From Robertmurraya dakarensis (GTDB taxonomy: Bacteria > Bacillota > Bacilli > Bacillales > Cytobacillaceae), in the NCBI RefSeq assembly GCF_900156875.1, contig NZ_LT707408.1:514946-578945 (forward strand): DNA of 64,000 nucleotides, in the 5' to 3' direction. The number at the start of each line of letters is the position of its first letter. Position 1 is the first letter of the stretch. Positions 1-64,000 of the stretch are shown piece after piece. Below the pieces are notes generated by a model, which was not told the DNA's origin, did no database searches, and worked only from the letters and a program-made list of their open reading frames with translations. A program made the position numbers and the translations under genes.

Positions 1-956
1 GCTATACCAAGCGCAAAGCGGATGAATACGAGCTGCCAGAAATTCGTAACAAAGGCCCCAGGTAAATAAAAGATGGCCGCTAAAAATAGGAGGGTAATTA
101 GTATTTTAATATAACCAAAGCGATCGCCTACTTTTCCCCATTGCCTTGCCATCATTAAGTTGCCAAGTCCAGCGGCAGAAAAGGCAATGCCAGAAAATAG
201 TGCCAAATTTTCTTGTCCGTGGAGTTCACTGACATATAGGGATAGAATCGGTTGAATACTAAAATGTGCAATTTGAATAAGGGTTGAAATAAGCAGAACA
301 TTTAATAAAACAGGATGCTGTGTTATATGCCTAATAACTTCCTTGCTGGAATAATTCGTTTTGGCCCCTTTTTTATCCTGCATTCGATATTCTTTCGTTG
401 CAATGACTAATAAAGCTGAGATAAGGATTGCAATTGACGTCCATCTAAAGGTTGTTGCATATCCAACTGTATCAGCCAGAACTCCCCCGAGCAGAGGGCC
501 GAATAACTGTCCGGTGATACTGCCGGTCTGTAATGTGCCTAGCACTCGTCCTGCGATTTCTCTAGGGGTCTGGGTGGAGATAAAAGCCTGGGACATAGAA
601 ATGAAACCGGCGAAGATACCCATAAAGGATCTAAGGACAAATAACTGCCAAACAGATGTGACGAAACCCATTAAAAGAATAGAAAAACCTAATCCAAACG
701 CGGAAAAGATCAAGATTTTCTTCCGGCCATACCGGTCCCCAATCCGACCCCAAATAGGTGAGAAGATAAAGGCGGTTACAAACGTAACTCCGAACGTGAT
801 ACCTGCCCATTGTTGTACATATTGCTCGGAATAATGCCCAAATGTTTCAATATACAAGGCAATAAAAGGAAGAACCATTGTCATGCTGCCGCCAATGAAA
901 AAATTGGCAAACCACATAATCATTAAGTTCCGCTTTGCCAAACTTTGTTCGTTCAT
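1..956 (-). CDS. MFS transporter, partial (C-terminus beyond window)
   Basis: About 318 codons of a major facilitator superfamily transporter run off the left edge. Translation on the minus strand from the ATG at 956 begins MNEQSLAKRN and gives alternating hydrophobic segments. The MFS signature GRIGDRYGRKK lies near residues 70-80, after the second membrane segment, and a related GKVGDRFG stretch occurs in the second half. The family exports drugs or other small molecules across the plasma membrane using the proton gradient; the substrate cannot be inferred here. An AAGAAAGAAG-like ribosome binding site precedes the start. The gene is divergent from the HAD hydrolase at 1171. Family membership is secure; specific function is not. 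Confidence 0.85.
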   Translation of the reverse strand, partial: MNEQSLAKRNLMIMWFANFFIGGSMTMVLPFIALYIETFGHYSEQYVQQWAGITFGVTFVTAFIFSPIWGRIGDRYGRKKILIFSAFGLGFSILLMGFVTSVWQLFVLRSFMGIFAGFISMSQAFISTQTPREIAGRVLGTLQTGSITGQLFGPLLGGVLADTVGYATTFRWTSIAILISALLVIATKEYRMQDKKGAKTNYSSKEVIRHITQHPVLLNVLLISTLIQIAHFSIQPILSLYVSELHGQENLALFSGIAFSAAGLGNLMMARQWGKVGDRFGYIKILITLLFLAAIFYLPGAFVTNFWQLVFIRFALGI

Positions 957-1170
957 GGTAACACTTCTTTCTTGAAAAACATTTCGTTTTCCTAAATATT
1001 ATAATAAGGCAATTTACAATTAATACAAATATTTTTAACTGGGGCAGAACACCTGACATTTGTATCCGAAAATTGCAAAGCTTCTATTTACTTATTCCTC
1101 ATTTCCTTGTAACCTTAATTTTAAGCAGAAAAAGTTGCAGATTTTTATGGGGAAATGAGGTTGTCTAGTA

Positions 1171-1965
1171 ATGATTAACGCAATTTTCTTTGATCTTGAT
1201 GATACATTGCTTTGGGATCAAAAAAGTGTAAAAGAAGCATTTGCAGCAACATGTAAAGTGGCACAGGAAAAATACGGTGTGGACCCAGAGGTTTTCGAAG
1301 AAGCGGTTCGAAAGGAAGCAAGAGAGCTGTATGCATCCTATGAAACATATTCCTTCACACAAATGATAGGAATTAATCCTTTTGAAGGCTTATGGGGCAA
1401 TTTCTTAGATGATGATGACAATTTCCGTAAAATGAAGGATATTGTTCCTGGATATAGAAAAGATGCTTGGACGAAAGGGCTTGAGGCAGTTGGAATCAAC
1501 GATCCCGAATTTGGACAAGAACTAGCGGAGCGTTTTCCTGCTGAACGCCGAAAAAAACCATTTGTTTATGAAGAATCCTTCCAGGTGTTAGATAAGTTAA
1601 AGGGGAAATACAAGCTATTGCTCTTAACAAACGGTTCACCAGACCTTCAGAATACGAAGCTTGAGATAACGCCTGAGCTGGTTCCGTATTTTGATCAGAT
1701 TGTGATTTCTGGTGCATTTGGCAGAGGAAAGCCAGATCCAACCATATTTGAACATGCTTTAGAGCGTATGAATATAAAGAAAGACGAAGCGATCATGGTC
1801 GGAGATAATTTGATGACCGATATTTTAGGTGCTTCTCGTGTTGGCATGAAGTCTGTTTGGATTAATCGCCATGACAAGGAACGCAATGAAGTGGTTCCAG
1901 ATTTTGAAATCAAACATCTTGAAGAGCTTTTTACCATTCTTGAAGAATTAAACAAAGAAAACTAG
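1171..1965 (+). CDS. HAD superfamily hydrolase (YsaA-like)
   Basis: A 264-residue haloacid dehalogenase-type phosphatase. Motif I is FFDLDDT, with the nucleophile and acid aspartates at residues 8 and 10. Motif II is the LLTNGS stretch, the lysine motif is GKPDP, and motif IV is VGDNLMTD, so all catalytic motifs are present. An alpha-helical cap lies between motifs I and II. The size and motifs fit the B. subtilis YsaA-type group, often annotated as phosphoserine or general phosphatases; the real substrate is unknown. The ATG follows a GAGG ribosome binding site by about ten bases. The gene stands alone, and its stop codon is followed within four bases by the unusual repeat array described separately. 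Confidence 0.88.
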
Positions 1966-1968
1966 GTT

Positions 1969-2093
1969 TGGCCGATATATGTGTAAAAGTGACCGATATA
2001 TCGAAAATGTAGCCGATATCTCAGTGAAAGTGACCGATATATCGAAAAACTGACCGATAACCATGCTAAAGTGACCGATATCGGAAAAAATGG
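1969..2093. repeat. Six-unit phased repeat array (CCGATA type)
   Basis: Six copies of a CCGATA-centred unit begin at 1969, 1990, 2010, 2031, 2051 and 2072, that is, at intervals of 21, 20, 21, 20 and 21 bases. Odd units (21 bases) end in AAAG. Even units (20 bases) read TGACCGATATATCGAAAA with variable ends. Units 2 and 4 contain the perfect palindrome CGATATATCG, and unit 6 contains CCGATATCGG. The array starts four bases after the HAD gene stop and ends about 30 bases before a strong hairpin, so it is probably transcribed as a 3' untranslated region. The repetition is directly visible; its function is unknown. A second array of the same spacing lies at 37258. Confidence 0.9.
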
Positions 2094-2123
2094 TACAAAA
2101 CCCGCCTATTCACTAGCAAAGGA

Positions 2124-2160
2124 GACAGCAAAAGGGTGTGATTCCACCCCTTTTGCTGTC
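2124..2160. terminator. Strong hairpin, probable terminator of the HAD gene
   Basis: The arms GACAGCAAAAGGGTG and CACCCCTTTTGCTGTC pair almost perfectly around a TGATTC loop, with one bulge. No long T run follows on the plus strand, so termination efficiency is uncertain. The position after the repeat array suggests it ends that transcript. Confidence 0.6.
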
Positions 2161-2242
2161 AAATCCTTTAGTATCCTCTCTTTTATCCTTCCGTTACACT
2201 CAACAATTCAACAACCCAAATGAACAAATGGAGGTTTGACGT

Positions 2243-4390
2243 ATGTTACAAAAAGCAAAAGAATACCTGCAGTCTTATTTTGGTTATTCATCTTTTCGCA
2301 GCGGGCAGGAAGATGCGATTTCCTCAGTGTTAAATGGAGAAGACGTCCTGTGCGTAATGCCGACTGGAGGAGGCAAATCGATTTGTTATCAAATCCCCGC
2401 ATTGGTTCTAGAAGGGACTACCATTGTTATTTCACCCCTTATTTCGCTAATGAAAGATCAAGTGGATGCGCTGTTGCAGGCGGGGATTGCTGCTACTTAT
2501 ATAAACAGCTCAATTAGCATCAGTGAAGCAAATGAAAGAATCCGAGATGCAATGGAAGGTAGGTATAAGCTTCTTTACATAGCTCCTGAACGTCTAGAGT
2601 CATCTGACTTCATCAGGAGTTTAGAAAAAATGGAAATCCCATTAATTGCGGTTGATGAAGCACATTGTATATCTCAATGGGGACATGATTTTCGTCCGAG
2701 CTACCTGCATATCCAAAGAATGATTGACAGGCTGCCTCAAAAGCCGCAAGTGATGGCTTTAACAGCAACGGCGACCCCGATGGTAAGGAAGGATATTACG
2801 CAAACTCTCCATATTAATGAAGAGAATACCATCATGACAGGTTTTGAAAGGGAAAATCTCTCCTTCCATGTAATCAAAGGGCAGGATCGTTATGCCTATC
2901 TGAAAAATTATGTGAAGAAAAATACTGAAGAGGCAGGCATTATTTATGCTGCGACAAGAAAAACGGTTGATCAGCTTTACGAAAAGCTTCGAAAAGAAAA
3001 TATAAAAGTTGGCAGATATCATGCGGGGATGGGTGACAAAGATCGAATGCTTGAGCAAGAGAAATTCCTGCAGGATCAAACCACCGTTATGGTTGCCACA
3101 TCTGCATTTGGAATGGGCATTGATAAATCAAATATACGTTATGTCGTTCATTTCCAGCTTCCCAAAAATATGGAAAGCTACTATCAAGAGGCCGGACGTG
3201 CCGGACGAGATGGGCTTGATAGTGATTGTACCGTGTTATACTCACCTCAAGATGTTCAGGTACAGCGTTTTTTAATCGACCAATCAGCTGATAGAAGCAG
3301 AATTGCGACGGAGCTTGAAAAGCTTCAAGCAATGATTGATTATTGCCATACAGAGCTTTGCTTGCAGGGACATATTCTTGAATATTTTGGCGAAGAAGAA
3401 ATTAAGCCATGCGGGCGCTGCGGGAATTGTATGGACTCCCGTTCTAGTATTGATGTAACAAAGGAAGCGCAGATGGTATTATCGTGTATCATTCGAATGG
3501 GGCAGAGGTTTGGAAAGAATGCAGTGGCTCAAGTATTGACCGGTTCGAAAAATAAAAAAATCCTCGATTTAAAATTTGATCAACTGCCAACTTACGGAAT
3601 TTTAAAAGAGAAAAGCGTAAAGGAAATAAGTGAATTTATAGAGTTCTTAATATCGCAAGAATGTATTGGTGTCGAGCATGGTTCATTCCCAACGATATTT
3701 GTATCACCGGCAGGAAAAGAAGTACTGCTTGGAAATAGAGAAGTCTATAGAAAAGAAATTGTACAGGCCAAGCCCGCGATTTCCGCAAATGACCCGCTAT
3801 TCGACGAGCTCCGCAAGATTAGGAAAATAATCGCTGAAAATGAAAAAGTACCCCCATTTGTCATTTTCTCAGATACGTCATTGAAGGATATGTGTGTCAA
3901 ATTGCCTCACAATGAGGAAGAGTTTCTTCAGGTTAGCGGGGTAGGGGAGCATAAACTACAAAAATATGGTGGAGAATTTATCAATAAAATTATTGAATTT
4001 TGCCGGCAGCATCCAGAAAGACTAGAGGAAAAACAACAAACACCCGCTGCGAATCAGCCCAAAAAGCCTGCAAAAAAAGCAGAGAAAAATTCTCATTACA
4101 TAACGTTGGAATTATTTAATGACGGATTAACGGTAGGGGAAATCGCAAAGAAGCGTGAGCTTTCAACAAATACAATCGAGAATCATCTTATTCACTGTGC
4201 TGACGAAGGGATGGAAGTAGATTTTTCAGAAGTGCTGCCACAGACTATTATACCGCTTATTGAAAAGGCTGTGGAGGAAGCAGGCAGAGAAAAGCTGAAA
4301 CCCATTAAGGAGCTTCTCCCGAAGGAAATTTCCTATTTTATGATTAAAGTGTATCTGCAAAATAGCAAAATTGGTGTCAAGACTGAGTAG
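2243..4390 (+). CDS. recQ: ATP-dependent DNA helicase RecQ
   Basis: A 715-residue RecQ helicase, a 3'-5' DNA unwinding enzyme acting in recombination and replication-fork repair. The Walker A motif MPTGGGKS is at residues 39-46 and the DEAH box at about 138-141, followed by QWGHDFRPSY, the aromatic-rich RecQ loop. The helicase C motif QEAGRAGRDG is present. A four-cysteine zinc site (CGRCGNC near residue 393) marks the RQC region. A later segment containing QVSGVGEHKLQKYG matches an HRDC domain, and the last 100 residues carry a helix-turn-helix-like extension (LTVGEIAKKRELSTNTIENH). The protein is longer than the roughly 590-residue B. subtilis RecQ because of this tail. It is a single-gene unit with a good ribosome binding site (GGAGG). 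Confidence 0.95.
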   Translation: MLQKAKEYLQSYFGYSSFRSGQEDAISSVLNGEDVLCVMPTGGGKSICYQIPALVLEGTTIVISPLISLMKDQVDALLQAGIAATYINSSISISEANERIRDAMEGRYKLLYIAPERLESSDFIRSLEKMEIPLIAVDEAHCISQWGHDFRPSYLHIQRMIDRLPQKPQVMALTATATPMVRKDITQTLHINEENTIMTGFERENLSFHVIKGQDRYAYLKNYVKKNTEEAGIIYAATRKTVDQLYEKLRKENIKVGRYHAGMGDKDRMLEQEKFLQDQTTVMVATSAFGMGIDKSNIRYVVHFQLPKNMESYYQEAGRAGRDGLDSDCTVLYSPQDVQVQRFLIDQSADRSRIATELEKLQAMIDYCHTELCLQGHILEYFGEEEIKPCGRCGNCMDSRSSIDVTKEAQMVLSCIIRMGQRFGKNAVAQVLTGSKNKKILDLKFDQLPTYGILKEKSVKEISEFIEFLISQECIGVEHGSFPTIFVSPAGKEVLLGNREVYRKEIVQAKPAISANDPLFDELRKIRKIIAENEKVPPFVIFSDTSLKDMCVKLPHNEEEFLQVSGVGEHKLQKYGGEFINKIIEFCRQHPERLEEKQQTPAANQPKKPAKKAEKNSHYITLELFNDGLTVGEIAKKRELSTNTIENHLIHCADEGMEVDFSEVLPQTIIPLIEKAVEEAGREKLKPIKELLPKEISYFMIKVYLQNSKIGVKTE

Positions 4391-4395
4391 TTAAA

Positions 4396-4472
4396 AAAGG
4401 ACGCAGCTGGTACTGCACCCAAAGTTAGAGTGAAAATCAAACTTTTTGGGGTCACAACCGCCAGCGTCCTTT
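4396..4472. terminator. Long bidirectional terminator between recQ and the oxidoreductase gene
   Basis: The outer arms AAAGGACGC and GCGTCCTTT enclose a second pairing (CACCCAAAGTT with AACTTTTTGGGGT). T runs follow on both strands, six T on the minus strand. It separates two convergent genes and can serve both. Confidence 0.75.
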
Positions 4473-4479
4473 CTTATAA

Positions 4480-5475
4480 TCATGAAAGTTTTACAATCAT
4501 TCGTCCCTTTGCTTGTCCTTTCAAAATCGTGTCTAACGCTTGAGGGAGTTCTTCTAAACTTATTTCATGTTGTATCGTTTCGAGAAGATCTTCTGTTTTG
4601 AAGTCAGTAGCTAATCTGTTCCAAATGGTTTTTCTCATTTCCATTGGACAGTAGACGGAATCAATTCCAAGCAGATTTACTCCCCGTAAAATAAATGGAA
4701 ATACGGAAGCAGGAAGATCAGTTCCGCCAGTTAGACCGCTCACAGCAGCAGAACCGCCGTATGTAATTTTACTTAAAACAGCAGCAAGTGACTTTCCGCC
4801 AACAGGGTCGACTGCACCAGCCCAAAGTTGTTTATCAAGTGGCTTTAGTTTCTCTCCTAGTACTTCTTCTCTTGAAATTACTTCACTTGCACCGATTTTC
4901 TTCAGGTAATCATGTTCAGATGCCTTGCCTGTACTTGCGACCACTTCGTAGCCTTTTTTAGCAAGGATTGAAACAGCTATGCTGCCTACACCGCCAGTAG
5001 CTCCTGTTACTAGGACTTTCCCTTTTTCAGGTGTTAAACCTGATTTCTCTAATTGATGAACAGACAAAGCGGCTGTAAATCCAGCTGTTCCATACACCAT
5101 GGATTCCTTCAGTGATAAACCAGTTGGCAGAGGGACGATCCACTCACTAGGAATTCTGGCGTATTCACTATAGCCTCCGTAATGAGAAACGCCAATTTCA
5201 TAGCTCGTCGCAATCACTTCATCGCCTTGTTGGAAGCGTGGATCACTCGAACTGACTACAACCCCCGCTAAATCAATTCCTGGAACGAAGGGATAACTTC
5301 TAACAATATTGCCATTCGGAAGGCTTGCCAGTCCGTCTTTGTAATTGACGCTGGAATAAGCGACTTTAATAACAACGTCACCTTCTGGCAGATTCTCTAG
5401 GTTAATCTCTTTCACTTCAGTGGTAACTTGATCATCTGTTTTATTTACAAAAAATGCTTTGAACTGATTTTCCAA
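4480..5475 (-). CDS. yhfP: YhdH/YhfP family quinone oxidoreductase (acrylyl-CoA reductase type)
   Basis: A 331-residue medium-chain dehydrogenase/reductase lacking the catalytic zinc ligands. The N-terminal GroES-like domain contains NYKDGLA and PGIDLAG, hallmarks of the YhdH/YhfP/AcuI subgroup. The nucleotide-binding domain has TGATGGVGSIA near residues 155-165. Members of the subgroup reduce acrylyl-CoA or quinone-like substrates with NADPH; which applies here is not visible. Translation starts at a TTG, supported by the AGAGGAG ribosome binding site eight bases upstream. It is a single-gene unit convergent with recQ and ends at the shared terminator. Confidence 0.9.
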   Translation of the reverse strand: MENQFKAFFVNKTDDQVTTEVKEINLENLPEGDVVIKVAYSSVNYKDGLASLPNGNIVRSYPFVPGIDLAGVVVSSSDPRFQQGDEVIATSYEIGVSHYGGYSEYARIPSEWIVPLPTGLSLKESMVYGTAGFTAALSVHQLEKSGLTPEKGKVLVTGATGGVGSIAVSILAKKGYEVVASTGKASEHDYLKKIGASEVISREEVLGEKLKPLDKQLWAGAVDPVGGKSLAAVLSKITYGGSAAVSGLTGGTDLPASVFPFILRGVNLLGIDSVYCPMEMRKTIWNRLATDFKTEDLLETIQHEISLEELPQALDTILKGQAKGRMIVKLS

Positions 5476-5558
5476 TCTTCAAACTCCTCTCACTTATCAG
5501 ATATTTATAGTATACGGGAAAATGGGAGTGAACTGAATGGTTAAGATGGTTAAAATTT

Positions 5559-6395
5559 CTAATTAATGTTTTTTAAATAAGGAATAACCTCGGACATCCT
5601 CTGTACAACCAAATCAGCAAATGTTTCATCGCCTAATCTGTATGCATCAATAAAGATTGTGGAGCAGCCAAGAGATTTAGCTGGGCGGATTTCATTTATC
5701 CAGTTATCCCCAATGCTCACAATTTCGTCATAAGACACTTGAAAGTGGTCTTTAATTTGCTCAAACCGATCCACTGTTTTAGTTGGTTTCTCTCCATTAA
5801 AGATTTTCAGTGCGAATATTTCATGAAGGCCGAGCTTTTGTAATATGGCTTCACTGTCAGGCTCAGGGCTATTGGTCAAAAGCACAAGGTCTCTTTTTTC
5901 ATGTACAGCCTTCAAAGCGTCCTTAAAGCCTGGAATTGGTTCCATGACAAACTGGGGGCTCATCATATATTCTCTTGTTTCTAAAAAAGCCTGGTAGGAA
6001 ACTTTATATTCCATTCCATAATGAGCTGCAATCGACATCGAAATCCACCATGGGTCACCGACATTAAGCATCTTTTCGAAATCAAGTTCAATTTTACTCG
6101 GATAAAGCTTTGCGATTTCTTCTTGCGAAAGCGGGTTTCCATTCCATTGATACGCTTCTTTTACGATATTGTCTAGCTGCACTAGAATGAGATCGTTTAC
6201 TACATCGAATATCCGTCCAATGATTAACGGATGTTCACCTATTTTAGCTGCACGGTAATCTTTTTCAAATAAATCTTGTTTACTTTCCGGTAGTTTCTCT
6301 TTTAGTCGTGCTGCTTGATAATCAAAGTGGTGGGTATCTTCGTAAAGAGTGCCATCTAAATCAAAGACCAACACTTTTGATTTTGATAAATTCAT
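5559..6395 (-). CDS. HAD family hydrolase
   Basis: A 278-residue HAD phosphatase. Motif I VFDLDGTLYED places the catalytic aspartates at residues 12 and 14. Motif II is LLTNSPEP, the lysine region is NGEKPTKT and motif IV is SIGDNWINE. The insert between motifs I and II forms a large helical cap. I chose the ATG at 6395 because AGAGGTGAAG lies at the right distance; a GTG at 6404 is possible but overlaps that site. The substrate is unknown. The gene is monocistronic and divergent from the ThrE-type exporter pair. Confidence 0.85.
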   Translation of the reverse strand: MNLSKSKVLVFDLDGTLYEDTHHFDYQAARLKEKLPESKQDLFEKDYRAAKIGEHPLIIGRIFDVVNDLILVQLDNIVKEAYQWNGNPLSQEEIAKLYPSKIELDFEKMLNVGDPWWISMSIAAHYGMEYKVSYQAFLETREYMMSPQFVMEPIPGFKDALKAVHEKRDLVLLTNSPEPDSEAILQKLGLHEIFALKIFNGEKPTKTVDRFEQIKDHFQVSYDEIVSIGDNWINEIRPAKSLGCSTIFIDAYRLGDETFADLVVQRMSEVIPYLKNIN

Positions 6396-6564
6396 GTTCT
6401 TCACCTCTATTATTCAGTGTAATACTTTTTGATGATTTATCTCTAGCATTATCCCTTTATTACGTTGAAGATAAGGATATGATACAATTTATCGCAGGTA
6501 AATAAGAAACATTATGACATCCTTAATCGTACAATTACTATGTTTCAATTCCGGGGGAAAGCAA

Positions 6565-7329
6565 ATGGACAAAGAAAAAATCTATACATACGATATCATG
6601 GAAGTTTGCTTGCTTGCGGGCAAGATTATGCTTCAAAGCGGTGCAGAAACGGCTCGTGTCGAGGATACGATGGGACGAATTGCTCATTCGTTAGGGGGAA
6701 AGGAATCACATAATTATGTTACCCCAACAGCTATTATTTTTTCCATCGAAAGTGAACAGCCTACCAAGACAAAGCTTATCCGAATAACCGAGCGAACGAC
6801 TGATTTACATAAAGTTACACTTGTCAATAGCGTTTCAAGAAGAATTAGCAATGGAGAATTAACCCTGGAAGAATCGTATCACGCACTAAAGGAGATCGAG
6901 TCTTCTTCAAACTATACTTATTCTATTCCTACACAGGTATCAGCTGCCGCGCTAGCCAGCGGTTGTTTTTTAATCATGTTTAAGGGGTCTTGGTACGATT
7001 TCTTGCCAGCATTTATCGCTGGAGGGGCAGGACTACTAAGCGTTATTTTCCTTCATCGCCTCGTCCCGATTAAGTTTTTTGCGGAGTTTGCAGCATCGTT
7101 AATAATTGGGATTCTCTCCTATTTATTCGTATTTACCGGGTGGGGTGTCGAAATCGATAAAATTATTATAGGATCTGTTATGCCTTTAGTTCCAGGCCTC
7201 CTCCTCACCAATGCCGTTCGAGACTTAATGACCGGTCATTTGGTTTCAGGAATATCGAAAGGAGCGGAAGCGCTGCTGACTGCATTTGCTATTGGGTCAG
7301 GGATTGCGGTTGTTCTTTCGTTTATCTGA
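6565..7329 (+). CDS. Threonine/serine exporter family protein, large part (ThrE/YjjP)
   Basis: A 254-residue protein of the ThrE N-terminal family (DUF1212, YjjP-like). The hydrophilic first 120 residues contain the family signature MLQSGAETARVEDTM, and about five membrane segments follow. The family works with a small ThrE_2 partner to export threonine and serine; here the partner is the next gene, 15 bases downstream. The start at 6565 is preferred over an upstream ATG because CCGGGGGAAAG lies just before it. Transport specificity is inferred from the family only. Confidence 0.88.
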   Translation: MDKEKIYTYDIMEVCLLAGKIMLQSGAETARVEDTMGRIAHSLGGKESHNYVTPTAIIFSIESEQPTKTKLIRITERTTDLHKVTLVNSVSRRISNGELTLEESYHALKEIESSSNYTYSIPTQVSAAALASGCFLIMFKGSWYDFLPAFIAGGAGLLSVIFLHRLVPIKFFAEFAASLIIGILSYLFVFTGWGVEIDKIIIGSVMPLVPGLLLTNAVRDLMTGHLVSGISKGAEALLTAFAIGSGIAVVLSFI

Positions 7330-7344
7330 GAAAGGAGATGTGGA

Positions 7345-7809
7345 ATGTTGCCTATTTTAGAACAACTGATTACGAGCTTTATCGCATCAGCGGCGTTTGG
7401 AATTATCTTCAATACGCAAAAGGAATCCCTTCTGCCATGTGGGGTTGTTGGTATGGCAGGCTGGGTTATTTACTTTTTAATGACAGAATCTGACTTCGAT
7501 TCAGTCGGGGCTACACTGGCGGCTTCCTTTGTCGTCGCTGTAATTAGTCAGCTTTTTGCAAAAATGTATAAGACCCCTATTATCATCTTCATTGTAGCGG
7601 GCATTATTCCCTTGGTTCCTGGCGGGATGGCTTATGATGCCATGAGAAATTTTGTCGAAAATAACTATAATTTAGCGGTCAGTTTAGCGGCAAAGGCCTT
7701 TCTGCTATCAGGGGCAATTGCGTTAGGGCTGATTTTTTCTGAGGTCATAAACCAAGTGATCAGAAAAACAAAGGAAACCCCGAAAATTAAAATGAAACGT
7801 ACGCCATAA
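7345..7809 (+). CDS. Threonine/serine exporter family protein, small part (ThrE_2/YjjB)
   Basis: A 154-residue membrane protein of the ThrE_2 family (PF12821-like) with four to five hydrophobic segments. The typical GIIPLVPGGMAYDAM motif sits in the middle, and the large partner has a matching MPLVPGLLLTNAVRD. The two proteins together correspond to the fused ThrE of corynebacteria. Translation starts at an ATG after AAAGGAGATG, and the operon is just these two genes. The last 20 residues form a basic cytoplasmic tail. Confidence 0.88.
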   Translation: MLPILEQLITSFIASAAFGIIFNTQKESLLPCGVVGMAGWVIYFLMTESDFDSVGATLAASFVVAVISQLFAKMYKTPIIIFIVAGIIPLVPGGMAYDAMRNFVENNYNLAVSLAAKAFLLSGAIALGLIFSEVINQVIRKTKETPKIKMKRTP

Positions 7810-7885
7810 TCTTTGGAACTTCATCCAATAACATGCAGAATCTTGCCCCCGTGTTCGGTACAAAATATAAGCAGGGGGTGGAATA

Positions 7886-8044
7886 ATGGCACAAGACGTT
7901 CTTTGTGAAGTAGCAAATTGTGTTCATAATCGGGATGGAATGAAATGTGGTGCATCAGAGATTTTTGTGGTTAGTCATAGAGGAAAAGAAGCAAATGATA
8001 GCAGGGAAACAGATTGTAAAACATTTGAACCTGAAGGACTTTAA
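7886..8044 (+). CDS. DUF1540 domain small protein
   Basis: A 52-residue protein that begins MAQDVLCEVANCVHNRDGM and contains four cysteines (VLCEVANC, MKCGAS, TDCKTF), the DUF1540 pattern. This domain is common in spore-forming Firmicutes and is thought to bind metal through its cysteines, but no function is established. A GCAGGGGGTGG ribosome binding site precedes the ATG. The gene is followed immediately by a terminator and is probably an independent unit. Confidence 0.85.
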   Translation: MAQDVLCEVANCVHNRDGMKCGASEIFVVSHRGKEANDSRETDCKTFEPEGL

Positions 8045-8047
8045 AAG

Positions 8048-8083
8048 AAAGAAGGCAGCCTAAACGGGCTGTCTTCTTTATTT
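8048..8083 (+). terminator. Intrinsic terminator after the DUF1540 gene
   Basis: GAAGGCAGCC and GGGCTGTCTTC form a stem around TAAAC, followed by a T-rich run. Confidence 0.8.
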
Positions 8084-8207
8084 ATGATTGATTTCCAAAA
8101 ACAGGCATAATTAAGGCATAGTTGAGAAAAATATGAGAAACCAGTTAAAATCTGGCGCTCCTTATGGTTCATTACCAAGAATATTATTGTATTTAGGATG
8201 ATAGAGC

Positions 8208-8435
8208 TTGATTACATTGACATTTTGTACGGTCTACATAGCCCTGCTTTCACTCGTTTCAACAATCGATATGTTTATTTATAAACAATCCTTCTTAACA
8301 TCCCTTTCCTACCTGTTTATGCAAGGAAAGGGGACAAATGAATGGATGATCAACGTGGGAGTGGGAGTTGGTTTTTTATACGCTATTGCGGTAGATTATC
8401 GACTGAAAAAAGGTAAAGGATCCCAAAAAGGATGA
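8208..8435 (+). CDS. Small membrane protein of germinant receptor operon (D-gene type)
   Basis: A 75-residue protein with two predicted membrane segments (residues about 2-24 and 48-63) and a lysine-rich tail. It starts at a TTG with AGGATG about seven bases upstream. Its last codons overlap the start of the GerB-type gene by four bases, so the two are translationally coupled. Small two-helix D proteins encoded in ger operons are known from B. megaterium and B. subtilis and modulate receptor output; this gene fits that group by size, topology and location. Sequence similarity could not be checked. Confidence 0.7.
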   Translation: MITLTFCTVYIALLSLVSTIDMFIYKQSFLTSLSYLFMQGKGTNEWMINVGVGVGFLYAIAVDYRLKKGKGSQKG

Positions 8436-9556
8436 ACCCGAAACTAGTGGAGAAATTATCACTATGGCAGCTGGCGATTTTAATTTTTATCTTCGAAGTT
8501 GGCAGCGTAGCGGTAGTTGGAGTTGGACAGGAAGCGAAACAGGATGCATGGATTGCGATAGCGTTAGCAACAGGTATTGGCATTGGCTTAATCGCTTTTT
8601 ATATGTTCCTGTTAAGTAAGTTGCCTGGAAAAAACCTTTTTGAAATATTAGTATTTTGTCTTGGCAAGTGGGTAGGAAAGTTCATTGGAGCCCTTTATGT
8701 GCTTTATTTTTTCTATATTGCATCGAGAGTGCTGAGAGATTTTTGTGAATTAATTATCACCGTAATTTTTAAAAGAACTCCGATTGAGACCATTGCTATT
8801 ACCATGATGTTAGTCATTGTGTATATGCTGTATTTAGGATTGGAGGTCCTTGGGAGAACAAGTGAAGTTTTTATCCCCTATGTCTTTTCATTTATTATCT
8901 TTATCGGATTAGGGACTTTGTTTTCTGGAGAGATGGAATTTAAAAATCTACAGCCCATTTTAGCGGATGGAATAGGGCCGATTGCAAAAGCCATTTTCCC
9001 ACAGCTGCTCACGTTTCCTTTTGGAGAAATGATTGCATTCATGATGATCATTCCTTATTTAACGAAGTTCAAAAAGGCTGGAAAAGTTAGTATAGCAGCT
9101 GTTGCTATCAGCGGCTTGATGATCATCTACGCATCAGTCATTCAAATAACGACGCTTGGTCTTAATATGTGGGAAAGATCAAGTTTTCCTTTGCTATCAG
9201 CGGCAAGGGAAATTTCTTTACTTGCTTTCATTGAGAGAGTCGATTTAATTATTGTATTTATCGTCATGTATGGAATTATTGTAAAGGTGAGTGTGTTTTT
9301 TTATGGAGGATTAAAAGGGATAGAAGTCATTATCAATAAGCCATATCGGACTTTGGTATTCCCATTAGGAATGGTGATCAGTTATTTCTCGATTCAAATT
9401 AGTGATACTTTTGCAGAACATATTGAGGAAGGAATTATGGTCATTCCCATGTTTTTGCATTTACCTTTTCAACTATTTATACCGGCATTAATTACACCTA
9501 TTCTGATCTGGAAGGTAAAAAAACAACAAAGGAGAACGGACAATGAGTCTGTTTGA
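8432..9556 (+). CDS. Spore germination receptor B subunit (GerAB/endospore permease family)
   Basis: A 374-residue integral membrane protein of the amino acid permease-related GerB family with about ten hydrophobic segments. The start follows a short AAAGGATCCC site inside the upstream gene. The 3' end overlaps the GerA-type gene by 14 bases. In the receptor complex of the spore inner membrane the B subunit binds the nutrient germinant. The gene order here is D-B-A-C, whereas gerA of B. subtilis is A-B-C, so the paralog cannot be named from order alone. Confidence 0.92.
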   Translation: MNPKLVEKLSLWQLAILIFIFEVGSVAVVGVGQEAKQDAWIAIALATGIGIGLIAFYMFLLSKLPGKNLFEILVFCLGKWVGKFIGALYVLYFFYIASRVLRDFCELIITVIFKRTPIETIAITMMLVIVYMLYLGLEVLGRTSEVFIPYVFSFIIFIGLGTLFSGEMEFKNLQPILADGIGPIAKAIFPQLLTFPFGEMIAFMMIIPYLTKFKKAGKVSIAAVAISGLMIIYASVIQITTLGLNMWERSSFPLLSAAREISLLAFIERVDLIIVFIVMYGIIVKVSVFFYGGLKGIEVIINKPYRTLVFPLGMVISYFSIQISDTFAEHIEEGIMVIPMFLHLPFQLFIPALITPILIWKVKKQQRRTDNESV

Positions 9557-11126
9557 TATCTTATTTAAAAGGCATAAAAATAAACAGGGAAATAAAAAAA
9601 CAGAGGAAGAATTATTTGAACAGGATGAAATATCAAAGCAATATTTTACAAATCTCAAAAAAAATAAAAACCAGTTAAAAAATCTCTTCCAGGACACATT
9701 TGATTTTAATATCGATTCCATTAAAATAGCAGATCAAGAGGCGTGTGTCTGCTATTTAGGAACGATGTTAGATAAAGATGCCCTTACAAATAAAGTGTTA
9801 AATGCAGCGAAGTCATCCTCCAAACAGTCCCTTTTAATGGATATTGAAGAGATCCGTGATACTTATTTCCCTACTTGTGCCTTTGAATATGCTGATAACT
9901 TTCACAAAGTCGTTTGGCAAGTATTAAATGGTTACGCTGTTATTATGGTAGATGGACAAAAAAAAGCATTGGCACTAGAAATAGGAAATAAAGAGCATCG
10001 AGCTATTATGGAGCCTAGCACTCAAACGATTATTAGAGGGCCAAAAGAGTCGTTTGTTGAAAATATTAATACAAATATTAGTCTAGTGAGAAGAAGAATT
10101 AAGAACCCTAGATTAACCTTTGAGAGTATGATCATTGGCCGTGACACAAAAACTACGGTGGCTATCGGATACATTGGAAATATAATGAATGAAGATATAT
10201 TAAATGAGGTTCGTAATCGATTGAAAAAAGTGGATATTGGTGGAGTATTGGATTCAGGAAATATTGAAGAATTTATAAAAGATAAGTCTTTTACACCGTT
10301 TCCGCTTACTTTTAATACAGAAAGACCAGATAGCATATGTGGACATATTTTGGAAGGAAAAGCAGCGATATTTGTGGATGGCAGTCCTTTCGTATTAACC
10401 GTCCCTAGTGTACTGACAGACTTTTTTCAATCGTCAGAGGACTATTATCAACCATTTCTGATGTCAAGTTTTATAAGGGCAATCCGCTATATTTCCTTCA
10501 TGGTCGCTTTAGTACTGCCATCTTTATATGTTGCTCTTTCTACCTTTCATCAAGAATTAATGCCAACACAGCTATTGGTAAGTATTCAAGCCCAAAGAGA
10601 AGGAGTTCCTTTTCCAGCAGTAATTGAAATTTTTATCATGGAGCTGACTTTTGAAGTATTAAGAGAAGCAGGCGTACGTATGCCGCGAGCTGTTGGGCAG
10701 ACGGTATCGATTGTGGGTGCTTTAGTGATTGGACAAGCAGCTGTGGAAGCGGGGCTTGTTTCCAATGTTTTAGTCATTGTCGTGGCTTTTACTGCAATTG
10801 CGAGTTTTGTATCACCGATTTATAACTTTTCAATTTCAACGCGATTGCTTCGCTTTATTTTAATACTGTGCGCGGCTGTATACGGGTTGTATGGTGTGCT
10901 CTTATTTTTGATTGTGATGGTGATCCATCTCGTTAGTCTAAGGTCATTTGGGGTACCCTACTTAGCACCAATTGCTCCATTTAAACTTGAGGATCAGGGT
11001 GATGTATTTGTTAGGCTGCCTTTATGGACAAATAGAACACGGCCCACTTATTTATATACAAAGTCACCAATAAAAAAAGAAGGCAGTGGCAAGCCTTCTC
11101 CACCTATGCAAAAGGGGGGCGGCTGA
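9543..11126 (+). CDS. Spore germination receptor A subunit (GerA family)
   Basis: A 527-residue GerA-family protein. Residues about 1-300 are hydrophilic (N-terminal domain), followed by four to five membrane segments between residues 310 and 480. Family-typical stretches are VDGSPFVLTVPS, FQSSEDYYQPF and LPSLYVAL. The C-terminal tail (TYLYTKSPIKKEG) is basic and cytoplasmic. A-subunits form the oligomeric ion channel of the germinant receptor in the spore inner membrane. The ribosome binding site AAAGGAG lies within the end of the B gene, and the stop overlaps the C gene start. Confidence 0.95.
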   Translation: MSLFDILFKRHKNKQGNKKTEEELFEQDEISKQYFTNLKKNKNQLKNLFQDTFDFNIDSIKIADQEACVCYLGTMLDKDALTNKVLNAAKSSSKQSLLMDIEEIRDTYFPTCAFEYADNFHKVVWQVLNGYAVIMVDGQKKALALEIGNKEHRAIMEPSTQTIIRGPKESFVENINTNISLVRRRIKNPRLTFESMIIGRDTKTTVAIGYIGNIMNEDILNEVRNRLKKVDIGGVLDSGNIEEFIKDKSFTPFPLTFNTERPDSICGHILEGKAAIFVDGSPFVLTVPSVLTDFFQSSEDYYQPFLMSSFIRAIRYISFMVALVLPSLYVALSTFHQELMPTQLLVSIQAQREGVPFPAVIEIFIMELTFEVLREAGVRMPRAVGQTVSIVGALVIGQAAVEAGLVSNVLVIVVAFTAIASFVSPIYNFSISTRLLRFILILCAAVYGLYGVLLFLIVMVIHLVSLRSFGVPYLAPIAPFKLEDQGDVFVRLPLWTNRTRPTYLYTKSPIKKEGSGKPSPPMQKGGG

Positions 11127-12349
11127 TGAAAAGAAAATGTCTTCTTATATTAGTTATGGTTGCTTTCGTCTTAACAGGCTGCTGGGATAGTGTGGAATTA
11201 AATGATATCGCCATTGTCACGGGAATGGCGATTGACCCAGGAGAGGATAAGAAATACCGTCTAACATTGGAATATATGAATCCAGCGAATTTTTCCAAGA
11301 CATCCTCTCAACAAGGGGCTCCGGTATCCACTATGGTACAAGAGGGGAACTCTATTGCAGATCTGGCAGGGAAGGTGAATGTAGGTGCGAGCAGACAGCT
11401 GGTCTTCTCCCATACTAGAGTGTTGTTTATAAATGAAAAAATCGCCGAAGAAGGAATACTAGGTTTTTTAGATGGTTTGGAAAGAAGCGCTCCTTTTCGA
11501 AATGACTTTAATATTTTGATAACGAAAAGTCATAAAGCAGAAGATTATGTAAAAATAAATAACCCGTTAGAGAAGGTTCCATCACTAAAACTTCAGAAGC
11601 AAGCTAAAAGCTTTGCAGAGGGTTGGGGAGGGGATCCGAAAGTGGTTCTATCGGATTTCATTGATGCACTCATATCTAAGGGGCGAAATCCTGTTACAAA
11701 TACAGTTGTCTTAAAAGGGGATCCAGAAAAAGGAAGTAAACAGGAAAGTAATATGTCAAATGGTCGTGAAGCACTTATTTTGTTTGATGGGTTAGCTGTA
11801 TTTGATAATGAAAAATTAGCAGGTTATTTATCATTAGATGATTCACGGAATTATATGTGGACACAGGATTTGAAGCAAACGACTCTCACTTTTCCTTGTC
11901 ATGATCATGGGGACAGTGCGAAGGAAAAGCAATATGTGAATGTTAGAGTTCCTAATAGCAGAACAAAAATGGAGACGTACTATCGAAATGAACAACCCGT
12001 ATTAAAGGTAAACATCTATACAGAAGCCCAGATTATTGAAACTCAGTGTTCGGATGATTTAACAAAAATTGACACATTTAAAAAGTTAGAGAAGAATGCA
12101 GAAAAATATATTGAAGAGAGTGTAGGAAGGACAATAAGTAAAACACAAAAAGAGTATGGTGTAGATATATTTGGATTTGGAGAAGCATTGTATCGTCAGG
12201 ATTATAAAAAATTTAAAGACGTTGAAGATGACTGGAATAAGGAGTTTGCTAGAGCAGAAGTGGTCGTTTCTGCTAAAGTGCAGATTAGAAGGGCAGGAAC
12301 AAAGAGCAAAAGTTTCTTAACAGAGTTATCTGATGGAATGGAAGAGTAA
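11126..12349 (+). CDS. Spore germination receptor C subunit, lipoprotein (GerC family)
   Basis: A 407-residue Ger(x)C-family lipoprotein. The signal peptide ends in the lipobox LTGC with the modified cysteine at residue 19, followed by WDSVELND, diagnostic of GerC proteins. The protein sits on the outer face of the spore inner membrane as the third receptor subunit. The start codon shares a base with the stop of the A gene, and an AAAAGGGGGG site precedes it, so the operon is tightly coupled. The operon ends here: a 70-base gap separates it from the helicase. Confidence 0.94.
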   Translation: MKRKCLLILVMVAFVLTGCWDSVELNDIAIVTGMAIDPGEDKKYRLTLEYMNPANFSKTSSQQGAPVSTMVQEGNSIADLAGKVNVGASRQLVFSHTRVLFINEKIAEEGILGFLDGLERSAPFRNDFNILITKSHKAEDYVKINNPLEKVPSLKLQKQAKSFAEGWGGDPKVVLSDFIDALISKGRNPVTNTVVLKGDPEKGSKQESNMSNGREALILFDGLAVFDNEKLAGYLSLDDSRNYMWTQDLKQTTLTFPCHDHGDSAKEKQYVNVRVPNSRTKMETYYRNEQPVLKVNIYTEAQIIETQCSDDLTKIDTFKKLEKNAEKYIEESVGRTISKTQKEYGVDIFGFGEALYRQDYKKFKDVEDDWNKEFARAEVVVSAKVQIRRAGTKSKSFLTELSDGMEE

Positions 12350-12420
12350 TGTAGGTGTCAATCTGGTAATTTTTAATTTTTTTCTGTATCTTTAACATAG
12401 CATGAAAAAAGGAGTATGTT

Positions 12421-13563
12421 ATGAGTGAACTACTAAAAGAACGATTGAAGCCATTTATTCAGAATGTATGGGAAAAGTCTCAGTTTGGCGAGCCTACTCA
12501 AGTTCAAGCTGAAGCGATTCCATTGATGCTTGAAGGAAAAGATGTTTTGGCTGAATCACCGACAGGTACGGGCAAGACCCTTGCTTATTTATTGCCAGTG
12601 CTCAACAATATTGATGCTGACAAGAAAACCATTCAAGGGGTAATCTTAGCATCCTCACAAGAACTGGTGATGCAAATTCTATCAGAGATACAAAAATGGA
12701 GTGAAGGCAGCGGGATACGCTCAGCCTCTTTTATTGGCGGTGCCAATGTAAAAAGACAGTTAGAAAAATTGAAGAAAAATCCCCATATCATTATTGGAAC
12801 TCCTGGGAGAACCCTTGAGCTAATAAAGCAAAAGAAAATCAAGATGCATGAAGTCAAAACAATCGTGTTGGATGAGGGGGATCAGCTTCTTACCAAGGAA
12901 CATTTACCGACTGTTCAAACTATCATTAAATCAGCACTTGCCGACCGTCAAGTTGTCTTGTTCTCAGCAACGCTTTCTCAAGTTATAGAGAAGGAAGCGA
13001 AAGCTTTAATGAATGAGCCTGAAGTCATAAGAATCGAAAAAGATGAAAGCATTCATTCTGGACAGGTGGAGCATATTTATTTTACAGCAGAGCAGCGGGA
13101 GAAAATTAAGATCCTGGAGAAAATATCACGCCTTGATGAAGCTAAGTCGCTCGTCTTTATTAAAGACATTGGAAACTTAACGGTTGCAAGTGAAAAGCTG
13201 ACCTTTCACGAGATCGAGACGGCGGTATTGCATAGTGATCTTAATAAGGATAAACGTAAGAATGCTTTAAAGAATTTCAGGACAGGCAAGGTGAATATGC
13301 TTCTTGCAACAGATGTTGCTGCCAGAGGTTTAGATATTAATGGAGTTACCCATGTTGTCCATTATGATTTTCCGAAGGACATCGAACAGTATGTTCACCG
13401 TTCGGGCAGAACCGGGCGTTTTGGTGCAGACGGGACCGTTATTTCAATTGTAACGGATCGTGAGGAAAGAGAATTAAAAAAGATATGCCGCGAACTCGGT
13501 ATTGAAGTCGAGAAAAGAGTATTTTATAAAGGGTCGATAACAAAGGCGGAAGATAGAAGGTAA
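12421..13563 (+). CDS. yfmL: DEAD-box-family RNA helicase (YfmL type)
   Basis: A 380-residue minimal superfamily 2 helicase. It shows the Q-motif region (FGEPTQVQAEAIP), Walker A ESPTGTGKT near residues 44-52, motif Ib TPGRTLE, motif II LDEGDQLL, motif III FSAT and motif VI HRSGRTGRFG. Motif II reads DEGD, not DEAD, so the name describes the family and not the exact box. Size and sequence match B. subtilis YfmL, which contributes to ribosome (50S) biogenesis, especially in the cold. There is no C-terminal RNA-binding extension. A strong AAAAAGGAG site precedes the ATG. Confidence 0.88.
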   Translation: MSELLKERLKPFIQNVWEKSQFGEPTQVQAEAIPLMLEGKDVLAESPTGTGKTLAYLLPVLNNIDADKKTIQGVILASSQELVMQILSEIQKWSEGSGIRSASFIGGANVKRQLEKLKKNPHIIIGTPGRTLELIKQKKIKMHEVKTIVLDEGDQLLTKEHLPTVQTIIKSALADRQVVLFSATLSQVIEKEAKALMNEPEVIRIEKDESIHSGQVEHIYFTAEQREKIKILEKISRLDEAKSLVFIKDIGNLTVASEKLTFHEIETAVLHSDLNKDKRKNALKNFRTGKVNMLLATDVAARGLDINGVTHVVHYDFPKDIEQYVHRSGRTGRFGADGTVISIVTDREERELKKICRELGIEVEKRVFYKGSITKAEDRR

Positions 13564-13644
13564 ATGTTGTTGTCACTGTCACCGTATAAGTCTTCATTTG
13601 TATACTCATACTACCATTGACTTTAAAAAAGGAGTTGAGGCAGT

Positions 13645-13773
13645 GTGGGCAGAACAAAGCTAGGCAATGCTAATGCGGAAAGAAATAAGAATAAGAAAAA
13701 GCAGCGAACAAGTTCTGAATTGGTAGAGTTCACTCCAAAGGATGAACGAAATCAAAAGCGGCTTTTAGATTAA
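13645..13773 (+). CDS. Small basic hydrophilic protein, unknown
   Basis: A 42-residue protein starting MGRTKLGNANAERNKNKK, very rich in Lys, Arg and Asn, with no cysteine and no hydrophobic segment. The GTG start has GGAGTTGAGG upstream, and a terminator follows ten bases after the stop, so it looks like a real gene. Composition is reminiscent of minor small acid-soluble spore proteins, but I recognise no family. It could be cotranscribed with the helicase. Confidence 0.6.
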   Translation: MGRTKLGNANAERNKNKKKQRTSSELVEFTPKDERNQKRLLD

Positions 13774-13782
13774 AAATTAGGT

Positions 13783-13826
13783 AAGCCTGACTCACACACC
13801 GAAAGGTTCTCTGAGTCAGGCTTTTA
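13783..13826. terminator. Bidirectional terminator
   Basis: AAGCCTGACTCA and TGAGTCAGGCTT form a 12-base-pair stem with T-rich flanks. It sits between the small basic gene and the convergent Rieske oxidoreductase gene. Confidence 0.8.
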
Positions 13827-15353
13827 TTACATGTCAAGTTTCTTTAGCGGTTTTGTGGCTGGACCATTAAAGACTTCCCCGTCATAGGAGTATCTAGAAC
13901 CATGGCAAGGGCAATCCCATGTTCGTTCACCGTGATTCCATTCGACTTCACATCCTAAATGAGTGCATGTAGTGTCCACAAGGTGAAGTTGTCCATCATG
14001 ATCCTTGTAGGCACCTGCTCTTTGTCCGTCGACCATGACAACAGCACCTTCATCATTCTCAAGTTCCCCAGGTTCTTTAGGGACGAACTCTAGCTTTCCT
14101 TTAATCAGATGCTTTGCTACATCGGCGTTCACACTGATAAACTTCTTGATTTCAGGGTCGCTATGGAACCTTGATGTAGTGAAGAGTTCTTTGTATTTAT
14201 TCTCTTTATTCATGATGTAGTCTTTGAGTAGTATCGCTGCGGCAGTACCATTTGTCATTCCCCATTTGCGATAGCCTGTTGCAATAAGGACTTTTTGCTG
14301 CTCATCAGTAATCGGGCCAATGTATGGTACCTTATCTAACGTGTATATGTCTTGTGCTGACCAGCGATACATATATTCTTGTATGCCAAGAACTTCTTCT
14401 GCAAAAGATTCTAAGTTTCGGTAATGCTTCATTGTATCAATTCCCTGGCCGGTCTTATGCCCTTCACCGCTGACTAAAACCAGGTCTTCCCCGTCGATAG
14501 GGGTTGATCTAAGGGAACGTGTAGGCGTATCAGCGCTTATGTACATCCCGCCTGGGAAAGCTTTTTTCGTTTTTAATCCTAAGATATACGCTCTTTCTAC
14601 ATACATTCTAGCAAAGAAAAGCCCTTTTTTATCACAGAAAGGATAATGGGAAGCAGCCACCAAATGATTGCATGATATCTTTTTTCCACTCCGCAACAGA
14701 ACCTTTGGATTTGGACCATCCTCGATATCGACAGCAGTTGTATTTTCATACACCGTTCCGCCCGCCTCGATGAACAGCTTGACGAGCTCCCGCAAGTATT
14801 TTAAAGGGTGAAATTGAGCTTGCTTATGCATCGTTAACCCTGTTTTTATAGCAATATCAAAAGGGATACTGTCAATTACAGACCCGTTAATCCCTAATTT
14901 TTGATAAGCATCAGCCTCATTTTGTACTTTGCTGGCATATTGGTCACTTTCAGCATAAATGATCGCATCTTGGTCACTAAAGTCGCATTCAATCTTATTT
15001 GTTTGAATCGTAGAGCGAATAAATTGCAAAGCATCCTCAGAGGCTTCGTAATATAGCTTTGCCTTTTCCTCCCCGAAGTGACTGATAAGTTCATCATAAA
15101 TTAACCCATGCTGAGCGGTGATTTTTGCTGTTGTATGCCCTGTGGTGCCGTTGAGAATTCTACCAGCTTCGATCAGGGCAACCTTCACCCCTTCTTTAGC
15201 CAATAAATAACCAGTTGTGATACCAGTGATTCCACCGCCGACAATAGCAACATCTACCTGTGTATCTTCTATGAGTTTATTATAAATAGGCAAATCTAGA
15301 TCTCGCCAATAAGGCTCCGGAAATTGGGGCATTTGTGTATGTAAATCAGACAT
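13827..15353 (-). CDS. yhfW: FAD-dependent oxidoreductase with C-terminal Rieske domain (YhfW)
   Basis: A 508-residue two-domain protein. The N-terminal DAO-type FAD domain has the dinucleotide motif VAIVGGGITGITTGYLL near residue 36. The C-terminus carries a Rieske [2Fe-2S] site, CTHLGC followed by CPCHGSRY, near residues 462-487. Both cysteine-histidine pairs are present. The architecture and length match B. subtilis YhfW, whose substrate is unknown. AGGAGGAGATCTCC precedes the ATG. The gene is monocistronic and divergent from the chelatase gene. Confidence 0.92.
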   Translation of the reverse strand: MSDLHTQMPQFPEPYWRDLDLPIYNKLIEDTQVDVAIVGGGITGITTGYLLAKEGVKVALIEAGRILNGTTGHTTAKITAQHGLIYDELISHFGEEKAKLYYEASEDALQFIRSTIQTNKIECDFSDQDAIIYAESDQYASKVQNEADAYQKLGINGSVIDSIPFDIAIKTGLTMHKQAQFHPLKYLRELVKLFIEAGGTVYENTTAVDIEDGPNPKVLLRSGKKISCNHLVAASHYPFCDKKGLFFARMYVERAYILGLKTKKAFPGGMYISADTPTRSLRSTPIDGEDLVLVSGEGHKTGQGIDTMKHYRNLESFAEEVLGIQEYMYRWSAQDIYTLDKVPYIGPITDEQQKVLIATGYRKWGMTNGTAAAILLKDYIMNKENKYKELFTTSRFHSDPEIKKFISVNADVAKHLIKGKLEFVPKEPGELENDEGAVVMVDGQRAGAYKDHDGQLHLVDTTCTHLGCEVEWNHGERTWDCPCHGSRYSYDGEVFNGPATKPLKKLDM

Positions 15354-15552
15354 GGAGATCTCCTCCTAATATAGTTGATATGGATAATTTTTCCCAATTT
15401 TAGAAGTTTTATGTATTCAATTTTATTAAAAGTCGCCATATGTATATTACAAATATGTGAAGGGATGAAAAAAGTGATTTCTCTCATATCTAGATCTGAT
15501 ATAATTCTATACACTATCTTTAGTTAATCATAATGAAATGCAGGTGGAAAAA

Positions 15553-16281
15553 TTGGAAGCTGTTATATTTATTGGACATGGTAACCGTTCCCCAAAAGGA
15601 AGTTTGGAGTTTGTGAAATTTATTAAGAAGGCAATGAGAGGTATCATTGTTCCGATTAAAGAGTACTGCTTTTATGAACGGGCGGAACCAACTTTACCAG
15701 AGGCTTTTGAAAATTGTATAAAACGTGGTGCAACAAGTATTCATATTCTACCTGTGTTACTTCTGCCTGGAAAGCAAACAACAGAAGAAATCCCAAGTGA
15801 AATAATGAGGCTGCAAGAGAAGTTCCCGGGGGTTCAGGTTAAATGGGGAAGTCCGATAGGTGCAGACCCGGTTATGGCCAATATCATTAACAAGAGATTA
15901 GCTGATGCAGCTTTTGAAGGGAAGATGGAAGACGCGATACTTTTATTAAGCCATGGAAGCCATGACCCTGTAGCGTACAGTGAATTCAAGAAAATGGCAC
16001 AAGTTGTGAGCGGTCAAATGGATGTAAGGGTAGAAACAGGTTTCCTTGTTACAGATCCGCTCTTCATGGATGTGACGAATAAACTGTTAAATGAAGGATA
16101 TAGTAAAGTATACATTGTCCCTTATTTTTTATTTGCTGGATCGTTTTTACAAGAACTAAAAGAAGTGTCCGAAGTCAATGATCATCTTATCCTTTGCGAC
16201 GAGATCGGATATGATGAAAGTTTGAGGAACTTACTGACTAATCGAGTAGAATCAGCAAGACGGGAGCATGTCTTGAGTTAA
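15553..16281 (+). CDS. Sirohydrochlorin chelatase (CbiX/SirB family)
   Basis: A 242-residue protein made of two CbiX-like halves. The first begins VIFIGHGNRSPKGS, the second LLLSHGSHDPVAYSEF. The histidines in GHG and SHG are the expected metal-chelation residues. Family members insert Fe2+ into sirohydrochlorin for siroheme or Co2+ for cobalamin; with no neighbouring pathway genes the metal is uncertain. I prefer the TTG at 15553 over the ATG at 15538, because the AGGTGG ribosome binding site (15542-15547) lies inside the longer reading and at the right distance from the TTG. A perfect-palindrome terminator follows. Confidence 0.85.
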   Translation: MEAVIFIGHGNRSPKGSLEFVKFIKKAMRGIIVPIKEYCFYERAEPTLPEAFENCIKRGATSIHILPVLLLPGKQTTEEIPSEIMRLQEKFPGVQVKWGSPIGADPVMANIINKRLADAAFEGKMEDAILLLSHGSHDPVAYSEFKKMAQVVSGQMDVRVETGFLVTDPLFMDVTNKLLNEGYSKVYIVPYFLFAGSFLQELKEVSEVNDHLILCDEIGYDESLRNLLTNRVESARREHVLS

Positions 16282-16293
16282 GAGCATAGAAAT

Positions 16294-16326
16294 AAAAGCT
16301 GTTCATGTGCATGAACAGCTTTTTGT
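16294..16326. terminator. Terminator after the chelatase gene
   Basis: AAAAGCTGTTCATG and CATGAACAGCTTTT form a near-perfect palindromic stem with a T run, usable from both strands. Confidence 0.85.
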
Positions 16327-16347
16327 ATGGAAAAAGATAGGTCAGAT

Positions 16348-16506
16348 TCAACTATTATTTGTAGTATTTTCTTCCTCATCAGGTAAAGGATCGATTGTAA
16401 AGGAGTCATTCTTATTTAATGCTTCTTGTATGAAATGAGAAAAAATCCAGCCGGCAATCGCTATAACAATTACAAAACCGATTGTCGTGACCCATGAAAT
16501 AGCCAT
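16348..16506 (-). CDS. Small single-pass membrane protein, unknown
   Basis: A 52-residue protein beginning MAISWVTTIGFVIVIAIAGW. It has one membrane segment (residues about 5-25), then an acidic tail (DPLPDEEENT). AAGGGAGGGATTAC gives a strong ribosome binding site. I recognise no family. It is transcribed toward the chelatase terminator, which it can share, and is divergent from the RraA-like gene. Confidence 0.65.
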   Translation of the reverse strand: MAISWVTTIGFVIVIAIAGWIFSHFIQEALNKNDSFTIDPLPDEEENTTNNS

Positions 16507-16623
16507 GTAATCCCTCCCTTACAACAGATTATGCGAACAAATAATGTAAAAGACTTTAAATAGAGGAATTTTTAATCACATTAAAGAATTAGTAAAGTGA
16601 TTTGAAAATAGGGAGGAAGACGA

Positions 16624-17103
16624 ATGAGCTTCAAAACTGCAGATTTATGTGATGAATTTTCTAGTGAAATCCAAATAGTCGGATCAAAATTAACGTCATA
16701 TGGAAAACGAAAACGATTTTCTGGTCCTATTTGTACGGTAAGAGTGTTTGAAGATAATGTGCTTGTAAAACAAGCATTAGAAACTATTCCTAAAGGAAGT
16801 GTCTTGGTTGTCGATGGAGGCGGTTCATATAGAAGGGCACTAATGGGTGATATGCTGGGGATCATTGCCGAAACGAGGGGCCTTGCCGGCGTAATTATAA
16901 ATGGCTGTATTCGAGATGCAGCTGAGCTCGCACAGTTGGAAATAGGTATTCTCGCACTAGGTACAAATCCATTAAAGAGTATAAAAGAAGGAAAAGGTGA
17001 AAGAGATATTACCGTTAATTTCCTTGATCTCCAATGGAATCCTGGTGATTATGTGTATGCCGATGAAGATGGCGTAGTGGTCTCAGCCAAAAAATTAATT
17101 TAA
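16624..17103 (+). CDS. RraA family protein
   Basis: A 159-residue member of the RraA/HMG-aldolase-like family. The signature VVDGGGSYRRALMGDMLG and the later GVIINGCIRDAAEL are present. In E. coli RraA inhibits RNase E. Bacillaceae generally lack RNase E, so that role is unlikely here. Class II aldolase or oxaloacetate decarboxylase activity, known for relatives with the GD...RD metal site, is possible. AGGGAGGAAGACGA precedes the ATG. It stands alone, 80 bases before the LysM-CAP gene. Confidence 0.85.
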   Translation: MSFKTADLCDEFSSEIQIVGSKLTSYGKRKRFSGPICTVRVFEDNVLVKQALETIPKGSVLVVDGGGSYRRALMGDMLGIIAETRGLAGVIINGCIRDAAELAQLEIGILALGTNPLKSIKEGKGERDITVNFLDLQWNPGDYVYADEDGVVVSAKKLI

Positions 17104-17186
17104 TGAGCTTTTAAATTGGAAAAATAATGTTGGTTTTTTTCTTTTTCATTTTTCACATTCTATCCTCGAAGGAGGATGAATCGAAA

Positions 17187-17804
17187 ATGTTCAAGAAAAC
17201 AATATTTAGCATATGGTTACTAATTTCCCTAATAGTTGTACCAACGATTTCACATGCACAGCAGGTACATACTGTCAGCAGGGGGGATACACTTTGGGAA
17301 ATTTCTGTTTGGTATCAGGTGGGATTATCTGAAATCATTGCAGCGAATCCGCAGTTTCGTAATCCCAACATGATCTATCCTGGTCAACGAGTTACGATTC
17401 CTGGTCATCAGGAAGCAGCTAAAAGTATCGAGTCTCAAGTCATCCAATTAACGAACCAGGAACGAGCTAAATATGGCCTTAAGCCGCTAAGAGCCAACTG
17501 GGAATTATCAAGAGTTGCTAGATATAAGTCGGAAGATATGAGAGACCGAAACTATTTCTCACATACCAGCCCGTCTTATGGGTCACCATTCGATATGATT
17601 AGAAGCTTTGGTCTTACGTATCGAAGTGCAGCGGAAAATATTGCAGCTGGTCAAACGACTCCACAGCAGGTTGTTCAAGCGTGGATGAATAGTGAAGGAC
17701 ATCGCAGGAATATCTTGAGTGCATCATACACAGAGATTGGTGTAGGGTATGCAGAAGGCGGCTCGAGAAGGCATTATTGGACACAAATGTTTATATCTAG
17801 ATAA
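17187..17804 (+). CDS. Secreted LysM and CAP (SCP/PR1) domain protein
   Basis: A 205-residue secreted protein. The signal peptide MFKKTIFSIWLLIS... ends near SHA at residue 24. A LysM peptidoglycan-binding domain follows (HTVSRGDTLWEI to YPGQRVTIP). A CAP domain occupies about residues 85-205 (LTNQERAKYGL, SHTSPSYGSPFDM, AAENIAAGQ, HRRNILS). It resembles B. subtilis SafA/YkwD-type wall or spore proteins; CAP function in bacteria is unclear. I chose the ATG at 17187 because GAAGGAGG lies 11 bases upstream; the reading is open further upstream without such a site. Confidence 0.88.
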   Translation: MFKKTIFSIWLLISLIVVPTISHAQQVHTVSRGDTLWEISVWYQVGLSEIIAANPQFRNPNMIYPGQRVTIPGHQEAAKSIESQVIQLTNQERAKYGLKPLRANWELSRVARYKSEDMRDRNYFSHTSPSYGSPFDMIRSFGLTYRSAAENIAAGQTTPQQVVQAWMNSEGHRRNILSASYTEIGVGYAEGGSRRHYWTQMFISR

Positions 17805-17813
17805 ATATTTAAG

Positions 17814-17847
17814 AAACAGACTCTTAAGGGAAATGGGTCTGTTTTTT
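17814..17847 (+). terminator. Terminator after the LysM-CAP gene
   Basis: AAACAGAC pairs with GGTCTGTTT around a 12-base loop, followed by TTTTTT. Confidence 0.8.
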
Positions 17848-17970
17848 CTTGTTTAAGAGGCAGGGCTGATAGCAGCTAAGCCTTAAGACCGAGATGAAAT
17901 TAAAGCTGAGGCTCGTTATTGCAAAAGCGAAAAATAGATAAGATGTAATCAAGAAAGGAGGCAACAAAAA

Positions 17971-18312
17971 ATGAAAAAATTCGGGTTGCTTTTAATTGGA
18001 GGTATTGCGGCATTAGTGTTGTTATCAAATTTAGGACCCCTGGTAGGATTGGCAGTCAGCCTAACAATACTTTACTTTGTATTTAAACAATTTTTAAAGA
18101 CTGACTCCATTTGGTTGAAAATTGGTTTAGGTATTTTAGGATTGGTATTGCTGACAGCAGCTGCATCAAATGTACCGGCGATTGTTGGAATTGCTGCTGC
18201 CTATATTCTTTATGTGGTTTACAAAAAATGGAATGAAAATAAGAACACAGTAGTGGAAGAAAATGACCCATTTCAAAACTTTGAAAAACAATGGGCACAA
18301 TTGAATAAATAA
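17971..18312 (+). CDS. liaI: LiaI-like small membrane protein
   Basis: A 113-residue protein with several hydrophobic helices (residues about 4-35 and 50-82) and a hydrophilic tail. It lies directly upstream of a PspA/IM30 protein. In B. subtilis LiaI is the membrane anchor recruiting LiaH to damaged membrane. Assignment rests mainly on position at the head of a complete lia cluster; the protein sequence itself is poorly conserved. The ribosome binding site is AAAGGAGG. The name is inferred from context. Confidence 0.75.
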   Translation: MKKFGLLLIGGIAALVLLSNLGPLVGLAVSLTILYFVFKQFLKTDSIWLKIGLGILGLVLLTAAASNVPAIVGIAAAYILYVVYKKWNENKNTVVEENDPFQNFEKQWAQLNK

Positions 18313-18348
18313 TAATCAATAAATTTAAATCAAAGAGGAGAGATTACT

Positions 18349-18993
18349 ATGGAAAATTTATTTACTCGTATTAAAAATACAGTGTTAGCTGATATCAATG
18401 AAGTGTTGGACCGTAAGGAAACGCAAAATCCGATAAAGTTATTAAATCAATACTTGCGCCAGTGTGAACAAGAAACGGAAAAAGTAAAAAAACTTGTTGA
18501 AAGGCAATATTCTTTAAACGAGGAATTCAGCCGCGAATACAATCAAGCTTTGAATATGGCAGAAAAACGCAAACGTCAGGCAGAGATTGCTTTAAAGGCG
18601 AATGAAAATGATTTATATCAGTTTGCTATACAAGAAGAACTTCATTATAGTGAACGTGCAGAACGTCTGAAGCAGCTATTGTCTGAAAGCGGGTCGCAGT
18701 TGCATGACCTTGAGAAAAAATATGAAGAGATGAAGCATAAGCTAAAAGATATGCAAATTCGCAGAATGGAACTAATGGGACGCGAAAATATAACAAGAGC
18801 TAATCAGCAAATTAGCAGAGTAACGGAAGATGAAACTTACTCAAATACAGCATATTCACGTTTTCAAGAAATCGAATCTTATTTAGAGCAGTTAGAAAAT
18901 AAGGTTTCGAAATCATTTCACCGCCATACGATTGATGCAAGAATAGCTGAGATTGAAAAGAATATGCCGAAAGAAGATTTACTCTCTAAATAA
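18349..18993 (+). CDS. liaH: PspA/IM30 family phage-shock protein LiaH
   Basis: A 214-residue almost entirely alpha-helical protein of the PspA/IM30 family, rich in charged coiled-coil heptads. The N-terminal amphipathic helix (MENLFTRIKNTVLADINEVL) matches the membrane-binding region of LiaH. It oligomerises into large rings and protects the membrane during cell-wall antibiotic stress. It lies 36 bases after liaI and is followed by an intrinsic terminator, so most transcripts probably contain liaIH only. Confidence 0.92.
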   Translation: MENLFTRIKNTVLADINEVLDRKETQNPIKLLNQYLRQCEQETEKVKKLVERQYSLNEEFSREYNQALNMAEKRKRQAEIALKANENDLYQFAIQEELHYSERAERLKQLLSESGSQLHDLEKKYEEMKHKLKDMQIRRMELMGRENITRANQQISRVTEDETYSNTAYSRFQEIESYLEQLENKVSKSFHRHTIDARIAEIEKNMPKEDLLSK

Positions 18994-19018
18994 CATGAAA
19001 CATGGTATTCTAGAACTA

Positions 19019-19040
19019 GGCGTAGTACTCTACGCCTTTT
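19019..19040 (+). terminator. Terminator between liaH and liaF
   Basis: GGCGTAG and CTACGCC form a seven-base-pair stem around TACT, followed by TTTT. It probably limits read-through from liaIH into liaFSR, as known in B. subtilis. Confidence 0.8.
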
Positions 19041-19082
19041 AGCAATTAGTAAGAAAATGCAGCACAGAAGGGAGGAATGGAT

Positions 19083-19814
19083 ATGGTATTTAAGGTCGAA
19101 AGCACATTTTTAAGTTGGGCTCTATTAATTGGTGCAATTGTTCTTTTTATTGAAGTTGCTTTTTTTAATAGTGGAGTCATATTCTCTCTTCTAGTGGCTG
19201 CGGGCATGATTTTTATTGGTCGAAAATGGATGCCAAGATCGATAGGGAAATTGTTCTTCTGGTTCGGAGTAGTATTCTTTTCGATCAGTATTTTTAATAT
19301 GATGACTTTTAGGTTTCTAATGTTAGCGATCTTAATTCATTTGTTCATTCAATACTTTCAAAATAAGAAGCAGCCAAAGCAGATTAAGCCTGTTATAAAA
19401 GAAACTCAAGGATCGGTGACTCCAGAATGCATTCAGAAAAAGCCGATATTAGAAAACATTTTTTATGGAGAACGAAAAACGGATGAACATGTTTATGAAT
19501 GGAATGATATCAATATTCAAACAGGCATAGGTGATACGAATATAGATTTAAGTTATACAGTTCTGCCAAAGGGAGAAACAATTATTTTTATCCGCAGCTT
19601 GGTAGGTAATTTACAAGTATTGGTTCCGTATGATGTAGAAGTCAGTGTAAACCATTCAGTAATTGCCGGGAAGACTAAAATTCTCCAGCTTGAGGGCGAA
19701 AAAACCTTTAATCAGAACCTTCAATATCAGACAAAAGGGTATGAAAATGCAGACCAGAAAATAAAGATTCTTACTTCGTTCCTTGTCGGTGATTTAGAGG
19801 TGAAGCGGGTATGA
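19083..19814 (+). CDS. liaF: LiaF-like negative regulator of the LiaRS system
   Basis: A 243-residue protein with three to four N-terminal membrane segments (residues about 8-90), a linker, and a C-terminal cell-wall-active antibiotic response domain (DUF2154-like). The domain shows the beta-repeat pattern IGDTNIDLSYTVLPKGE and YDVEVSVNHSVIAG. LiaF keeps LiaS inactive in unstressed cells. The ATG at 19083 is seven bases after GGGAGG; an ATG at 19077 is too close. The stop overlaps the liaS start by four bases. There is no liaG-like gene before it. Confidence 0.9.
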   Translation: MVFKVESTFLSWALLIGAIVLFIEVAFFNSGVIFSLLVAAGMIFIGRKWMPRSIGKLFFWFGVVFFSISIFNMMTFRFLMLAILIHLFIQYFQNKKQPKQIKPVIKETQGSVTPECIQKKPILENIFYGERKTDEHVYEWNDINIQTGIGDTNIDLSYTVLPKGETIIFIRSLVGNLQVLVPYDVEVSVNHSVIAGKTKILQLEGEKTFNQNLQYQTKGYENADQKIKILTSFLVGDLEVKRV

Positions 19815-20857
19815 ATGTCATCCATCGGCAGGTCGTCTGGGGAATGCTAGTCGCTTTCGTTGTCTTCATTTTAGTTACGAGCTCCTTTTTAATCGCGTTT
19901 CCACTAAATGGGTGGAAAGAGCTTTGGGATCGAGATTTAATGGATGTTCCCTTTATTCTGTTCGTTCCAAGTGTAAGCTTGGCAGCCGGACTTATTTTTG
20001 GTTTTAGCTCAGGGGTATACTGGAGAAAGAGATTTCATTCAATTGACCGTATTCTTCATGAAGTCGAAGAAGGAAGAAGCATAGATTCGCTGGAAATCAA
20101 TTCTATTGGAGATATGAAGACCATATTAAATAGAATCAATAAAATTCAAAACCAAATGCAGGAACAGGTTAAACTATCTCAAAGGTTAGCTAATCAAAAA
20201 GCAGAGGATCAGGAAAATCGCATCCAAGAGATTATTTCACAAGAGCGGAATAGACTGGCAAGAGAACTTCATGATTCGGTGAGCCAACAGCTTTTTGGCG
20301 CCTCCATGCTCATGTCTGCTATAAACGAAACAAGGTCATCTGCAGATGAAAGGGAAACGAAACAATTGAAATTAGTGGAGTCGATGATTCATCAGTCCCA
20401 GCTTGAGATGCGGGCACTGCTGCTCCATTTGCGGCCTGTTGCATTAAAAGGAAAGTCGCTGCAGGAGGGAATGGAGGAGCTCTTAATCGAACTATCACAA
20501 AAGGTGACCATGAAGATCGATTGGAAGGTGGAGGAGTTCTGTCTTGATAAAGGGATAGAAGACCATTTGTTTCGCATTTTACAAGAGTCTGTTTCAAATA
20601 CATTAAGGCATTCTAAAGCGTCTAATTTAGAGGTTCTGTTAATACAACGTGATGACTTCATTATTTTAAGAGTGGTGGATGATGGAATAGGATTTGATGT
20701 GGAAGGCTCTAGGGCAGGTTCCTATGGCATGCAGAACATGTACGAAAGGGCAGTTGAGATTGGAGGAGCTTTTAAAATCGTTAGTGTTAAAGGGAAAGGG
20801 ACTCGCCTGGAAGTAAAGGTGCCAATTATGAAAAAAGAAGGTGTAGGCAATGATTAA
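19811..20857 (+). CDS. liaS: Sensor histidine kinase LiaS
   Basis: A 348-residue NarL-type histidine kinase. It has two membrane segments (residues about 7-30 and 47-72), a short coiled linker, a HisKA_3 domain with the phosphoacceptor histidine in [12 protein letters not shown] (about residue 155), and an HATPase domain (N-box VSNTLRHS, G1-like VVDDGIGF, G2 GSYGMQNM). This intramembrane-sensing kinase responds to lipid II-cycle inhibitors together with LiaF. It overlaps liaR by eight bases. Confidence 0.93.
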
Positions 20858-21482
20858 GGTGTTGTTTGTTGATGATCATGAAATGGTTAGAATAGGGGTT
20901 TCCTCTTATCTTTCAGCACAGCCGGATATTGAAGTGGTGGGTGAGGCAGATAATGGAGGAACAGCGATTGACTTGGCCCTTGACCTCAGACCAGACATTA
21001 TTTTAATGGATCTCGTTATGAAGGAAATGGATGGAATCGAATCGACGAAAAGGATTATTGAACAATGGCCGGAGGCAAAAATCATCATCGTTACAAGCTT
21101 TCTAGATGATGAAAAGGTGTATCCAGCTTTGGAGGCAGGGGCGACCAGCTATATGCTTAAAACATCAAAGGCCAGTGAAATAGCGGATGCGGTTCGTGCT
21201 ACCTATGATGGTCAATCTGTTCTAGAGCCTGAAGTAACTGGAAAGATGATGTCAAAAATGCGGCAAAAGAAACAAACATTGCCTCATGAAGAGCTAACCA
21301 CACGTGAAATGGAAATCCTGCTGTTAATTGCTGAGGGTAAGACAAACCAAGAAATCGCAGATGATTTGTTCATTGCCTTAAAAACAGTAAAAACCCATGT
21401 AAGCAATATATTAAGCAAGCTTGAAGTACAAGATCGAACACAGGCTGTCATTTATGCTTTTAAACATTCCTTGGTAAATTAA
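20850..21482 (+). CDS. liaR: Response regulator LiaR
   Basis: A 210-residue NarL/FixJ-type response regulator. The receiver domain has the acidic pocket at residues 8-9 (FVDDHEMVR) and the phosphorylated aspartate at residue 54 ([11 protein letters not shown]). The C-terminal LuxR-type helix-turn-helix contains [22 protein letters not shown]. It is the expected activator of the liaI promoter. I did not find a convincing LiaR box upstream of liaI by eye. The cluster ends at a bidirectional terminator just after the stop. Confidence 0.94.
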
Positions 21483-21483
21483 A

Positions 21484-21517
21484 GGCTTACTGCCATATCT
21501 GCAGTAAGCTTTTTTAA
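21484..21517. terminator. Bidirectional terminator after liaR
   Basis: GGCTTACTG and CAGTAAGCT form a stem followed by TTTTTT, between convergent liaR and the DUF2269-like gene. Confidence 0.8.
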
Positions 21518-21537
21518 TGGAGAACTTCTGACTGCCT

Positions 21538-21990
21538 TTAGAAAGGTTTGAATGACATTAAGATGACTAAGATGACAATGGCAGTATGTAATATTGAATT
21601 ATAAGGTGCTAATTCTTTATTGACCTTCTGATACGATTCAGGGATATCCTCCCCTTTATGTGCTTCAATAATTTCTGTCATTTTCTTTACTTTCTTAGGC
21701 ATAATCCCAGCGACCACAACCTGAACGGCCAAATAAATGATAATTGATGTGATGTACCAGCCTGTAGTAAAAAGATTTGTGTTTAAAATTCCTAGAATAA
21801 GTCCTGTCAATAATAAGGCGATCGACCCAACTTTAGCGAATAATTCTACTTTGTGGTTAAGGTCAAGGGCAAATTTGGCCTGAGATGCTGTACTTGGATT
21901 TTTCATGATGACAGGCATCGCAAAGCTAGCCCCCAGTCCTGCTACGGCAGCGATAATATGAATAAAAACAATGCTCCCATACAAACTCAT
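21538..21990 (-). CDS. DUF2269-like integral membrane protein
   Basis: A 150-residue protein with four predicted membrane helices, starting MSLYGSIVFIHIIAAVAGLG. The conserved histidine in helix 1 (FIHIIAA) and a second in SILHTAIVIL resemble DUF2269/YndJ-type small membrane proteins. No function is known. The ribosome binding site is AGGAAGGATGATA. It is a single-gene unit convergent with liaR. Confidence 0.7.
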   Translation of the reverse strand: MSLYGSIVFIHIIAAVAGLGASFAMPVIMKNPSTASQAKFALDLNHKVELFAKVGSIALLLTGLILGILNTNLFTTGWYITSIIIYLAVQVVVAGIMPKKVKKMTEIIEAHKGEDIPESYQKVNKELAPYNSILHTAIVILVILMSFKPF

Positions 21991-22200
21991 TTTGTATCAT
22001 CCTTCCTAATTTTATATTTTTTACCAGTCTATTATACTAGAACTTTTATACTATTTATATAGTGTTTATATATTTTTTTGAGACTGTAACGAAGAGGAAA
22101 TTCTCTTAATTTTTTCTGTATATATATCTTTTAAAAATAATCTCCTAACTTGTCTCATATGTTTAAAGAGTGAAAGATTTTTAACGTTAGGAGATGCAGC

Positions 22201-23535
22201 ATGAGCACATTTATGAAAGGGTCATTGCTATTAATAATTGCTTCGTTCTTAGGTGAGTGTGTAGAGTTTGTGATGAATATGGTGTTGGCCAAAGAGCTTG
22301 GGGAAAGAGGCCTTGGCTTATATATGTCAATTCTCCCAACCGTGTTCCTGATTGTTCTACTTGCAAGCTTGGAACTTCCTATTTCTATTTCAAAGTTTAT
22401 TGCTGAAAAGGATGAAAAGTTTCATAGAAGCATGCTCCAGTCTGTATTGCGATTAACGGTCATCATCACATCGGTTGTTCTGTTACTATTTATTCTGATC
22501 TTGCCATTTTTGACGATTTTTGAAGATTATCATCCATTGTTTAAATGGTTAGTTGTTGTCTTAATCCCACTTATTACTTTTTCATCGATTGCTAGAGGGT
22601 ATTTTATGGGGAAACATCAAATGGGGAAAATCGCGACAGCTAACTTAATGAGAAAGATGGTACAGCTCGGACTTCTCGTATTTCTTTTTCAACTGTTTGA
22701 TTTTGATTCAGAGACGGCAATCATGATTGCTTTCTTTAGTTTTGTAGGCAGTGAGTTTGTAATTTTTCTCTACTTAATTCATATGTACTATATTCAGTAT
22801 CAGCAATTAAAAGGAAGACCAACAACGGTATATTTAAACGGAAGCACGGTTCGGAAAAATTTAATGGCTGTATCGATTCCAACGACGAGCATAAGGGTGT
22901 TTCACTCCTTAACACATGCGGTTCAGCCATTTTTAATAAAAGCAGCACTTCTGAAATCGGGTGTTACGGCAGCAGTTGCAACAGAACAGTTTGGTCTCTT
23001 AGCGGGTGTTGCGATGACGATTGGTTTTTTTCCAGCATTTATAGCTCATTCATTGCTAATCGTTTTAATTCCAACTGTCTCGAAAGCTTATGCTCAGCAT
23101 GACATTGTGAGACTTCAGCATCTTTTAAGACAAGTTATGAGCTTCACTTTTTTATATGGAGTACCGGCAGTCCTAATATTTTACTTTTTTGCAGAACCGT
23201 TATCAGGGTTGTTTATTAAATCGTCAACGGGCGCAGGTTATTTGCAGGTATTAGCGCCATATTTTCTTCTTCACTTTTTTACCATTCCTTTTCAGGCCTA
23301 TTTAATTGGACTCGGCCTATTAAAGGATGCATTTATTCATAATGTCTGGTCAACATTGATTTCATTTGCACTCATTTATATTCTTGGTTCACTACATGAA
23401 TTTCGCATGGATGGTGTTATCATTGGGATGAACACTGGAGCTGTGCTAGTAACGCTGATGCATTATGTAACGATATGCAAGAAGATTGGCGTTTCCTATT
23501 TCTCTTTAAAGAAAACGGCAGATCAACAGATTTAG
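22201..23535 (+). CDS. ykvU: SpoVB-related polysaccharide flippase (YkvU type)
   Basis: A 444-residue MOP-superfamily membrane protein with about 12 hydrophobic segments, of the oligosaccharide/lipid flippase group. The length and opening residues (SLLLIIASFLGECVEFVMNM) fit B. subtilis YkvU (about 445 residues), a SpoVB paralog linked to sporulation. SpoVB itself is longer. The likely role is moving a lipid-linked wall or cortex precursor across the membrane; the substrate is unproven. TAGGAGATGCAGC precedes the ATG. Confidence 0.82.
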   Translation: MSTFMKGSLLLIIASFLGECVEFVMNMVLAKELGERGLGLYMSILPTVFLIVLLASLELPISISKFIAEKDEKFHRSMLQSVLRLTVIITSVVLLLFILILPFLTIFEDYHPLFKWLVVVLIPLITFSSIARGYFMGKHQMGKIATANLMRKMVQLGLLVFLFQLFDFDSETAIMIAFFSFVGSEFVIFLYLIHMYYIQYQQLKGRPTTVYLNGSTVRKNLMAVSIPTTSIRVFHSLTHAVQPFLIKAALLKSGVTAAVATEQFGLLAGVAMTIGFFPAFIAHSLLIVLIPTVSKAYAQHDIVRLQHLLRQVMSFTFLYGVPAVLIFYFFAEPLSGLFIKSSTGAGYLQVLAPYFLLHFFTIPFQAYLIGLGLLKDAFIHNVWSTLISFALIYILGSLHEFRMDGVIIGMNTGAVLVTLMHYVTICKKIGVSYFSLKKTADQQI

Positions 23536-23578
23536 ACAACTGCGAGATAGTTCGAAATTATCGGAATGCGACATTTTT

Positions 23579-23607
23579 TTGACAAATGTATGTTTTGTTT
23601 ATAAACT
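23579..23607 (+). promoter_or_regulatory. Candidate sigma-A promoter for ykhA
   Basis: A perfect -35 TTGACA (23579-23584) and a TAAACT -10 (23602-23607) are separated by 17 bases, 48 bases upstream of the ykhA start. Confidence 0.6.
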
Positions 23608-23655
23608 TGGCAAGTTAGTGAATACAACTAGAACTTAAATAAAAGGAGCAGCATC

Positions 23656-24174
23656 ATGGTAGAGAAGTATTGTAAAGATTCTTTTGTTGTTAAAACAAGC
23701 CTTGTCTTTCCACCAGATACCAATAGTCATGGAACATTATTTGGCGGAAAGCTAATGGCCTATATTGATGATGTAGCAGCCATTTCAGCGATGAGACATG
23801 CGCGGAAACACATTGTTACAGCGTCCTCGGACTCTGTAGATTTCTTGCATCCTATACAGGAAGGGAATTCTGTATGTCTGGAATCATTTGTAACCTATAC
23901 TGGAACTTCTTCTATGGAAGTGTTTGTACGTGTTATTGCTGAAAACCTCTTAACAGGAGAACGAAATATTTGTGCACTATCGTTCTTAACAATGGTTGCC
24001 GTTGATGAAAATGGGAAGCCAGTCGAGGTTCCAAAGGTCATTCCGCAGACAGAAGAGGAAAAAGAACTATATCAGTCTGCAAAAGATCGTGCCGAATTTC
24101 GAAAAAAACGTAAGAAAAGAAGCGAGGAATTTGCTCGGAAATTTGGAACGGGCCTCCCGTGGTCAAAACTCTAA
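23656..24174 (+). CDS. ykhA: Acyl-CoA thioesterase (YkhA, hotdog fold)
   Basis: A 172-residue hotdog-fold acyl-CoA hydrolase. The typical NSHGTLFGGKLMAYIDDVAA motif supplies the catalytic aspartate, and VDFLHPI is the second conserved patch. A basic tail (FRKKRKKRSEE) follows the domain. It hydrolyses medium- or long-chain acyl-CoA. It matches B. subtilis YkhA in size. The gene has its own promoter and terminator, so it is monocistronic. The ribosome binding site is AAAAGGAGCAG. Confidence 0.92.
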   Translation: MVEKYCKDSFVVKTSLVFPPDTNSHGTLFGGKLMAYIDDVAAISAMRHARKHIVTASSDSVDFLHPIQEGNSVCLESFVTYTGTSSMEVFVRVIAENLLTGERNICALSFLTMVAVDENGKPVEVPKVIPQTEEEKELYQSAKDRAEFRKKRKKRSEEFARKFGTGLPWSKL

Positions 24175-24177
24175 AGC

Positions 24178-24206
24178 AACTGTCCCAATGGAGGGCAGTT
24201 TTTTCT
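24178..24206 (+). terminator. Terminator after ykhA
   Basis: AACTGTCC pairs with GGGCAGTT, followed by six T. Confidence 0.8.
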
Positions 24207-24309
24207 TTGTATGCTAGATTTTCGACATATGCTGTGAAAAAATGAAATATTTCCTTGGAAATTCTCTTTATTCCTCGAAAACTGCAAACGGATTTTTATG
24301 AATAGATAA

Positions 24310-24338
24310 TTTTGAATTTTACAAAATAATAGTATAAT
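24310..24338 (+). promoter_or_regulatory. Candidate sigma-A promoter for the EmrE-type transporter
   Basis: TTTTGA (24310-24315) and a perfect TATAAT (24333-24338) are spaced by 17 bases, about 49 bases upstream of the start codon. Confidence 0.55.
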
Positions 24339-24386
24339 GGGAAGGCAATCTTCGGTTGGTCAATCATCATTTTAGGGGGGAGCTAA

Positions 24387-25379
24387 TTGCGTCCAATTAT
24401 ACTGGGAGTCTTAGCGGCATTCTTTTTTGCGGCGACATTTGTATTAAACAGGGTGATGGAAGTATCAGGTGGGAGTTGGATATGGAGCGCTTCACTCAGA
24501 TATATTTTTATGATTCCTTTTTTACTCATTATTGTTATTTGGAGGGGCAACTTAAAACAGTTACTAAAGGTAATGAGGGAGAAGCCAGTTGCATGGCTTT
24601 CGTGGAGTTTTGTAGGATTTGGCCTTTTCTATGCTCCTTTATGTTTCGCGACCGTATATTCACCAGGATGGCTTGTTGCGGGGACTTGGCAATTTACGAT
24701 TATAGCGGGATCTTTATTAGCTCCATTTTTTATAGAGACTGTACAGAGCGCAAATGGACCGATTGAGGTAAAAGGGAGGATTCCTCTAAGGGGGCTTCTG
24801 TTTTCGTTCATTATTTTATTAGGAATTATTGTCATGCAGCTAGAACATGCTAGTCAGTTATCATCAAGTTCATTATGGCTAGGGATACTTCCGGTGGCTG
24901 TGGCATCTTTTGCCTATCCTCTTGGTAATCGTAAAATGATGGTGGTGGTAAAAGGGCGGCTGGATGTTTTTCAACGTGTTTTGGGAATGACCATAGCCAG
25001 CATGCCATTTTGGCTATTGTTATCGATCTATGGGCTATCGTCAGTTGGTGTGCCAAGTGTAACCCAAACTTATCAATCTCTTATTGTAGCAATCTCATCT
25101 GGAGTTATAGCGACAGTACTATTCTTTATGGCAACCGATATGGTCAAGGATGATATGCAGAAAATGGCTTCTGTGGAAGCGACTCAGTCCGTTGAGGTCT
25201 TATTTGCATTGATAGGAGAAATGATATTCTTATCTATAGCGCTTCCGCAGCCTCTTTCTTGGTTTGGAATGATGCTTGTGATCGTGGGGATGATTTTACA
25301 TAGCTACGCTTCCCATACAGGAGTGAAGAGGAAATTAGAACTGCTGAAAAAAGAAACAGGTATGCATAGGGAAGGATGA
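24387..25379 (+). CDS. EmrE-family multidrug/metabolite efflux transporter (DMT superfamily)
   Basis: A 330-residue protein with ten predicted helices, of the drug/metabolite transporter superfamily and closest in pattern to the EmrE/multidrug resistance efflux family (PF13536-like). It starts at a TTG with AGGGGGGAG upstream. Conserved stretches include LAAFFFAATFVLNRVME at the N-terminus and VEATQSVEVLFALIGE late in the protein. The substrate is unknown. It is a single-gene unit, convergent with mscL. Confidence 0.82.
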   Translation: MRPIILGVLAAFFFAATFVLNRVMEVSGGSWIWSASLRYIFMIPFLLIIVIWRGNLKQLLKVMREKPVAWLSWSFVGFGLFYAPLCFATVYSPGWLVAGTWQFTIIAGSLLAPFFIETVQSANGPIEVKGRIPLRGLLFSFIILLGIIVMQLEHASQLSSSSLWLGILPVAVASFAYPLGNRKMMVVVKGRLDVFQRVLGMTIASMPFWLLLSIYGLSSVGVPSVTQTYQSLIVAISSGVIATVLFFMATDMVKDDMQKMASVEATQSVEVLFALIGEMIFLSIALPQPLSWFGMMLVIVGMILHSYASHTGVKRKLELLKKETGMHREG

Positions 25380-25387
25380 TGGTAATA

Positions 25388-25425
25388 GGGAGAGGCATCT
25401 CCCTTTACCTGGTACATTATGTACC
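25388..25425. terminator. Tandem short hairpins between convergent genes
   Basis: GGGAGA/TCTCCC (25388-25403) and GGTACATTATGTACC (25411-25425) lie between the transporter gene and mscL. T-richness is modest, so terminator function is likely but not certain. Confidence 0.5.
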
Positions 25426-25433
25426 TTCTGATA

Positions 25434-25805
25434 TTATTTGTTTTTCAGTAAATCGCGAATCTCTACAAGAAGCTCTTCTTTCTTATCTACTTTAGGTGCA
25501 GCAGCTGCTACTTCTTCTTTTCGTTTTAATTTATTAAAGAAGCGTACAAATAAGAAGATCGAGAAAGCAATAATTAAGAAGTCTACTACGGTTTGTATGA
25601 ACATTCCATATTTTAATTCTGCATCTTTTACAGTAATAGCCAGCTTAGAAAAATCGACTCCTCCTAATAAAAGCCCAACTAGCGGCATGATGATGTCATC
25701 AACTAGTGAAGATACAATTTTTCCGAATGCTCCTCCGATAATAACCCCAACTGCTAAGTCCAAAACACTGCCTTTCATGGCGAATTTCTTAAATTCATTC
25801 CACAT
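25434..25805 (-). CDS. mscL: Large-conductance mechanosensitive channel MscL
   Basis: A 123-residue channel. TM1 contains the gate region [20 protein letters not shown], a periplasmic loop follows, and TM2 is [18 protein letters not shown]. The C-terminal helix bundle is [14 protein letters not shown]. It forms a pentameric emergency pressure valve in the plasma membrane. I chose the ATG at 25805 because AAGGAGGAACG lies just upstream; the reading extends ten codons further without support. Confidence 0.96.
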
Positions 25806-25965
25806 AATTCGTTCCTCCTTGAATAATATAAGCAATTATACTATAAATAGTGGTCCTGATTATAATTAATAAACATGAAAGTTCCCCGTTTAGCATGTAG
25901 GATAAACTATCGACAATTATGAATGGTTGATTTACAATACAAGATGTATTATTTTTGTGGTGCGC

Positions 25966-26006
25966 CCGAGAGGTTCATAGCTGAAAACCCTCTATAAAAA
26001 ACTATG
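25966..26006 (+). ncRNA. preQ1-I riboswitch aptamer
   Basis: The sequence GAGAGGTTCATAGCTGAA followed by AACCCTCTATAAAAAACTA matches the class I preQ1 aptamer. The stem is AGAGG/CCTCT, the loop carries the conserved TTC and AGC, and the A-rich tail forms the pseudoknot. It lies about 120 bases upstream of queF, its natural target in the queuosine pathway. Binding of preQ1 should reduce queF expression. Confidence 0.93.
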
Positions 26007-26054
26007 GATTTGATGATGAACATCAACCATGTCTTTATAGGATATGGTTTTTTA
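26003..26054 (+). promoter_or_regulatory. Expression platform: antiterminator and terminator of the preQ1 riboswitch
   Basis: The segment ATGGATTTGATG (from 26004) can pair with CATCAACCAT (26021-26030) to form an antiterminator. The same AACCAT can instead pair with ATGGTT (26043-26048), giving a terminator hairpin followed by a T run. The antiterminator starts in the aptamer's 3' tail, so ligand binding would favour termination. Confidence 0.8.
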
Positions 26055-26124
26055 TTTGTCAAAATGAACTAGTAGCTATTATCTCTTATTTGATGCCACG
26101 TTATTTTAGAAGGAGGCATTTAAT

Positions 26125-26622
26125 ATGACTGGAAGAAAAGATGAGGAGTTAAAAGGAGTCACCCTTCTGGGGAATCAAGGAACAAAGTATCTATTTGAGT
26201 ATTCTCCAGATATCCTAGAAGTTTTTGATAATAAGCACCCTAATCGGGATTATTTTGTTAAGTTTAATTGTCCTGAATTTACAAGTCTCTGTCCAATGAC
26301 GGGGCAGCCAGATTTTGCTGCGATCTATATTAGCTATATCCCTGATCAAAAAATGGTAGAAAGTAAATCGTTAAAGCTGTATCTATTTAGTTTTCGAAAT
26401 CATGGTGATTTTCACGAAGATTGTATGAATATTATTATGAATGATTTAATCGAAAAAATGGACCCGCGTTATATTGAAGTTTGGGGGAAATTTACCCCAA
26501 GAGGCGGAATATCGATTGACCCATATTGTAATTATGGAAAGCCAGGCACGAAATTTGAAAAAATGGCCGAACATCGGTTAATGAACCATGATTTATATCC
26601 GGAAAAAATAGATAATCGATGA
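26125..26622 (+). CDS. queF: NADPH-dependent 7-cyano-7-deazaguanine reductase
   Basis: A 165-residue type I QueF, exactly the size of the B. subtilis enzyme. It reduces the nitrile preQ0 to preQ1, a step in queuosine tRNA modification. The catalytic Cys56 and Asp63 lie in [11 protein letters not shown], and the NADPH-binding QueF motif [18 protein letters not shown] is present. queCDE are not adjacent, so queF stands alone under its own riboswitch. The ribosome binding site is AAGGAGG. It has its own terminator. Confidence 0.96.
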
Positions 26623-26627
26623 CGTTG

Positions 26628-26654
26628 AAAGGAGTGCCATGCACTCCTTTTTAA
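26628..26654 (+). terminator. Terminator after queF
   Basis: AAAGGAGTGC and GCACTCCTTT form a ten-base-pair stem around CAT, followed by TT. Confidence 0.85.
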
Positions 26655-26812
26655 TTTTGAACCATAATAATGGTTTTCAACTCGCAATAACATCTGTAAA
26701 ATAGGACAAGATGAAAAACAGTGTGTGCATTTCTGTTGATTTCTTATTGATATAATTTTTATAAAATTATATAATTTTCTAAAAATAATTATCGGGAAAG
26801 GTTATGGTTTAT

Positions 26813-27094
26813 ATGAAACATGGAATCAACCAAAAGGACCCGCGTTTTAAGATTGCTCACAGAGAAGCGTGGATAGGTGTTATTCTGGTCATCATCAATT
26901 TTGTATGGTGGTATGGGTTCGCTTATGGATTAGGTTCTGACTCTGTTCAAGATTATACATATGTATTCGGTTTACCGGCTTGGTTTTTTTATAGTTGTGT
27001 GGGCGGGTTTATTTTAATGGTTGTACTAGTATCATTCGCCGTTAAGTTCTTCTTTAAAGATGTGCCATTTGAAGACGAGGGAGGGGAATCTTAA
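26813..27094 (+). CDS. yhdT: YhdT family membrane protein (DUF997)
   Basis: A 93-residue protein with two membrane segments (residues about 17-36 and 54-76), of the YhdT/DUF997 family that accompanies PanF in many bacteria, as in E. coli yhdT-panF. Its stop codon overlaps the panF start. I prefer the ATG at 26813 because GGGAAAGG (26794-26801) is too close to the ATG at 26804. Its function is probably as an accessory to pantothenate uptake. Confidence 0.85.
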   Translation: MKHGINQKDPRFKIAHREAWIGVILVIINFVWWYGFAYGLGSDSVQDYTYVFGLPAWFFYSCVGGFILMVVLVSFAVKFFFKDVPFEDEGGES

Positions 27095-28536
27095 TGAACT
27101 GGGCGGTTATATTCCCTTTACTCGTTTTCTTAATTATTATATTCATGATTGGATTCTGGGCAAGTGCTAATTTAAAAGACTCTAACTCTTTTTTACAAGA
27201 TTATTTTCTTGGAGGGAGAGAGCTAGGCGGTTTTATTCTTGCTATGACGATGACAGCTACATATGGGAGTGCCAGCAGCTTTATCGGCGGACCAGGTGCA
27301 GCGTATACACAGGGGCTTGGCTGGGTACTATTGTCAATGGCGCAATTGGCGACAGGATACTTTGTATTAATGATACTCGGCAAGAAGTTTGCGATTGTTA
27401 CCAGAAAATACAACGCGGTTACATTGGTCGATTTTCTCAAGGAACGCTATGATAGCAAATGGGTTGTGCTGCTATCTGCTTTTAGTATCATTATTTTCCT
27501 ATTTGCTGCTATGGCTGCCCAATGGGTTGGCGGTGCTAGACTGATTGAATCATTAACGGGATTATCCTATACTGCAGCGCTGTTCATTTTTGCTGCTTCT
27601 GTCTTAGTTTACGTTATTATTGGCGGTTTCAGAGCGGTGGCGGTCACTGATGCAGTTCAAGGGACCGTTATGTTCATTGGGACATTCATTCTATTAGTTG
27701 CAACGGTCATTGCTGGAGGGGGAATCACCAATTTAATCTCCGATTTAGCTGCTGAAAATCCTAATCTTATTACTCCGTATGGGTTTGATGGCGGATTGAC
27801 ACCTATCTATGTATCATCGTTTTGGATATTAGTAGGTGTTGGTGTTGTAGGTTTGCCGCAAATTACAGTTCGGGCGATGTCTTATAAAAATGCTAAAGCG
27901 ATGCACAGAGCATTAATAGTAGGAACGATTGTCGTTGGTTTTATTATGCTTGGAATGCATTTAATTGGAGTATTTGCGAGGCCGATTCTACCTGGAATTG
28001 AAATTGGAGATACTGTGATGCCGTTGTTGGCAATGGAGGTCCTCCCGCCATGGCTTGCCGGGATAGTACTGGCAGCGCCAATGGCAGCAATCATGTCAAC
28101 GGTTGATTCTCTCTTGCTCCTAGTTAGCTCGGCTGTTGTTAAAGATGTCTATATTAACTATATTAAGCCTGATGCGAGCAATCAAAGTATTAAAACGATC
28201 AGTCTGGGAGTAACAACAATATTGGGGATTCTTGTATTTTTAATGGCTTTAAGCCCGCCTGATTTGATCATTTGGCTGAATTTATTTGCTTTTGGAGGAC
28301 TGGAAGCTGCCTTTATTTGGCCTGTTGTATTAGGTCTATATTGGCAGGCCGGGAACAAATTTGGTGCTATATCTTCAATGGTGGTCGGGGTAGGATCATA
28401 TATATTATTCCACAGTTATTATCCAAATCCTTTAGGAATGCATACAGTCGTACTGCCGATACTGCTATCCTTACTAGCGTTTGTCGTCGGCAGCTTATTG
28501 ACAAAAAGAAAAGTTGAACGGGCACAATTAATGTAA
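27094..28536 (+). CDS. panF: Sodium/pantothenate symporter
   Basis: A 480-residue sodium:solute symporter family protein with 12-13 helices. The SSF signatures include FFLGGRELGGF-like DYFLGGRELGGF near residue 40, YGSASSFIGGPGAAY, and RAVAVTDAVQG. Pairing with YhdT supports pantothenate as substrate, supplying coenzyme A synthesis. The gene is translationally coupled to yhdT (TAATG), and GGGAGGGG precedes it. A terminator follows the stop closely. Confidence 0.9.
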   Translation: MNWAVIFPLLVFLIIIFMIGFWASANLKDSNSFLQDYFLGGRELGGFILAMTMTATYGSASSFIGGPGAAYTQGLGWVLLSMAQLATGYFVLMILGKKFAIVTRKYNAVTLVDFLKERYDSKWVVLLSAFSIIIFLFAAMAAQWVGGARLIESLTGLSYTAALFIFAASVLVYVIIGGFRAVAVTDAVQGTVMFIGTFILLVATVIAGGGITNLISDLAAENPNLITPYGFDGGLTPIYVSSFWILVGVGVVGLPQITVRAMSYKNAKAMHRALIVGTIVVGFIMLGMHLIGVFARPILPGIEIGDTVMPLLAMEVLPPWLAGIVLAAPMAAIMSTVDSLLLLVSSAVVKDVYINYIKPDASNQSIKTISLGVTTILGILVFLMALSPPDLIIWLNLFAFGGLEAAFIWPVVLGLYWQAGNKFGAISSMVVGVGSYILFHSYYPNPLGMHTVVLPILLSLLAFVVGSLLTKRKVERAQLM

Positions 28537-28544
28537 AAGAAAAA

Positions 28545-28569
28545 AGCAGGGAGAATCTTCCCTGCTTTA
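28545..28569. terminator. Terminator between panF and ampS
   Basis: AGCAGGGA and TCCCTGCT form an eight-base-pair stem around GAATCT, followed by TT on the plus strand and a T-rich run on the minus strand. Confidence 0.8.
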
Positions 28570-28581
28570 AATTATGGTAAA

Positions 28582-29814
28582 TTAAAATGCCCAATCTCCA
28601 TTTCTAAATATAGGCTCTGATTTTCCATCTGCTGTGATTCCATCAATGTCCATTTGCGCGGAACCAATCATGAAATCAACATGGGTGATGCTTTCGTTTA
28701 AGCCGTTTTCTGCCAGTTCTTCACTGGACATTGTTTTACCGCCTTCAATACAGAATGCATAAGCACTTCCAATCGCGAGGTGATTTGATGCATTTTCATC
28801 GAATAACGTATTATAGAAAAGAACATTAGATTGTGATATTGGTGAGTTATGAGGAACTAATGCAACTTCCCCAAGATAGTGTGAACCTTCATCCGTTTCC
28901 ACAAGGCGTTTTAGCATTTCTTCGCCTTCTTCGGCCTTAACATTGACAATTCGCCCATTTTCAAATGTAATTTGGAAGCCATCTATTAAATTTCCACCAT
29001 AGCTTAATGGTTTAGTACTGGAAACAGTCCCGTTTACACCGGTTTTATGCGGTACAGTAAAGACTTCCTCAGTCGGCATGTTTGCCATGAATTCGGAGCC
29101 TTTTTCATTAATGCTGCCGGCTCCAACCCATTGATGTTTCTCAGGAAGCTCAATGGTAAGATCAGTTCCCGGAGCTTTATAATGAAGTTTTTTATAATGC
29201 TTTTTGTTTAAGTAATCAACCTTTTCATGCAATGTTTCATCATGCTTTTTCCATGCTTGGATTGGATCGTCTTGATCAACACGGGTAGCTTTAAAGATAG
29301 CCTCCCATAGCTTTTCAACACTTGTTTCTGGAGTCTCATTAGGAAAGACTTTATTAGCCCAGCTTTGTGAAGGTGCAGCAATGACCGTCCAGCTGACTTT
29401 GTCTGATTGAATGTACTTCCGATATGTATGCAGTGCCTTTCCTGCTGCTTTTTGGAAGTTGGAAATTCGCTCAGGGTCAACGCCTTTGAGAAGATCCGGA
29501 CTTGAAGAGACGATAGACATAAAAGCAGCTCCTTTTTCAGCAAGCTCTTCTGTCTCTTTTGCCCTCCACATCGGATATTCTTGAAAAGCCTCTGCTGGAG
29601 CTAAATCGTACTTGGTACGTGAAACGATGTCATCATTCCAATTTACAACAACGTTAAAAGCTCCTGCTTCGTATGCTTTTTTAACCACTAGACGGACAAA
29701 TTCAGCTGAATCAATCGCAGCATTGATCACCAAGGTTTGTCCCTGTTGCAAATTGACGCCCACCTTAACGGCAAGCTCAGCGTATTTTTCTAGGTTTTTC
29801 TGAAAATCGTTCAT
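28582..29814 (-). CDS. ampS: Aminopeptidase AmpS (M29 family)
   Basis: A 410-residue M29 thermophilic-type metalloaminopeptidase. The metal-binding C-terminal half shows TFENGRIVNVKAEEGEEML, LGEVALVPHNSPIS, FYNTLFDENASNHLAIG and THVDFMIGS, providing the Glu, Glu, His, Tyr, His and Asp ligands. The protein is cytosolic and removes N-terminal residues from peptides. The ATG follows GAGAGATGAAG. It is likely monocistronic, convergent with panF. Confidence 0.93.
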   Translation of the reverse strand: MNDFQKNLEKYAELAVKVGVNLQQGQTLVINAAIDSAEFVRLVVKKAYEAGAFNVVVNWNDDIVSRTKYDLAPAEAFQEYPMWRAKETEELAEKGAAFMSIVSSSPDLLKGVDPERISNFQKAAGKALHTYRKYIQSDKVSWTVIAAPSQSWANKVFPNETPETSVEKLWEAIFKATRVDQDDPIQAWKKHDETLHEKVDYLNKKHYKKLHYKAPGTDLTIELPEKHQWVGAGSINEKGSEFMANMPTEEVFTVPHKTGVNGTVSSTKPLSYGGNLIDGFQITFENGRIVNVKAEEGEEMLKRLVETDEGSHYLGEVALVPHNSPISQSNVLFYNTLFDENASNHLAIGSAYAFCIEGGKTMSSEELAENGLNESITHVDFMIGSAQMDIDGITADGKSEPIFRNGDWAF

Positions 29815-29866
29815 TTAATCTTCATCTCTCTTTCCAGAAATTTTGTTTTTTCTATGTATGAACAAT

Positions 29867-29897
29867 ATCATCAGCGGGGGAGGCCCTCACTGATGAT
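29867..29897 (-). terminator. Hairpin after yeeI
   Basis: ATCATCAG and CTGATGAT form a stem with a GC-rich interior just past the yeeI stop codon. T-richness is better on the plus strand, so efficiency for yeeI is uncertain. Confidence 0.55.
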
Positions 29898-29906
29898 TTT
29901 ATTAGC

Positions 29907-30626
29907 TTATTCGCCTAAATCGACGTTATGATAAACTTGTTGAACATCCTCTAAATCTTCTAATGCGTCAATCATTTTTTCAAACTGTTCCCTAGCATCT
30001 TCAGGTAATGAAACTTCGTTCTGCGCCAGCATGGACAGTTCAGCAACAGTAAATTCGATAATTCCAGCACCCTTAAATGCTTCCTGTACAGCATGGAATT
30101 GATCTGGTTCAGCGTATACAATGACAGAATCCTCTTCTTGGGTAATGTCACGTACATCTACGTCAGCTTCCATTAATAGCTCAAGAACTTCTTCTTCTGT
30201 TTTTCCTTCAATTCCAATAACAGCCGTTTTATCGAACATATAGGCTACTGATCCGCTGACTCCCATGTTTCCGCCATTTTTACCAAATGCTGCACGAACT
30301 TCTGAAGCGGTACGGTTGACGTTATTCGTTAGGGCATCAACGATAACCATTGATCCGCTTGGACCGAATCCTTCATAACGAAGCTCATCATAGCTTTCAT
30401 CTGATCCGCCTTTAGCTTTCTCAATAGCTCGATCAATTATATGTCTAGGAACATTGTATGTTTTTGCACGTTCTAGTACGAATCTTAATGCTTGATTCAA
30501 TTCTGGATCCGGCTCACCTTGTCTTGCTACTACATAAATCTCACGGCCAAACTTTGCATAAATACGACTAGTATTTGCATCTTTTGCCGCCTTCTTGTCT
30601 TTAATATTATTCCATTTACGACCCAT
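29907..30626 (-). CDS. yeeI: YebC/PmpR family protein (YeeI, YebC2 type)
   Basis: A 239-residue YebC/TACO1 family protein, the same length as B. subtilis YeeI. It opens [20 protein letters not shown], and [18 protein letters not shown] is the family signature. Once annotated as a transcriptional regulator, this group is now linked to relief of ribosome stalling on proline-rich stretches. The reading continues upstream of 30626 for 46 codons, but that part is not conserved in character and GTGAGATG supports the start at 30626. A terminator-like hairpin lies upstream on the same strand (30753-30783). Confidence 0.92.
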
Positions 30627-30752
30627 ATATAACATCTCACTTTCAACTAATGTCTCGATGTGAAACAAGCTGTTTCTCCATTCATAAAAATGATGAGACT
30701 TCTTCACTAGCATATTATACCTCATTTCCATTATGTACAAAATATCAGCTAA

Positions 30753-30783
30753 TAAAAAAACCAAACCTTGTTTAAGGTTTGGT
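30753..30783 (-). terminator. Minus-strand terminator-like hairpin upstream of yeeI
   Basis: On the minus strand ACCAAACCTT pairs with AAGGTTTGGT around AAAC, followed by TTTTTTT. No gene on that strand ends here: upstream lies only the topB promoter region. It may be an attenuator in the yeeI leader or the end of a short antisense RNA. Confidence 0.65.
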
Positions 30784-30900
30784 CAGGAAGGACGTATGTT
30801 TTGAATAAGTTCACGCTGCCATGTGTTATCCTGTTAAAGGAAACTTATCAACTCTGTATGATATATTAAGATAAGTGTGTATTGAAAGGGTGTATTAATA

Positions 30901-33087
30901 GTGAAAAAATGCGTTGTAATAGCTGAAAAACCATCTGTTGCACGAGATATCGCTCGGGTACTGAAGTGTGGTAAAAAAGGTAATGGTTTTTTAGAAGGAG
31001 ATAAATATATTGTCACTTGGGCGTTAGGGCATTTAGTTACGCTTGCTGACCCGGAATTGTATGATCAAAAATATAAAACTTGGAATATTGAAGATTTACC
31101 GATGCTTCCAAATGAGTTGAAGCTTGTTGTCATTAAACAGACTAGTAAGCAATTTCATGCTGTGAAAAGCCAGCTGCAACGCTCTGATGTCGGGGAGATT
31201 GTTATCGCAACGGATAGCGGCCGCGAGGGGGAGCTGGTTGCACGATGGATTCTTAATAAGGCAAAGGTTAATAAACCTATAAAACGCCTGTGGATATCTT
31301 CAGTTACAGATAAAGCAATTAAAGATGGCTTTGCAAAATTGAGGCCGGGAAAAGCTTATGAGAATTTGTATGAATCTGCTGTTGCGCGCTCCGAAGCAGA
31401 TTGGTATATCGGTCTGAATGCGACACGTGCATTAACAACCCGCTTTAATGCACAGCTAAACTGTGGCCGTGTTCAAACTCCGACTGTTGCGATTATTGCA
31501 TCACGGGAGGACGAAATAAAAAACTTCAAACCACAGACCTATTATGGAATAGAAGCACAAACATCAAGTAATTTAAAGTTAACTTGGCAGGATGCAAAAG
31601 GAAATAGCCGCAGCTTTGATAAAGAGAAGTTGGATGAGATTGTGAAAAAACTAGGTAAACAAAATGCCGTTGTAACAGAAATTGAGAAAAAATCAAAGAA
31701 GTCTTTTTCTCCGGGGCTTTATGATTTAACAGAGCTGCAACGGGATGCTAATAAAATCTTTGGATACTCTGCAAAGGAAACGTTAAACATTATGCAAAAA
31801 CTGTACGAACAGCATAAAGTGTTAACGTATCCTCGGACTGACTCGCGCTATCTTTCTTCAGATATTGTTGGAACACTTCCGGAAAGATTGAGAGCATGTG
31901 GTGTTGGAGAATATAGACCATTAACGAATAAGATTTTAAGCAAGCAGATAAAAGTTTCGAAAGCATTTGTTGATGACAGCAAAGTATCAGATCACCATGC
32001 GATTATTCCGACTGAAGGTTATGTGAATTTTTCTGCTTTCACTGATAAAGAAAGGAAAATTTATGACTTGGTTGTAAAACGATTCTTAGCTGTTTTATTC
32101 CCTGCATTCGAATATGAGCAATTGACGCTTCGTGCAAAAATTGGCAGTGAGAACTTTGTTGCAAGGGGAAAAACGATCCTAGCGAATGGTTGGAAAGAGG
32201 TATACGAAAATCGTTATGAGGACGAGGATGGAGCTGATGACTTAAAGGAGCAAATCTTACCTCGTATTGAAAAAGACGATATATTAAACGTTAAACTTAT
32301 TCTGCAAACATCTGGTCAAACCAATCCACCTGCCCGTTTTAATGAGGCTACATTACTTTCGGCAATGGAAAACCCTACGAAGTATATGGAGACAAAAAAT
32401 AAACAGCTGGCAGAAACATTAAAATCCACTGGTGGATTAGGAACGGTAGCTACACGTGCTGATATTATCGATAAGCTGTTTAATTCATTTTTAATTGAAA
32501 AGCGTGGAAAAGATATTCACCTTACTTCTAAAGGACGTCAATTGCTTGATTTAGTGCCTGAAGAACTAAAATCTCCTTTACTGACAGCAGAGTGGGAACA
32601 AAAGCTTGATCAAATTGCTCATGGAAAGCTGAAAAAAGACGTATTTATCAGCGAAATGAAAAAGTATACAAAAGAAATTGTGGCTGAAATAAAAGCGAGT
32701 AATAAAAAGTATAAGCACGACAATATCTCTACAAAAAGTTGTCCAGACTGTGGGAAACCAATGCTCGAGGTAAATGGGAAAAAGGGTAAAATGCTTGTAT
32801 GCCAAGATCGGGAATGCGGCCATCGTAAGAATGTTTCACGAGTCACTAATGCGCGCTGCCCACAATGCCATAAAAAAATGGAGCTTCGAGGAGAAGGGAA
32901 AGGACAAATCTTCGCTTGTAAATGCGGGTACCGTGAGAAATTATCAGCTTTTGAGGCGCGACGTAAAAAATCTGGCGGTAAAGTTGATAAACGTACAGTG
33001 CAGAAGTATCTGAAAAACCAAAACAAGGAAGAAGAGCCAATTAATACAGCTTTAGCAGATGCTTTGAAGAATTTGAAATTGAAGTAA
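30901..33087 (+). CDS. topB: DNA topoisomerase III
   Basis: A 728-residue type IA topoisomerase, matching B. subtilis TopB in length. The TOPRIM domain starts at CVVIAEKPSVARDIARVL, with TDSGREGELVARWI following. The active-site tyrosine is residue 310 in LTYPRTDSRYL. Two C-terminal zinc-ribbon-like cysteine sets (CPDCGKP...CGHRK and CPQCHKK...CKCGYR) follow residue 615. It decatenates DNA and resolves recombination intermediates, functionally linked to RecQ elsewhere in this window. It starts at a GTG after GAAAGGGTG. Confidence 0.95.
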   Translation: MKKCVVIAEKPSVARDIARVLKCGKKGNGFLEGDKYIVTWALGHLVTLADPELYDQKYKTWNIEDLPMLPNELKLVVIKQTSKQFHAVKSQLQRSDVGEIVIATDSGREGELVARWILNKAKVNKPIKRLWISSVTDKAIKDGFAKLRPGKAYENLYESAVARSEADWYIGLNATRALTTRFNAQLNCGRVQTPTVAIIASREDEIKNFKPQTYYGIEAQTSSNLKLTWQDAKGNSRSFDKEKLDEIVKKLGKQNAVVTEIEKKSKKSFSPGLYDLTELQRDANKIFGYSAKETLNIMQKLYEQHKVLTYPRTDSRYLSSDIVGTLPERLRACGVGEYRPLTNKILSKQIKVSKAFVDDSKVSDHHAIIPTEGYVNFSAFTDKERKIYDLVVKRFLAVLFPAFEYEQLTLRAKIGSENFVARGKTILANGWKEVYENRYEDEDGADDLKEQILPRIEKDDILNVKLILQTSGQTNPPARFNEATLLSAMENPTKYMETKNKQLAETLKSTGGLGTVATRADIIDKLFNSFLIEKRGKDIHLTSKGRQLLDLVPEELKSPLLTAEWEQKLDQIAHGKLKKDVFISEMKKYTKEIVAEIKASNKKYKHDNISTKSCPDCGKPMLEVNGKKGKMLVCQDRECGHRKNVSRVTNARCPQCHKKMELRGEGKGQIFACKCGYREKLSAFEARRKKSGGKVDKRTVQKYLKNQNKEEEPINTALADALKNLKLK

Positions 33088-33125
33088 GGCGTAGTGGTAA
33101 AGAATAATGTTTCATAAAAAAATTA

Positions 33126-33171
33126 GCCTTTATATACAAGTTTGCACAAAATCTTGTATATAAGGCTTTTT
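33126..33171 (+). terminator. Terminator after topB
   Basis: GCCTTTATATACAAG and CTTGTATATAAGGC form a 14-base-pair stem, followed by TTTTT. Confidence 0.88.
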
Positions 33172-33212
33172 CTATAATAGACGAGTAAATTGACCACCCA
33201 TCTCCTTTTGCT

Positions 33213-33536
33213 TTAGTTCGTATCCTTCACATACACTGCTGTACCAGTTGCAATACACATCATCATTCCATCTCTAAGTGTTTCAAAATCCAGGTCAACA
33301 CCAACGACAGCGTTTGCACCCAAGCGTCGTGCTTTTTCTTCCATTTCTTTAATGGCGATTTCGCGCCCTTCTGACAGCTTGTTCTCGTAAGCACTGCTGC
33401 GCCCGCCAATAATATCTGTGACACTGGCTAAAAAGTCCCGAACGACATTTGCACCCATAATGGCTTCACCAGTAACAATACCTAAGTACCGTTCAATTTG
33501 TTTTCCTTCCAATGAGGGAGTGGTAGTTACTAACAT
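33213..33536 (-). CDS. YbjQ/UPF0145 family protein
   Basis: A 107-residue protein of the YbjQ (UPF0145, DUF74) family with the signatures [15 protein letters not shown] and [15 protein letters not shown]. The fold is a small pentameric alpha/beta unit proposed to bind metal; no defined role is known. AAAGGAGGAATTTTCCT fixes the start at the ATG at 33536. It is convergent with topB. Confidence 0.88.
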
Positions 33537-33623
33537 AGGAAAATTCCTCCTTTTTATTTTCTTAGTTTTAATTACGTGTGGGATAGAGGAAAGTTTCAAT
33601 TATTATTTAATGTGAGCATAGAA

Positions 33624-33657
33624 AAAGGCCAGCCATCATTTTGAGGCGGCTGGCCTA
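33624..33657 (-). terminator. Terminator of the small gene at 33665
   Basis: On the minus strand AGGCCAGCC and GGCTGGCCT form a nine-base-pair stem, followed by TTTTTC. Confidence 0.8.
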
Positions 33658-33664
33658 ATAAGGT

Positions 33665-33829
33665 TTATTCAATATCCGTTTCTTCTACACGATTTTTGAA
33701 TGCTTCTTGGACAACGATAAACTCTTCATCTCCAATGGCATCCCTTGATTTTCTTTCCACGAGAGTATCTTCAGGAAGATTTCCTGGATGCCCTTTACGC
33801 TTATGATTAAATTCTTTGCCACGACCCAT
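33665..33829 (-). CDS. Small hydrophilic protein, unknown
   Basis: A 54-residue charged protein starting MGRGKEFNHKRKGHPGNLPE. It has no cysteine and no membrane segment, a basic first third and an acidic end. AAAGGAG lies ten bases before the ATG, and the gene has its own terminator. It resembles minor spore-associated small proteins in composition, but I do not recognise the family. Confidence 0.65.
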   Translation of the reverse strand: MGRGKEFNHKRKGHPGNLPEDTLVERKSRDAIGDEEFIVVQEAFKNRVEETDIE

Positions 33830-33936
33830 ATAAGGCAGACTCCTTTCATTGATAAAACTATATTCACCTTGTATTATTTCCGAATGCATCACTTGTATGT
33901 AATGGTATTTCAAAGAGATATGGACATACTAAAAGA

Positions 33937-33959
33937 CCAAGGAGAAAAATCTCCTTGGC
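33937..33959 (-). terminator. Terminator after the methyl-accepting protein gene
   Basis: GCCAAGGAG and CTCCTTGGT form a stem around ATTTTT, followed by CTTTTA on the minus strand. Confidence 0.75.
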
Positions 33960-35435
33960 TCAGCTGGTTTTAATTTTTTGCGCAGAGGCAGCTGTTTCTT
34001 CTACATAACGAGCAATTGTCTTATTGTCTTCATTTAATGATTCCACTGTGGCGTTCATTTCTTCTAAACCAGCGGTAGCTTCTTCAATCACGGCAGCCAG
34101 TTCTTTTGTGGAGGACTCCACTTCCAATGAATGAGACATGACATCTCCAACAGTATTTTTAAATTCACTGAATTGAATATCTAGATTTTCCAAAATACTC
34201 CCTACTTCATGGAAAACTCCTGAGACGCTTTCAGCAGTTTGAATGCTTTCTGTTAATTTATTACTGCTTTCATTCATTTGCGTATAAGCCGATGAATTTG
34301 TGGTGTTTACCTCTGTTAAGTTGACAGTTATTTGTTTAGCTGTCTCTTTTGTCATTTCTGCTAATTTGCGGATCTCGTTTGCGACAACAGAAAAACCCTT
34401 TCCCGCTTCACCAGCACGTGCTGCTTCAATAGACGCATTTAAGGCTAAAAGATTGGTTTGTTCAGTAATCTTTTGAATGTTTGTTATAAAACCATTTGTT
34501 TCCTCAATTTTTTTCGTCAAGCTTGCAAAAGTAATTCCTAAATTCTTAATAGATTCAGCAAGTTCTTTCATGTCAAGCTGGAGGTCATTCACCTTATGTA
34601 AGCCATTCCTTGATGAGTGAGCTGCGGCAGCTGTTTCAGTAGAAAGCTTAATGGATGCTTCGTCAATTTGCTCCATCATCGCTTTAGTTGATTGGGTGTT
34701 CTCAGCAATATGGTTAATTTGTTCAGTTTGCACTTGGCTGCCTGCAGAAATTTCTGAAATTGCAGACTTCATTTCTGTTTGGGATACTAAGTGGTTTTGC
34801 ACCTGATTGTTTATCATGTTAAGGCTATCGGTGATGACGGAAACTTCCTTTTGCAAGAATTGATTATATGCGGTCTTTTCATCTTGCTGTTTCTCGGCGG
34901 TTGTTAGAAAGTCTTCCAGTGATTGAAACTGTTTGCTGCTAAGTTTGATCAAAACAAAGAGGACAACACCGATTAGGAGATAAACCAATATTGCGGCTGA
35001 ATATATCTCTTGTAGTAATACCTCGGAATCAGCAGCAAATACATTACTTAGGATTAGACAGAGAAAACCGAGAAGGTAACCTATTAAGTATAATTTCATA
35101 TCAAAGTGAATTGCTGAAAATACGGATAAAAAAATGATAACTAGTAAAAAAGCACTGGTACCACCATATAATACTAAGTTAATAAAATTGAGTACTGAAA
35201 TCATCAAGATTGAAGCATATGGAAAAACCTTTTCTTTTTTTAATATAATATGAAACAAAAAGAATAACCCTATGAAGAGCAGGAGTTGTACGAAATAAAG
35301 AGCCGCTTTTTCCATCCATCCTAAACCAAAAGCTGTAAAAACAGCTGTACTTAATAGTGATATAGAATAAGTTGACAACATTAATACATTCTTTTTTCTC
35401 ATGTCATTAAGCCTTAATTCTGCAATGCCATCCAT
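33960..35435 (-). CDS. Methyl-accepting chemotaxis protein with multi-helix membrane domain
   Basis: A 491-residue chemoreceptor-like protein. The first 170 residues form about six membrane helices with almost no extracellular domain. There is no clear HAMP; a coiled-coil signalling domain follows. The conserved hairpin tip is [20 protein letters not shown], with [20 protein letters not shown] after it, so coupling to CheA/CheW is expected. The ligand is probably sensed within the membrane or cytoplasm. The ATG at 35435 is chosen because GGGGATGA precedes it. It is divergent from motA-motB. Confidence 0.9.
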
Positions 35436-35591
35436 AAATATCATCCCCATTATAATCTCATAGCATTATTATAGCGGAAAAATATGTAAATACGCAATAC
35501 CTGAATATTAGAAAATTCTCATTTTTTTGTAAAACTGTTTTTTACTTACTAAATGATAGAGAAAATACCATGATTAAATTATTCTCTATGC

Positions 35592-35618
35592 TAAATAATA
35601 TAGGAATTTAGTCGAAAT
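35592..35618 (+). promoter_or_regulatory. Candidate sigma-D promoter for motAB
   Basis: TAAA (35592-35595), a 15-base spacer, and GTCGAAAT (35611-35618) match the flagellar consensus TAAA-N15-GCCGATAT at 10 of 12 positions. It lies 74 bases upstream of motA, where a sigma-D promoter is expected by analogy with B. subtilis. Confidence 0.6.
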
Positions 35619-35691
35619 AAATAAGAGAGATAGGTAATTTAATAGGAATAAAAGACTAGGGTATTACCAAAATAGAGATAGGTGGGCACAT

Positions 35692-36486
35692 ATGGACAAA
35701 ACATCATTAATAGGAATTATTGTAGCGTTGATTGGAGTAGGAGTTGGGATGGTTTTTAAAGGAGTCAGCCCTGCTGTTCTGATCAATCCAGCAGCGATCT
35801 TTATCATTATATTAGGAACAATCGGTACTGTTACGATAGCTTTTCCAACAAATGAAATCAAAAACGTTCCAAAGTTATTTGGGATTTTATTTAAGGAAAA
35901 ACAGGAAATGAGTATGCCTGTTTTAATTAAAATGTTCTCCGATTGGGCACAGTTGGCCCGAAAAGAAGGGTTATTAGCACTTGAGGCAAAGACAGGTGAT
36001 GTAGAAGATGATTTTTTACGTAATGGATTATCTTTAGCTGTTGATGGACAAAGTGCAGATTATATTCGTGATGTTTTGTCAGAGGAAGTCGAGGCAATGG
36101 AAGAACGTCATCAAACAGGGGCGTTGATTTTTACTCAGGCAGGGACATATGCTCCTACATTAGGAGTGCTTGGAGCGGTTGTCGGGCTGATTGCGGCTTT
36201 AGGAGATATGAGTGATGTTGATGCTTTAGGACATGCCATTAGTGCGGCGTTTGTTGCGACATTACTTGGGATATTTACGGGATATGCACTTTGGCATCCA
36301 TTTGCAAACAAGTTAAAAAGAAAATCAAAACAAGAAGCAAAGTTGAAATATATGATGATTGAAGGGATTCTATCCATTCTAGAGGGGGAAGCACCGCGAG
36401 TGATTGAGCAAAAACTAGCGTCTTATTTGCCTGCTGGTGAAAGGAAAAAGTTCCTTGAAGAAAGTGGAGTGAATTCGGATGAGTAG
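35692..36486 (+). CDS. motA: Flagellar motor stator protein MotA
   Basis: A 264-residue MotA/TolQ/ExbB-type stator subunit with four membrane helices (residues about 4-21, 30-50, 150-172 and 180-200). It closely follows B. subtilis MotA, including MDKTSLIGII at the start and the loop QLARKEGLLALEA. The prolines in AGTYAPTLGVLGAVVGLI that couple ion flow to torque are present. It overlaps motB by eight bases. The ribosome binding site is AGGTGGG. Confidence 0.96.
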   Translation: MDKTSLIGIIVALIGVGVGMVFKGVSPAVLINPAAIFIIILGTIGTVTIAFPTNEIKNVPKLFGILFKEKQEMSMPVLIKMFSDWAQLARKEGLLALEAKTGDVEDDFLRNGLSLAVDGQSADYIRDVLSEEVEAMEERHQTGALIFTQAGTYAPTLGVLGAVVGLIAALGDMSDVDALGHAISAAFVATLLGIFTGYALWHPFANKLKRKSKQEAKLKYMMIEGILSILEGEAPRVIEQKLASYLPAGERKKFLEESGVNSDE

Positions 36487-37249
36487 GCGGAAAAAGAAGA
36501 AACATCATGAGGAAGAAGTAGGAGAAGCATGGCTGTTGCCTTATGCTGATATATTGACTTTATTACTGGCTCTTTTTATCGTTTTGTTCTCGATGAGTTC
36601 AATAGATGCTGCGAAATTTGCAGCGATGTCGGCAGCCTTTAGTGAAAATCTTTCAGGAGGGACGGGAATTTTGAACTTTCCTAGTCCGACACAAGAAAAT
36701 GGGGAATTATCTCCAGATGAACAAGAAAAGCGAGAAAAAGAGGAAAATGAGGTTAATGATCAAGTGGCGGCTGAAAAAGTAGAGAAGCTAGAACTTCAAA
36801 CTATCCAACAGAAAGTAAACACTTATATACAAACAGAGAATCTTGGCGACATGTTAGAAACATCCTTGACTGATGAAGGGCTGTTATTGACGATTCGCGA
36901 TAATGTGCTGTTTGCATCAGGAAGTGCCGATGTGAGGCCGCAAGATCTGCAAGTAGCAAATGAAATATCGGAACTGCTTGTTATGGACCCGCCAAGAAAT
37001 ATTATTATTAGCGGGCATACTGATAATGTTCCGATTAGCAATCCAAGGTTTGAATCAAACTGGGAGCTAAGTGTGATGAGAGCGATCAATTTCATGAAAA
37101 TTATTTTAAAAAATGAAAACTTAGACCCAAGTTGGTTTAGTGCCAAGGGTTTCGGTGAATTTGAGCCAATAGCATCCAATGATTCAGAAGAAGGAAGAAG
37201 TAAAAATCGACGTGTTGAAGTTTTGATACTGCCAAGAAGTTCAAACTAA
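36479..37249 (+). CDS. motB: Flagellar motor stator protein MotB
   Basis: A 256-residue stator anchor. A basic N-terminus (SRRKKKKHHEEE) precedes a single membrane helix with the ion-binding aspartate at residue 24 (LLPYADILTLLLALFIVLF). The OmpA-like peptidoglycan-binding domain is at residues about 130-250 (ISGHTDNVPISNPRF, GFGEFEPIASN). The valine in LFIVLF resembles proton-type MotB and not sodium-type MotS, an inference from known stator comparisons. The second phased repeat array begins nine bases after the stop. Confidence 0.96.
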   Translation: MSRRKKKKHHEEEVGEAWLLPYADILTLLLALFIVLFSMSSIDAAKFAAMSAAFSENLSGGTGILNFPSPTQENGELSPDEQEKREKEENEVNDQVAAEKVEKLELQTIQQKVNTYIQTENLGDMLETSLTDEGLLLTIRDNVLFASGSADVRPQDLQVANEISELLVMDPPRNIIISGHTDNVPISNPRFESNWELSVMRAINFMKIILKNENLDPSWFSAKGFGEFEPIASNDSEEGRSKNRRVEVLILPRSSN

Positions 37250-37257
37250 AAATGGAG

Positions 37258-37371
37258 TTACGGATAAAGTGAGTAAAGTTAAGGAAATAATTGCATTTTT
37301 ACGGATATAGTTTAAAAAGTTACGGATAAAACCAATTTCTTACGGAAATAGTCCAAAAAGTTACGGATATC
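37258..37371. repeat. Six-unit phased repeat array (TTACGGATA type)
   Basis: Units begin at 37258, 37279, 37299, 37320, 37340 and 37361, again at intervals of 21, 20, 21, 20 and 21 bases. Odd units follow TTACGGATATAGTNNAAAAG and end in AAAG. Even units (20 bases) begin TTACGGATA and differ in their second half, so the higher-order repeat is 41 bases in three copies. The array lies between the motB stop and a hairpin at 37402. The core TTACGGATATA resembles TGACCGATATA of the array at 1969. Function is unknown. Confidence 0.9.
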
Positions 37372-37401
37372 CCAAGCTGTCTGCTGACAACACAGATTTT
37401 C

Positions 37402-37430
37402 ACAAGCCGGCCCTATAGGGTTGGCTTTAT
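37402..37430 (+). terminator. Hairpin terminator of the motAB transcript
   Basis: AAGCCGGCCCTATAGGG and TTGGCTT form a compact stem, AAGCC-GGCCCTA pairing back on itself, followed by TATTTA. Confidence 0.7.
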
Positions 37431-37473
37431 TTAGAATATTGAGTCCAATAGTTTTCTAAAATCCTTCATTTCT

Positions 37474-37490
37474 TGGCACAGCATTTGCAT
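37474..37490 (+). promoter_or_regulatory. Sigma-54 (SigL) promoter for rocA
   Basis: TTGGCACAGCATTTGCATA contains a perfect -24 TGGCAC and a -12 TTGCAT at the correct spacing, 50 bases upstream of rocA. In B. subtilis the roc operons depend on SigL and the activator RocR. No RocR gene lies in this window. Confidence 0.88.
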
Positions 37491-37539
37491 ATGTATTAAG
37501 GGAGTGATCAACAAAAAGAAATGCTAGGGGGATGAAGTA

Positions 37540-39087
37540 ATGGTACAACCATATCAGCATGAGCCATTTACAAATTTTAAGGTTGAAGAAAACCGTCAAG
37601 CGTTTTTAGAGGGAGTTAAAACGGTAGAAGGTTATTTAGGCCAGGATTATCCTTTAGTAATTGGCGGAAAGCGTGTTTCAACAGAAGATAAAATTGTATC
37701 AACGAATCCTTCCAATAAAGTAGAAGTGGTGGGCCGTGTTTCGAAAGCGAATAAAGAACTTGCAGAAGTAGCTATGCAAGCAGCTGTAGAAGCGTTTAAA
37801 ACATGGAGAAAAACAAAACCAGAGGTTCGTGCAGATGTATTATTTAAAGCAGCAGCGATTGTTCGCCGCCGCAAGCATGAATTTTCTGCATTATTAATGA
37901 AAGAAGCAGGAAAACCTTGGAATGAGGCTGATGCAGATACAGCAGAAGCGATTGATTTCATGGAATTCTACGCACGACAAATGTTAAGAATAAAAGACGG
38001 TGTGAGAGTAGAGAGCCGTCCTAACGAATATAACCGTTATGATTACATTCCGCTTGGAGTGGGTGTGGTCATATCGCCATGGAACTTTGCTTTTGCTATT
38101 ATGGCTGGTACAACGGTAGCGGCAATTGTATCAGGAAACCCCGTACTATTAAAACCAGCTTCAACGACGCCTATTGTTGCTGCGAAGTTTGTGGAAGTAA
38201 TGGAGGAAGCAGGTCTGCCTAAAGGTGTTCTGAATTTCGTTCCAGGAAGCGGTGCGGAAGTTGGAGATTACCTGGTGGACCATAAGGATACACGCTTTAT
38301 TTCATTCACTGGTTCTCGGGATGTAGGTTTGCGTATATTCGAACGTGCTGCAAAATTAAATAAAGGTCAAATTTGGCTGAAGCGTGTCATTGCTGAAATG
38401 GGTGGAAAAGACACTATTGTTGTTGATAAAGAAGCTGATTTAGAGTTAGCCGCTCAATCCATAGTTTCATCAGCTTTTGGATTCTCAGGACAAAAATGTT
38501 CTGCGTGTTCACGTGCTGTAATATTAGAAGACGTATATGACCAAGTATTAAACCGTGTGGTAGAATTAACGAAAGAGTTAACGGTAGGGGACCCTGCTGA
38601 TCAAAGTAATTTCATGGGTCCGGTTATCGACCAAAATGCGTTTGACAAAATTATGAGCTATATTGAAATCGGAAAGCAAGAAGGAAAGCTCATGGCAGGA
38701 GGAACTGGTGACAATTCAAAAGGATTCTTCATTCAGCCAACCGTATTTGCTGACCTGGATTCAGAAGCGCGCATCATGCAGGAAGAAATATTTGGTCCGG
38801 TGGTTGGTTTTACAAAAGCGAAAGACTTTGACCATGCAATCGAAATTGCAAACAACACAGAATATGGTTTAACAGGTGCTGTTATCACAAAAAATCGTGA
38901 GAATATGGAAAAGGCGCGAGAAGACTTCCATGTTGGCAACCTTTACTTTAACCGCGGCTGTACAGGTGCGATTGTAGGTTATCAGCCATTTGGCGGATTT
39001 AACATGTCCGGAACTGACTCGAAAGCAGGTGGACCTGATTACCTGCTGCTGCACATGCAAGCAAAAACAACTTCAGAAATGTTTTAA
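37540..39087 (+). CDS. rocA: 1-pyrroline-5-carboxylate dehydrogenase
   Basis: A 515-residue aldehyde dehydrogenase, the same length as B. subtilis RocA, converting P5C/glutamate semialdehyde to glutamate with NAD+. The NAD-binding region shows [16 protein letters not shown], the general base lies in IAEMGGKD, and the catalytic cysteine in [25 protein letters not shown] precedes the ATG. Together with rocD it carries out the last steps of arginine/ornithine use as a nitrogen source. A strong terminator separates it from rocD. Confidence 0.95.
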
Positions 39088-39128
39088 TCAGGAGAGGTTG
39101 ATAAATCATATCAATAAATAAGAAGGTA

Positions 39129-39172
39129 ATGGGTTTCCGGTTGAGGATGTTGCTCCTTCGGAAACCCATTTC
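39129..39172 (+). terminator. Strong terminator between rocA and rocD
   Basis: ATGGGTTTCCG and CGGAAACCCAT form an 11-base-pair stem around a 19-base loop, followed by TTCT. It implies separate or attenuated expression of rocD. Confidence 0.8.
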
Positions 39173-39230
39173 TATAATATGATGATTTACAGAATTAGAT
39201 GGTAATATTTTGATGGGAGGAAATGAGAGT

Positions 39231-40433
39231 ATGGTAGAAGGAAAGGTTGATTCTCAATCATTAATAGCACAAACGGAAAAGTATGGTGCTCATAATTATC
39301 ACCCGCTGCCTATAGTCATCTCAAAAGCAGAGGGAGTTTGGGTTGAAGATCCTGAAGGCAATAAATATATGGATATGTTAAGTGCATATTCAGCAGTAAA
39401 CCAAGGGCATCGCCATCCTAAAATTATTAAAGCATTGAAAGAGCAAGCGGATCGTGTGACATTAACTTCGCGTGCATTCCACAATGACCAGCTTGGGCCT
39501 TGGTATGAAATGATGTGCGAATTGACTAAGAAAGAAATGGTTCTTCCTATGAATACAGGTGCAGAAGCAGTTGAAACCGCTATCAAAGCAGCGCGCCGCT
39601 GGGCCTATGATGTAAAAGGTGTGAAGGAGAACCAAGCTGAAATCATTGCATGCATTGGAAATTTTCATGGTCGTACAATGGGAGCTGTCTCACTTTCTTC
39701 GGATGAAGAATATAAGCGCGGATTTGGTCCGATGCTGCCAGGAATCAAACTTATCCCTTATGGTGATTTAGAAGCATTGAAAAATGCCATATCAGAAAAT
39801 ACAGCAGCTTTTTTGATTGAACCAATTCAAGGTGAAGCTGGTATTATTATTCCTCCTGATGGTTATTTAAAGAATGCTTATGAAGAATGCAAGAAACAGA
39901 ATGTCCTTTTTATTGCTGACGAAATTCAAGCTGGACTAGCTCGCACTGGTAAAATGTTTGCGTGTGAATGGGAAGATGTAAATCCGGATATGTACATTTT
40001 AGGGAAAGCGCTAGGAGGAGGGGTATTCCCAATTTCTTGTGTTGTTGCTGATAAAGATATCCTTGGTGTATTTAACCCGGGTTCACATGGGTCAACTTTT
40101 GGTGGTAATCCCATGGCCTGTGCCGTTTCTATAGCGGCTATAAACGTTATTGTTAAAGAAAAACTGGCTGAGCGATCTCTAGAGCTAGGTCAATATTTTC
40201 TCAATAAATTAAAAAAAATGAAAAATCCTGCCATTAAAGCAATACGCGGCCGGGGCTTATTCATTGGAGTCGAGCTGACAGAACCAGCACGAAAATATTG
40301 TGAAGCATTAAAAAAAGAAGGTCTGCTATGCAAAGAAACACATGAGACAGTTATTCGGTTTGCGCCCCCACTAGTGATTTCCCAAGAAGAATTAGACTGG
40401 GCAATCGAGCGCATTAAAAAGGTCTTAAACTAA
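39231..40433 (+). CDS. rocD: Ornithine aminotransferase
   Basis: A 400-residue class III aminotransferase forming glutamate semialdehyde from ornithine and 2-oxoglutarate. The PLP-binding lysine is in [26 protein letters not shown] supplies the cofactor aspartate, and [18 protein letters not shown] is typical of OAT. I chose the ATG at 39231 because TGGGAGG lies ten bases before it. The product feeds RocA. No obvious sigma-54 promoter directly precedes it. Confidence 0.95.
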
Positions 40434-40458
40434 TGTTAGAGTTCCATTTAGAAAAAAG

Positions 40459-40492
40459 TTCCTTGGAGATAGTTATTCCAAGGAATTTTTAT
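40459..40492 (+). terminator. Terminator after rocD
   Basis: TTCCTTGGA and TCCAAGGAA form a stem around GATAGTTAT, followed by TTTTTATTTT. Confidence 0.85.
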
Positions 40493-40515
40493 TTTGGGAA
40501 TAGAAAGCGATTACA

Positions 40516-40620
40516 TTATTCTTTACTTTTTTCTGGCTTACACATCCGGTCTAAGGCGAATCCAAATAAAATGATACTGGCAATTGGAATACTGAAATTA
40601 ACAATATGGAAAAATGTCAT
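40516..40620 (-). CDS. Very small membrane protein, unknown
   Basis: A 34-residue peptide beginning MTFFHIVNFSIPIASIILFG, with one membrane helix and a basic tail (LDRMCKPEKSKE). GAAAGGATGAATAATC is a well-placed ribosome binding site. It is too short for a confident call but has the look of the small single-pass proteins common in Bacillus. It is convergent with rocD. Confidence 0.5.
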   Translation of the reverse strand: MTFFHIVNFSIPIASIILFGFALDRMCKPEKSKE

Positions 40621-41042
40621 GATTATTCATCCTTTCCATCGTAGAAATAGTATTTATATAAATTATACGATAGTTTTGATAATTTAGACAAATATATTTC
40701 ACATAATATTCAAAATTACATATTGACATAAAAAAATAGTTTCTTCTTGTTCTGATGACTCCATCATAGAATTGTTTTGACCATTTTGTTGCTGCATTAC
40801 TTTAAAAACATGATTCTTTAGGAATGAAAAGATTAAATAATCATAAAATTATGATAAATGAAGAGAGCTGATGGATATGAAAGAAAAACGTTAATTTCTG
40901 CTGAAAAACAAAGAATTTTCTATGTTTCTCTTTTGAATAAAAAGAACTATACTTTAATAAATTCTATATAAAGAACAAAATAAATCTTATATGAAACGAA
41001 AATAGAAACAAATGCCCACTTTATGAGAAGAAGGTGATTCAA
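40621..41042. other. 422-base AT-rich intergenic region with two AAAGAAC sites
   Basis: I see no gene here. Two direct copies of AAAGAAC (40941-40947 and 40970-40976) lie 29 bases apart, 67-102 bases upstream of the zinc-ribbon gene. Their complement, GTTCTTT, fits the SinR operator core GTTCTYT known from B. subtilis, and a SinR homolog is encoded 1 kb away. This is suggestive only. Confidence 0.35.
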
Positions 41043-41246
41043 ATGTATCGGAAAAACTGTCAAAACTGCAACAGACCATCCTACAGTAGTTCAGAGTTTG
41101 GTGAATGGATTTGTCCAGTATGCGGAAAAGATTTAACCACTTACCCATTTTTTGATGCTATTACATTTGAACGACTCCAAGTGAAATCAAAATTCAATCA
41201 TAAAAAGATAGAAAACTATGAAAAAAAGTTCCTATTTTTTTATTAA
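41043..41246 (+). CDS. Small zinc-ribbon-like protein, unknown
   Basis: A 67-residue protein with two CxxC pairs, CQNCNRPS and CPVCGKDL, spaced as in a zinc ribbon, followed by a basic, aromatic tail. AGAAGGTGATTCAA precedes the ATG at 41043. I do not recognise a family. Its position next to sinI and downstream of possible SinR sites makes a role in the same regulon possible but unproven. Confidence 0.6.
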   Translation: MYRKNCQNCNRPSYSSSEFGEWICPVCGKDLTTYPFFDAITFERLQVKSKFNHKKIENYEKKFLFFY

Positions 41247-41495
41247 GGACCATAGTACCAGAATATAGAAAAACTTAAAAGATACTTTCCGACAAAAAGC
41301 GGTAAAGGGAAATCGTAGTATGCTGTACCTGATGCATTTAGATTATTGTATGGTGAAGAGGGTATGTAGAATTTTGGAGACGGTTGTAGAAATAAAATAG
41401 TAAAAAAACAATTACATATGACAAATACTAACATTTTTATATGTTTAGAAGAGTTAAACTGAATTTGGGAAGAAATAATTTAATTATGGACGATG

Positions 41496-41576
41496 TAAGG
41501 GCAAACCTATTGAAAGGTAGGGACGCAAAGTCTCGGGTCTAAGGTAATCCTTTTGTACTATGATGGCTGGGCTGCA
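41496..41576 (+). ncRNA. c-di-GMP-I riboswitch (GEMM-I)
   Basis: The conserved blocks are in order: AAGGGCAAACC, a hairpin CCTATT-GAAA-GGTAGG capped by a GNRA tetraloop, GGACGCAAAG, CGGGTCTAAGG, then the 3' domain TATGATGGCTGGGCTGC. This is the GEMM-I pattern. The G in the GGGC block corresponding to the ligand-contacting G of the Vibrio Vc2 aptamer is retained, which favours c-di-GMP over cGAMP. It lies about 20 bases upstream of the ribosome binding site of the sinI-like gene. No terminator hairpin intervenes, so translational control is the likelier mechanism. Confidence 0.93.
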
Positions 41577-41609
41577 ATAATCCGTTCCGTTTATTTAGGG
41601 GGAAAGTAT

Positions 41610-41753
41610 GTGATTGAGACAAGAGAGATTATCTCTGGATTAGACATTGAATGGATAAAATTAATCTTGGAAGCTAAGAAAATAGGACTAGAGAAGGAAG
41701 ATATACGAGAGTATATAGAGAAAAACCGTACAAACAACCGTGCTAGCATGTGA
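41610..41753 (+). CDS. sinI: SinI-like antirepressor
   Basis: A 47-residue protein starting at a GTG (41610), with GGGGGAAAG at 41598-41606 upstream; an ATG two bases earlier runs straight into TGA. The core LDIEWIKLILEAKKIGLEKE and DIREYIEKNR matches the SinI/SinR dimerisation helix-hook (B. subtilis SinI has LDQEWVELMVEAKEANIS). SinI binds SinR and blocks its DNA binding, releasing biofilm matrix genes. Here it is preceded by a c-di-GMP riboswitch and is convergent with sinR, unlike the tandem sinIR operon of B. subtilis. Confidence 0.88.
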   Translation: MIETREIISGLDIEWIKLILEAKKIGLEKEDIREYIEKNRTNNRASM

Positions 41754-41782
41754 AATAAATGAATTAGTTAGTAGAACGCTTC

Positions 41783-41808
41783 AATATTCGCTGAACAAAG
41801 CGAATATT
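41783..41808 (+). terminator. Hairpin after sinI
   Basis: AATATTCGCT and AGCGAATATT form a perfect ten-base-pair stem around GAACAA, 30 bases after the sinI stop, with a short T-rich tail. Confidence 0.65.
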
Positions 41809-41940
41809 TCCAAACCTCCAATTCTGATTAACCTCTAAATCTAATATTCTATAATCCCAGTGGCGGGATAATAAAAACATCTTTTAATGCTCAGTTCCTT
41901 TCATCTGAATTGGTGATGCGTCCAAAAAAAGATATTCAAA

Positions 41941-41976
41941 AATAAAACCTGTTTCCTTTATTGAACAGGTTTTATT
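41941..41976. terminator. Terminator after sinR
   Basis: AATAAAACCTGTT and AACAGGTTTTATT form a perfect 13-base-pair stem just past the sinR stop, T-rich on both strands. Confidence 0.88.
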
Positions 41977-41979
41977 TAC

Positions 41980-42303
41980 TTATTTGTTTTGATTTATTCT
42001 CCATTTGTTAAACTCAAGGTACTCTCGGAACTGCTCTTTTGAAACTCCAGATTCCATTGCTTCTTTTACAATCTTTAACCATTCAGAGTCAAGCTCATTA
42101 TCATCGAGATGTTCATGAATCAAGCTATCTACTGGGACATGCAAGACTGCTGCGATTTTTTCAAGAAACTGAATCGAAGGGTTACTCTGTAAATTTCTCT
42201 CGAGGGAGCTCAAATACGATTTTGCTACTCCGGCTTGTTCCGCGAGTTCTGAAAGCGACATCTTTTTTTCCATGCGGAGTTTTTTTACGCGATCACCTAT
42301 CAT
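41980..42303 (-). CDS. sinR: SinR family master regulator of biofilm formation
   Basis: A 107-residue two-domain regulator. The N-terminal Cro/C1-type helix-turn-helix (SLSELAEQAGVAKSYLSSLE) and NPSIQFLEKIAAVLHVPVDSL are almost the same as in B. subtilis SinR. The C-terminal Sin domain (LDSEWLKIVKEAMESGVSKE and QFREYLEFNKW) pairs with SinI. SinR represses matrix operons and favours motility. The linker is a few residues shorter than in B. subtilis. It has its own upstream region and terminator, so its dose is set independently of sinI. Confidence 0.94.
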   Translation of the reverse strand: MIGDRVKKLRMEKKMSLSELAEQAGVAKSYLSSLERNLQSNPSIQFLEKIAAVLHVPVDSLIHEHLDDNELDSEWLKIVKEAMESGVSKEQFREYLEFNKWRINQNK

Positions 42304-42519
42304 TCAAGTCTCACACACCTTATCATCTGTATAAAGCTATAATATCAGATTTTTGTAAGCAGTTCCATACTAAGAACTTATATGCAATACTTTTTTATTT
42401 TATAATAACTTTTTTATATATAGAAAAGGCAGCTGCTAAAATCGTTAATACAATAAAATATTTTCAATGTCGTTTTAAAAGTATTAAAATGAACTTAGCT
42501 ACTTTAGGAGGGGTAAAAC

Positions 42520-43290
42520 ATGATTGTTCTGAAATCACCAAGGGAAATAGAGAAAATGAAGAAAGCAGGAGAACTGCTGGCTTCTGTTCATAAAGAAATT
42601 GCGAAAATGATTACCCCGGGCATTACCACCTGGGAAATTGAAGAGTTTGTGGACAGTTATTTAAAGCAGCATGGAGCAACTCCTGAGCAAAAAGGCTATA
42701 AAGGTTATAAGTATGCAACTTGTGCAAGCGTGAATGATGAAATTTGCCATGGTTTCCCACGAAAGGAACCCCTTAAACAAGGTGATATTGTCACGATTGA
42801 TATGGTTGTTAACCTCGATGGAGCTTTGGCAGATTCAGCTTGGAGTTATCCTGTGGGAACTGTTACGGAGGAAACTTCAAGACTGTTAGATGTAACCAAA
42901 GAGGCTCTATATAAGGGAATAGAACAAGCAAAGGTTGGAAATCGTATTGGTGATATTGGATACGCAATCCAAACCTATGTAGAAGAGGAAGGCTTCTCAG
43001 TTGTACGCGACTTCATTGGTCATGGTATAGGAGCTTCCATTCATGAAAAACCTGACGTGCCTCATTACGGACTTCCGGGAAAAGGACCAAGAATTAAAGA
43101 AGGTATGGTCTTCACAATTGAACCAATGGTGAATGTAGGAGCTTACCAAAAGAAAATGGATTCAAACGGATGGACAGCTCGAACGGTAGACGGTAAATAT
43201 TCAGCTCAGTACGAGCATACGATTGCTATAACAAAAGAAGGACCCATTATTTTAACAAGCCAAGAAGATAATGAAAGACAGTCGGTGTAA
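42520..43290 (+). CDS. map: Methionine aminopeptidase, type I (YflG/MapB-like)
   Basis: A 256-residue type I methionine aminopeptidase removing the initiator methionine. Metal ligands are visible in VTIDMVVNLDGALADSAWS (two Asp), FIGHGIGASIHEKP (His), FTIEPMV (Glu) and QYEHTIAIT (Glu). The length and sequence resemble the B. subtilis YflG paralog more than the ribosomal-cluster Map, and yfl/yfk-type genes follow. TAGGAGGGGTAAAAC precedes the ATG. A terminator stem overlaps the last codons. Confidence 0.93.
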   Translation: MIVLKSPREIEKMKKAGELLASVHKEIAKMITPGITTWEIEEFVDSYLKQHGATPEQKGYKGYKYATCASVNDEICHGFPRKEPLKQGDIVTIDMVVNLDGALADSAWSYPVGTVTEETSRLLDVTKEALYKGIEQAKVGNRIGDIGYAIQTYVEEEGFSVVRDFIGHGIGASIHEKPDVPHYGLPGKGPRIKEGMVFTIEPMVNVGAYQKKMDSNGWTARTVDGKYSAQYEHTIAITKEGPIILTSQEDNERQSV

Positions 43291-43303
43291 TCGACTGTCT
43301 CAT
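43277..43303 (+). terminator. Terminator overlapping the map stop codon
   Basis: GACAGTCG and CGACTGTC form a perfect stem whose loop contains the stop codon, followed by TCATTT. Confidence 0.7.
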
Positions 43304-43362
43304 TTAATGAGTAATTGTAATTCAATGAAACATGCCGCTAGCTTTGAAATGATGATAAATGA

Positions 43363-43590
43363 TTAAGATTGCTTTCTTAGGTTCCCAAGTTCTTCAGCTA
43401 GCGCCTGCATTTCATTTGGACTGAAAGAGTTTTTCTTCATGACAAGATCGTAAATTTCTTTTAACTCCTCGTACATTTCTTCGTCAAAATGAGAAGGTTT
43501 GATTGCCCCTAAGTTCAATACTTTTAACTTTTCCTTGATTTTTTCTATCATGTATTCAACATTTTCAACAGATTTTACAGATAAGTTCAT
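43363..43590 (-). CDS. yfkK: UPF0435/DUF1128 family protein YfkK
   Basis: A 75-residue helical protein with the UPF0435 signature ([20 protein letters not shown] and LAEELGNLR). B. subtilis YfkK is about 71 residues and lies beside yfkJ, as its relative does here. Function is unknown. AAGGAATGAAAAA precedes the ATG. It is convergent with map. Confidence 0.88.
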
Positions 43591-43698
43591 TTTTTCATTC
43601 CTTTCCTAGATCAATAGAATTCATTGCTCTACTCTTACTATATGTTCTGCATTTCATTTAAATATATCATCTTTATCGTTAACATTAAATAGTACAAA

Positions 43699-43727
43699 AA
43701 AAATCCAGCCTCTAGGAAGCTGGATTT
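43699..43727 (-). terminator. Terminator of the AGCS symporter gene
   Basis: AAATCCAGC and GCTGGATTT form a stem; on the minus strand a run of eight T follows. Confidence 0.85.
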
Positions 43728-43808
43728 TCTCGAAAAAATAACTCTGTCTTAGCGTATGTGAAAAATCCCATGCGTGGGAAAACTGTCATAAATAGGTTAC
43801 ACTTTGTT

Positions 43809-45164
43809 TTATACACTCATTGTTTTGCCTTGCTGTTTTTCTTCTTTTATTCTGTTCAAGATCTCTTTCGTTTCAACTACGACAACACCTGATAGACCGA
43901 TAAGTCCAATTAAGTTTGGTACAGCCATAAGTCCATTCATAATGTCTGCGATTCCCCATACAACAGATAATTGGGAAACAGCGCCTACCATTACAGCAAG
44001 AACAAACACAACTCTGTAGTAAACAACTGCTTTTTTACTAAACAGATAAGAGAAACATTTCTCTCCATAGTATGCCCATCCAAGAATCGTCGATGCGGCG
44101 AAAAATAGAAGTCCGATCGCAACGATAATGGAGCCGGCAGGTCCTAGAAACTTTTCAAATGAAAGACTAGTTAAAGCAGAACCTGTTGTATCTCCTGTAT
44201 AAAGATTAGCCATAACAAGTGTAATACCCGTTACAGAACAAACAACGATTGTATCAATAAAAACCCCTGTCATTGATACTAAACCTTGACGGCCAGGTAA
44301 GTCCGTTTTTGCTGCAGCTGCAGCGATCGGTGCTGAACCCATACCGGCTTCATTAGAGAATACTCCGCGGGCAACCCCCCAGCGAATAACAGCACCGATG
44401 GCTCCGCCTGCCACAGCGTCGCCTGTAAACGCATCTGTGAAAATCAATCCTACAGCACCAGGGATAAGGTCAACATTTAAAATCATAATGATAAGTCCAG
44501 CGCCAACATAGAATATAGCCATAATCGGTACAAAGTAGGATGTTACTTTTCCGATGCTTTTAATTCCGCCAAGAATAACAAGTGCAGTAAAGATCATTAA
44601 CACGATGCCAGTAACCCAAGTAGGAATTGAGAAGGTTGTTTTAACGACATCTGCTACTGAATTTGATTGAACCATATTTCCAATTCCAAAAGCAGCTACA
44701 GCTCCAAAAATGGCAAATAACACACCCAGCCATTTCTGCCCAAGACCACGTTCTAAATAATACATTGGTCCGCCAGACATTTCACCATTCTCATCCTGGA
44801 CACGATATTTAACTGCTAAGACAGCCTCTGCATACTTTGTGGCCATACCGACAAGTGCGGTGATCCACATCCAGAAGACAGCTCCGGGGCCGCCTAAGAA
44901 AACTGCGGTTGCAACACCGGCAATGTTACCGGTACCAACTGTTGCGGCAAGTGCTGTCATCAGCGCTTGGAAGTGAGAGATGTCTCCATCGGAGCGTTTA
45001 TCCTGATTTCTAGAAAACGCCAGCTTTAAAGAATAGGGAAGTGCTCTAAATTGTAAAAAACCAATTCTAAATGTTAAATAAAGACCAGTACCAACGATCA
45101 AAATAAGAAGTGGTGGTCCCCAAACCAAGCCGCTTATTTTGTCAATCCAATCCTGAAAGCTCAT
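43809..45164 (-). CDS. Sodium:alanine/glycine symporter (AGCS family)
   Basis: A 451-residue AGCS (DAACS-like) amino acid:cation symporter with about 11 helices. The family signatures are ALAATVGTGNIAGVATAV near residue 70 and RGVFSNEAGMGSAPIAAAAA near residue 275. It probably imports alanine or glycine with sodium; B. subtilis paralogs include YflA, AlsT and YrbD, and position next to yfk genes suggests YflA, unproven. AGGAGGAACAGGT precedes the ATG. Confidence 0.92.
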   Translation of the reverse strand: MSFQDWIDKISGLVWGPPLLILIVGTGLYLTFRIGFLQFRALPYSLKLAFSRNQDKRSDGDISHFQALMTALAATVGTGNIAGVATAVFLGGPGAVFWMWITALVGMATKYAEAVLAVKYRVQDENGEMSGGPMYYLERGLGQKWLGVLFAIFGAVAAFGIGNMVQSNSVADVVKTTFSIPTWVTGIVLMIFTALVILGGIKSIGKVTSYFVPIMAIFYVGAGLIIMILNVDLIPGAVGLIFTDAFTGDAVAGGAIGAVIRWGVARGVFSNEAGMGSAPIAAAAAKTDLPGRQGLVSMTGVFIDTIVVCSVTGITLVMANLYTGDTTGSALTSLSFEKFLGPAGSIIVAIGLLFFAASTILGWAYYGEKCFSYLFSKKAVVYYRVVFVLAVMVGAVSQLSVVWGIADIMNGLMAVPNLIGLIGLSGVVVVETKEILNRIKEEKQQGKTMSV

Positions 45165-45386
45165 ACCTGTTCCTCCTAAATATTATTTGATAAAAAGAAT
45201 AATTCCTATATATGAATATTCTGAAAATATGAAACAAATGTCAAGAATTATTTTTAAAATTATACTAAAATTTTTATTTTTTTAAGTTTTGTATTTAAAA
45301 AATATAAATATCATAAAAATTTTAGCGGAAGTCTTGCATGTAAGGTGATGAATCGAAGAAAATGGAAGTTAGGAGGTAGTTTATTT

Positions 45387-45887
45387 ATGATTAAAGTATT
45401 ATTTGTTTGCTTGGGCAATATCTGTCGTTCCCCGATGGCAGAAGCGATGTTTCGGGAACTTGTTAAAAAGAAAGGACTGGAAGAACAAATTTATATTGAT
45501 TCCGCTGGCACTGGAAATTGGCATATTGGTGAACCGCCGCATAAAGGCACCGTTGAAATATTATCAAAAAATAATATAAGTGTGGAAGGATTAAAGGCGA
45601 GACAAATCCAACCGCAGGACTTAGAAAATTTTGACTATATTATTGCAATGGATGCAGATAACCGTAAAAATATCAATATGATCAAAGCTGCTTATCCAAA
45701 AGCTGATGTTTCTGTTCTGTTAGAGTATGTACCAGAAATTGCGGATAAAGACGTACCAGATCCTTATTTTACAGGGAATTTCTTAGAAGTTTATGAGTTA
45801 GTAGAGAAAGGCTGCTCAGCTCTGCTTTCAAAAATAATTGCTGAGCATTTTAAGGATAAGGAGGGTAACAATGGGCAGTCAAAATAA
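45387..45887 (+). CDS. yfkJ: Low-molecular-weight protein tyrosine phosphatase YfkJ
   Basis: A 166-residue LMW-PTP. The P-loop CLGNICRS near the N-terminus (residues 8-15) has the catalytic cysteine and arginine, and the general acid lies in DVPDPYFTGN. It dephosphorylates protein tyrosine in the cytoplasm and in B. subtilis is part of yfkJIH, a stress-linked operon. I chose the ATG at 45387 because AGGAGG lies ten bases before it. The 3' end overlaps yfkI by 17 bases. Confidence 0.94.
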   Translation: MIKVLFVCLGNICRSPMAEAMFRELVKKKGLEEQIYIDSAGTGNWHIGEPPHKGTVEILSKNNISVEGLKARQIQPQDLENFDYIIAMDADNRKNINMIKAAYPKADVSVLLEYVPEIADKDVPDPYFTGNFLEVYELVEKGCSALLSKIIAEHFKDKEGNNGQSK

Positions 45888-46203
45888 ATTCTTTAAAGGG
45901 ATATTAATGGGGGCAATCGCAGGCGGTGCTATCAGCCTGCTTGATCGCGAAACGAGAAAGTCGGTTGTAGAAAGCTGTAAAAAAGGGACAAAAGAGGTGT
46001 CCTATTATCTATCACATCCAACTGAAATGGCTGAACAAATTAGAGACAAAACATCTAAATTAAGAACAACAGTTGCACAAGTAAGTGAGGATGTTACATA
46101 TATTGCGGAAAAAGTGGAAGAATTACGAGAAGTAACTCCGTCAGTCGCTGGGCTTGTTAAAGATACAAGGGAGGCTTTTGATCAGGAAGAGAAAGAGAAT
46201 TAA
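45871..46203 (+). CDS. yfkI: YfkI-like protein (YtxH-type helical)
   Basis: A 110-residue protein. A short glycine-rich hydrophobic stretch (GILMGAIAGGAISLLD) resembling the YtxH membrane anchor is followed by an alpha-helical, charged region. Its place between yfkJ and yfkH is the basis for the name. AAGGAGGG precedes the ATG, within the yfkJ coding end. Function is unknown, with a membrane-linked stress role inferred. Confidence 0.82.
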   Translation: MGSQNKFFKGILMGAIAGGAISLLDRETRKSVVESCKKGTKEVSYYLSHPTEMAEQIRDKTSKLRTTVAQVSEDVTYIAEKVEELREVTPSVAGLVKDTREAFDQEEKEN

Positions 46204-46247
46204 TAATAAGCTGGCAATTAAATTAGGGGGGGTAAAGGGGTGGTGAT

Positions 46248-47075
46248 TTGATCACAGTTAATTTAAGAAATCTTATATTGCTGTGGAAAAAAATAGAAGA
46301 GGATGATGTGTTTGGATTAGGGGCCCAATTGGCTTACTTTTTTTTATTATCATTATTTCCTCTGCTTATCTTTCTAGTAACATTATTGCCATATTTACCC
46401 CTGACCCAAGATGACCTGCTGGGGGTAGTGGGGGATTTCGCTCCTGGTGAGACGATGCTTTTTATCGAGTCGAACTTAAATGAGATTATGTCTCATCATA
46501 ATGGAACCCTCTTGTCTTTCGGGATTATTGCTACTGTTTGGGCGGCTTCAAACGGTCTGAATGCCGTTATTCGAGCTTTAAATAAAGCTTATGATGTAAA
46601 AGAAAGCAGGTCCTTTTTCGTAGCAAGAGGTGTAGCTATATTATTTACGTTTGCAATGATTTTTGTTTTTATTTTGGTTTTAATTCTTTCTGTCTTTGGC
46701 AAACAGATTGGCATCTATTTGTTCGCAAAGTTTGGTTTATCCCAAGAGTTTATTACCGTTTGGAATACATTAAGATGGGCATTGAGTGCGATTACCATCT
46801 TTACCATTTTTCTTGTTCTTTATTGGATTGCCCCTAACAAAAAGTTTAAGTGTGTTCAAGCTGTCCCAGGAGCTTTGTTTGCCGTAATCAGCTGGTCCCT
46901 TGTTTCACTTGGCTTTTCCTATTACGTAAACAATTTCGGTAATTATTCTGTGATGTATGGAAGTATTGGGGCCGTTATTGTTCTGATGATCTGGTTTTAT
47001 CTATCTGGCATCATTATTATACTTGGCGGGGAAATTAACGCATTCTCCTCTAAGAGGAAAAATGAAAATTGCTAA
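46248..47075 (+). CDS. yfkH: YihY/UPF0761 family membrane protein YfkH
   Basis: A 275-residue protein with six predicted helices, of the YihY (formerly RNase BN) family. The signatures are FGLGAQLAYFFLLSLFPLLIF and WYLSGIIIILGGEINAF-like WFYLSGIIIILGGEINAF at the end. It is a plasma membrane protein of unknown function, not a nuclease. It starts at a TTG after AAGGGGTGGTGA. It is the third gene of the yfkJIH operon. Confidence 0.9.
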   Translation: MITVNLRNLILLWKKIEEDDVFGLGAQLAYFFLLSLFPLLIFLVTLLPYLPLTQDDLLGVVGDFAPGETMLFIESNLNEIMSHHNGTLLSFGIIATVWAASNGLNAVIRALNKAYDVKESRSFFVARGVAILFTFAMIFVFILVLILSVFGKQIGIYLFAKFGLSQEFITVWNTLRWALSAITIFTIFLVLYWIAPNKKFKCVQAVPGALFAVISWSLVSLGFSYYVNNFGNYSVMYGSIGAVIVLMIWFYLSGIIIILGGEINAFSSKRKNENC

Positions 47076-47176
47076 TAGTGGCTTAACTGCCGTAAGTTAC
47101 CTAAATTAAAAGTGAAGTGATTCCACACAATAATGAAGGAGAAACAAACATTTTAATTCAAGGGGGTTTATACAAG

Positions 47177-47284
47177 ATGACAAAGCATACAAAAAAAGAT
47201 GGCGGTACAAAGCAAAAAGGAAAAAAGAATAGTCCAAAACAGAAAACATCTAGTTCTGCAAATGGATCAAATGGATATCATTAA
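47177..47284 (+). CDS. Small lysine-rich protein, unknown
   Basis: A 35-residue peptide, MTKHTKKDGGTKQKGKKNS followed by a Ser/Asn-rich end. It is strongly basic and unstructured in appearance. AAGGGGGTTTATACAAG precedes the ATG, and a strong terminator follows five bases after the stop. It may be a small spore or DNA-associated protein; no family is recognised. Confidence 0.6.
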   Translation: MTKHTKKDGGTKQKGKKNSPKQKTSSSANGSNGYH

Positions 47285-47287
47285 AAA

Positions 47288-47316
47288 AGGCCGGGAAATC
47301 CCGGCCCTGTTTTTTG
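47288..47316 (+). terminator. Terminator of the yfkJIH region
   Basis: GGCCGGGA and TCCCGGCC form a GC-rich stem around AA, followed by CTGTTTTTT. Confidence 0.9.
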
Positions 47317-47357
47317 CAGGTTAACGATCGTGTGACTGCGGCGTAGGCAATTTTACT

Positions 47358-49280
47358 TTATGATTTTTTTAATAAGCGCAGTCCATTTAGGATTACAAGA
47401 ATGGTACTTCCTTCATGACCAATCACTCCGAAGGGAAGGTCTATGAATTGCAGGAAGTTAGAGGCGATCAAGAGCATGATCACACTGATAGAGAAGATAA
47501 TATTCTGCTTAATAATACGGTTCATTTTTTCTGAAAGCTGTATTGCCTCTGCGATGAGGGGTAAGTCATTTTTCATCAGCACGACATCCGCTGTTTCTAA
47601 AGCAACTCCTGATCCATCCCCCATGGCAATTCCTACATTTGCTGTAGCTAGGGCCGGTGCATCGTTAATTCCATCCCCAACCATTGCAACTTGCCCAAAA
47701 CGTTCCTTCAGTTTTTTTAATTCTGTGACTTTATTTTCAGGAAGGCATTCAGCCACAAAATCATTTACATGACTTTCTTTAGAGATGGCTTGTGCTGTAT
47801 TATGGCTGTCGCCAGTAAGCATAATGGTATAGATCCCATTTTTCTTTAAATCATCAATCGCCTTCTTCGTTTCCTCACGGACGACATCTTTTAAACCAAG
47901 TATTGCGACAATACTGTCATTCCTTTGAACATAAACAATGGTTTTTCCTTCTTGTGCCATAACTTTGGCCGCACCATTTTGAAACATCTCTGCTTCAAGT
48001 CTGCCTACAAAATCTGCTTTTCCAATTTTCCAGGACTCGTCTCCATAAGAGGCTTTCACTCCGTATCCAGGAACGTCTTCAATACTCTCTGGCTGCATAA
48101 AATCCTTGTTCAAAAGTCGTTTTGTGTAGTGCACGATCGCATTTGCCAATGGATGGTTAGAATGACTTTCGATCGCTGCTGTCTTTAAAAGGACTTCGTC
48201 TTTTTCGAGTCCGTCAAGAACTAGAAAATCGGTTACCTCTGGTTTTCCCTTTGTAAGTGTACCTGTCTTGTCAAATGCAATCGCCTTTAGGTTACTGAGA
48301 TTTTCTAGGTGCACGCCGCCTTTAAATAAAATTCCGTGCCTTGCACCGCTTGATATAGCCGACAGGGTAGCTGGCATGATGGATGCAACAAGTGCACACG
48401 GGGAAGCGACGACTAACAATATCATGGCCCGATAAAAAGTTTCTGTCCAGCTCCATCCTAACAAGAAATGAGGAAGGAACATCATTAATAACACAACGAG
48501 TAAGACAATTTTGACATAGGTGCCTTCAAATTTTTCAATGAATAATTGCGAAGGGGATTTTTCGCTTTGAGCGGATTGCACTAGCTGGATAATTTTTTGA
48601 AAAAGTGTATCGGTACTTTCTTTCGTGATTTCCAATGTAATCGAACCGTTTAAATTCACAGTACCAGCAAATACATCCTCCTTAATACCTTTTGATACCG
48701 GGATGGATTCGCCTGTAATGGCTGCTTCATCAAGATGGGTAGTTCCTTTTACAATCACGCCGTCTGATGGAATGCGTTCCCCTGGCTTTACAAGAATATG
48801 GTCGCCAATCTTTAAATCTGAAACAGCCACAACCTTTTCTCCACTATTTGTAATAAGCAAAGCTTCTTCTGGCTGCAGCTCCATTAAGCTTGAGATTTCT
48901 TTATGACTTTTATTCATGGTGTAAGTCTCTAAAGCACCACTCATTGCAAAGATGAAGATTAATATAGCCCCTTCTGTCCAATAGCCAATTACTGCAGAAC
49001 CAATTGCAGCAAGAATCATAAGCATTTCAACATTCAATTCTTTATCTTCAATGGTGGCTTGAATTCCTTCTTTGGCCTTTGCAAAACCGCCAATGACAAA
49101 AGCTAGTAAAAAGAAAATGATGGAGGCTGTTGTGGAGTCTGTTTTTTCGAGAATCCATCCTGCGGCAATTAATATCCCGCTAATACTAGCAGCGATTAAT
49201 TCAGCGTGCGGCTTTATTTTTTCAATAATACCATCTTCTTTAGTTTCCAACTGTGATATAGCTTTTATTTCAGCATCCAT
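47358..49280 (-). CDS. zosA: Zinc-transporting P-type ATPase (ZosA type)
   Basis: A 640-residue P1B-type ATPase without an N-terminal metal-binding domain. The phosphorylation motif is FDKTGTLTKG, the actuator motif TGESIPVSKG, the hinge GDGINDAPAL, and the transmembrane metal-site motif SPCALVAS. This motif and the size match B. subtilis ZosA (YkvW, 637 residues), a Zn2+ importer of the peroxide-stress PerR regulon. Cadmium/cobalt exporters of similar build are the alternative. GGGAGGGAG precedes the ATG. Confidence 0.85.
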   Translation of the reverse strand: MDAEIKAISQLETKEDGIIEKIKPHAELIAASISGILIAAGWILEKTDSTTASIIFFLLAFVIGGFAKAKEGIQATIEDKELNVEMLMILAAIGSAVIGYWTEGAILIFIFAMSGALETYTMNKSHKEISSLMELQPEEALLITNSGEKVVAVSDLKIGDHILVKPGERIPSDGVIVKGTTHLDEAAITGESIPVSKGIKEDVFAGTVNLNGSITLEITKESTDTLFQKIIQLVQSAQSEKSPSQLFIEKFEGTYVKIVLLVVLLMMFLPHFLLGWSWTETFYRAMILLVVASPCALVASIMPATLSAISSGARHGILFKGGVHLENLSNLKAIAFDKTGTLTKGKPEVTDFLVLDGLEKDEVLLKTAAIESHSNHPLANAIVHYTKRLLNKDFMQPESIEDVPGYGVKASYGDESWKIGKADFVGRLEAEMFQNGAAKVMAQEGKTIVYVQRNDSIVAILGLKDVVREETKKAIDDLKKNGIYTIMLTGDSHNTAQAISKESHVNDFVAECLPENKVTELKKLKERFGQVAMVGDGINDAPALATANVGIAMGDGSGVALETADVVLMKNDLPLIAEAIQLSEKMNRIIKQNIIFSISVIMLLIASNFLQFIDLPFGVIGHEGSTILVILNGLRLLKKS

Positions 49281-49427
49281 TTTTTTGTTCTCCCTCCCAA
49301 AATTAATTTCAACTAAGGTTTTCTAATTGAGAAAAATAATCAGCATCATTACCCCTATAAAATACGAAAACTGTCACCATATAGATGACAGCGCTATCCC
49401 TGAACATATTTTTAATTTATATTTATT

Positions 49428-49442
49428 TTAATTTTATCATAA
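49428..49442. promoter_or_regulatory. Possible PerR-type operator upstream of zosA
   Basis: TTAATTTTATCATAA resembles the Per box TTATAATNATTATAA at about ten or eleven of fourteen defined positions, 150 bases before zosA. In AT-rich DNA such matches can arise by chance. Confidence 0.3.
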
Positions 49443-49493
49443 ATGTGCATAACCATAAAGATAAAGAATTATCTATTCTATCGTTAATTGTTA

Positions 49494-50675
49494 TCATGCC
49501 GATTGCACGTTTGATTGCTGCTCTTTATTAGACCTAAATATGAACAATGCAATAAGAATTGAGACAAGCATGATGCTAATAACGTAGAAGAAGCTTCCTC
49601 CCTTTAAATATTGTATTGCTAATCCCCCTATAAATGGCCCGCTGATACTGCCTAGGCTGAACAAGACACTGCACATGATATTTCCTGCAGGCAGCAGCTG
49701 CTTTGGAAGCAAGTCTGCCATATAGGATATACCAAGTGAATAGGTAGAGCCGACGAGCATTCCAGCTATAAAAAAGCAAATGAAAAGGAGGAACACAGAC
49801 TGTTGAATCATGCCGGCCGCGGTAAAGACGATCGTTCCAGACAGCATACAATAAATCAAGATGGTTCTCCTTCCAAACCGATCGCTTAGCATTCCAAGTG
49901 GTAACTGAAACACTATACTGCCAATTGCAAAGGCTGGCAATATAATCGATACACCCTGAAGATCGATTCCGTTCCTTAAGGCATAGACCGGAAAGTTCCC
50001 ATTTAAGGATGCTTCTAGAAACCCGTAGCTAAATGGAGGCAAAAAGGCGATCCAGGCATATTTCCATGCCGATCCAAAACGTTTAAATGTACTAAGGATT
50101 GAAGTCGTTTCGATTTCTTGGTCCGGAAACTCATTTCTAAGGAAAAATAACGTCATCCAGGCAATAAGAGTGATGATCGTTGAAATAATAAACGGCAAAG
50201 CTTCACTAATCTCTAAAAAGCTTGTCATTACCGGTCCAACTGCAAAACCTAATCCAAAAAATAATCCGTATAAAGCTATATTTCTCCCTCTTTTATCGAT
50301 CGTGGAAAATGAGGTAATCCAAGTTTGTGTTCCGAAGTGAAGCATATTATCGCCGATTCCAATGATAAGACGCAATACAAACCAAAACCAAAATGATTTC
50401 CATAGGGGAAATAACGCGAGTGATAAAACTACTAAGAACCCTCCAGTTAGGATGATCGGCTTGTAACCGAACTTCCGCAGCGGTTTTTCCATAAAAGGAG
50501 AGATAAGCAGCACCCCGATATAAATTCCTGTTGCATGTAGTCCGTTAATAGAAGAAGAAATCCCATCTTGTTCAAATATAACGGCAATCAGGGGAAGGAG
50601 CATCCCTTGTGAAAAGCCGGAAATGGCGACAATTCCAACTAATATCCAAAATCTAATTGTTAGCTGTTTATCCAT
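49494..50675 (-). CDS. yfkF: MFS transporter (YfkF type)
   Basis: A 393-residue MFS permease with 12 helices. Motif A-like GYKPIILTGG follows TM2, and SDRFGRRTILIYCML is a strong motif A in the second half. B. subtilis YfkF (about 391 residues) lies in the same yfk neighbourhood. The substrate is unknown; efflux is expected. It is monocistronic, 213 bases from zosA on the same strand. Confidence 0.82.
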   Translation of the reverse strand: MDKQLTIRFWILVGIVAISGFSQGMLLPLIAVIFEQDGISSSINGLHATGIYIGVLLISPFMEKPLRKFGYKPIILTGGFLVVLSLALFPLWKSFWFWFVLRLIIGIGDNMLHFGTQTWITSFSTIDKRGRNIALYGLFFGLGFAVGPVMTSFLEISEALPFIISTIITLIAWMTLFFLRNEFPDQEIETTSILSTFKRFGSAWKYAWIAFLPPFSYGFLEASLNGNFPVYALRNGIDLQGVSIILPAFAIGSIVFQLPLGMLSDRFGRRTILIYCMLSGTIVFTAAGMIQQSVFLLFICFFIAGMLVGSTYSLGISYMADLLPKQLLPAGNIMCSVLFSLGSISGPFIGGLAIQYLKGGSFFYVISIMLVSILIALFIFRSNKEQQSNVQSA

Positions 50676-51151
50676 TTTTTTGCATACCTCATTATTGTTG
50701 ATTTCATGATGATACTAACGAGAAATATACATCTTGGCAAGGGATATTGTTGAAATTGTATCTACGGATAAAAAAATCAATCAAAGGGGAAATGGTCAGG
50801 AAGGGATAAAAGAGGCAGTGAATATACAATTTTCTGGGAAACAAAAGACTCTTTGCCAGTATTTATTGGCTAAGAGTCTTTTTTATACATAAGTATCGCA
50901 TGTCCAAGTGGTAAACCGAATATACATAAAAGAGAAGATGCATTCAATCGCTTAAGTTTTTGTTCAGTTTATCGACCGCCTCTCTATCTTTAATTTTGGC
51001 TTGAGAGAAACACATACCAGATAAACTAAAAACCTCCTTTATTTAGCGAATGATCGACCTGCTGCCCTCCTTTTTATAAGGTAAGGTAATTATAAGATAG
51101 AAAATAAAATTTGTAAATATTCTGAATTTTACAGTTTCGTTACAAAGGGGG
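50676..51151. other. 476-base gap containing an orphan terminator
   Basis: I see no convincing gene. At 50845-50886 AAGACTCTTT and AAGAGTCTT flank a TGCCA/TGGC inner pairing and are followed by TTTTTT, a clear plus-strand terminator with no gene ending there. A single ACGGATAAA copy of the phased-repeat core occurs at about 50764. A short unannotated RNA from about 50700 to 50886 is possible. Confidence 0.45.
50845..50886 (+). terminator. Orphan intrinsic terminator
   Basis: A ten-base stem AAGACTCTTT/TAAGAGTCTT with an inner GCCA/TGGC pairing and a T run. No upstream plus-strand coding sequence exists within 1.5 kb. Confidence 0.8.
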
Positions 51152-51775
51152 ATGATTATGACACTTATTTACAGACTATTGTTTTATTTTTTGGGACTTG
51201 TAGTGGTAACGCTGGGGGTGGCTATAACGATTAAAGCGGATATGGGCGCCGGTCCATGGGATGCATTAAATGTAGGACTTTCAGAGGCGACAGGATTAAC
51301 GATTGGGAGCTGGGTAATGATAACGGGGATCATCCTAATTATAATTAACAGCATTTTGTTGAAAGATAAACCCGATATTTATGCAGTCATTCCCATATTT
51401 ATAATGGGCTTTTTTGTTGACATATGGATGCTCGTCATTTTGAAAGATCTTCAACCAGAAACCCTCATGGTTAAGCTCATCCTCTTGATCTTAGGATTGA
51501 TATTAATGAGTATAGGGGTAGCAGTTTATATGCAGCCAAGATTTCCGGCCAATCCAGTTGATCATCTTATGATTGCCATTCAGGTTAGGTTCAAGCTGGA
51601 TCTCAATGTCGCAAAAACAGTCGGGGAAGTAGCGGCGTTTTTGTTAGCCTTCGTATTAAAAGGACCAATAGGGGTAGGGACAATTTTCGTGACATTTCTC
51701 ATTGGATCGTGTATCCAGTGGTTTTACCCATTTTTTGAAAAGCTCTTAACGCGTTTCATTATAAAATATGGATAA
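51152..51775 (+). CDS. YczE/YyaS/YitT family membrane protein
   Basis: A 207-residue protein with five helices. The conserved first-half motif KADMGAGPWDALNVGLSE and the second-half ARFPANPVDHL-like PRFPANPVDHLMIAIQ mark the YczE/YyaS family. In B. subtilis YczE influences surfactin production indirectly; the biochemical role is unknown. The GGGGGATG site before the start (ATG at 51152 or 51158) is adequate. It is 54 bases upstream of yfkD. Confidence 0.85.
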   Translation: MIMTLIYRLLFYFLGLVVVTLGVAITIKADMGAGPWDALNVGLSEATGLTIGSWVMITGIILIIINSILLKDKPDIYAVIPIFIMGFFVDIWMLVILKDLQPETLMVKLILLILGLILMSIGVAVYMQPRFPANPVDHLMIAIQVRFKLDLNVAKTVGEVAAFLLAFVLKGPIGVGTIFVTFLIGSCIQWFYPFFEKLLTRFIIKYG

Positions 51776-51828
51776 TATGATTACACTCCGAAAAAACTAT
51801 AACTACATATAGTTGAAAGGAGTCTTTC

Positions 51829-52644
51829 ATGATGAAAAAATGGTCTTATGCAATTGTCGTTGTTTTTCTTTTTACCTTAATGTTTTCTGTACCATTAACA
51901 CATGCAGAAAAGAAAGAAGAACAACCCAAAAAGGCCCTTCAAATACCAGATTCGGTTTTAACCATTACAAAGGAGAACACTTATCCAAATCCAACACAGG
52001 ATTTGCCGACGTTACAGCCGAGCGAATTAACAGAAGAACTTATAAAGACAGCTAGAGTTAAGATTGAGAATCCTCATTTAATTCGGATGCTTAACGAATC
52101 AACCGTAAATAGTACTCCGTTTGCCCTCGGCTATCGAGCTGTCATTTACTTAGGTCAATGGGCTTTAAACTATGAATCATCTGAAACTGCGCCTAATTGG
52201 GAATATCAAAAGATCAATACGAACTACTACGATAATCGCGGAGGAAAAGCGAATTATCAAATTCATTATGTCCAAGAGGCGCAAAAGGTAGTGCGGGGAG
52301 GACTGACAGCTAAAGTCCCTGATGCGGAAGATGTGAAAAAGATGATGTTATTAAAGGCCTCAGAAAAAACAGGCCTGCCTCTGGCATTTGAAACAGTGGT
52401 AGGAGCTGGAACAAAAAAAGATCATGTCTATAATATTCCTCCTAAGCGTTTAGGTTACTTATACGGCTTTGCCCCGGCAGTGAATGAAAAAGGGAAGGTG
52501 ACTTACGGAGAGGTTTATTTAATGTTGAAGGGGAATAAGAAGATGATTGTCGTTAAAAACGTTACATCGCAAGGAATCGGGGCTTGGATTCCTCTGCAGG
52601 ATCATGTATCCTTTGGATTTGCAGCAACAGAACGGCCGAGATAA
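51829..52644 (+). CDS. yfkD: Secreted YfkD-like protein
   Basis: A 271-residue exported protein. The signal peptide runs MMKKWSYAIVVVFLFTLM to about THA (residue 26). The mature region (KALQIPDSVLTITKENTYPN, and GTKKDHVYNIPPKRLGYLYG) fits the YfkD family (about 264 residues in B. subtilis). Function is unknown. GAAAGGAGTC precedes the start; ATG 51829 or 51832 may be used. It is convergent with yfkAB, in agreement with yfk synteny. Confidence 0.86.
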   Translation: MMKKWSYAIVVVFLFTLMFSVPLTHAEKKEEQPKKALQIPDSVLTITKENTYPNPTQDLPTLQPSELTEELIKTARVKIENPHLIRMLNESTVNSTPFALGYRAVIYLGQWALNYESSETAPNWEYQKINTNYYDNRGGKANYQIHYVQEAQKVVRGGLTAKVPDAEDVKKMMLLKASEKTGLPLAFETVVGAGTKKDHVYNIPPKRLGYLYGFAPAVNEKGKVTYGEVYLMLKGNKKMIVVKNVTSQGIGAWIPLQDHVSFGFAATERPR

Positions 52645-52655
52645 ATGACTTAAAA

Positions 52656-52692
52656 AAACAAGCGTCGTTTTACTAAACGGACGCTTGTTTTT
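52656..52692. terminator. Bidirectional terminator between yfkD and yfkAB
   Basis: AAACAAGCGTC and GACGCTTGTTT form a long stem with an inner GTTT/AAAC pairing, T runs on both strands. Confidence 0.88.
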
Positions 52693-52696
52693 TGTT

Positions 52697-53815
52697 TTAT
52701 ATTTTAGACCTTCGCTGTTGAAAATTGATATCGGGATAGTAGCTATTTTTCACCAACACATTCGGTCCTAGGCAGCGGACAGAAGGACAATGACAATTTA
52801 AACTCTTGGCTAACGAAGTATTCATCCATTTGTTATACACATCAAGCAGGCTGTCTGTCTGGACGTTACCGAGAGCAGGAGTGTCTCCAAAATCTGTTAC
52901 GATTACATCTCCGGTAAATATATTTACATTTAGTCGTGACCTGCCGTCTGGATCATTTCTTAATGTGACATTTTTACTGTTATACAACTTTTTTAGAAGC
53001 TGTAAATCTTCCTCATTACTGCTGCATGGATAAAATGGAAGCGTGCCAAATAACATCCATGTATGTTCATCGCGAATTTCTAAAATCCGATGTATGGCAG
53101 AGCGGATTTCCTCAAGGCTTAAAACTTCTAGTGAGGAGGCGAAATCGGATGGGTACATAGGGTGCACCTCATGTCTGCCGCATTTCATTTCCTCTACAAT
53201 TTGGTGATGGATATGCTCGAGATGAGGTAATGTCCGCTTGTTTAACATCGTTTCAGCAGACACGAGAACACCAGACTCCGATAACGCTCGGCTATTTTCG
53301 ATCATCCTATCAAATAGAGCCTTTCGTTGTTCTATGGTAGGTTTTCGTTCCATCCTTGCAAATCCGCCTTCCACAAAATCATCTACTGTCCCCCAGTTAT
53401 GGGAAATATGCAAGACGTCTAAATAAGGTGCAATCTGATGATATCTTTCAAGATCCAGTGTTAGGTTTGAATTTATTTGTGTCCGGACACCTCTTGAATG
53501 AGCATACTGTAATAAGGGCAAAACATAATGTGTAAGCGATTTTTTTGAAAGCATCGGTTCCCCGCCTGTAATGCTAATTGATCTTAATGTCGGTACTTCA
53601 TCTAGCCTTTTGATAAGCAAGTCGATCGGAAGGGCGTCCGGATCTTTTGGCTGCAATGTGTATCCAACCGCACAATGCTCACAGCGCATATTGCAGATCG
53701 TTGTAGTCGTAAATTCAATATTTGTTAGAGATAACTTTCCATATTGATCCACATCCATGTATGCTTCCCACGGGTCATAAACTGGAGTGATTTTTTTAAA
53801 TGTTTCTGTTTTCAT
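52697..53815 (-). CDS. yfkAB: Radical SAM protein YfkAB
   Basis: A 372-residue radical SAM enzyme. The cluster-binding motif is CNMRCEHC near residue 41, and SITGGEP follows. The C-terminal half carries extra cysteines (PFYPCSSNEED and LNCHCPSVRCLGPN), the CxCxxxxC signature of the YfkAB family, probably an auxiliary Fe-S site. The substrate is unknown. AAAGGAGA precedes the ATG. Full-length fusion is present; in the reference B. subtilis genome it was once split as yfkA/yfkB. Confidence 0.92.
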   Translation of the reverse strand: MKTETFKKITPVYDPWEAYMDVDQYGKLSLTNIEFTTTTICNMRCEHCAVGYTLQPKDPDALPIDLLIKRLDEVPTLRSISITGGEPMLSKKSLTHYVLPLLQYAHSRGVRTQINSNLTLDLERYHQIAPYLDVLHISHNWGTVDDFVEGGFARMERKPTIEQRKALFDRMIENSRALSESGVLVSAETMLNKRTLPHLEHIHHQIVEEMKCGRHEVHPMYPSDFASSLEVLSLEEIRSAIHRILEIRDEHTWMLFGTLPFYPCSSNEEDLQLLKKLYNSKNVTLRNDPDGRSRLNVNIFTGDVIVTDFGDTPALGNVQTDSLLDVYNKWMNTSLAKSLNCHCPSVRCLGPNVLVKNSYYPDINFQQRRSKI

Positions 53816-53969
53816 GACGAAAATCTCCTTTAGCCGTTCGATATGATTTCTGTTGCTATTATCAAATTGTATGAAATTCTTGTCAAATCATTTCTATTTT
53901 GATAAGGATTATTGCGAAAGGGAGAACTTTTCTGTACGATGGAAACGGAATATGAAAGGAGAGAATTTC

Positions 53970-54155
53970 TTGGGATCACCAATTAAAGAAACTGGTACAC
54001 AGGTTGACTTCTTAAAAAAGAGATTAAATATGTTTTTGGATGTGTTAGAATCGATTGAACCAGAAACGACAGACCTTGAAGATATTGATCGTCTTCTTGA
54101 GATCGTAGATGAACTAGAAGCAAAGTGCCGAGAATTTAATAATCGCGATAAATAA
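53970..54155 (+). CDS. yfjT: SE1561 family small protein (YfjT)
   Basis: A 61-residue helical acidic protein (TQVDFLKKRLNMFLDVLESI, LEDIDRLLEIVDELEAKC) fitting the SE1561/YfjT family. I chose the TTG at 53970 because AAAGGAG is eight bases upstream; an ATG at 53952 overlaps that site. In B. subtilis yfjT neighbours pdaA (yfjS), as here with fumarase inserted between. Function is unknown. Confidence 0.82.
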   Translation: MGSPIKETGTQVDFLKKRLNMFLDVLESIEPETTDLEDIDRLLEIVDELEAKCREFNNRDK

Positions 54156-54182
54156 GAGTCCTAGCAGGGCTCTTATTTTTAT
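54151..54182 (+). terminator. Terminator after yfjT
   Basis: AATAAGAGTCC and GGGCTCTTATT form a stem around TAGCA, followed by TTT; it overlaps the stop codon. Confidence 0.82.
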
Positions 54183-54315
54183 GGTTTTTTCTAAAAATTC
54201 TACTTTGGCTTTTAATCAATTCGTGATAGGAGTATAATGAAATTGTTGTAAAATTCGTAATGACTGAAAATAGATAGAAAACATATGGGGTCAAAGGGAA
54301 AGGGGAGTACAATCA

Positions 54316-55863
54316 ATGAACATTGAAAAATTTCAAGAAAGTATGTACAAGCTGATTGTAGAAACTTCTACAAACTTACCAAAAGACGTACGCCGGGCAG
54401 TTAAATCTGCGAAGGAAAAAGAAAGCGCTGGCACACGTGCGGCAATGAGTTTAGCTACGATTACAAATAATATTTCAATGGCGGATGAAAATGTATCGCC
54501 AATTTGTCAGGATACAGGATTGCCAACATTTAAAATCAAAACACCTGTTGGAGCTAATCAAATCGAAATGAAAAAAGCAATTCAAACTGCAATTGAGGCA
54601 GCTACGAAAGATGGAAAGCTTCGCCCGAACTCTGTTGATTCCTTAACAGGTGATAACAGCGGGAATAATCTTGGCGGAAACCTGCCAGTTGTAAAGTTTG
54701 AACAATGGGAAAATGACTATATTGATGTCCGTCTTATTTTAAAAGGAGGCGGTTGTGAAAATAAAAACATTCAATACAGTCTTCCTTGTGAATTAGAAGG
54801 ATTAGGCCGTGCAGGTCGTGACTTAGATGGAATTCGCAAATGTATCATGCACTCTGTGTACCAAGCACAAGGACAAGGCTGCAGTGCAGGATTTATCGGT
54901 GTTGGAATTGGTGGAGATCGTTCTTCTGGATATGATCTTGCAAAAGAACAGCTTTTCCGTTCTAATGATGATGTTAATCCAAATGAAGACCTTCGCAAGC
55001 TTGAAGAATACGTTATGGAGCATGCCAACGAACTTGGAATTGGAACAATGGGATTTGGTGGAGAAACGACTTTACTAGGCTGTAAAGTCGGCGTTATGAA
55101 CCGCATTCCAGCCAGCTTCTTTGTATCAGTTGCTTATAATTGCTGGGCATTCCGTCGTCTTGGAGTAAAAGTTAATCCTGAAACAGGGGATATTAACGAA
55201 TGGCTTTACCAAGAAGGAGACAAAATTGACTTCGCTTCAGAAGCTGAGAAAGAAACTGCAGCGACAGCAACTGAAGAAGAACAAAAGGTCATCACGTTAA
55301 AGGCTCCAATTTCTGAAGAACAAATCCGTGAATTAAAAGTAGGAGATGTCGTCCGCATTGATGGCAGAATGTATACAGGCCGTGATGCGATTCACAAGTA
55401 TCTTTCTGATCATGATGCACCGGTTGATTTAAATGGACAAGTTATTTATCATTGCGGCCCTGTTATGCTTAAGGATGAAGAAGGAAAGTGGCATGTGAAG
55501 GCTGCTGGTCCGACGACAAGTATTCGTGAGGAGCCTTACCAAGGTGACATCATGAAGAAGTTCGGCATTCGCGCTGTGATTGGAAAAGGCGGAATGGGTC
55601 CTAAAACCCTCGCTGCACTTGAAGAACATGGCGGCGTTTATTTAAATGCAATCGGCGGTGCAGCTCAATATTATGCTGATTGTATTAAGTCAGTAGACGG
55701 TGTTGACTTAACAGAGTTTGGAATTCCGGAAGCGATGTGGCACTTGAATGTAGAAGGCTTTACAGCTGTTGTTACAATGGATTCACATGGAAACAGCTTG
55801 CATAAAGATGTTGATAAATCATCTTTAGAGAAGCTTGCTCAGTTTAAAGAACGTGTATTTTAA
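54316..55863 (+). CDS. fumA: Class I fumarate hydratase (Fe-S)
   Basis: A 515-residue oxygen-sensitive class I fumarase interconverting fumarate and malate in the citric acid cycle. The N-terminal alpha domain holds the [4Fe-4S] cysteines: Cys64 in PICQDTGLP, one in the KGGGCENKN region, and one in TTLLGCKVG. The C-terminal beta domain (GDVVRIDGRMYTGRDAIHKY, GGMGPKTLAALEEHGGVYL) is fused as in FumA/FumB. B. subtilis uses class II FumC, so this is a difference from that model. AGGGGAGTACAATCA precedes the ATG, and the gene is monocistronic. Confidence 0.93.
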   Translation: MNIEKFQESMYKLIVETSTNLPKDVRRAVKSAKEKESAGTRAAMSLATITNNISMADENVSPICQDTGLPTFKIKTPVGANQIEMKKAIQTAIEAATKDGKLRPNSVDSLTGDNSGNNLGGNLPVVKFEQWENDYIDVRLILKGGGCENKNIQYSLPCELEGLGRAGRDLDGIRKCIMHSVYQAQGQGCSAGFIGVGIGGDRSSGYDLAKEQLFRSNDDVNPNEDLRKLEEYVMEHANELGIGTMGFGGETTLLGCKVGVMNRIPASFFVSVAYNCWAFRRLGVKVNPETGDINEWLYQEGDKIDFASEAEKETAATATEEEQKVITLKAPISEEQIRELKVGDVVRIDGRMYTGRDAIHKYLSDHDAPVDLNGQVIYHCGPVMLKDEEGKWHVKAAGPTTSIREEPYQGDIMKKFGIRAVIGKGGMGPKTLAALEEHGGVYLNAIGGAAQYYADCIKSVDGVDLTEFGIPEAMWHLNVEGFTAVVTMDSHGNSLHKDVDKSSLEKLAQFKERVF

Positions 55864-55878
55864 TAAATAAAGGAAGGT

Positions 55879-55906
55879 GCTGATTCTAGAGAATCAGCCC
55901 TTTTTT
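55879..55906 (+). terminator. Terminator after the fumarase gene
   Basis: GCTGATTCT and AGAATCAGC form a stem around AG, followed by CCTTTTTTT. Confidence 0.88.
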
Positions 55907-55992
55907 TATGAGAATTTACCTAAAACTGTAATTCATCATTTCCCGCCTGGGACAAAAACTATATACAAATATATAGAAGGATGTGCGAAGTG

Positions 55993-56796
55993 ATGATACG
56001 AACGAGAAAGATTTTGATGTTCTTTATTTTAATCATGTTAGCGATAGTATATCCTGTCACAGCTTTGGCTGTGAGTAACTCGCCTATACATTGGGGTTTT
56101 AAAAAAGGGGCGAACGAGCAGCCTGCAGAAGCAGGGAAAGAATTAGACGAGTTATTAGAGAAATATGATGCCTTTTATAAGGGGGATCCTAATAAAAAAG
56201 ATATCTACCTTACTTTTGATAATGGTTATGAGAACGGGCATACCGCTAAATTTTTAGATATATTGAAAAAAGAAAAGGTCCCGGGTGCGTTTTTTATAAC
56301 AGGTCATTATCTAGAAAGTCAGCCGGAATTGGTGAAAAGAATGGCGGAAGAGGGACATATTATCGGGAATCATTCATATTACCATCCTGACTTAACGCAG
56401 GTAGATGACGAAAGACTTAAAAGAGAATTAGAAAAGGTACGGGCTAAGACTGAAGAGCTTACTGGGGAGAAGCATATGGTTTATCTTCGTCCTCCTCGTG
56501 GGATATTTAGTGAAAGAACGTTAAAATTAGCAAAAAAAGAAGGGTATACGCATGTGATGTGGTCTTTGGCATTTGTTGATTGGGAAATCAATAACCAAAA
56601 GGGATGGCAATACGCATATGATAATATCATGAAACAAATTCACCCTGGGGCAGTTCTTCTCCTTCATACTGTTTCAAAAGATAATGCAGATGCATTGGAA
56701 CAAGCAATAAAGGATTTGAAAAAGAAAGGTTATACGTTTAAAAGCCTGGATGACTTAACCAAAAGCAAAGCCGTTGAGGATCCTAGTTTATTTTAA
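55993..56796 (+). CDS. pdaA: N-acetylmuramic acid deacetylase PdaA
   Basis: A 267-residue secreted NodB-type polysaccharide deacetylase. The signal peptide ends near ALA. Motif 1 YLTFDNGYENG has the Asn-Gly-Tyr-Glu variant characteristic of PdaA-type enzymes, motif 2 is HSYYHPDL (metal-binding His pair), motif 3 RPPRGIF, and the late histidine is in LLLHTVSKD. PdaA makes muramic delta-lactam in spore cortex, required for germination. AGAAGG supports a start at the ATG at 55993 (or GTG 55990). It lies in yfj-type order. Confidence 0.92.
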   Translation: MIRTRKILMFFILIMLAIVYPVTALAVSNSPIHWGFKKGANEQPAEAGKELDELLEKYDAFYKGDPNKKDIYLTFDNGYENGHTAKFLDILKKEKVPGAFFITGHYLESQPELVKRMAEEGHIIGNHSYYHPDLTQVDDERLKRELEKVRAKTEELTGEKHMVYLRPPRGIFSERTLKLAKKEGYTHVMWSLAFVDWEINNQKGWQYAYDNIMKQIHPGAVLLLHTVSKDNADALEQAIKDLKKKGYTFKSLDDLTKSKAVEDPSLF

Positions 56797-56929
56797 AGAG
56801 TGCTCACTTCGTTGGTTCGGAGTGGGCATTTTTGTTAGATTAGGCCTTTTGGTTTTAGTGAGCAAGGAGCTTGCGGATTTTTTAAGGAGTGCTATAATAC
56901 GAACAAATTGGTTGAAAAGGATGAATGTT

Positions 56930-57781
56930 TTGCAGACCGTTAATGTGAAGGGACCATATAATTTTGATGGAATATTGGATCGGCTTTCTATTGATCCGCT
57001 TAATGAGGTAAACCTTGCAGAACGAACGGTGAGGGTTCCTCTCATCATTGAAGGTGAACCTAATGTAGCAATTGTTAAAGGAATAGGGACGACAGAAAAT
57101 CCAAAGTTTATCATCGAAGGTTCAATCGATGATCAAACGATAAAAAGATTAGCTCATATTCTTCAGTGGGACGTACCATTAACTGACATTCATCAGCATT
57201 TTCTCACTACGGACTTGAAAGAAATTTTTGAGCAGCATATGGGAACTCCTTTGGTCCTTGATTTCGATCCGTATCGGACTCTTATAAAATGTATCATTCA
57301 TCAGCAGTTGAATATGTCCTTTGCTCATACCCTGACAGAAAGATTCGTCAAGCAGTTCGGATTTGAGAAAGAGGGGGTATTCTTTTATCCACCGCCAGAA
57401 ACAGCAGCAAATATCACAGAGGAAGAACTGCGGGAAATGCAGTTTAGCGGGCGAAAAGCACAGTATATCATTGGAATTGCCAAGGTCATAGCTGAGGGCC
57501 AGTTAGATTTGGATGCCTTGGCTGAAAAAAGTGATGATGAGGTTATGTCTTCTTTAATAAAATTGCGCGGTGTAGGGCCTTGGACGGTACAGAATTTCTT
57601 AATGTTCGGGCTGGGACGAAAAAATCTCTTCCCAATGGCTGATATTGGCATACAAAATGCGATTAAGAAGCTATATAACCTCGAAAGAAAGCCGACAATA
57701 GAAGAAATGGAACAATACAAAAAAGCTTGGGAACCGTACTTGAGTTATGCTTCTCTTTATTTATGGAGAAGTATAGAGTGA
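56930..57781 (+). CDS. yfjP: DNA-3-methyladenine glycosylase (AlkA/YfjP type)
   Basis: A 283-residue HhH-GPD DNA glycosylase. The helix-hairpin-helix LIKLRGVGPWTVQNFLMFGL is followed by the catalytic aspartate in FPMADIGIQNA. It excises alkylated bases in base-excision repair. An AAAAGGATG site favours the TTG at 56930; an ATG at 56921 lies directly against the AAAAGG and is less likely. The preceding 150 bases are open in frame but not conserved in character. It leads the yfjP-rlmCD pair. Confidence 0.88.
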   Translation: MQTVNVKGPYNFDGILDRLSIDPLNEVNLAERTVRVPLIIEGEPNVAIVKGIGTTENPKFIIEGSIDDQTIKRLAHILQWDVPLTDIHQHFLTTDLKEIFEQHMGTPLVLDFDPYRTLIKCIIHQQLNMSFAHTLTERFVKQFGFEKEGVFFYPPPETAANITEEELREMQFSGRKAQYIIGIAKVIAEGQLDLDALAEKSDDEVMSSLIKLRGVGPWTVQNFLMFGLGRKNLFPMADIGIQNAIKKLYNLERKPTIEEMEQYKKAWEPYLSYASLYLWRSIE

Positions 57782-57818
57782 CGGAAATGGATAGGCAAAA
57801 GATGGAGTGAATTTTCCT

Positions 57819-59207
57819 ATGAAACAGGAACAAACAGTCAAAATTAAAGATAAACAAACCTTCCCCCTAACGATTAAAAGGCTGGGAATCAATGGTGAGG
57901 GTGTAGGGTACTTCAAAAAGCAGGTAGTGTTTGTACCTGGTGCTCTACCAGGGGAAGAAGTAGTCGTTGAAGCATCAAAAGTACATCCGAAATTTGCAGA
58001 GGCCCGAATTAAAAAGATCAGGAAAAAGTCTCCTTATCGTGTACAGCCGCCTTGCCCCGTGTATGAAGAGTGCGGCGGCTGCCAGCTGCAGCATTTGCGT
58101 TATGATCAGCAGCTAAAGGAAAAAAGGGATATAATTATTCAATCTCTAGAACGACACACAAAGCTTGCTGTCGATGAAATCGATATTAAAGATACGATAG
58201 GAATGGAAGATCCATGGAGCTATCGGAACAAAAGCCAATTTCAATTAGGTCAGCAGGATGGAAAAGTGTTAGCTGGATTATATGGACTAAATTCGCATAA
58301 ATTGATTAATATTCAACAATGTGCGGTCCAGCATCCATTAACAACGAAGGCAACTGTTACGGTGAAACGAATTCTGCAGGATCTTAATATTCCGATTTAT
58401 AACGAAAAAACAAGGAAGGGGCTAGTTAGGACGATTGTGGCAAGAGCTGGTGTCGAGTCGGGCGAATTACAAATTGTCTTAATTACTTCGAAAAAAGAAT
58501 TGCCTAAGAAAGACATGATTGTCCAAGAAATTAAGAAGACTCTTCCGGAGGTTAAATCCATTGTTCAAAATGTAAATGGTCAAAAGACCTCGGTTATCTT
58601 CGGTGATCAGACTGTTACATTAGAGGGAAATGACTTTATCCAGGAAACGCTGGGCGACCTCCAATTTGAGCTGTCTGCAAGAACGTTTTTCCAGCTTAAT
58701 CCTGAGCAGACGGTAAAACTTTATAATGAAGTGAAGGAAGCTGCACAATTAACTGGAAAAGAAAAGGTTGTGGATGCCTACTGCGGCGTTGGAACGATCG
58801 GTTTATGGGTGGCCGATAAAGCGGGTGAAATTCGCGGGATGGATGTCATTCCTGAATCAATTGAAGATGCTAAGAAAAATGCAGCACGCCATGGAATCAA
58901 GCATGCAAAATATGTAACGGGCAAAGCGGAAGAAGTGCTGCCAAAATGGGCGAAAGAGGGCTGGAATCCTGACGTCATTATCGTTGACCCGCCGCGTACA
59001 GGTCTTGATCAGCAGCTATTAAAAACCATATTAAAAGTGAAACCAAAAAGACTTGTCTATGTTTCATGCAATCCTTCCACACTGGCAAAAGACATTGCTG
59101 TCTTGTCCTCTAAGTATAAAGTGGAATATATGCAGCCGGTAGATATGTTCCCGCAGACTTCTCACGTTGAATGTGTCTCGCAGCTCATTTTAAAAGAAGG
59201 CAACTAA
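57819..59207 (+). CDS. rlmCD: 23S rRNA (uracil-C5)-methyltransferase RlmCD
   Basis: A 462-residue RumA-type methyltransferase. The N-terminal TRAM domain ([11 protein letters not shown]) is followed by the [4Fe-4S] cysteines [11 protein letters not shown]. The SAM site is [14 protein letters not shown], and the catalytic cysteine lies in [12 protein letters not shown]. In B. subtilis the single enzyme RlmCD (YfjO) makes both m5U747 and m5U1939. The ATG at 57819 follows GATGGAG by 11 bases. It is downstream of yfjP with a short gap. Confidence 0.93.
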
Positions 59208-59227
59208 CCTCTGGGTGTTGCCTTTTT
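59197..59227 (+). terminator. Terminator overlapping the rlmCD end
   Basis: AAGGCAAC and GTTGCCTT form a stem around the stop-codon region, followed by TTT. Confidence 0.75.
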
Positions 59228-59345
59228 AAGTTTCCTGCAACAAGTCGCCAAAGCTGTATTGAGTAAAACCACATCCATTCGCCTGCCTCCTGGAAACTGG
59301 AGCGTTATCACTCAGGGGCTAAGGCACCATTTTTTCGCTATTGTT
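59204..59345 (-). other. Structured element with a possible 24-residue micro-ORF
   Basis: Seen on the minus strand, GGAGG lies seven bases before an ATG at 59278 that opens a 24-residue reading (MDVVLLNTALATCCRKLKKA...). On the plus strand AGTTTCC (59229-59235) can pair with GGAAACT (59292-59298), CTCC with GGAG follows, and a T run ends the element near 59336. It could be a small dispersed repeat or a structured RNA. Its identity is not recognised. Confidence 0.3.
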
Positions 59346-59419
59346 ACAGTAGGAATTGACAGTTAAGTTACTTTCCCCGTAAAGTTGCTTATGATGCAAA
59401 TTAAAACGGAGGAGAACAG

Positions 59420-60688
59420 ATGCAATTCATTAATAATTTACTTTTAGATATGGAATTAGATCCTAGATTAGTAGAATTTCTTTCAAATATAATTAAGGTT
59501 CTGTTAATAGGGCTAATCTGTATCGCAGCAAATTTAATTACTAAAAGAATAGTGATCAGGCTGATCACTCGTATCGTTACAAACTCCAAAGTCAAGTGGG
59601 GTAAAATTATTCTAGACAGACAAGTTTTTCGAAAGCTATCCCATATCGTTCCGGCGGTTATTATTTATTCGTTTGCTACAACCTTTCCAAGCTTTGAAAC
59701 TAGCATTGAGAAATTGGCCGTTATCTATATCATTATTGTAAGTTTAATCTTTATTCAAAGTTTATTAAATGCACTTAATGATATTTATCAAACCTTTGAA
59801 ATTTCCAAGGTTAAGCCTATTAAAGGATATATTCAAGTAGTGAACATTATTATTTTTACTTTCGGGTTCATCATAGGGATCTCGAATATAATCGGTAAGA
59901 GCCCTATTATTCTATTAAGTGGACTTGGTGCACTTTCAGCAGTATTGATGTTAGTATTTAAAGATTCCCTATTAGGACTAGTGGCAGGAATTCAGTTAAC
60001 GGCCAATGATATGGTCCGTGTCGGCGACTGGATTGAAATGCCGAAATATGGAGCTGATGGTGATGTTATTGATATAACCTTAAATACCGTAAAGGTCCAA
60101 AATTTTGACAAAACGATTACGATGCTACCAAGTTATGCCCTTATTTCGGATTCCTTTATAAACTGGAGAGGAATGCAGAGTTCAGGCGGCCGTCGAATTA
60201 AGCGCCCTTTGTATATCGATACCAGCAGCATTACGTTTTGCAGCGAGGAAATGATTGAAAAATTTATGCAAGTTCATTACCTTTCAGACTACATTATTCA
60301 TAAGGAAAGGGAAATTGCCGAATACAATGCCAAAAATGAAATAGATAGGAACAACCCTGTGAATGGCAGGGCGCTAACCAATATCGGTGTGTTTAGGGCG
60401 TATATCAGTAATTATCTGAAGAATCACCATGGAATCAATCAGAATATGACCTTAATGGTTAGACAGTTGGGACATAGCGAACACGGGCTGCCTCTGGAAA
60501 TTTATGCATTTACAAATTCCGTACTGTGGGGAGACTATGAATCTGTGCAATCTGATATCTTTGACCATCTATTTGCAGTTGCACCAGAATTTGGACTTAG
60601 AGTATTCCAAAATCCATCTGGGGCTGATTTAAGGATCATGGCAGAAGAATCAGGAAACAAAGCATTAATTGGCGAGAGAAGCTATTGA
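59420..60688 (+). CDS. MscS family mechanosensitive channel (YbdG type)
   Basis: A 422-residue MscS-family channel of the YbdG/MSC-miniconductance type. Several N-terminal helices lead to the pore helix region (SGLGALSAVLMLVFKDSLLG) and the beta domain (VAGIQLTANDMVRVGDWIEM, DGDVIDITLNTVKVQNFD). The C-terminal cytoplasmic domain has the YbdG-type insertion (YISNYLKNHHGINQNMTLM). It protects against hypo-osmotic shock. CGGAGGAGAACAG precedes the ATG. It is a single gene. Confidence 0.9.
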   Translation: MQFINNLLLDMELDPRLVEFLSNIIKVLLIGLICIAANLITKRIVIRLITRIVTNSKVKWGKIILDRQVFRKLSHIVPAVIIYSFATTFPSFETSIEKLAVIYIIIVSLIFIQSLLNALNDIYQTFEISKVKPIKGYIQVVNIIIFTFGFIIGISNIIGKSPIILLSGLGALSAVLMLVFKDSLLGLVAGIQLTANDMVRVGDWIEMPKYGADGDVIDITLNTVKVQNFDKTITMLPSYALISDSFINWRGMQSSGGRRIKRPLYIDTSSITFCSEEMIEKFMQVHYLSDYIIHKEREIAEYNAKNEIDRNNPVNGRALTNIGVFRAYISNYLKNHHGINQNMTLMVRQLGHSEHGLPLEIYAFTNSVLWGDYESVQSDIFDHLFAVAPEFGLRVFQNPSGADLRIMAEESGNKALIGERSY

Positions 60689-60706
60689 AATAATCAGTTC
60701 CCAATA

Positions 60707-60742
60707 GAAAACCGACTGTTTTAATCATACAGTCGGTTTTCC
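60707..60742. terminator. Bidirectional terminator
   Basis: AAAACCGACTGT and ACAGTCGGTTTT form a perfect 12-base-pair stem, T-rich both ways, between the channel gene and the convergent deacetylase. Confidence 0.88.
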
Positions 60743-60779
60743 TATTATAGTGGTTCTATTATGAAGCAGCACATTAACA

Positions 60780-61544
60780 CTATTTGAAGATCTCCCTTTT
60801 ATGAGGGTGTTCGATTGACCAGAGTTCTGAAATGGTAACAAAACGATATCCTTTCTCCTTCAAATGAGGTATAAGTTCATTTAAGGCATTTACCGTACCG
60901 GTTAAGTCTTGTGTCCAATGGCCGGCACTATGCATAAGGATAATGGCTCCAGGGTGAACCGCAGTCAATACTTTTTGCATTATTTCATTAGCAGTTAGGC
61001 TTTTCCAATCCTCAGAATCTACAGACCATCCTATACCACGATATCCCATTACTCCCAATTGCCTAACCTGTTCTTCTGTTAAAGCCCCATAAGGAGCACG
61101 GAATAAATTAGATTTAAATCCTATTATTGAAGAAATTTCTTGGTCGTTCCTTTCAATTTCCCATATCATTTTTTGTACATCAGTATCACTTAAATTAGGA
61201 TGCCAATAAGTATGATTACCTACTGCGTGGCCTTCACTAACAATTCTTTTCGTGATATCAGGATAGGTATGAACTCTTGTCCCTAATAAAAAAAAGGTAG
61301 CTTTAACATCGTATTTATTTAAAATATCTAAAATTAGGGGCGTAAATCTAGTGTCCGGACCATCGTCGAAAGAGAGAGCGATCACTTTTTCATTTGTATG
61401 TGCTTTATACATCATGATGTTTGAATATTTTACTTGAAGCGGGTATGCTGCTGAAGCCTGAGCTGAAAGATTAGCGGAATAAACTAGTCCAAAAAATAGG
61501 ATAAAAAAAACATGCACAATAAGAAAAAAACGTTTGTAAACCAT
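60780..61544 (-). CDS. Secreted polysaccharide deacetylase (NodB domain)
   Basis: A 254-residue exported NodB-type deacetylase. The signal peptide ends near SAQASA (residue 28). Motif 1 is LSFDDGPDT, motif 2 HTYWHPNL, motif 3 RAPYGAL, motif 4 SVDSEDW and motif 5 LMHSAG, so the full catalytic set is present, unlike the PdaA variant at 55993. Peptidoglycan N-acetylglucosamine deacetylase activity is likely, substrate unproven. AAGAAGGGAATGAC precedes the ATG at 61544. Confidence 0.88.
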   Translation of the reverse strand: MVYKRFFLIVHVFFILFFGLVYSANLSAQASAAYPLQVKYSNIMMYKAHTNEKVIALSFDDGPDTRFTPLILDILNKYDVKATFFLLGTRVHTYPDITKRIVSEGHAVGNHTYWHPNLSDTDVQKMIWEIERNDQEISSIIGFKSNLFRAPYGALTEEQVRQLGVMGYRGIGWSVDSEDWKSLTANEIMQKVLTAVHPGAIILMHSAGHWTQDLTGTVNALNELIPHLKEKGYRFVTISELWSIEHPHKREIFK

Positions 61545-61760
61545 GTCATTCCCTTCTTTCATCATACTTACCTTAGTATTATGTTAAATGGAGTGCTTAT
61601 ACCCAACTATCGCTTTTTTATTTGGCTTTCTTTCCCTTGTTTGAATATCACAGCATCTAACTTGGCCCTTCTTTTTAAATAATAAAATATTTAGAATTTA
61701 GTAATTAGATTAACTTCAATATGATAATATAGAACTAAAGACCTAGAGGAGAGGTGCGGG

Positions 61761-62711
61761 ATGATTCATTCTTTAGTCTTATCTGATGGTACAATTGATG
61801 AACAAAAGGTCTTGAAAAAAGAGCGTGTCTACCAGGGGATGAATGGACGATATGTGGAGAGGTTTTTTATCAACCATGATCAAAGCTACATATTCAAGCC
61901 TTTGACAAACGACAGCCAGATCGGAAAGGAGTTGTGGGTTCATAATCATATTTTGAAAGAACTGCCTTCCATCTATCCAAGGTTAATTGCCTATTCTATT
62001 GACGCTAATAGCCATTGGATCATATTTGAAGATTTGGGTGTCATGGATCACCGTTTCTCTGACGAATCCGTTTTAGGCGTTATAAAGTTGATGGCTCATT
62101 GGCATAAAACCACGCCTGATATAATTGAAGGTTTCCCTCAAAAGGGTCCTAAACCATCTATTGAAGAAGTGGTCGAGCATCTTAAGATTCGTAAGGATGA
62201 TGTAAAAAGACTTGCGGCCAACTATCACATTCCAGTAAGCACAATTGAGTCCCTTTTTATTCAATTGAATCATATTTCATTCCAACAGCAAAAAGTTTTA
62301 TCTCATGGGGATTTACATTTAGGAAACTTCGGCTATGCGAAAGGGAAACTTTTCATCATAGATTGGGAACATGCCCACTTAAATTATCCTTACTGGGATT
62401 TATACCATCTCCTTGATATATCCCATCCTGTTTTTCCAAAGAGAATAAACAAAAATCTTCGCAATACAGCACTAGAGTTATATATAGATGAAACAGACCA
62501 CCTCAGGAGACCACCAATCAGGAACAGCTTTAAACAAGATTATTATTTATTTTCATCCGCCTTCTCACTTTGGATGATTTTGCTCATCGAAGGTAATTTG
62601 GAAAGAAACGATGTAAGATGGTCCAAAGAACAGCTGAAACAGCAGATAGAGGAGACAGTATTAAGTTTTAAACAGTGCATAGACGAATTGTTCGGTAAAA
62701 AAGATTTTTAA
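61761..62711 (+). CDS. Aminoglycoside phosphotransferase-fold kinase
   Basis: A 316-residue APH/choline-kinase-fold protein. The catalytic loop is SHGDLHLGNFG (Asp and Asn), and the metal-binding aspartate is in FIIDWEHAHL. The N-terminal ATP-binding lobe is less conserved. Many such proteins in Bacillus phosphorylate small molecules or act in spore coats (CotS type); the substrate here is unknown and resistance should not be assumed. GAGGAGAGGTGC precedes the ATG. It is a single-gene unit. Confidence 0.82.
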   Translation: MIHSLVLSDGTIDEQKVLKKERVYQGMNGRYVERFFINHDQSYIFKPLTNDSQIGKELWVHNHILKELPSIYPRLIAYSIDANSHWIIFEDLGVMDHRFSDESVLGVIKLMAHWHKTTPDIIEGFPQKGPKPSIEEVVEHLKIRKDDVKRLAANYHIPVSTIESLFIQLNHISFQQQKVLSHGDLHLGNFGYAKGKLFIIDWEHAHLNYPYWDLYHLLDISHPVFPKRINKNLRNTALELYIDETDHLRRPPIRNSFKQDYYLFSSAFSLWMILLIEGNLERNDVRWSKEQLKQQIEETVLSFKQCIDELFGKKDF

Positions 62712-62817
62712 TATAGAATTATTTTTTTATGTACCTCAAAACTATCAAGTTTAAAATGAATCATCCCATAAAATACTCTTATCAAGAATTATAAATGTTG
62801 TTAAAAGGACAAATACT

Positions 62818-63837
62818 ATGGAAAGCAAAAATGACAGATTACATCGCTTTCTGGAGGGAAATATGACACAAAAAGATCATCTGCTGAAGAAGGGTAATAA
62901 ATCATCTTTAATTGCTGCTGTTGTTAATACAATTATTGCTTTGGTTAAAGGTGGGGCCTACCTTTTTACAGGCAATGTTGCTATGTTTGCAGAAACAATG
63001 CACTCATTTGGTGACGCAGCCAATCAGTTTTTCGTATTTATTGGGAGTGCTTTAAGTAAGAAAATGCCTACAGAACGCTTTCCAAACGGTTTTGGACGAC
63101 TTGTGAATTTAGTATTACTTGGAGCAGTTATTATTGTTGGTATCATGAGTTATGAAACCATAAAAGAGGGTTATCATCATATTCTCCACCCTGTCGAGTC
63201 CACAGGTATTCTCATAAATATCTCTGTTTTAGCCATAGCGGTAATTTTGGAGACATTTGTTCTTTATAAAGCAATGAAAGAGGTGTTGCATGAGACTGGT
63301 ACTGAAGCAAAAGGATTTGGGGTGGTGGCAAAAAGCTTTACTGGGTTAAGACGTGCAAAGCCGGCGACAAGGCTTGTCTTTATGGAGGATTTGGTAGCAA
63401 CCTTAGGAGGAATCATAGCGATTGTAGGGATATTACTTTCATACTTTGCTGGTTTGCGTGCAGCGGAAGGTATTGCCTCCATCATTATTGGATTGATGAT
63501 GTTTTATGTAGTAGGTAGAGTTTTCTTAGATAACGCAAAAGGGGTACTTGGTGAGGCCGATCAGGAGTTAGAGGAGAAAATTGCTAAATATATTTTTACC
63601 AATCCAGAAATTAAAGATATTCAAACCTTGTTTGCGGTTAAAGAAGGGGAGGATTATCATATCGAAATGAAACTCGAAATAGATTCGTCGCTGACAGTAG
63701 CACAAGCGGATCAGATAAAAGATCGGATTGAAGCTAAAATAAATGAGATAAAAGGTGTCACCGATGTCATTATAGAATTTGATCAGGATGACAACATTCA
63801 GAGCTGGAACAGAAACCTCACTCCAACAATAAAATGA
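62818..63837 (+). CDS. Cation diffusion facilitator (ZnT9-like)
   Basis: A 339-residue CDF transporter with six helices and a C-terminal cytoplasmic domain (IKDIQTLFAVKEGEDYHIEM). Helix 2 carries the HSFGDAANQFF motif (metal-site His and Asp). The matching helix-5 site reads FMEDLVATLGG, not the usual HxxxD, which is the ZnT9-like (SLC30A9) arrangement. It exports or exchanges divalent cations, perhaps Zn2+. AAAGGAC precedes the ATG. A strong terminator follows. Confidence 0.88.
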   Translation: MESKNDRLHRFLEGNMTQKDHLLKKGNKSSLIAAVVNTIIALVKGGAYLFTGNVAMFAETMHSFGDAANQFFVFIGSALSKKMPTERFPNGFGRLVNLVLLGAVIIVGIMSYETIKEGYHHILHPVESTGILINISVLAIAVILETFVLYKAMKEVLHETGTEAKGFGVVAKSFTGLRRAKPATRLVFMEDLVATLGGIIAIVGILLSYFAGLRAAEGIASIIIGLMMFYVVGRVFLDNAKGVLGEADQELEEKIAKYIFTNPEIKDIQTLFAVKEGEDYHIEMKLEIDSSLTVAQADQIKDRIEAKINEIKGVTDVIIEFDQDDNIQSWNRNLTPTIK

Positions 63838-63854
63838 GAATTGCTGACCGAAAA

Positions 63855-63892
63855 GAGGCAGGAAGATCAATAATCTTCCTGCCTCTTTTATT
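63855..63892 (+). terminator. Terminator after the CDF gene
   Basis: GAGGCAGGAAGAT and ATCTTCCTGCCTC form a perfect 13-base-pair stem around CAATA, followed by TTTTA. The remaining 108 bases to the window end hold nothing I can identify. Confidence 0.92.
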
Positions 63893-64000
63893 GATTTTCG
63901 AATAAAAATTAAAAAGTTTTTTTATCTATTAACGATATATATAAGCCTAAACCATTGGCAGCAATGGATTTTGGAGACTATATGTGAACATATTTTTACA

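Follow-up and report, generated by a model that had tools for sequence, protein, structure and literature searches.

The window analysed here, a stretch of 64,000 nucleotides from the genome of Robertmurraya dakarensis, contains a c-di-GMP-I riboswitch aptamer, a gene for a SinI antirepressor and a convergent sinR gene in close succession. The features of this locus are as follows:

41419..41425, + strand: TGACAAA element, 81 nt 5′ of the aptamer core, also found in other genus members and in Bacillus methanolicus MGA3
41490..41579, + strand: c-di-GMP-I (GEMM-I) riboswitch aptamer; RF01051, 69.8 bits (cut-off 35), E 1.3e-11, full model 1–87
41576..41602, + strand: linker and Shine-Dalgarno (SD) sequence; the site of an anti-SD hairpin in relatives, degenerate in the window copy
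41610..41753, + strand: sinI, antirepressor of 47 aa, GTG start; PF08671 (SinI), 42.9 bits (cut-off 31.4)
41940..41977, no strand assigned: terminator-like inverted repeat between the convergent sinI and sinR, the sole such site in 40900–42550
41980..42303, − strand: sinR, 107 aa, HTH and Sin domain, convergent to sinI; HTH_3 57.3 bits, SinI domain 54.5 bits

When the whole window was scanned against Rfam 15 with cmscan, RF01051 was the only match over the gathering threshold, so that the GEMM-I aptamer proposed before sinI in the preliminary description withstood the covariance search. The GEMM-I sequence blocks quoted there all fall inside the RF01051 alignment; the aptamer is where it had been placed, but its left edge had been set slightly late, at 41496, as the model begins at 41490. 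The bases aligned to the ligand-contact positions are G at 41500, A at 41527 and C at 41575, all of the canonical kind, and we take them to be G20, A47 and C92 of the crystal-structure numbering. The c-di-GMP-I-GGC variant, RF03167, was not reported for the window aptamer, which has A, not G, at the A47 position. A search for the aptamer core followed at the right spacing by the D-x-E-W codons of SinI gave a single hit in the window, and 100 shuffles gave none. The SD sequence, GGGGG at 41598–41602, begins 18 nt past the aptamer end, close to the 20 or so bases estimated earlier. A scan of 40900–42550 found no terminator-like site between the aptamer and sinI, and the single site observed in this region compares with 0.8 expected in shuffles. 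Candidate sigma-A promoters upstream of the leader scored no better than those in shuffles. The TGACAAA element, which recurs at −75 to −89 in 6 other genus members and MGA3, is a possible weak 0A-like or promoter element. Just 5′ of the leader lies a small ORF of 70 aa resembling a zinc ribbon (41034–41246; Pfam match sub-threshold only), and a MotA/MotB-type stator pair is encoded at 35692–37249, some 4 kb before the riboswitch and sinI.

The gene behind the aptamer is the 47-residue SinI-domain gene that had been named in the preliminary description: its product carries the PF08671 domain at residues 11–37 and no HTH, as a short SinI should, and its nearest solved relative is the Bacillus subtilis SinI chain 1b0n_B (E 3.8e-4). 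The convergent gene encodes the domain order of SinR, with HTH_3 at residues 6–60 followed by the SinI domain at 71–98, and matches the B. subtilis SinR chain 1b0n_A with an E-value of 2.5e-39. PF08671 was matched by all 36 SinI proteins scanned, namely, those of 34 of the 35 named loci described below (L093 was left out), the window protein and that of a second copy in the same genome, and the residues D, E, W and A are invariant across the SinI of 36 relatives. Binding of SinI to SinR in this organism is thus predicted from homology and neighbourhood.

Aptamer, sinI and convergent sinR are found together in all 7 genomes of the genus, RF01051 being confirmed in each of the 6 other members, where it precedes a SinI ORF that converges with SinR. 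An exact search pattern combining the aptamer core with SinI codons caught 3 of these 7 genomes, the other four reading GGGGCGCAAAG, and a widened search recovered all 7; as the genus shows, counts by the exact pattern miss true cases, and they also include some chance matches. With this reading of the numbers, GEMM-I followed by a PF08671 gene, an arrangement that had been suggested as worth seeking in other Bacillaceae, was found by the exact pattern in 144 of 193 genomes of the family (17 of 25 genera; none with a reversed-pattern control) and, in a sample of the order, in 143 of 397 genomes (54 of 136 genera; one with the reversed control). Among the matches listed, at least G023:C11, G092:C3, G097:C1:214161, G272 and G529 are due to chance. 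In the named genomes, 35 stretches with both aptamer and SinI were picked, by the aptamer 5′ core and a SinI-like ORF, among at least 118 stretches listed; most of the other 83 listed were set aside as chance matches. L093 aside, the titles of the 35 cover 17 Bacillaceae-type genera. L093 itself, on a contig titled Chryseobacterium sp. ISL-80, holds a GEMM-I-sinI-sinR locus near-identical to that of a Cytobacillus (L089), and its title or assembly looks wrong.

In a covariance scan of 20 loci, the best model was RF01051 in 14 and its clan mate RF03167 in 6. The sinI leaders that Rfam assigns to RF03167 are L068, L096, L008, L017, L085, L056 and L239; the six Bacillaceae relatives that score best with this model all hold GACGCAAAG. 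On their sequences, clan competition mislabels these leaders, and the six from Bacillaceae keep A47. Altogether 103 loci were read, of which 102 passed (L225 failed), and the P3 end was recognised in 93, with 9 dropped. The 102 had been preselected by the presence of a SinI ORF. At 78 of them, phmmer places a SinR-type ORF (at least 100 bits) no more than 1.5 kb away, in convergent orientation at 57, including the window, and in tandem at 21; there is none within that distance at 20 loci, and the flank is too short at 4. A c-di-GMP-I aptamer in the sinI leader, with SinR as the target, is well supported by the family models, synteny and wide conservation.

In B. subtilis, sinI is under the control of Spo0A, and c-di-GMP is not known to be linked directly to the SinI/SinR biofilm switch. 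The SinI and SinR of B. subtilis (1b0n) are homologous to those of the window, but here the two genes are convergent and sinI is equipped with a riboswitch; RF01051 was found in none of the 14 genomes used as controls, which included B. subtilis. The preliminary description knew of no account of such wiring; however, a 2015 study of riboswitches in RNA-seq-defined 5′UTRs of B. methanolicus MGA3 already lists ‘(c-di-GMP)-sinI’ for BMMGA3_08510 in its Table 4 (PMC4342826). The matching locus, L181, has the same aptamer-sinI pairing (RF01051, 82.2 bits) with SinR convergent and keeps CCUGGAAUAC...GUAUCUAGGG, which the window copy does not. In the accessible portion of that paper, the entry amounts to one species and one table line, without expression platform or linkage analysis. 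Thus, what is already known is the pairing in one species, and what is added here is its breadth, the proximity of sinR at most loci, a model of the switch and the frequent upstream Spo0A boxes. A related design is a c-di-GMP ‘on’ riboswitch upstream of cbpA in the B. cereus group, as presented in the available parts of two papers (PMC7423583, PMC7793685): it is likewise a c-di-GMP-I riboswitch turning on a biofilm-related gene, but its target is an adhesin, not a regulator such as the sinI of the window. The latter paper also mentions a microarray on B. thuringiensis 407 in which raised c-di-GMP was accompanied by raised sinI and spo0A (PMC7793685).

A mode of action is suggested by the relatives, in which the aptamer is continued by a hairpin with the general form CUGCCUGAAAUAC-loop-GUAUUUUAGGAGG. 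The 5′ arm comprises the final bases of P3, then C92, C93 and the strand of P1, and the 3′ arm ends in the SD sequence. In 78 distinct aligned segments, 89.5% of the cells of this anti-SD helix are paired, versus 42.6–57.2% when the helix is slid and 87.1 ± 0.4% when shuffled (0/500). Both-side changes occur in 9 of the 12 pairs, a value also reached by two slid versions, and the number of cells with such changes, 20, is not above that of slid versions (3–38); because double-change counts do not exceed these controls, support for the helix rests on the percentage paired. RNAalifold predicted no structure from the same 78 sequences. For P1, the pairing of CAG with C93-U94-G95 is the best-paired register in an open scan of 76 leaders (86% versus 78% shuffled), ranks second by z, behind the register shifted by one, and agrees with the Rfam drawing of RF03167; CAG/CUG is conserved in the relatives, and the window copy reads GAT/AAT. 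The P1 and anti-SD pairings share bases and are, in sequence, mutually exclusive. Forcing the bound-state pairs on 89 distinct leaders lifts mean SD accessibility from 0.41 to 0.74 (69 up, 4 down), compared with 0.51 to 0.64 for shuffled linkers (real versus shuffled, Wilcoxon p 1.8e-9). Folding and exclusive pairings together predict a translational ON switch, in which a rise in c-di-GMP would raise SinI and lower SinR.

In the mechanism that we propose, the two terminal bases of the 3′ strand of P3 together with C92, C93, U94 and G95 would be drawn, without ligand, into a long hairpin pairing with the SD sequence of sinI, so that no SinI would be made. With c-di-GMP bound, C92 would contact the ligand, C93–G95 would pair with the 5′ CAG as P1 and the base of P3 would close, freeing the ribosome site for translation of SinI, which would then bind SinR, usually encoded next door, and relieve biofilm genes of repression by SinR. 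In our estimate, the best explanation of the locus is that the sinI 5′ leader holds a c-di-GMP-I riboswitch acting as a translational ON switch, with a probability of roughly 0.7; we infer ligand binding, the ON direction, the biofilm outcome and the working of the window copy itself.

Alongside the RNAalifold result and the 20 loci lacking a nearby SinR, features of the window copy count against this explanation. Its hairpin has shrunk to AAUAA/UUAUU plus CG/CG, C92 is followed by A instead of C, and the P1 triplets are non-complementary. The same forcing takes its SD accessibility from 0.03 to 0.30, versus 0.36 to 0.66 for its own shuffled linkers, a change not distinguished from chance; the second GEMM-I sinI copy of the genome goes the opposite way (0.96 to 0.67), and folds of the window leader alone give no clear ON/OFF answer. 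The predicted free-state fold of this leader has the SD sequence paired with UCCUUUUG from the P3 loop. Either the window and second copies use other pairings, such as this one, or they are drifting. The loss of the P1 triplet, the altered base after C92 and the degenerate hairpin would all be expected if the window leader were a drifting copy, the aptamer of which still fits the family while the switch no longer works, and so would the lack of the perfect 0A box that six other genus members possess; nevertheless, the aptamer scores over the full model, SinI and SinR are intact, and the P3-loop pairing makes another switch possible, so that we regard drift as unlikely. The equivocal folds of the two copies, and the derivation of the ON direction from folding alone, also leave some room for a ligand that lowers SinI or that works via a leader terminator, and a run rich in T (6 in 8) lies between C92 and the start in 29 of 93 leaders. 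These runs sit, however, within the anti-SD stem, the window leader has no terminator-like site, and register scans of the 5′ flank detected no other conserved pairing by which the SD sequence could be released without ligand; we judge an OFF or transcriptional switch improbable.

More remote from translational ON control is the notion that the riboswitch transcript runs into the convergent sinR, c-di-GMP lowering SinR by antisense pairing. In the accessible text of a 2023 paper (PMC9943018), a c-di-GMP-I element by a SinR-like gene of a Paenibacillus is read in this antisense-acting manner; the case resembles ours in that the element likewise adjoins a convergent SinR-type gene, as it does at the 57 convergent loci, the window among them, but we read the window element as the sense leader of sinI. 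An antisense-acting riboswitch would have no sense gene of its own, whereas in the window the aptamer is followed, in the same orientation, by sinI, which has an SD sequence of its own and is separated from sinR by a terminator-like repeat. Furthermore, such action on sinR is impossible in this way at the 21 loci where the gene is on the same strand and at the 20 where none is near. An intervening SinI gene with its own ribosome site is also present in Paenibacillus sp. HW567 (L239): the aptamer scores 75.3 bits with RF01051 (RF03167 being best by clan), the SinI ORF has a TTG start behind AGGAGGAG and scores 35.3 bits as SinI, and SinR is convergent. This locus is the only one with both SinI and SinR among 30 c-di-GMP-I loci read in six Paenibacillaceae-titled genomes. 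By analogy, an intervening sinI is the simpler reading of the case as described in PMC9943018, which the layout of HW567, a different strain from that of the paper, would explain, and the antisense route appears very unlikely. Finally, the ligand might be another cyclic dinucleotide, such as 3′,3′-cGAMP, which GEMM-Ib members bind, a single base (A20G) shifting the preference according to the available part of PMC6456294. Yet position 20, by the numbering assumed here, is G in the window copy as well as in those leaders that were aligned by their GGCAAAC, and the genome has GGDEF matches, as detailed below, making a change of ligand extremely improbable. An assignment of most relatives to A20, the cGAMP type, was dropped, the base before GGCAAAC being position 19 under the presumed A47/C92 numbering.

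The genome of R. dakarensis (5.48 Mb in 11 contigs) holds ten RF01051 matches, two of which precede SinI genes, namely, the window copy and C11:2750363–2750449, followed by a SinI of 54 aa. Two SinI-only ORFs, of 45 and 43 aa, face each other at G000:C11:216055–216410, where none of the ten RF01051 matches lies. A second SinR-like protein, of 118 aa, is 48% identical to the window SinR, with a Sin domain below cut-off. The 24 GGDEF and 20 EAL matches carried by the genome indicate c-di-GMP turnover. At G000:C10:500708–501424, an EAL-domain frame with one in-frame TAA lies beside a GGDEF domain and is possibly a broken turnover gene.

In the relatives, control of sinI by c-di-GMP would probably not exclude the classical input. 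Of all 7-mers counted over the 250 nt that precede each of 83 non-redundant aptamers (out of the 102 loci), the most enriched was TGTCGAA, in 31 of 83 versus 1.3 in shuffles, which the accessible parts of two papers give as the core of the Spo0A box (PMC3485338, PMC10134886). Given that TGTCGAA is also found upstream of 9 of 36 other c-di-GMP-I leaders in the family, the signal is not sinI-specific, and a sinI-specific Spo0A signal was not established from the two proportions, which are raw counts only. Six other genus members carry TTCGACA at −204 to −214; upstream of the window aptamer there is no perfect Spo0A box. At L160, L161 and L164, c-di-GMP-I aptamers that have no sinI behind them are preceded by perfect Spo0A-box cores, at the same distance of about 84 nt in each, which hints at a wider joint control by Spo0A and c-di-GMP. 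Of the wiring of c-di-GMP into SinI drawn in the preliminary description, the aptamer-sinI-SinR layout holds on the strength of models, synteny and conservation. With the 0A-box core as the top 7-mer, the c-di-GMP input was, in the relatives, probably added to the Spo0A input rather than replacing it. More tentatively, at somewhat less than even odds, we suggest a two-input biofilm gate in Bacilli, where Spo0A~P would drive sinI transcription through 0A boxes and c-di-GMP would permit sinI translation through the SD-masking riboswitch, such that SinR would be lifted only when the starvation state and the surface signal agree. Such a module would be old, present in at least two orders and overlooked because sinI is tiny, and it would explain c-di-GMP-I elements read as antisense to sinR.

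If true, the aptamer-sinI layout would join two major systems of biofilm control in a single step, and the sense-leader reading offers a simpler account of the published antisense-riboswitch proposal, as far as the available text of PMC9943018 presents it. In much of the surrounding Bacillaceae, c-di-GMP would then act directly on the antirepressor through its RNA, and B. subtilis would be the exception, providing a testable rule of biofilm control for genera that matter in industry and soil biology.
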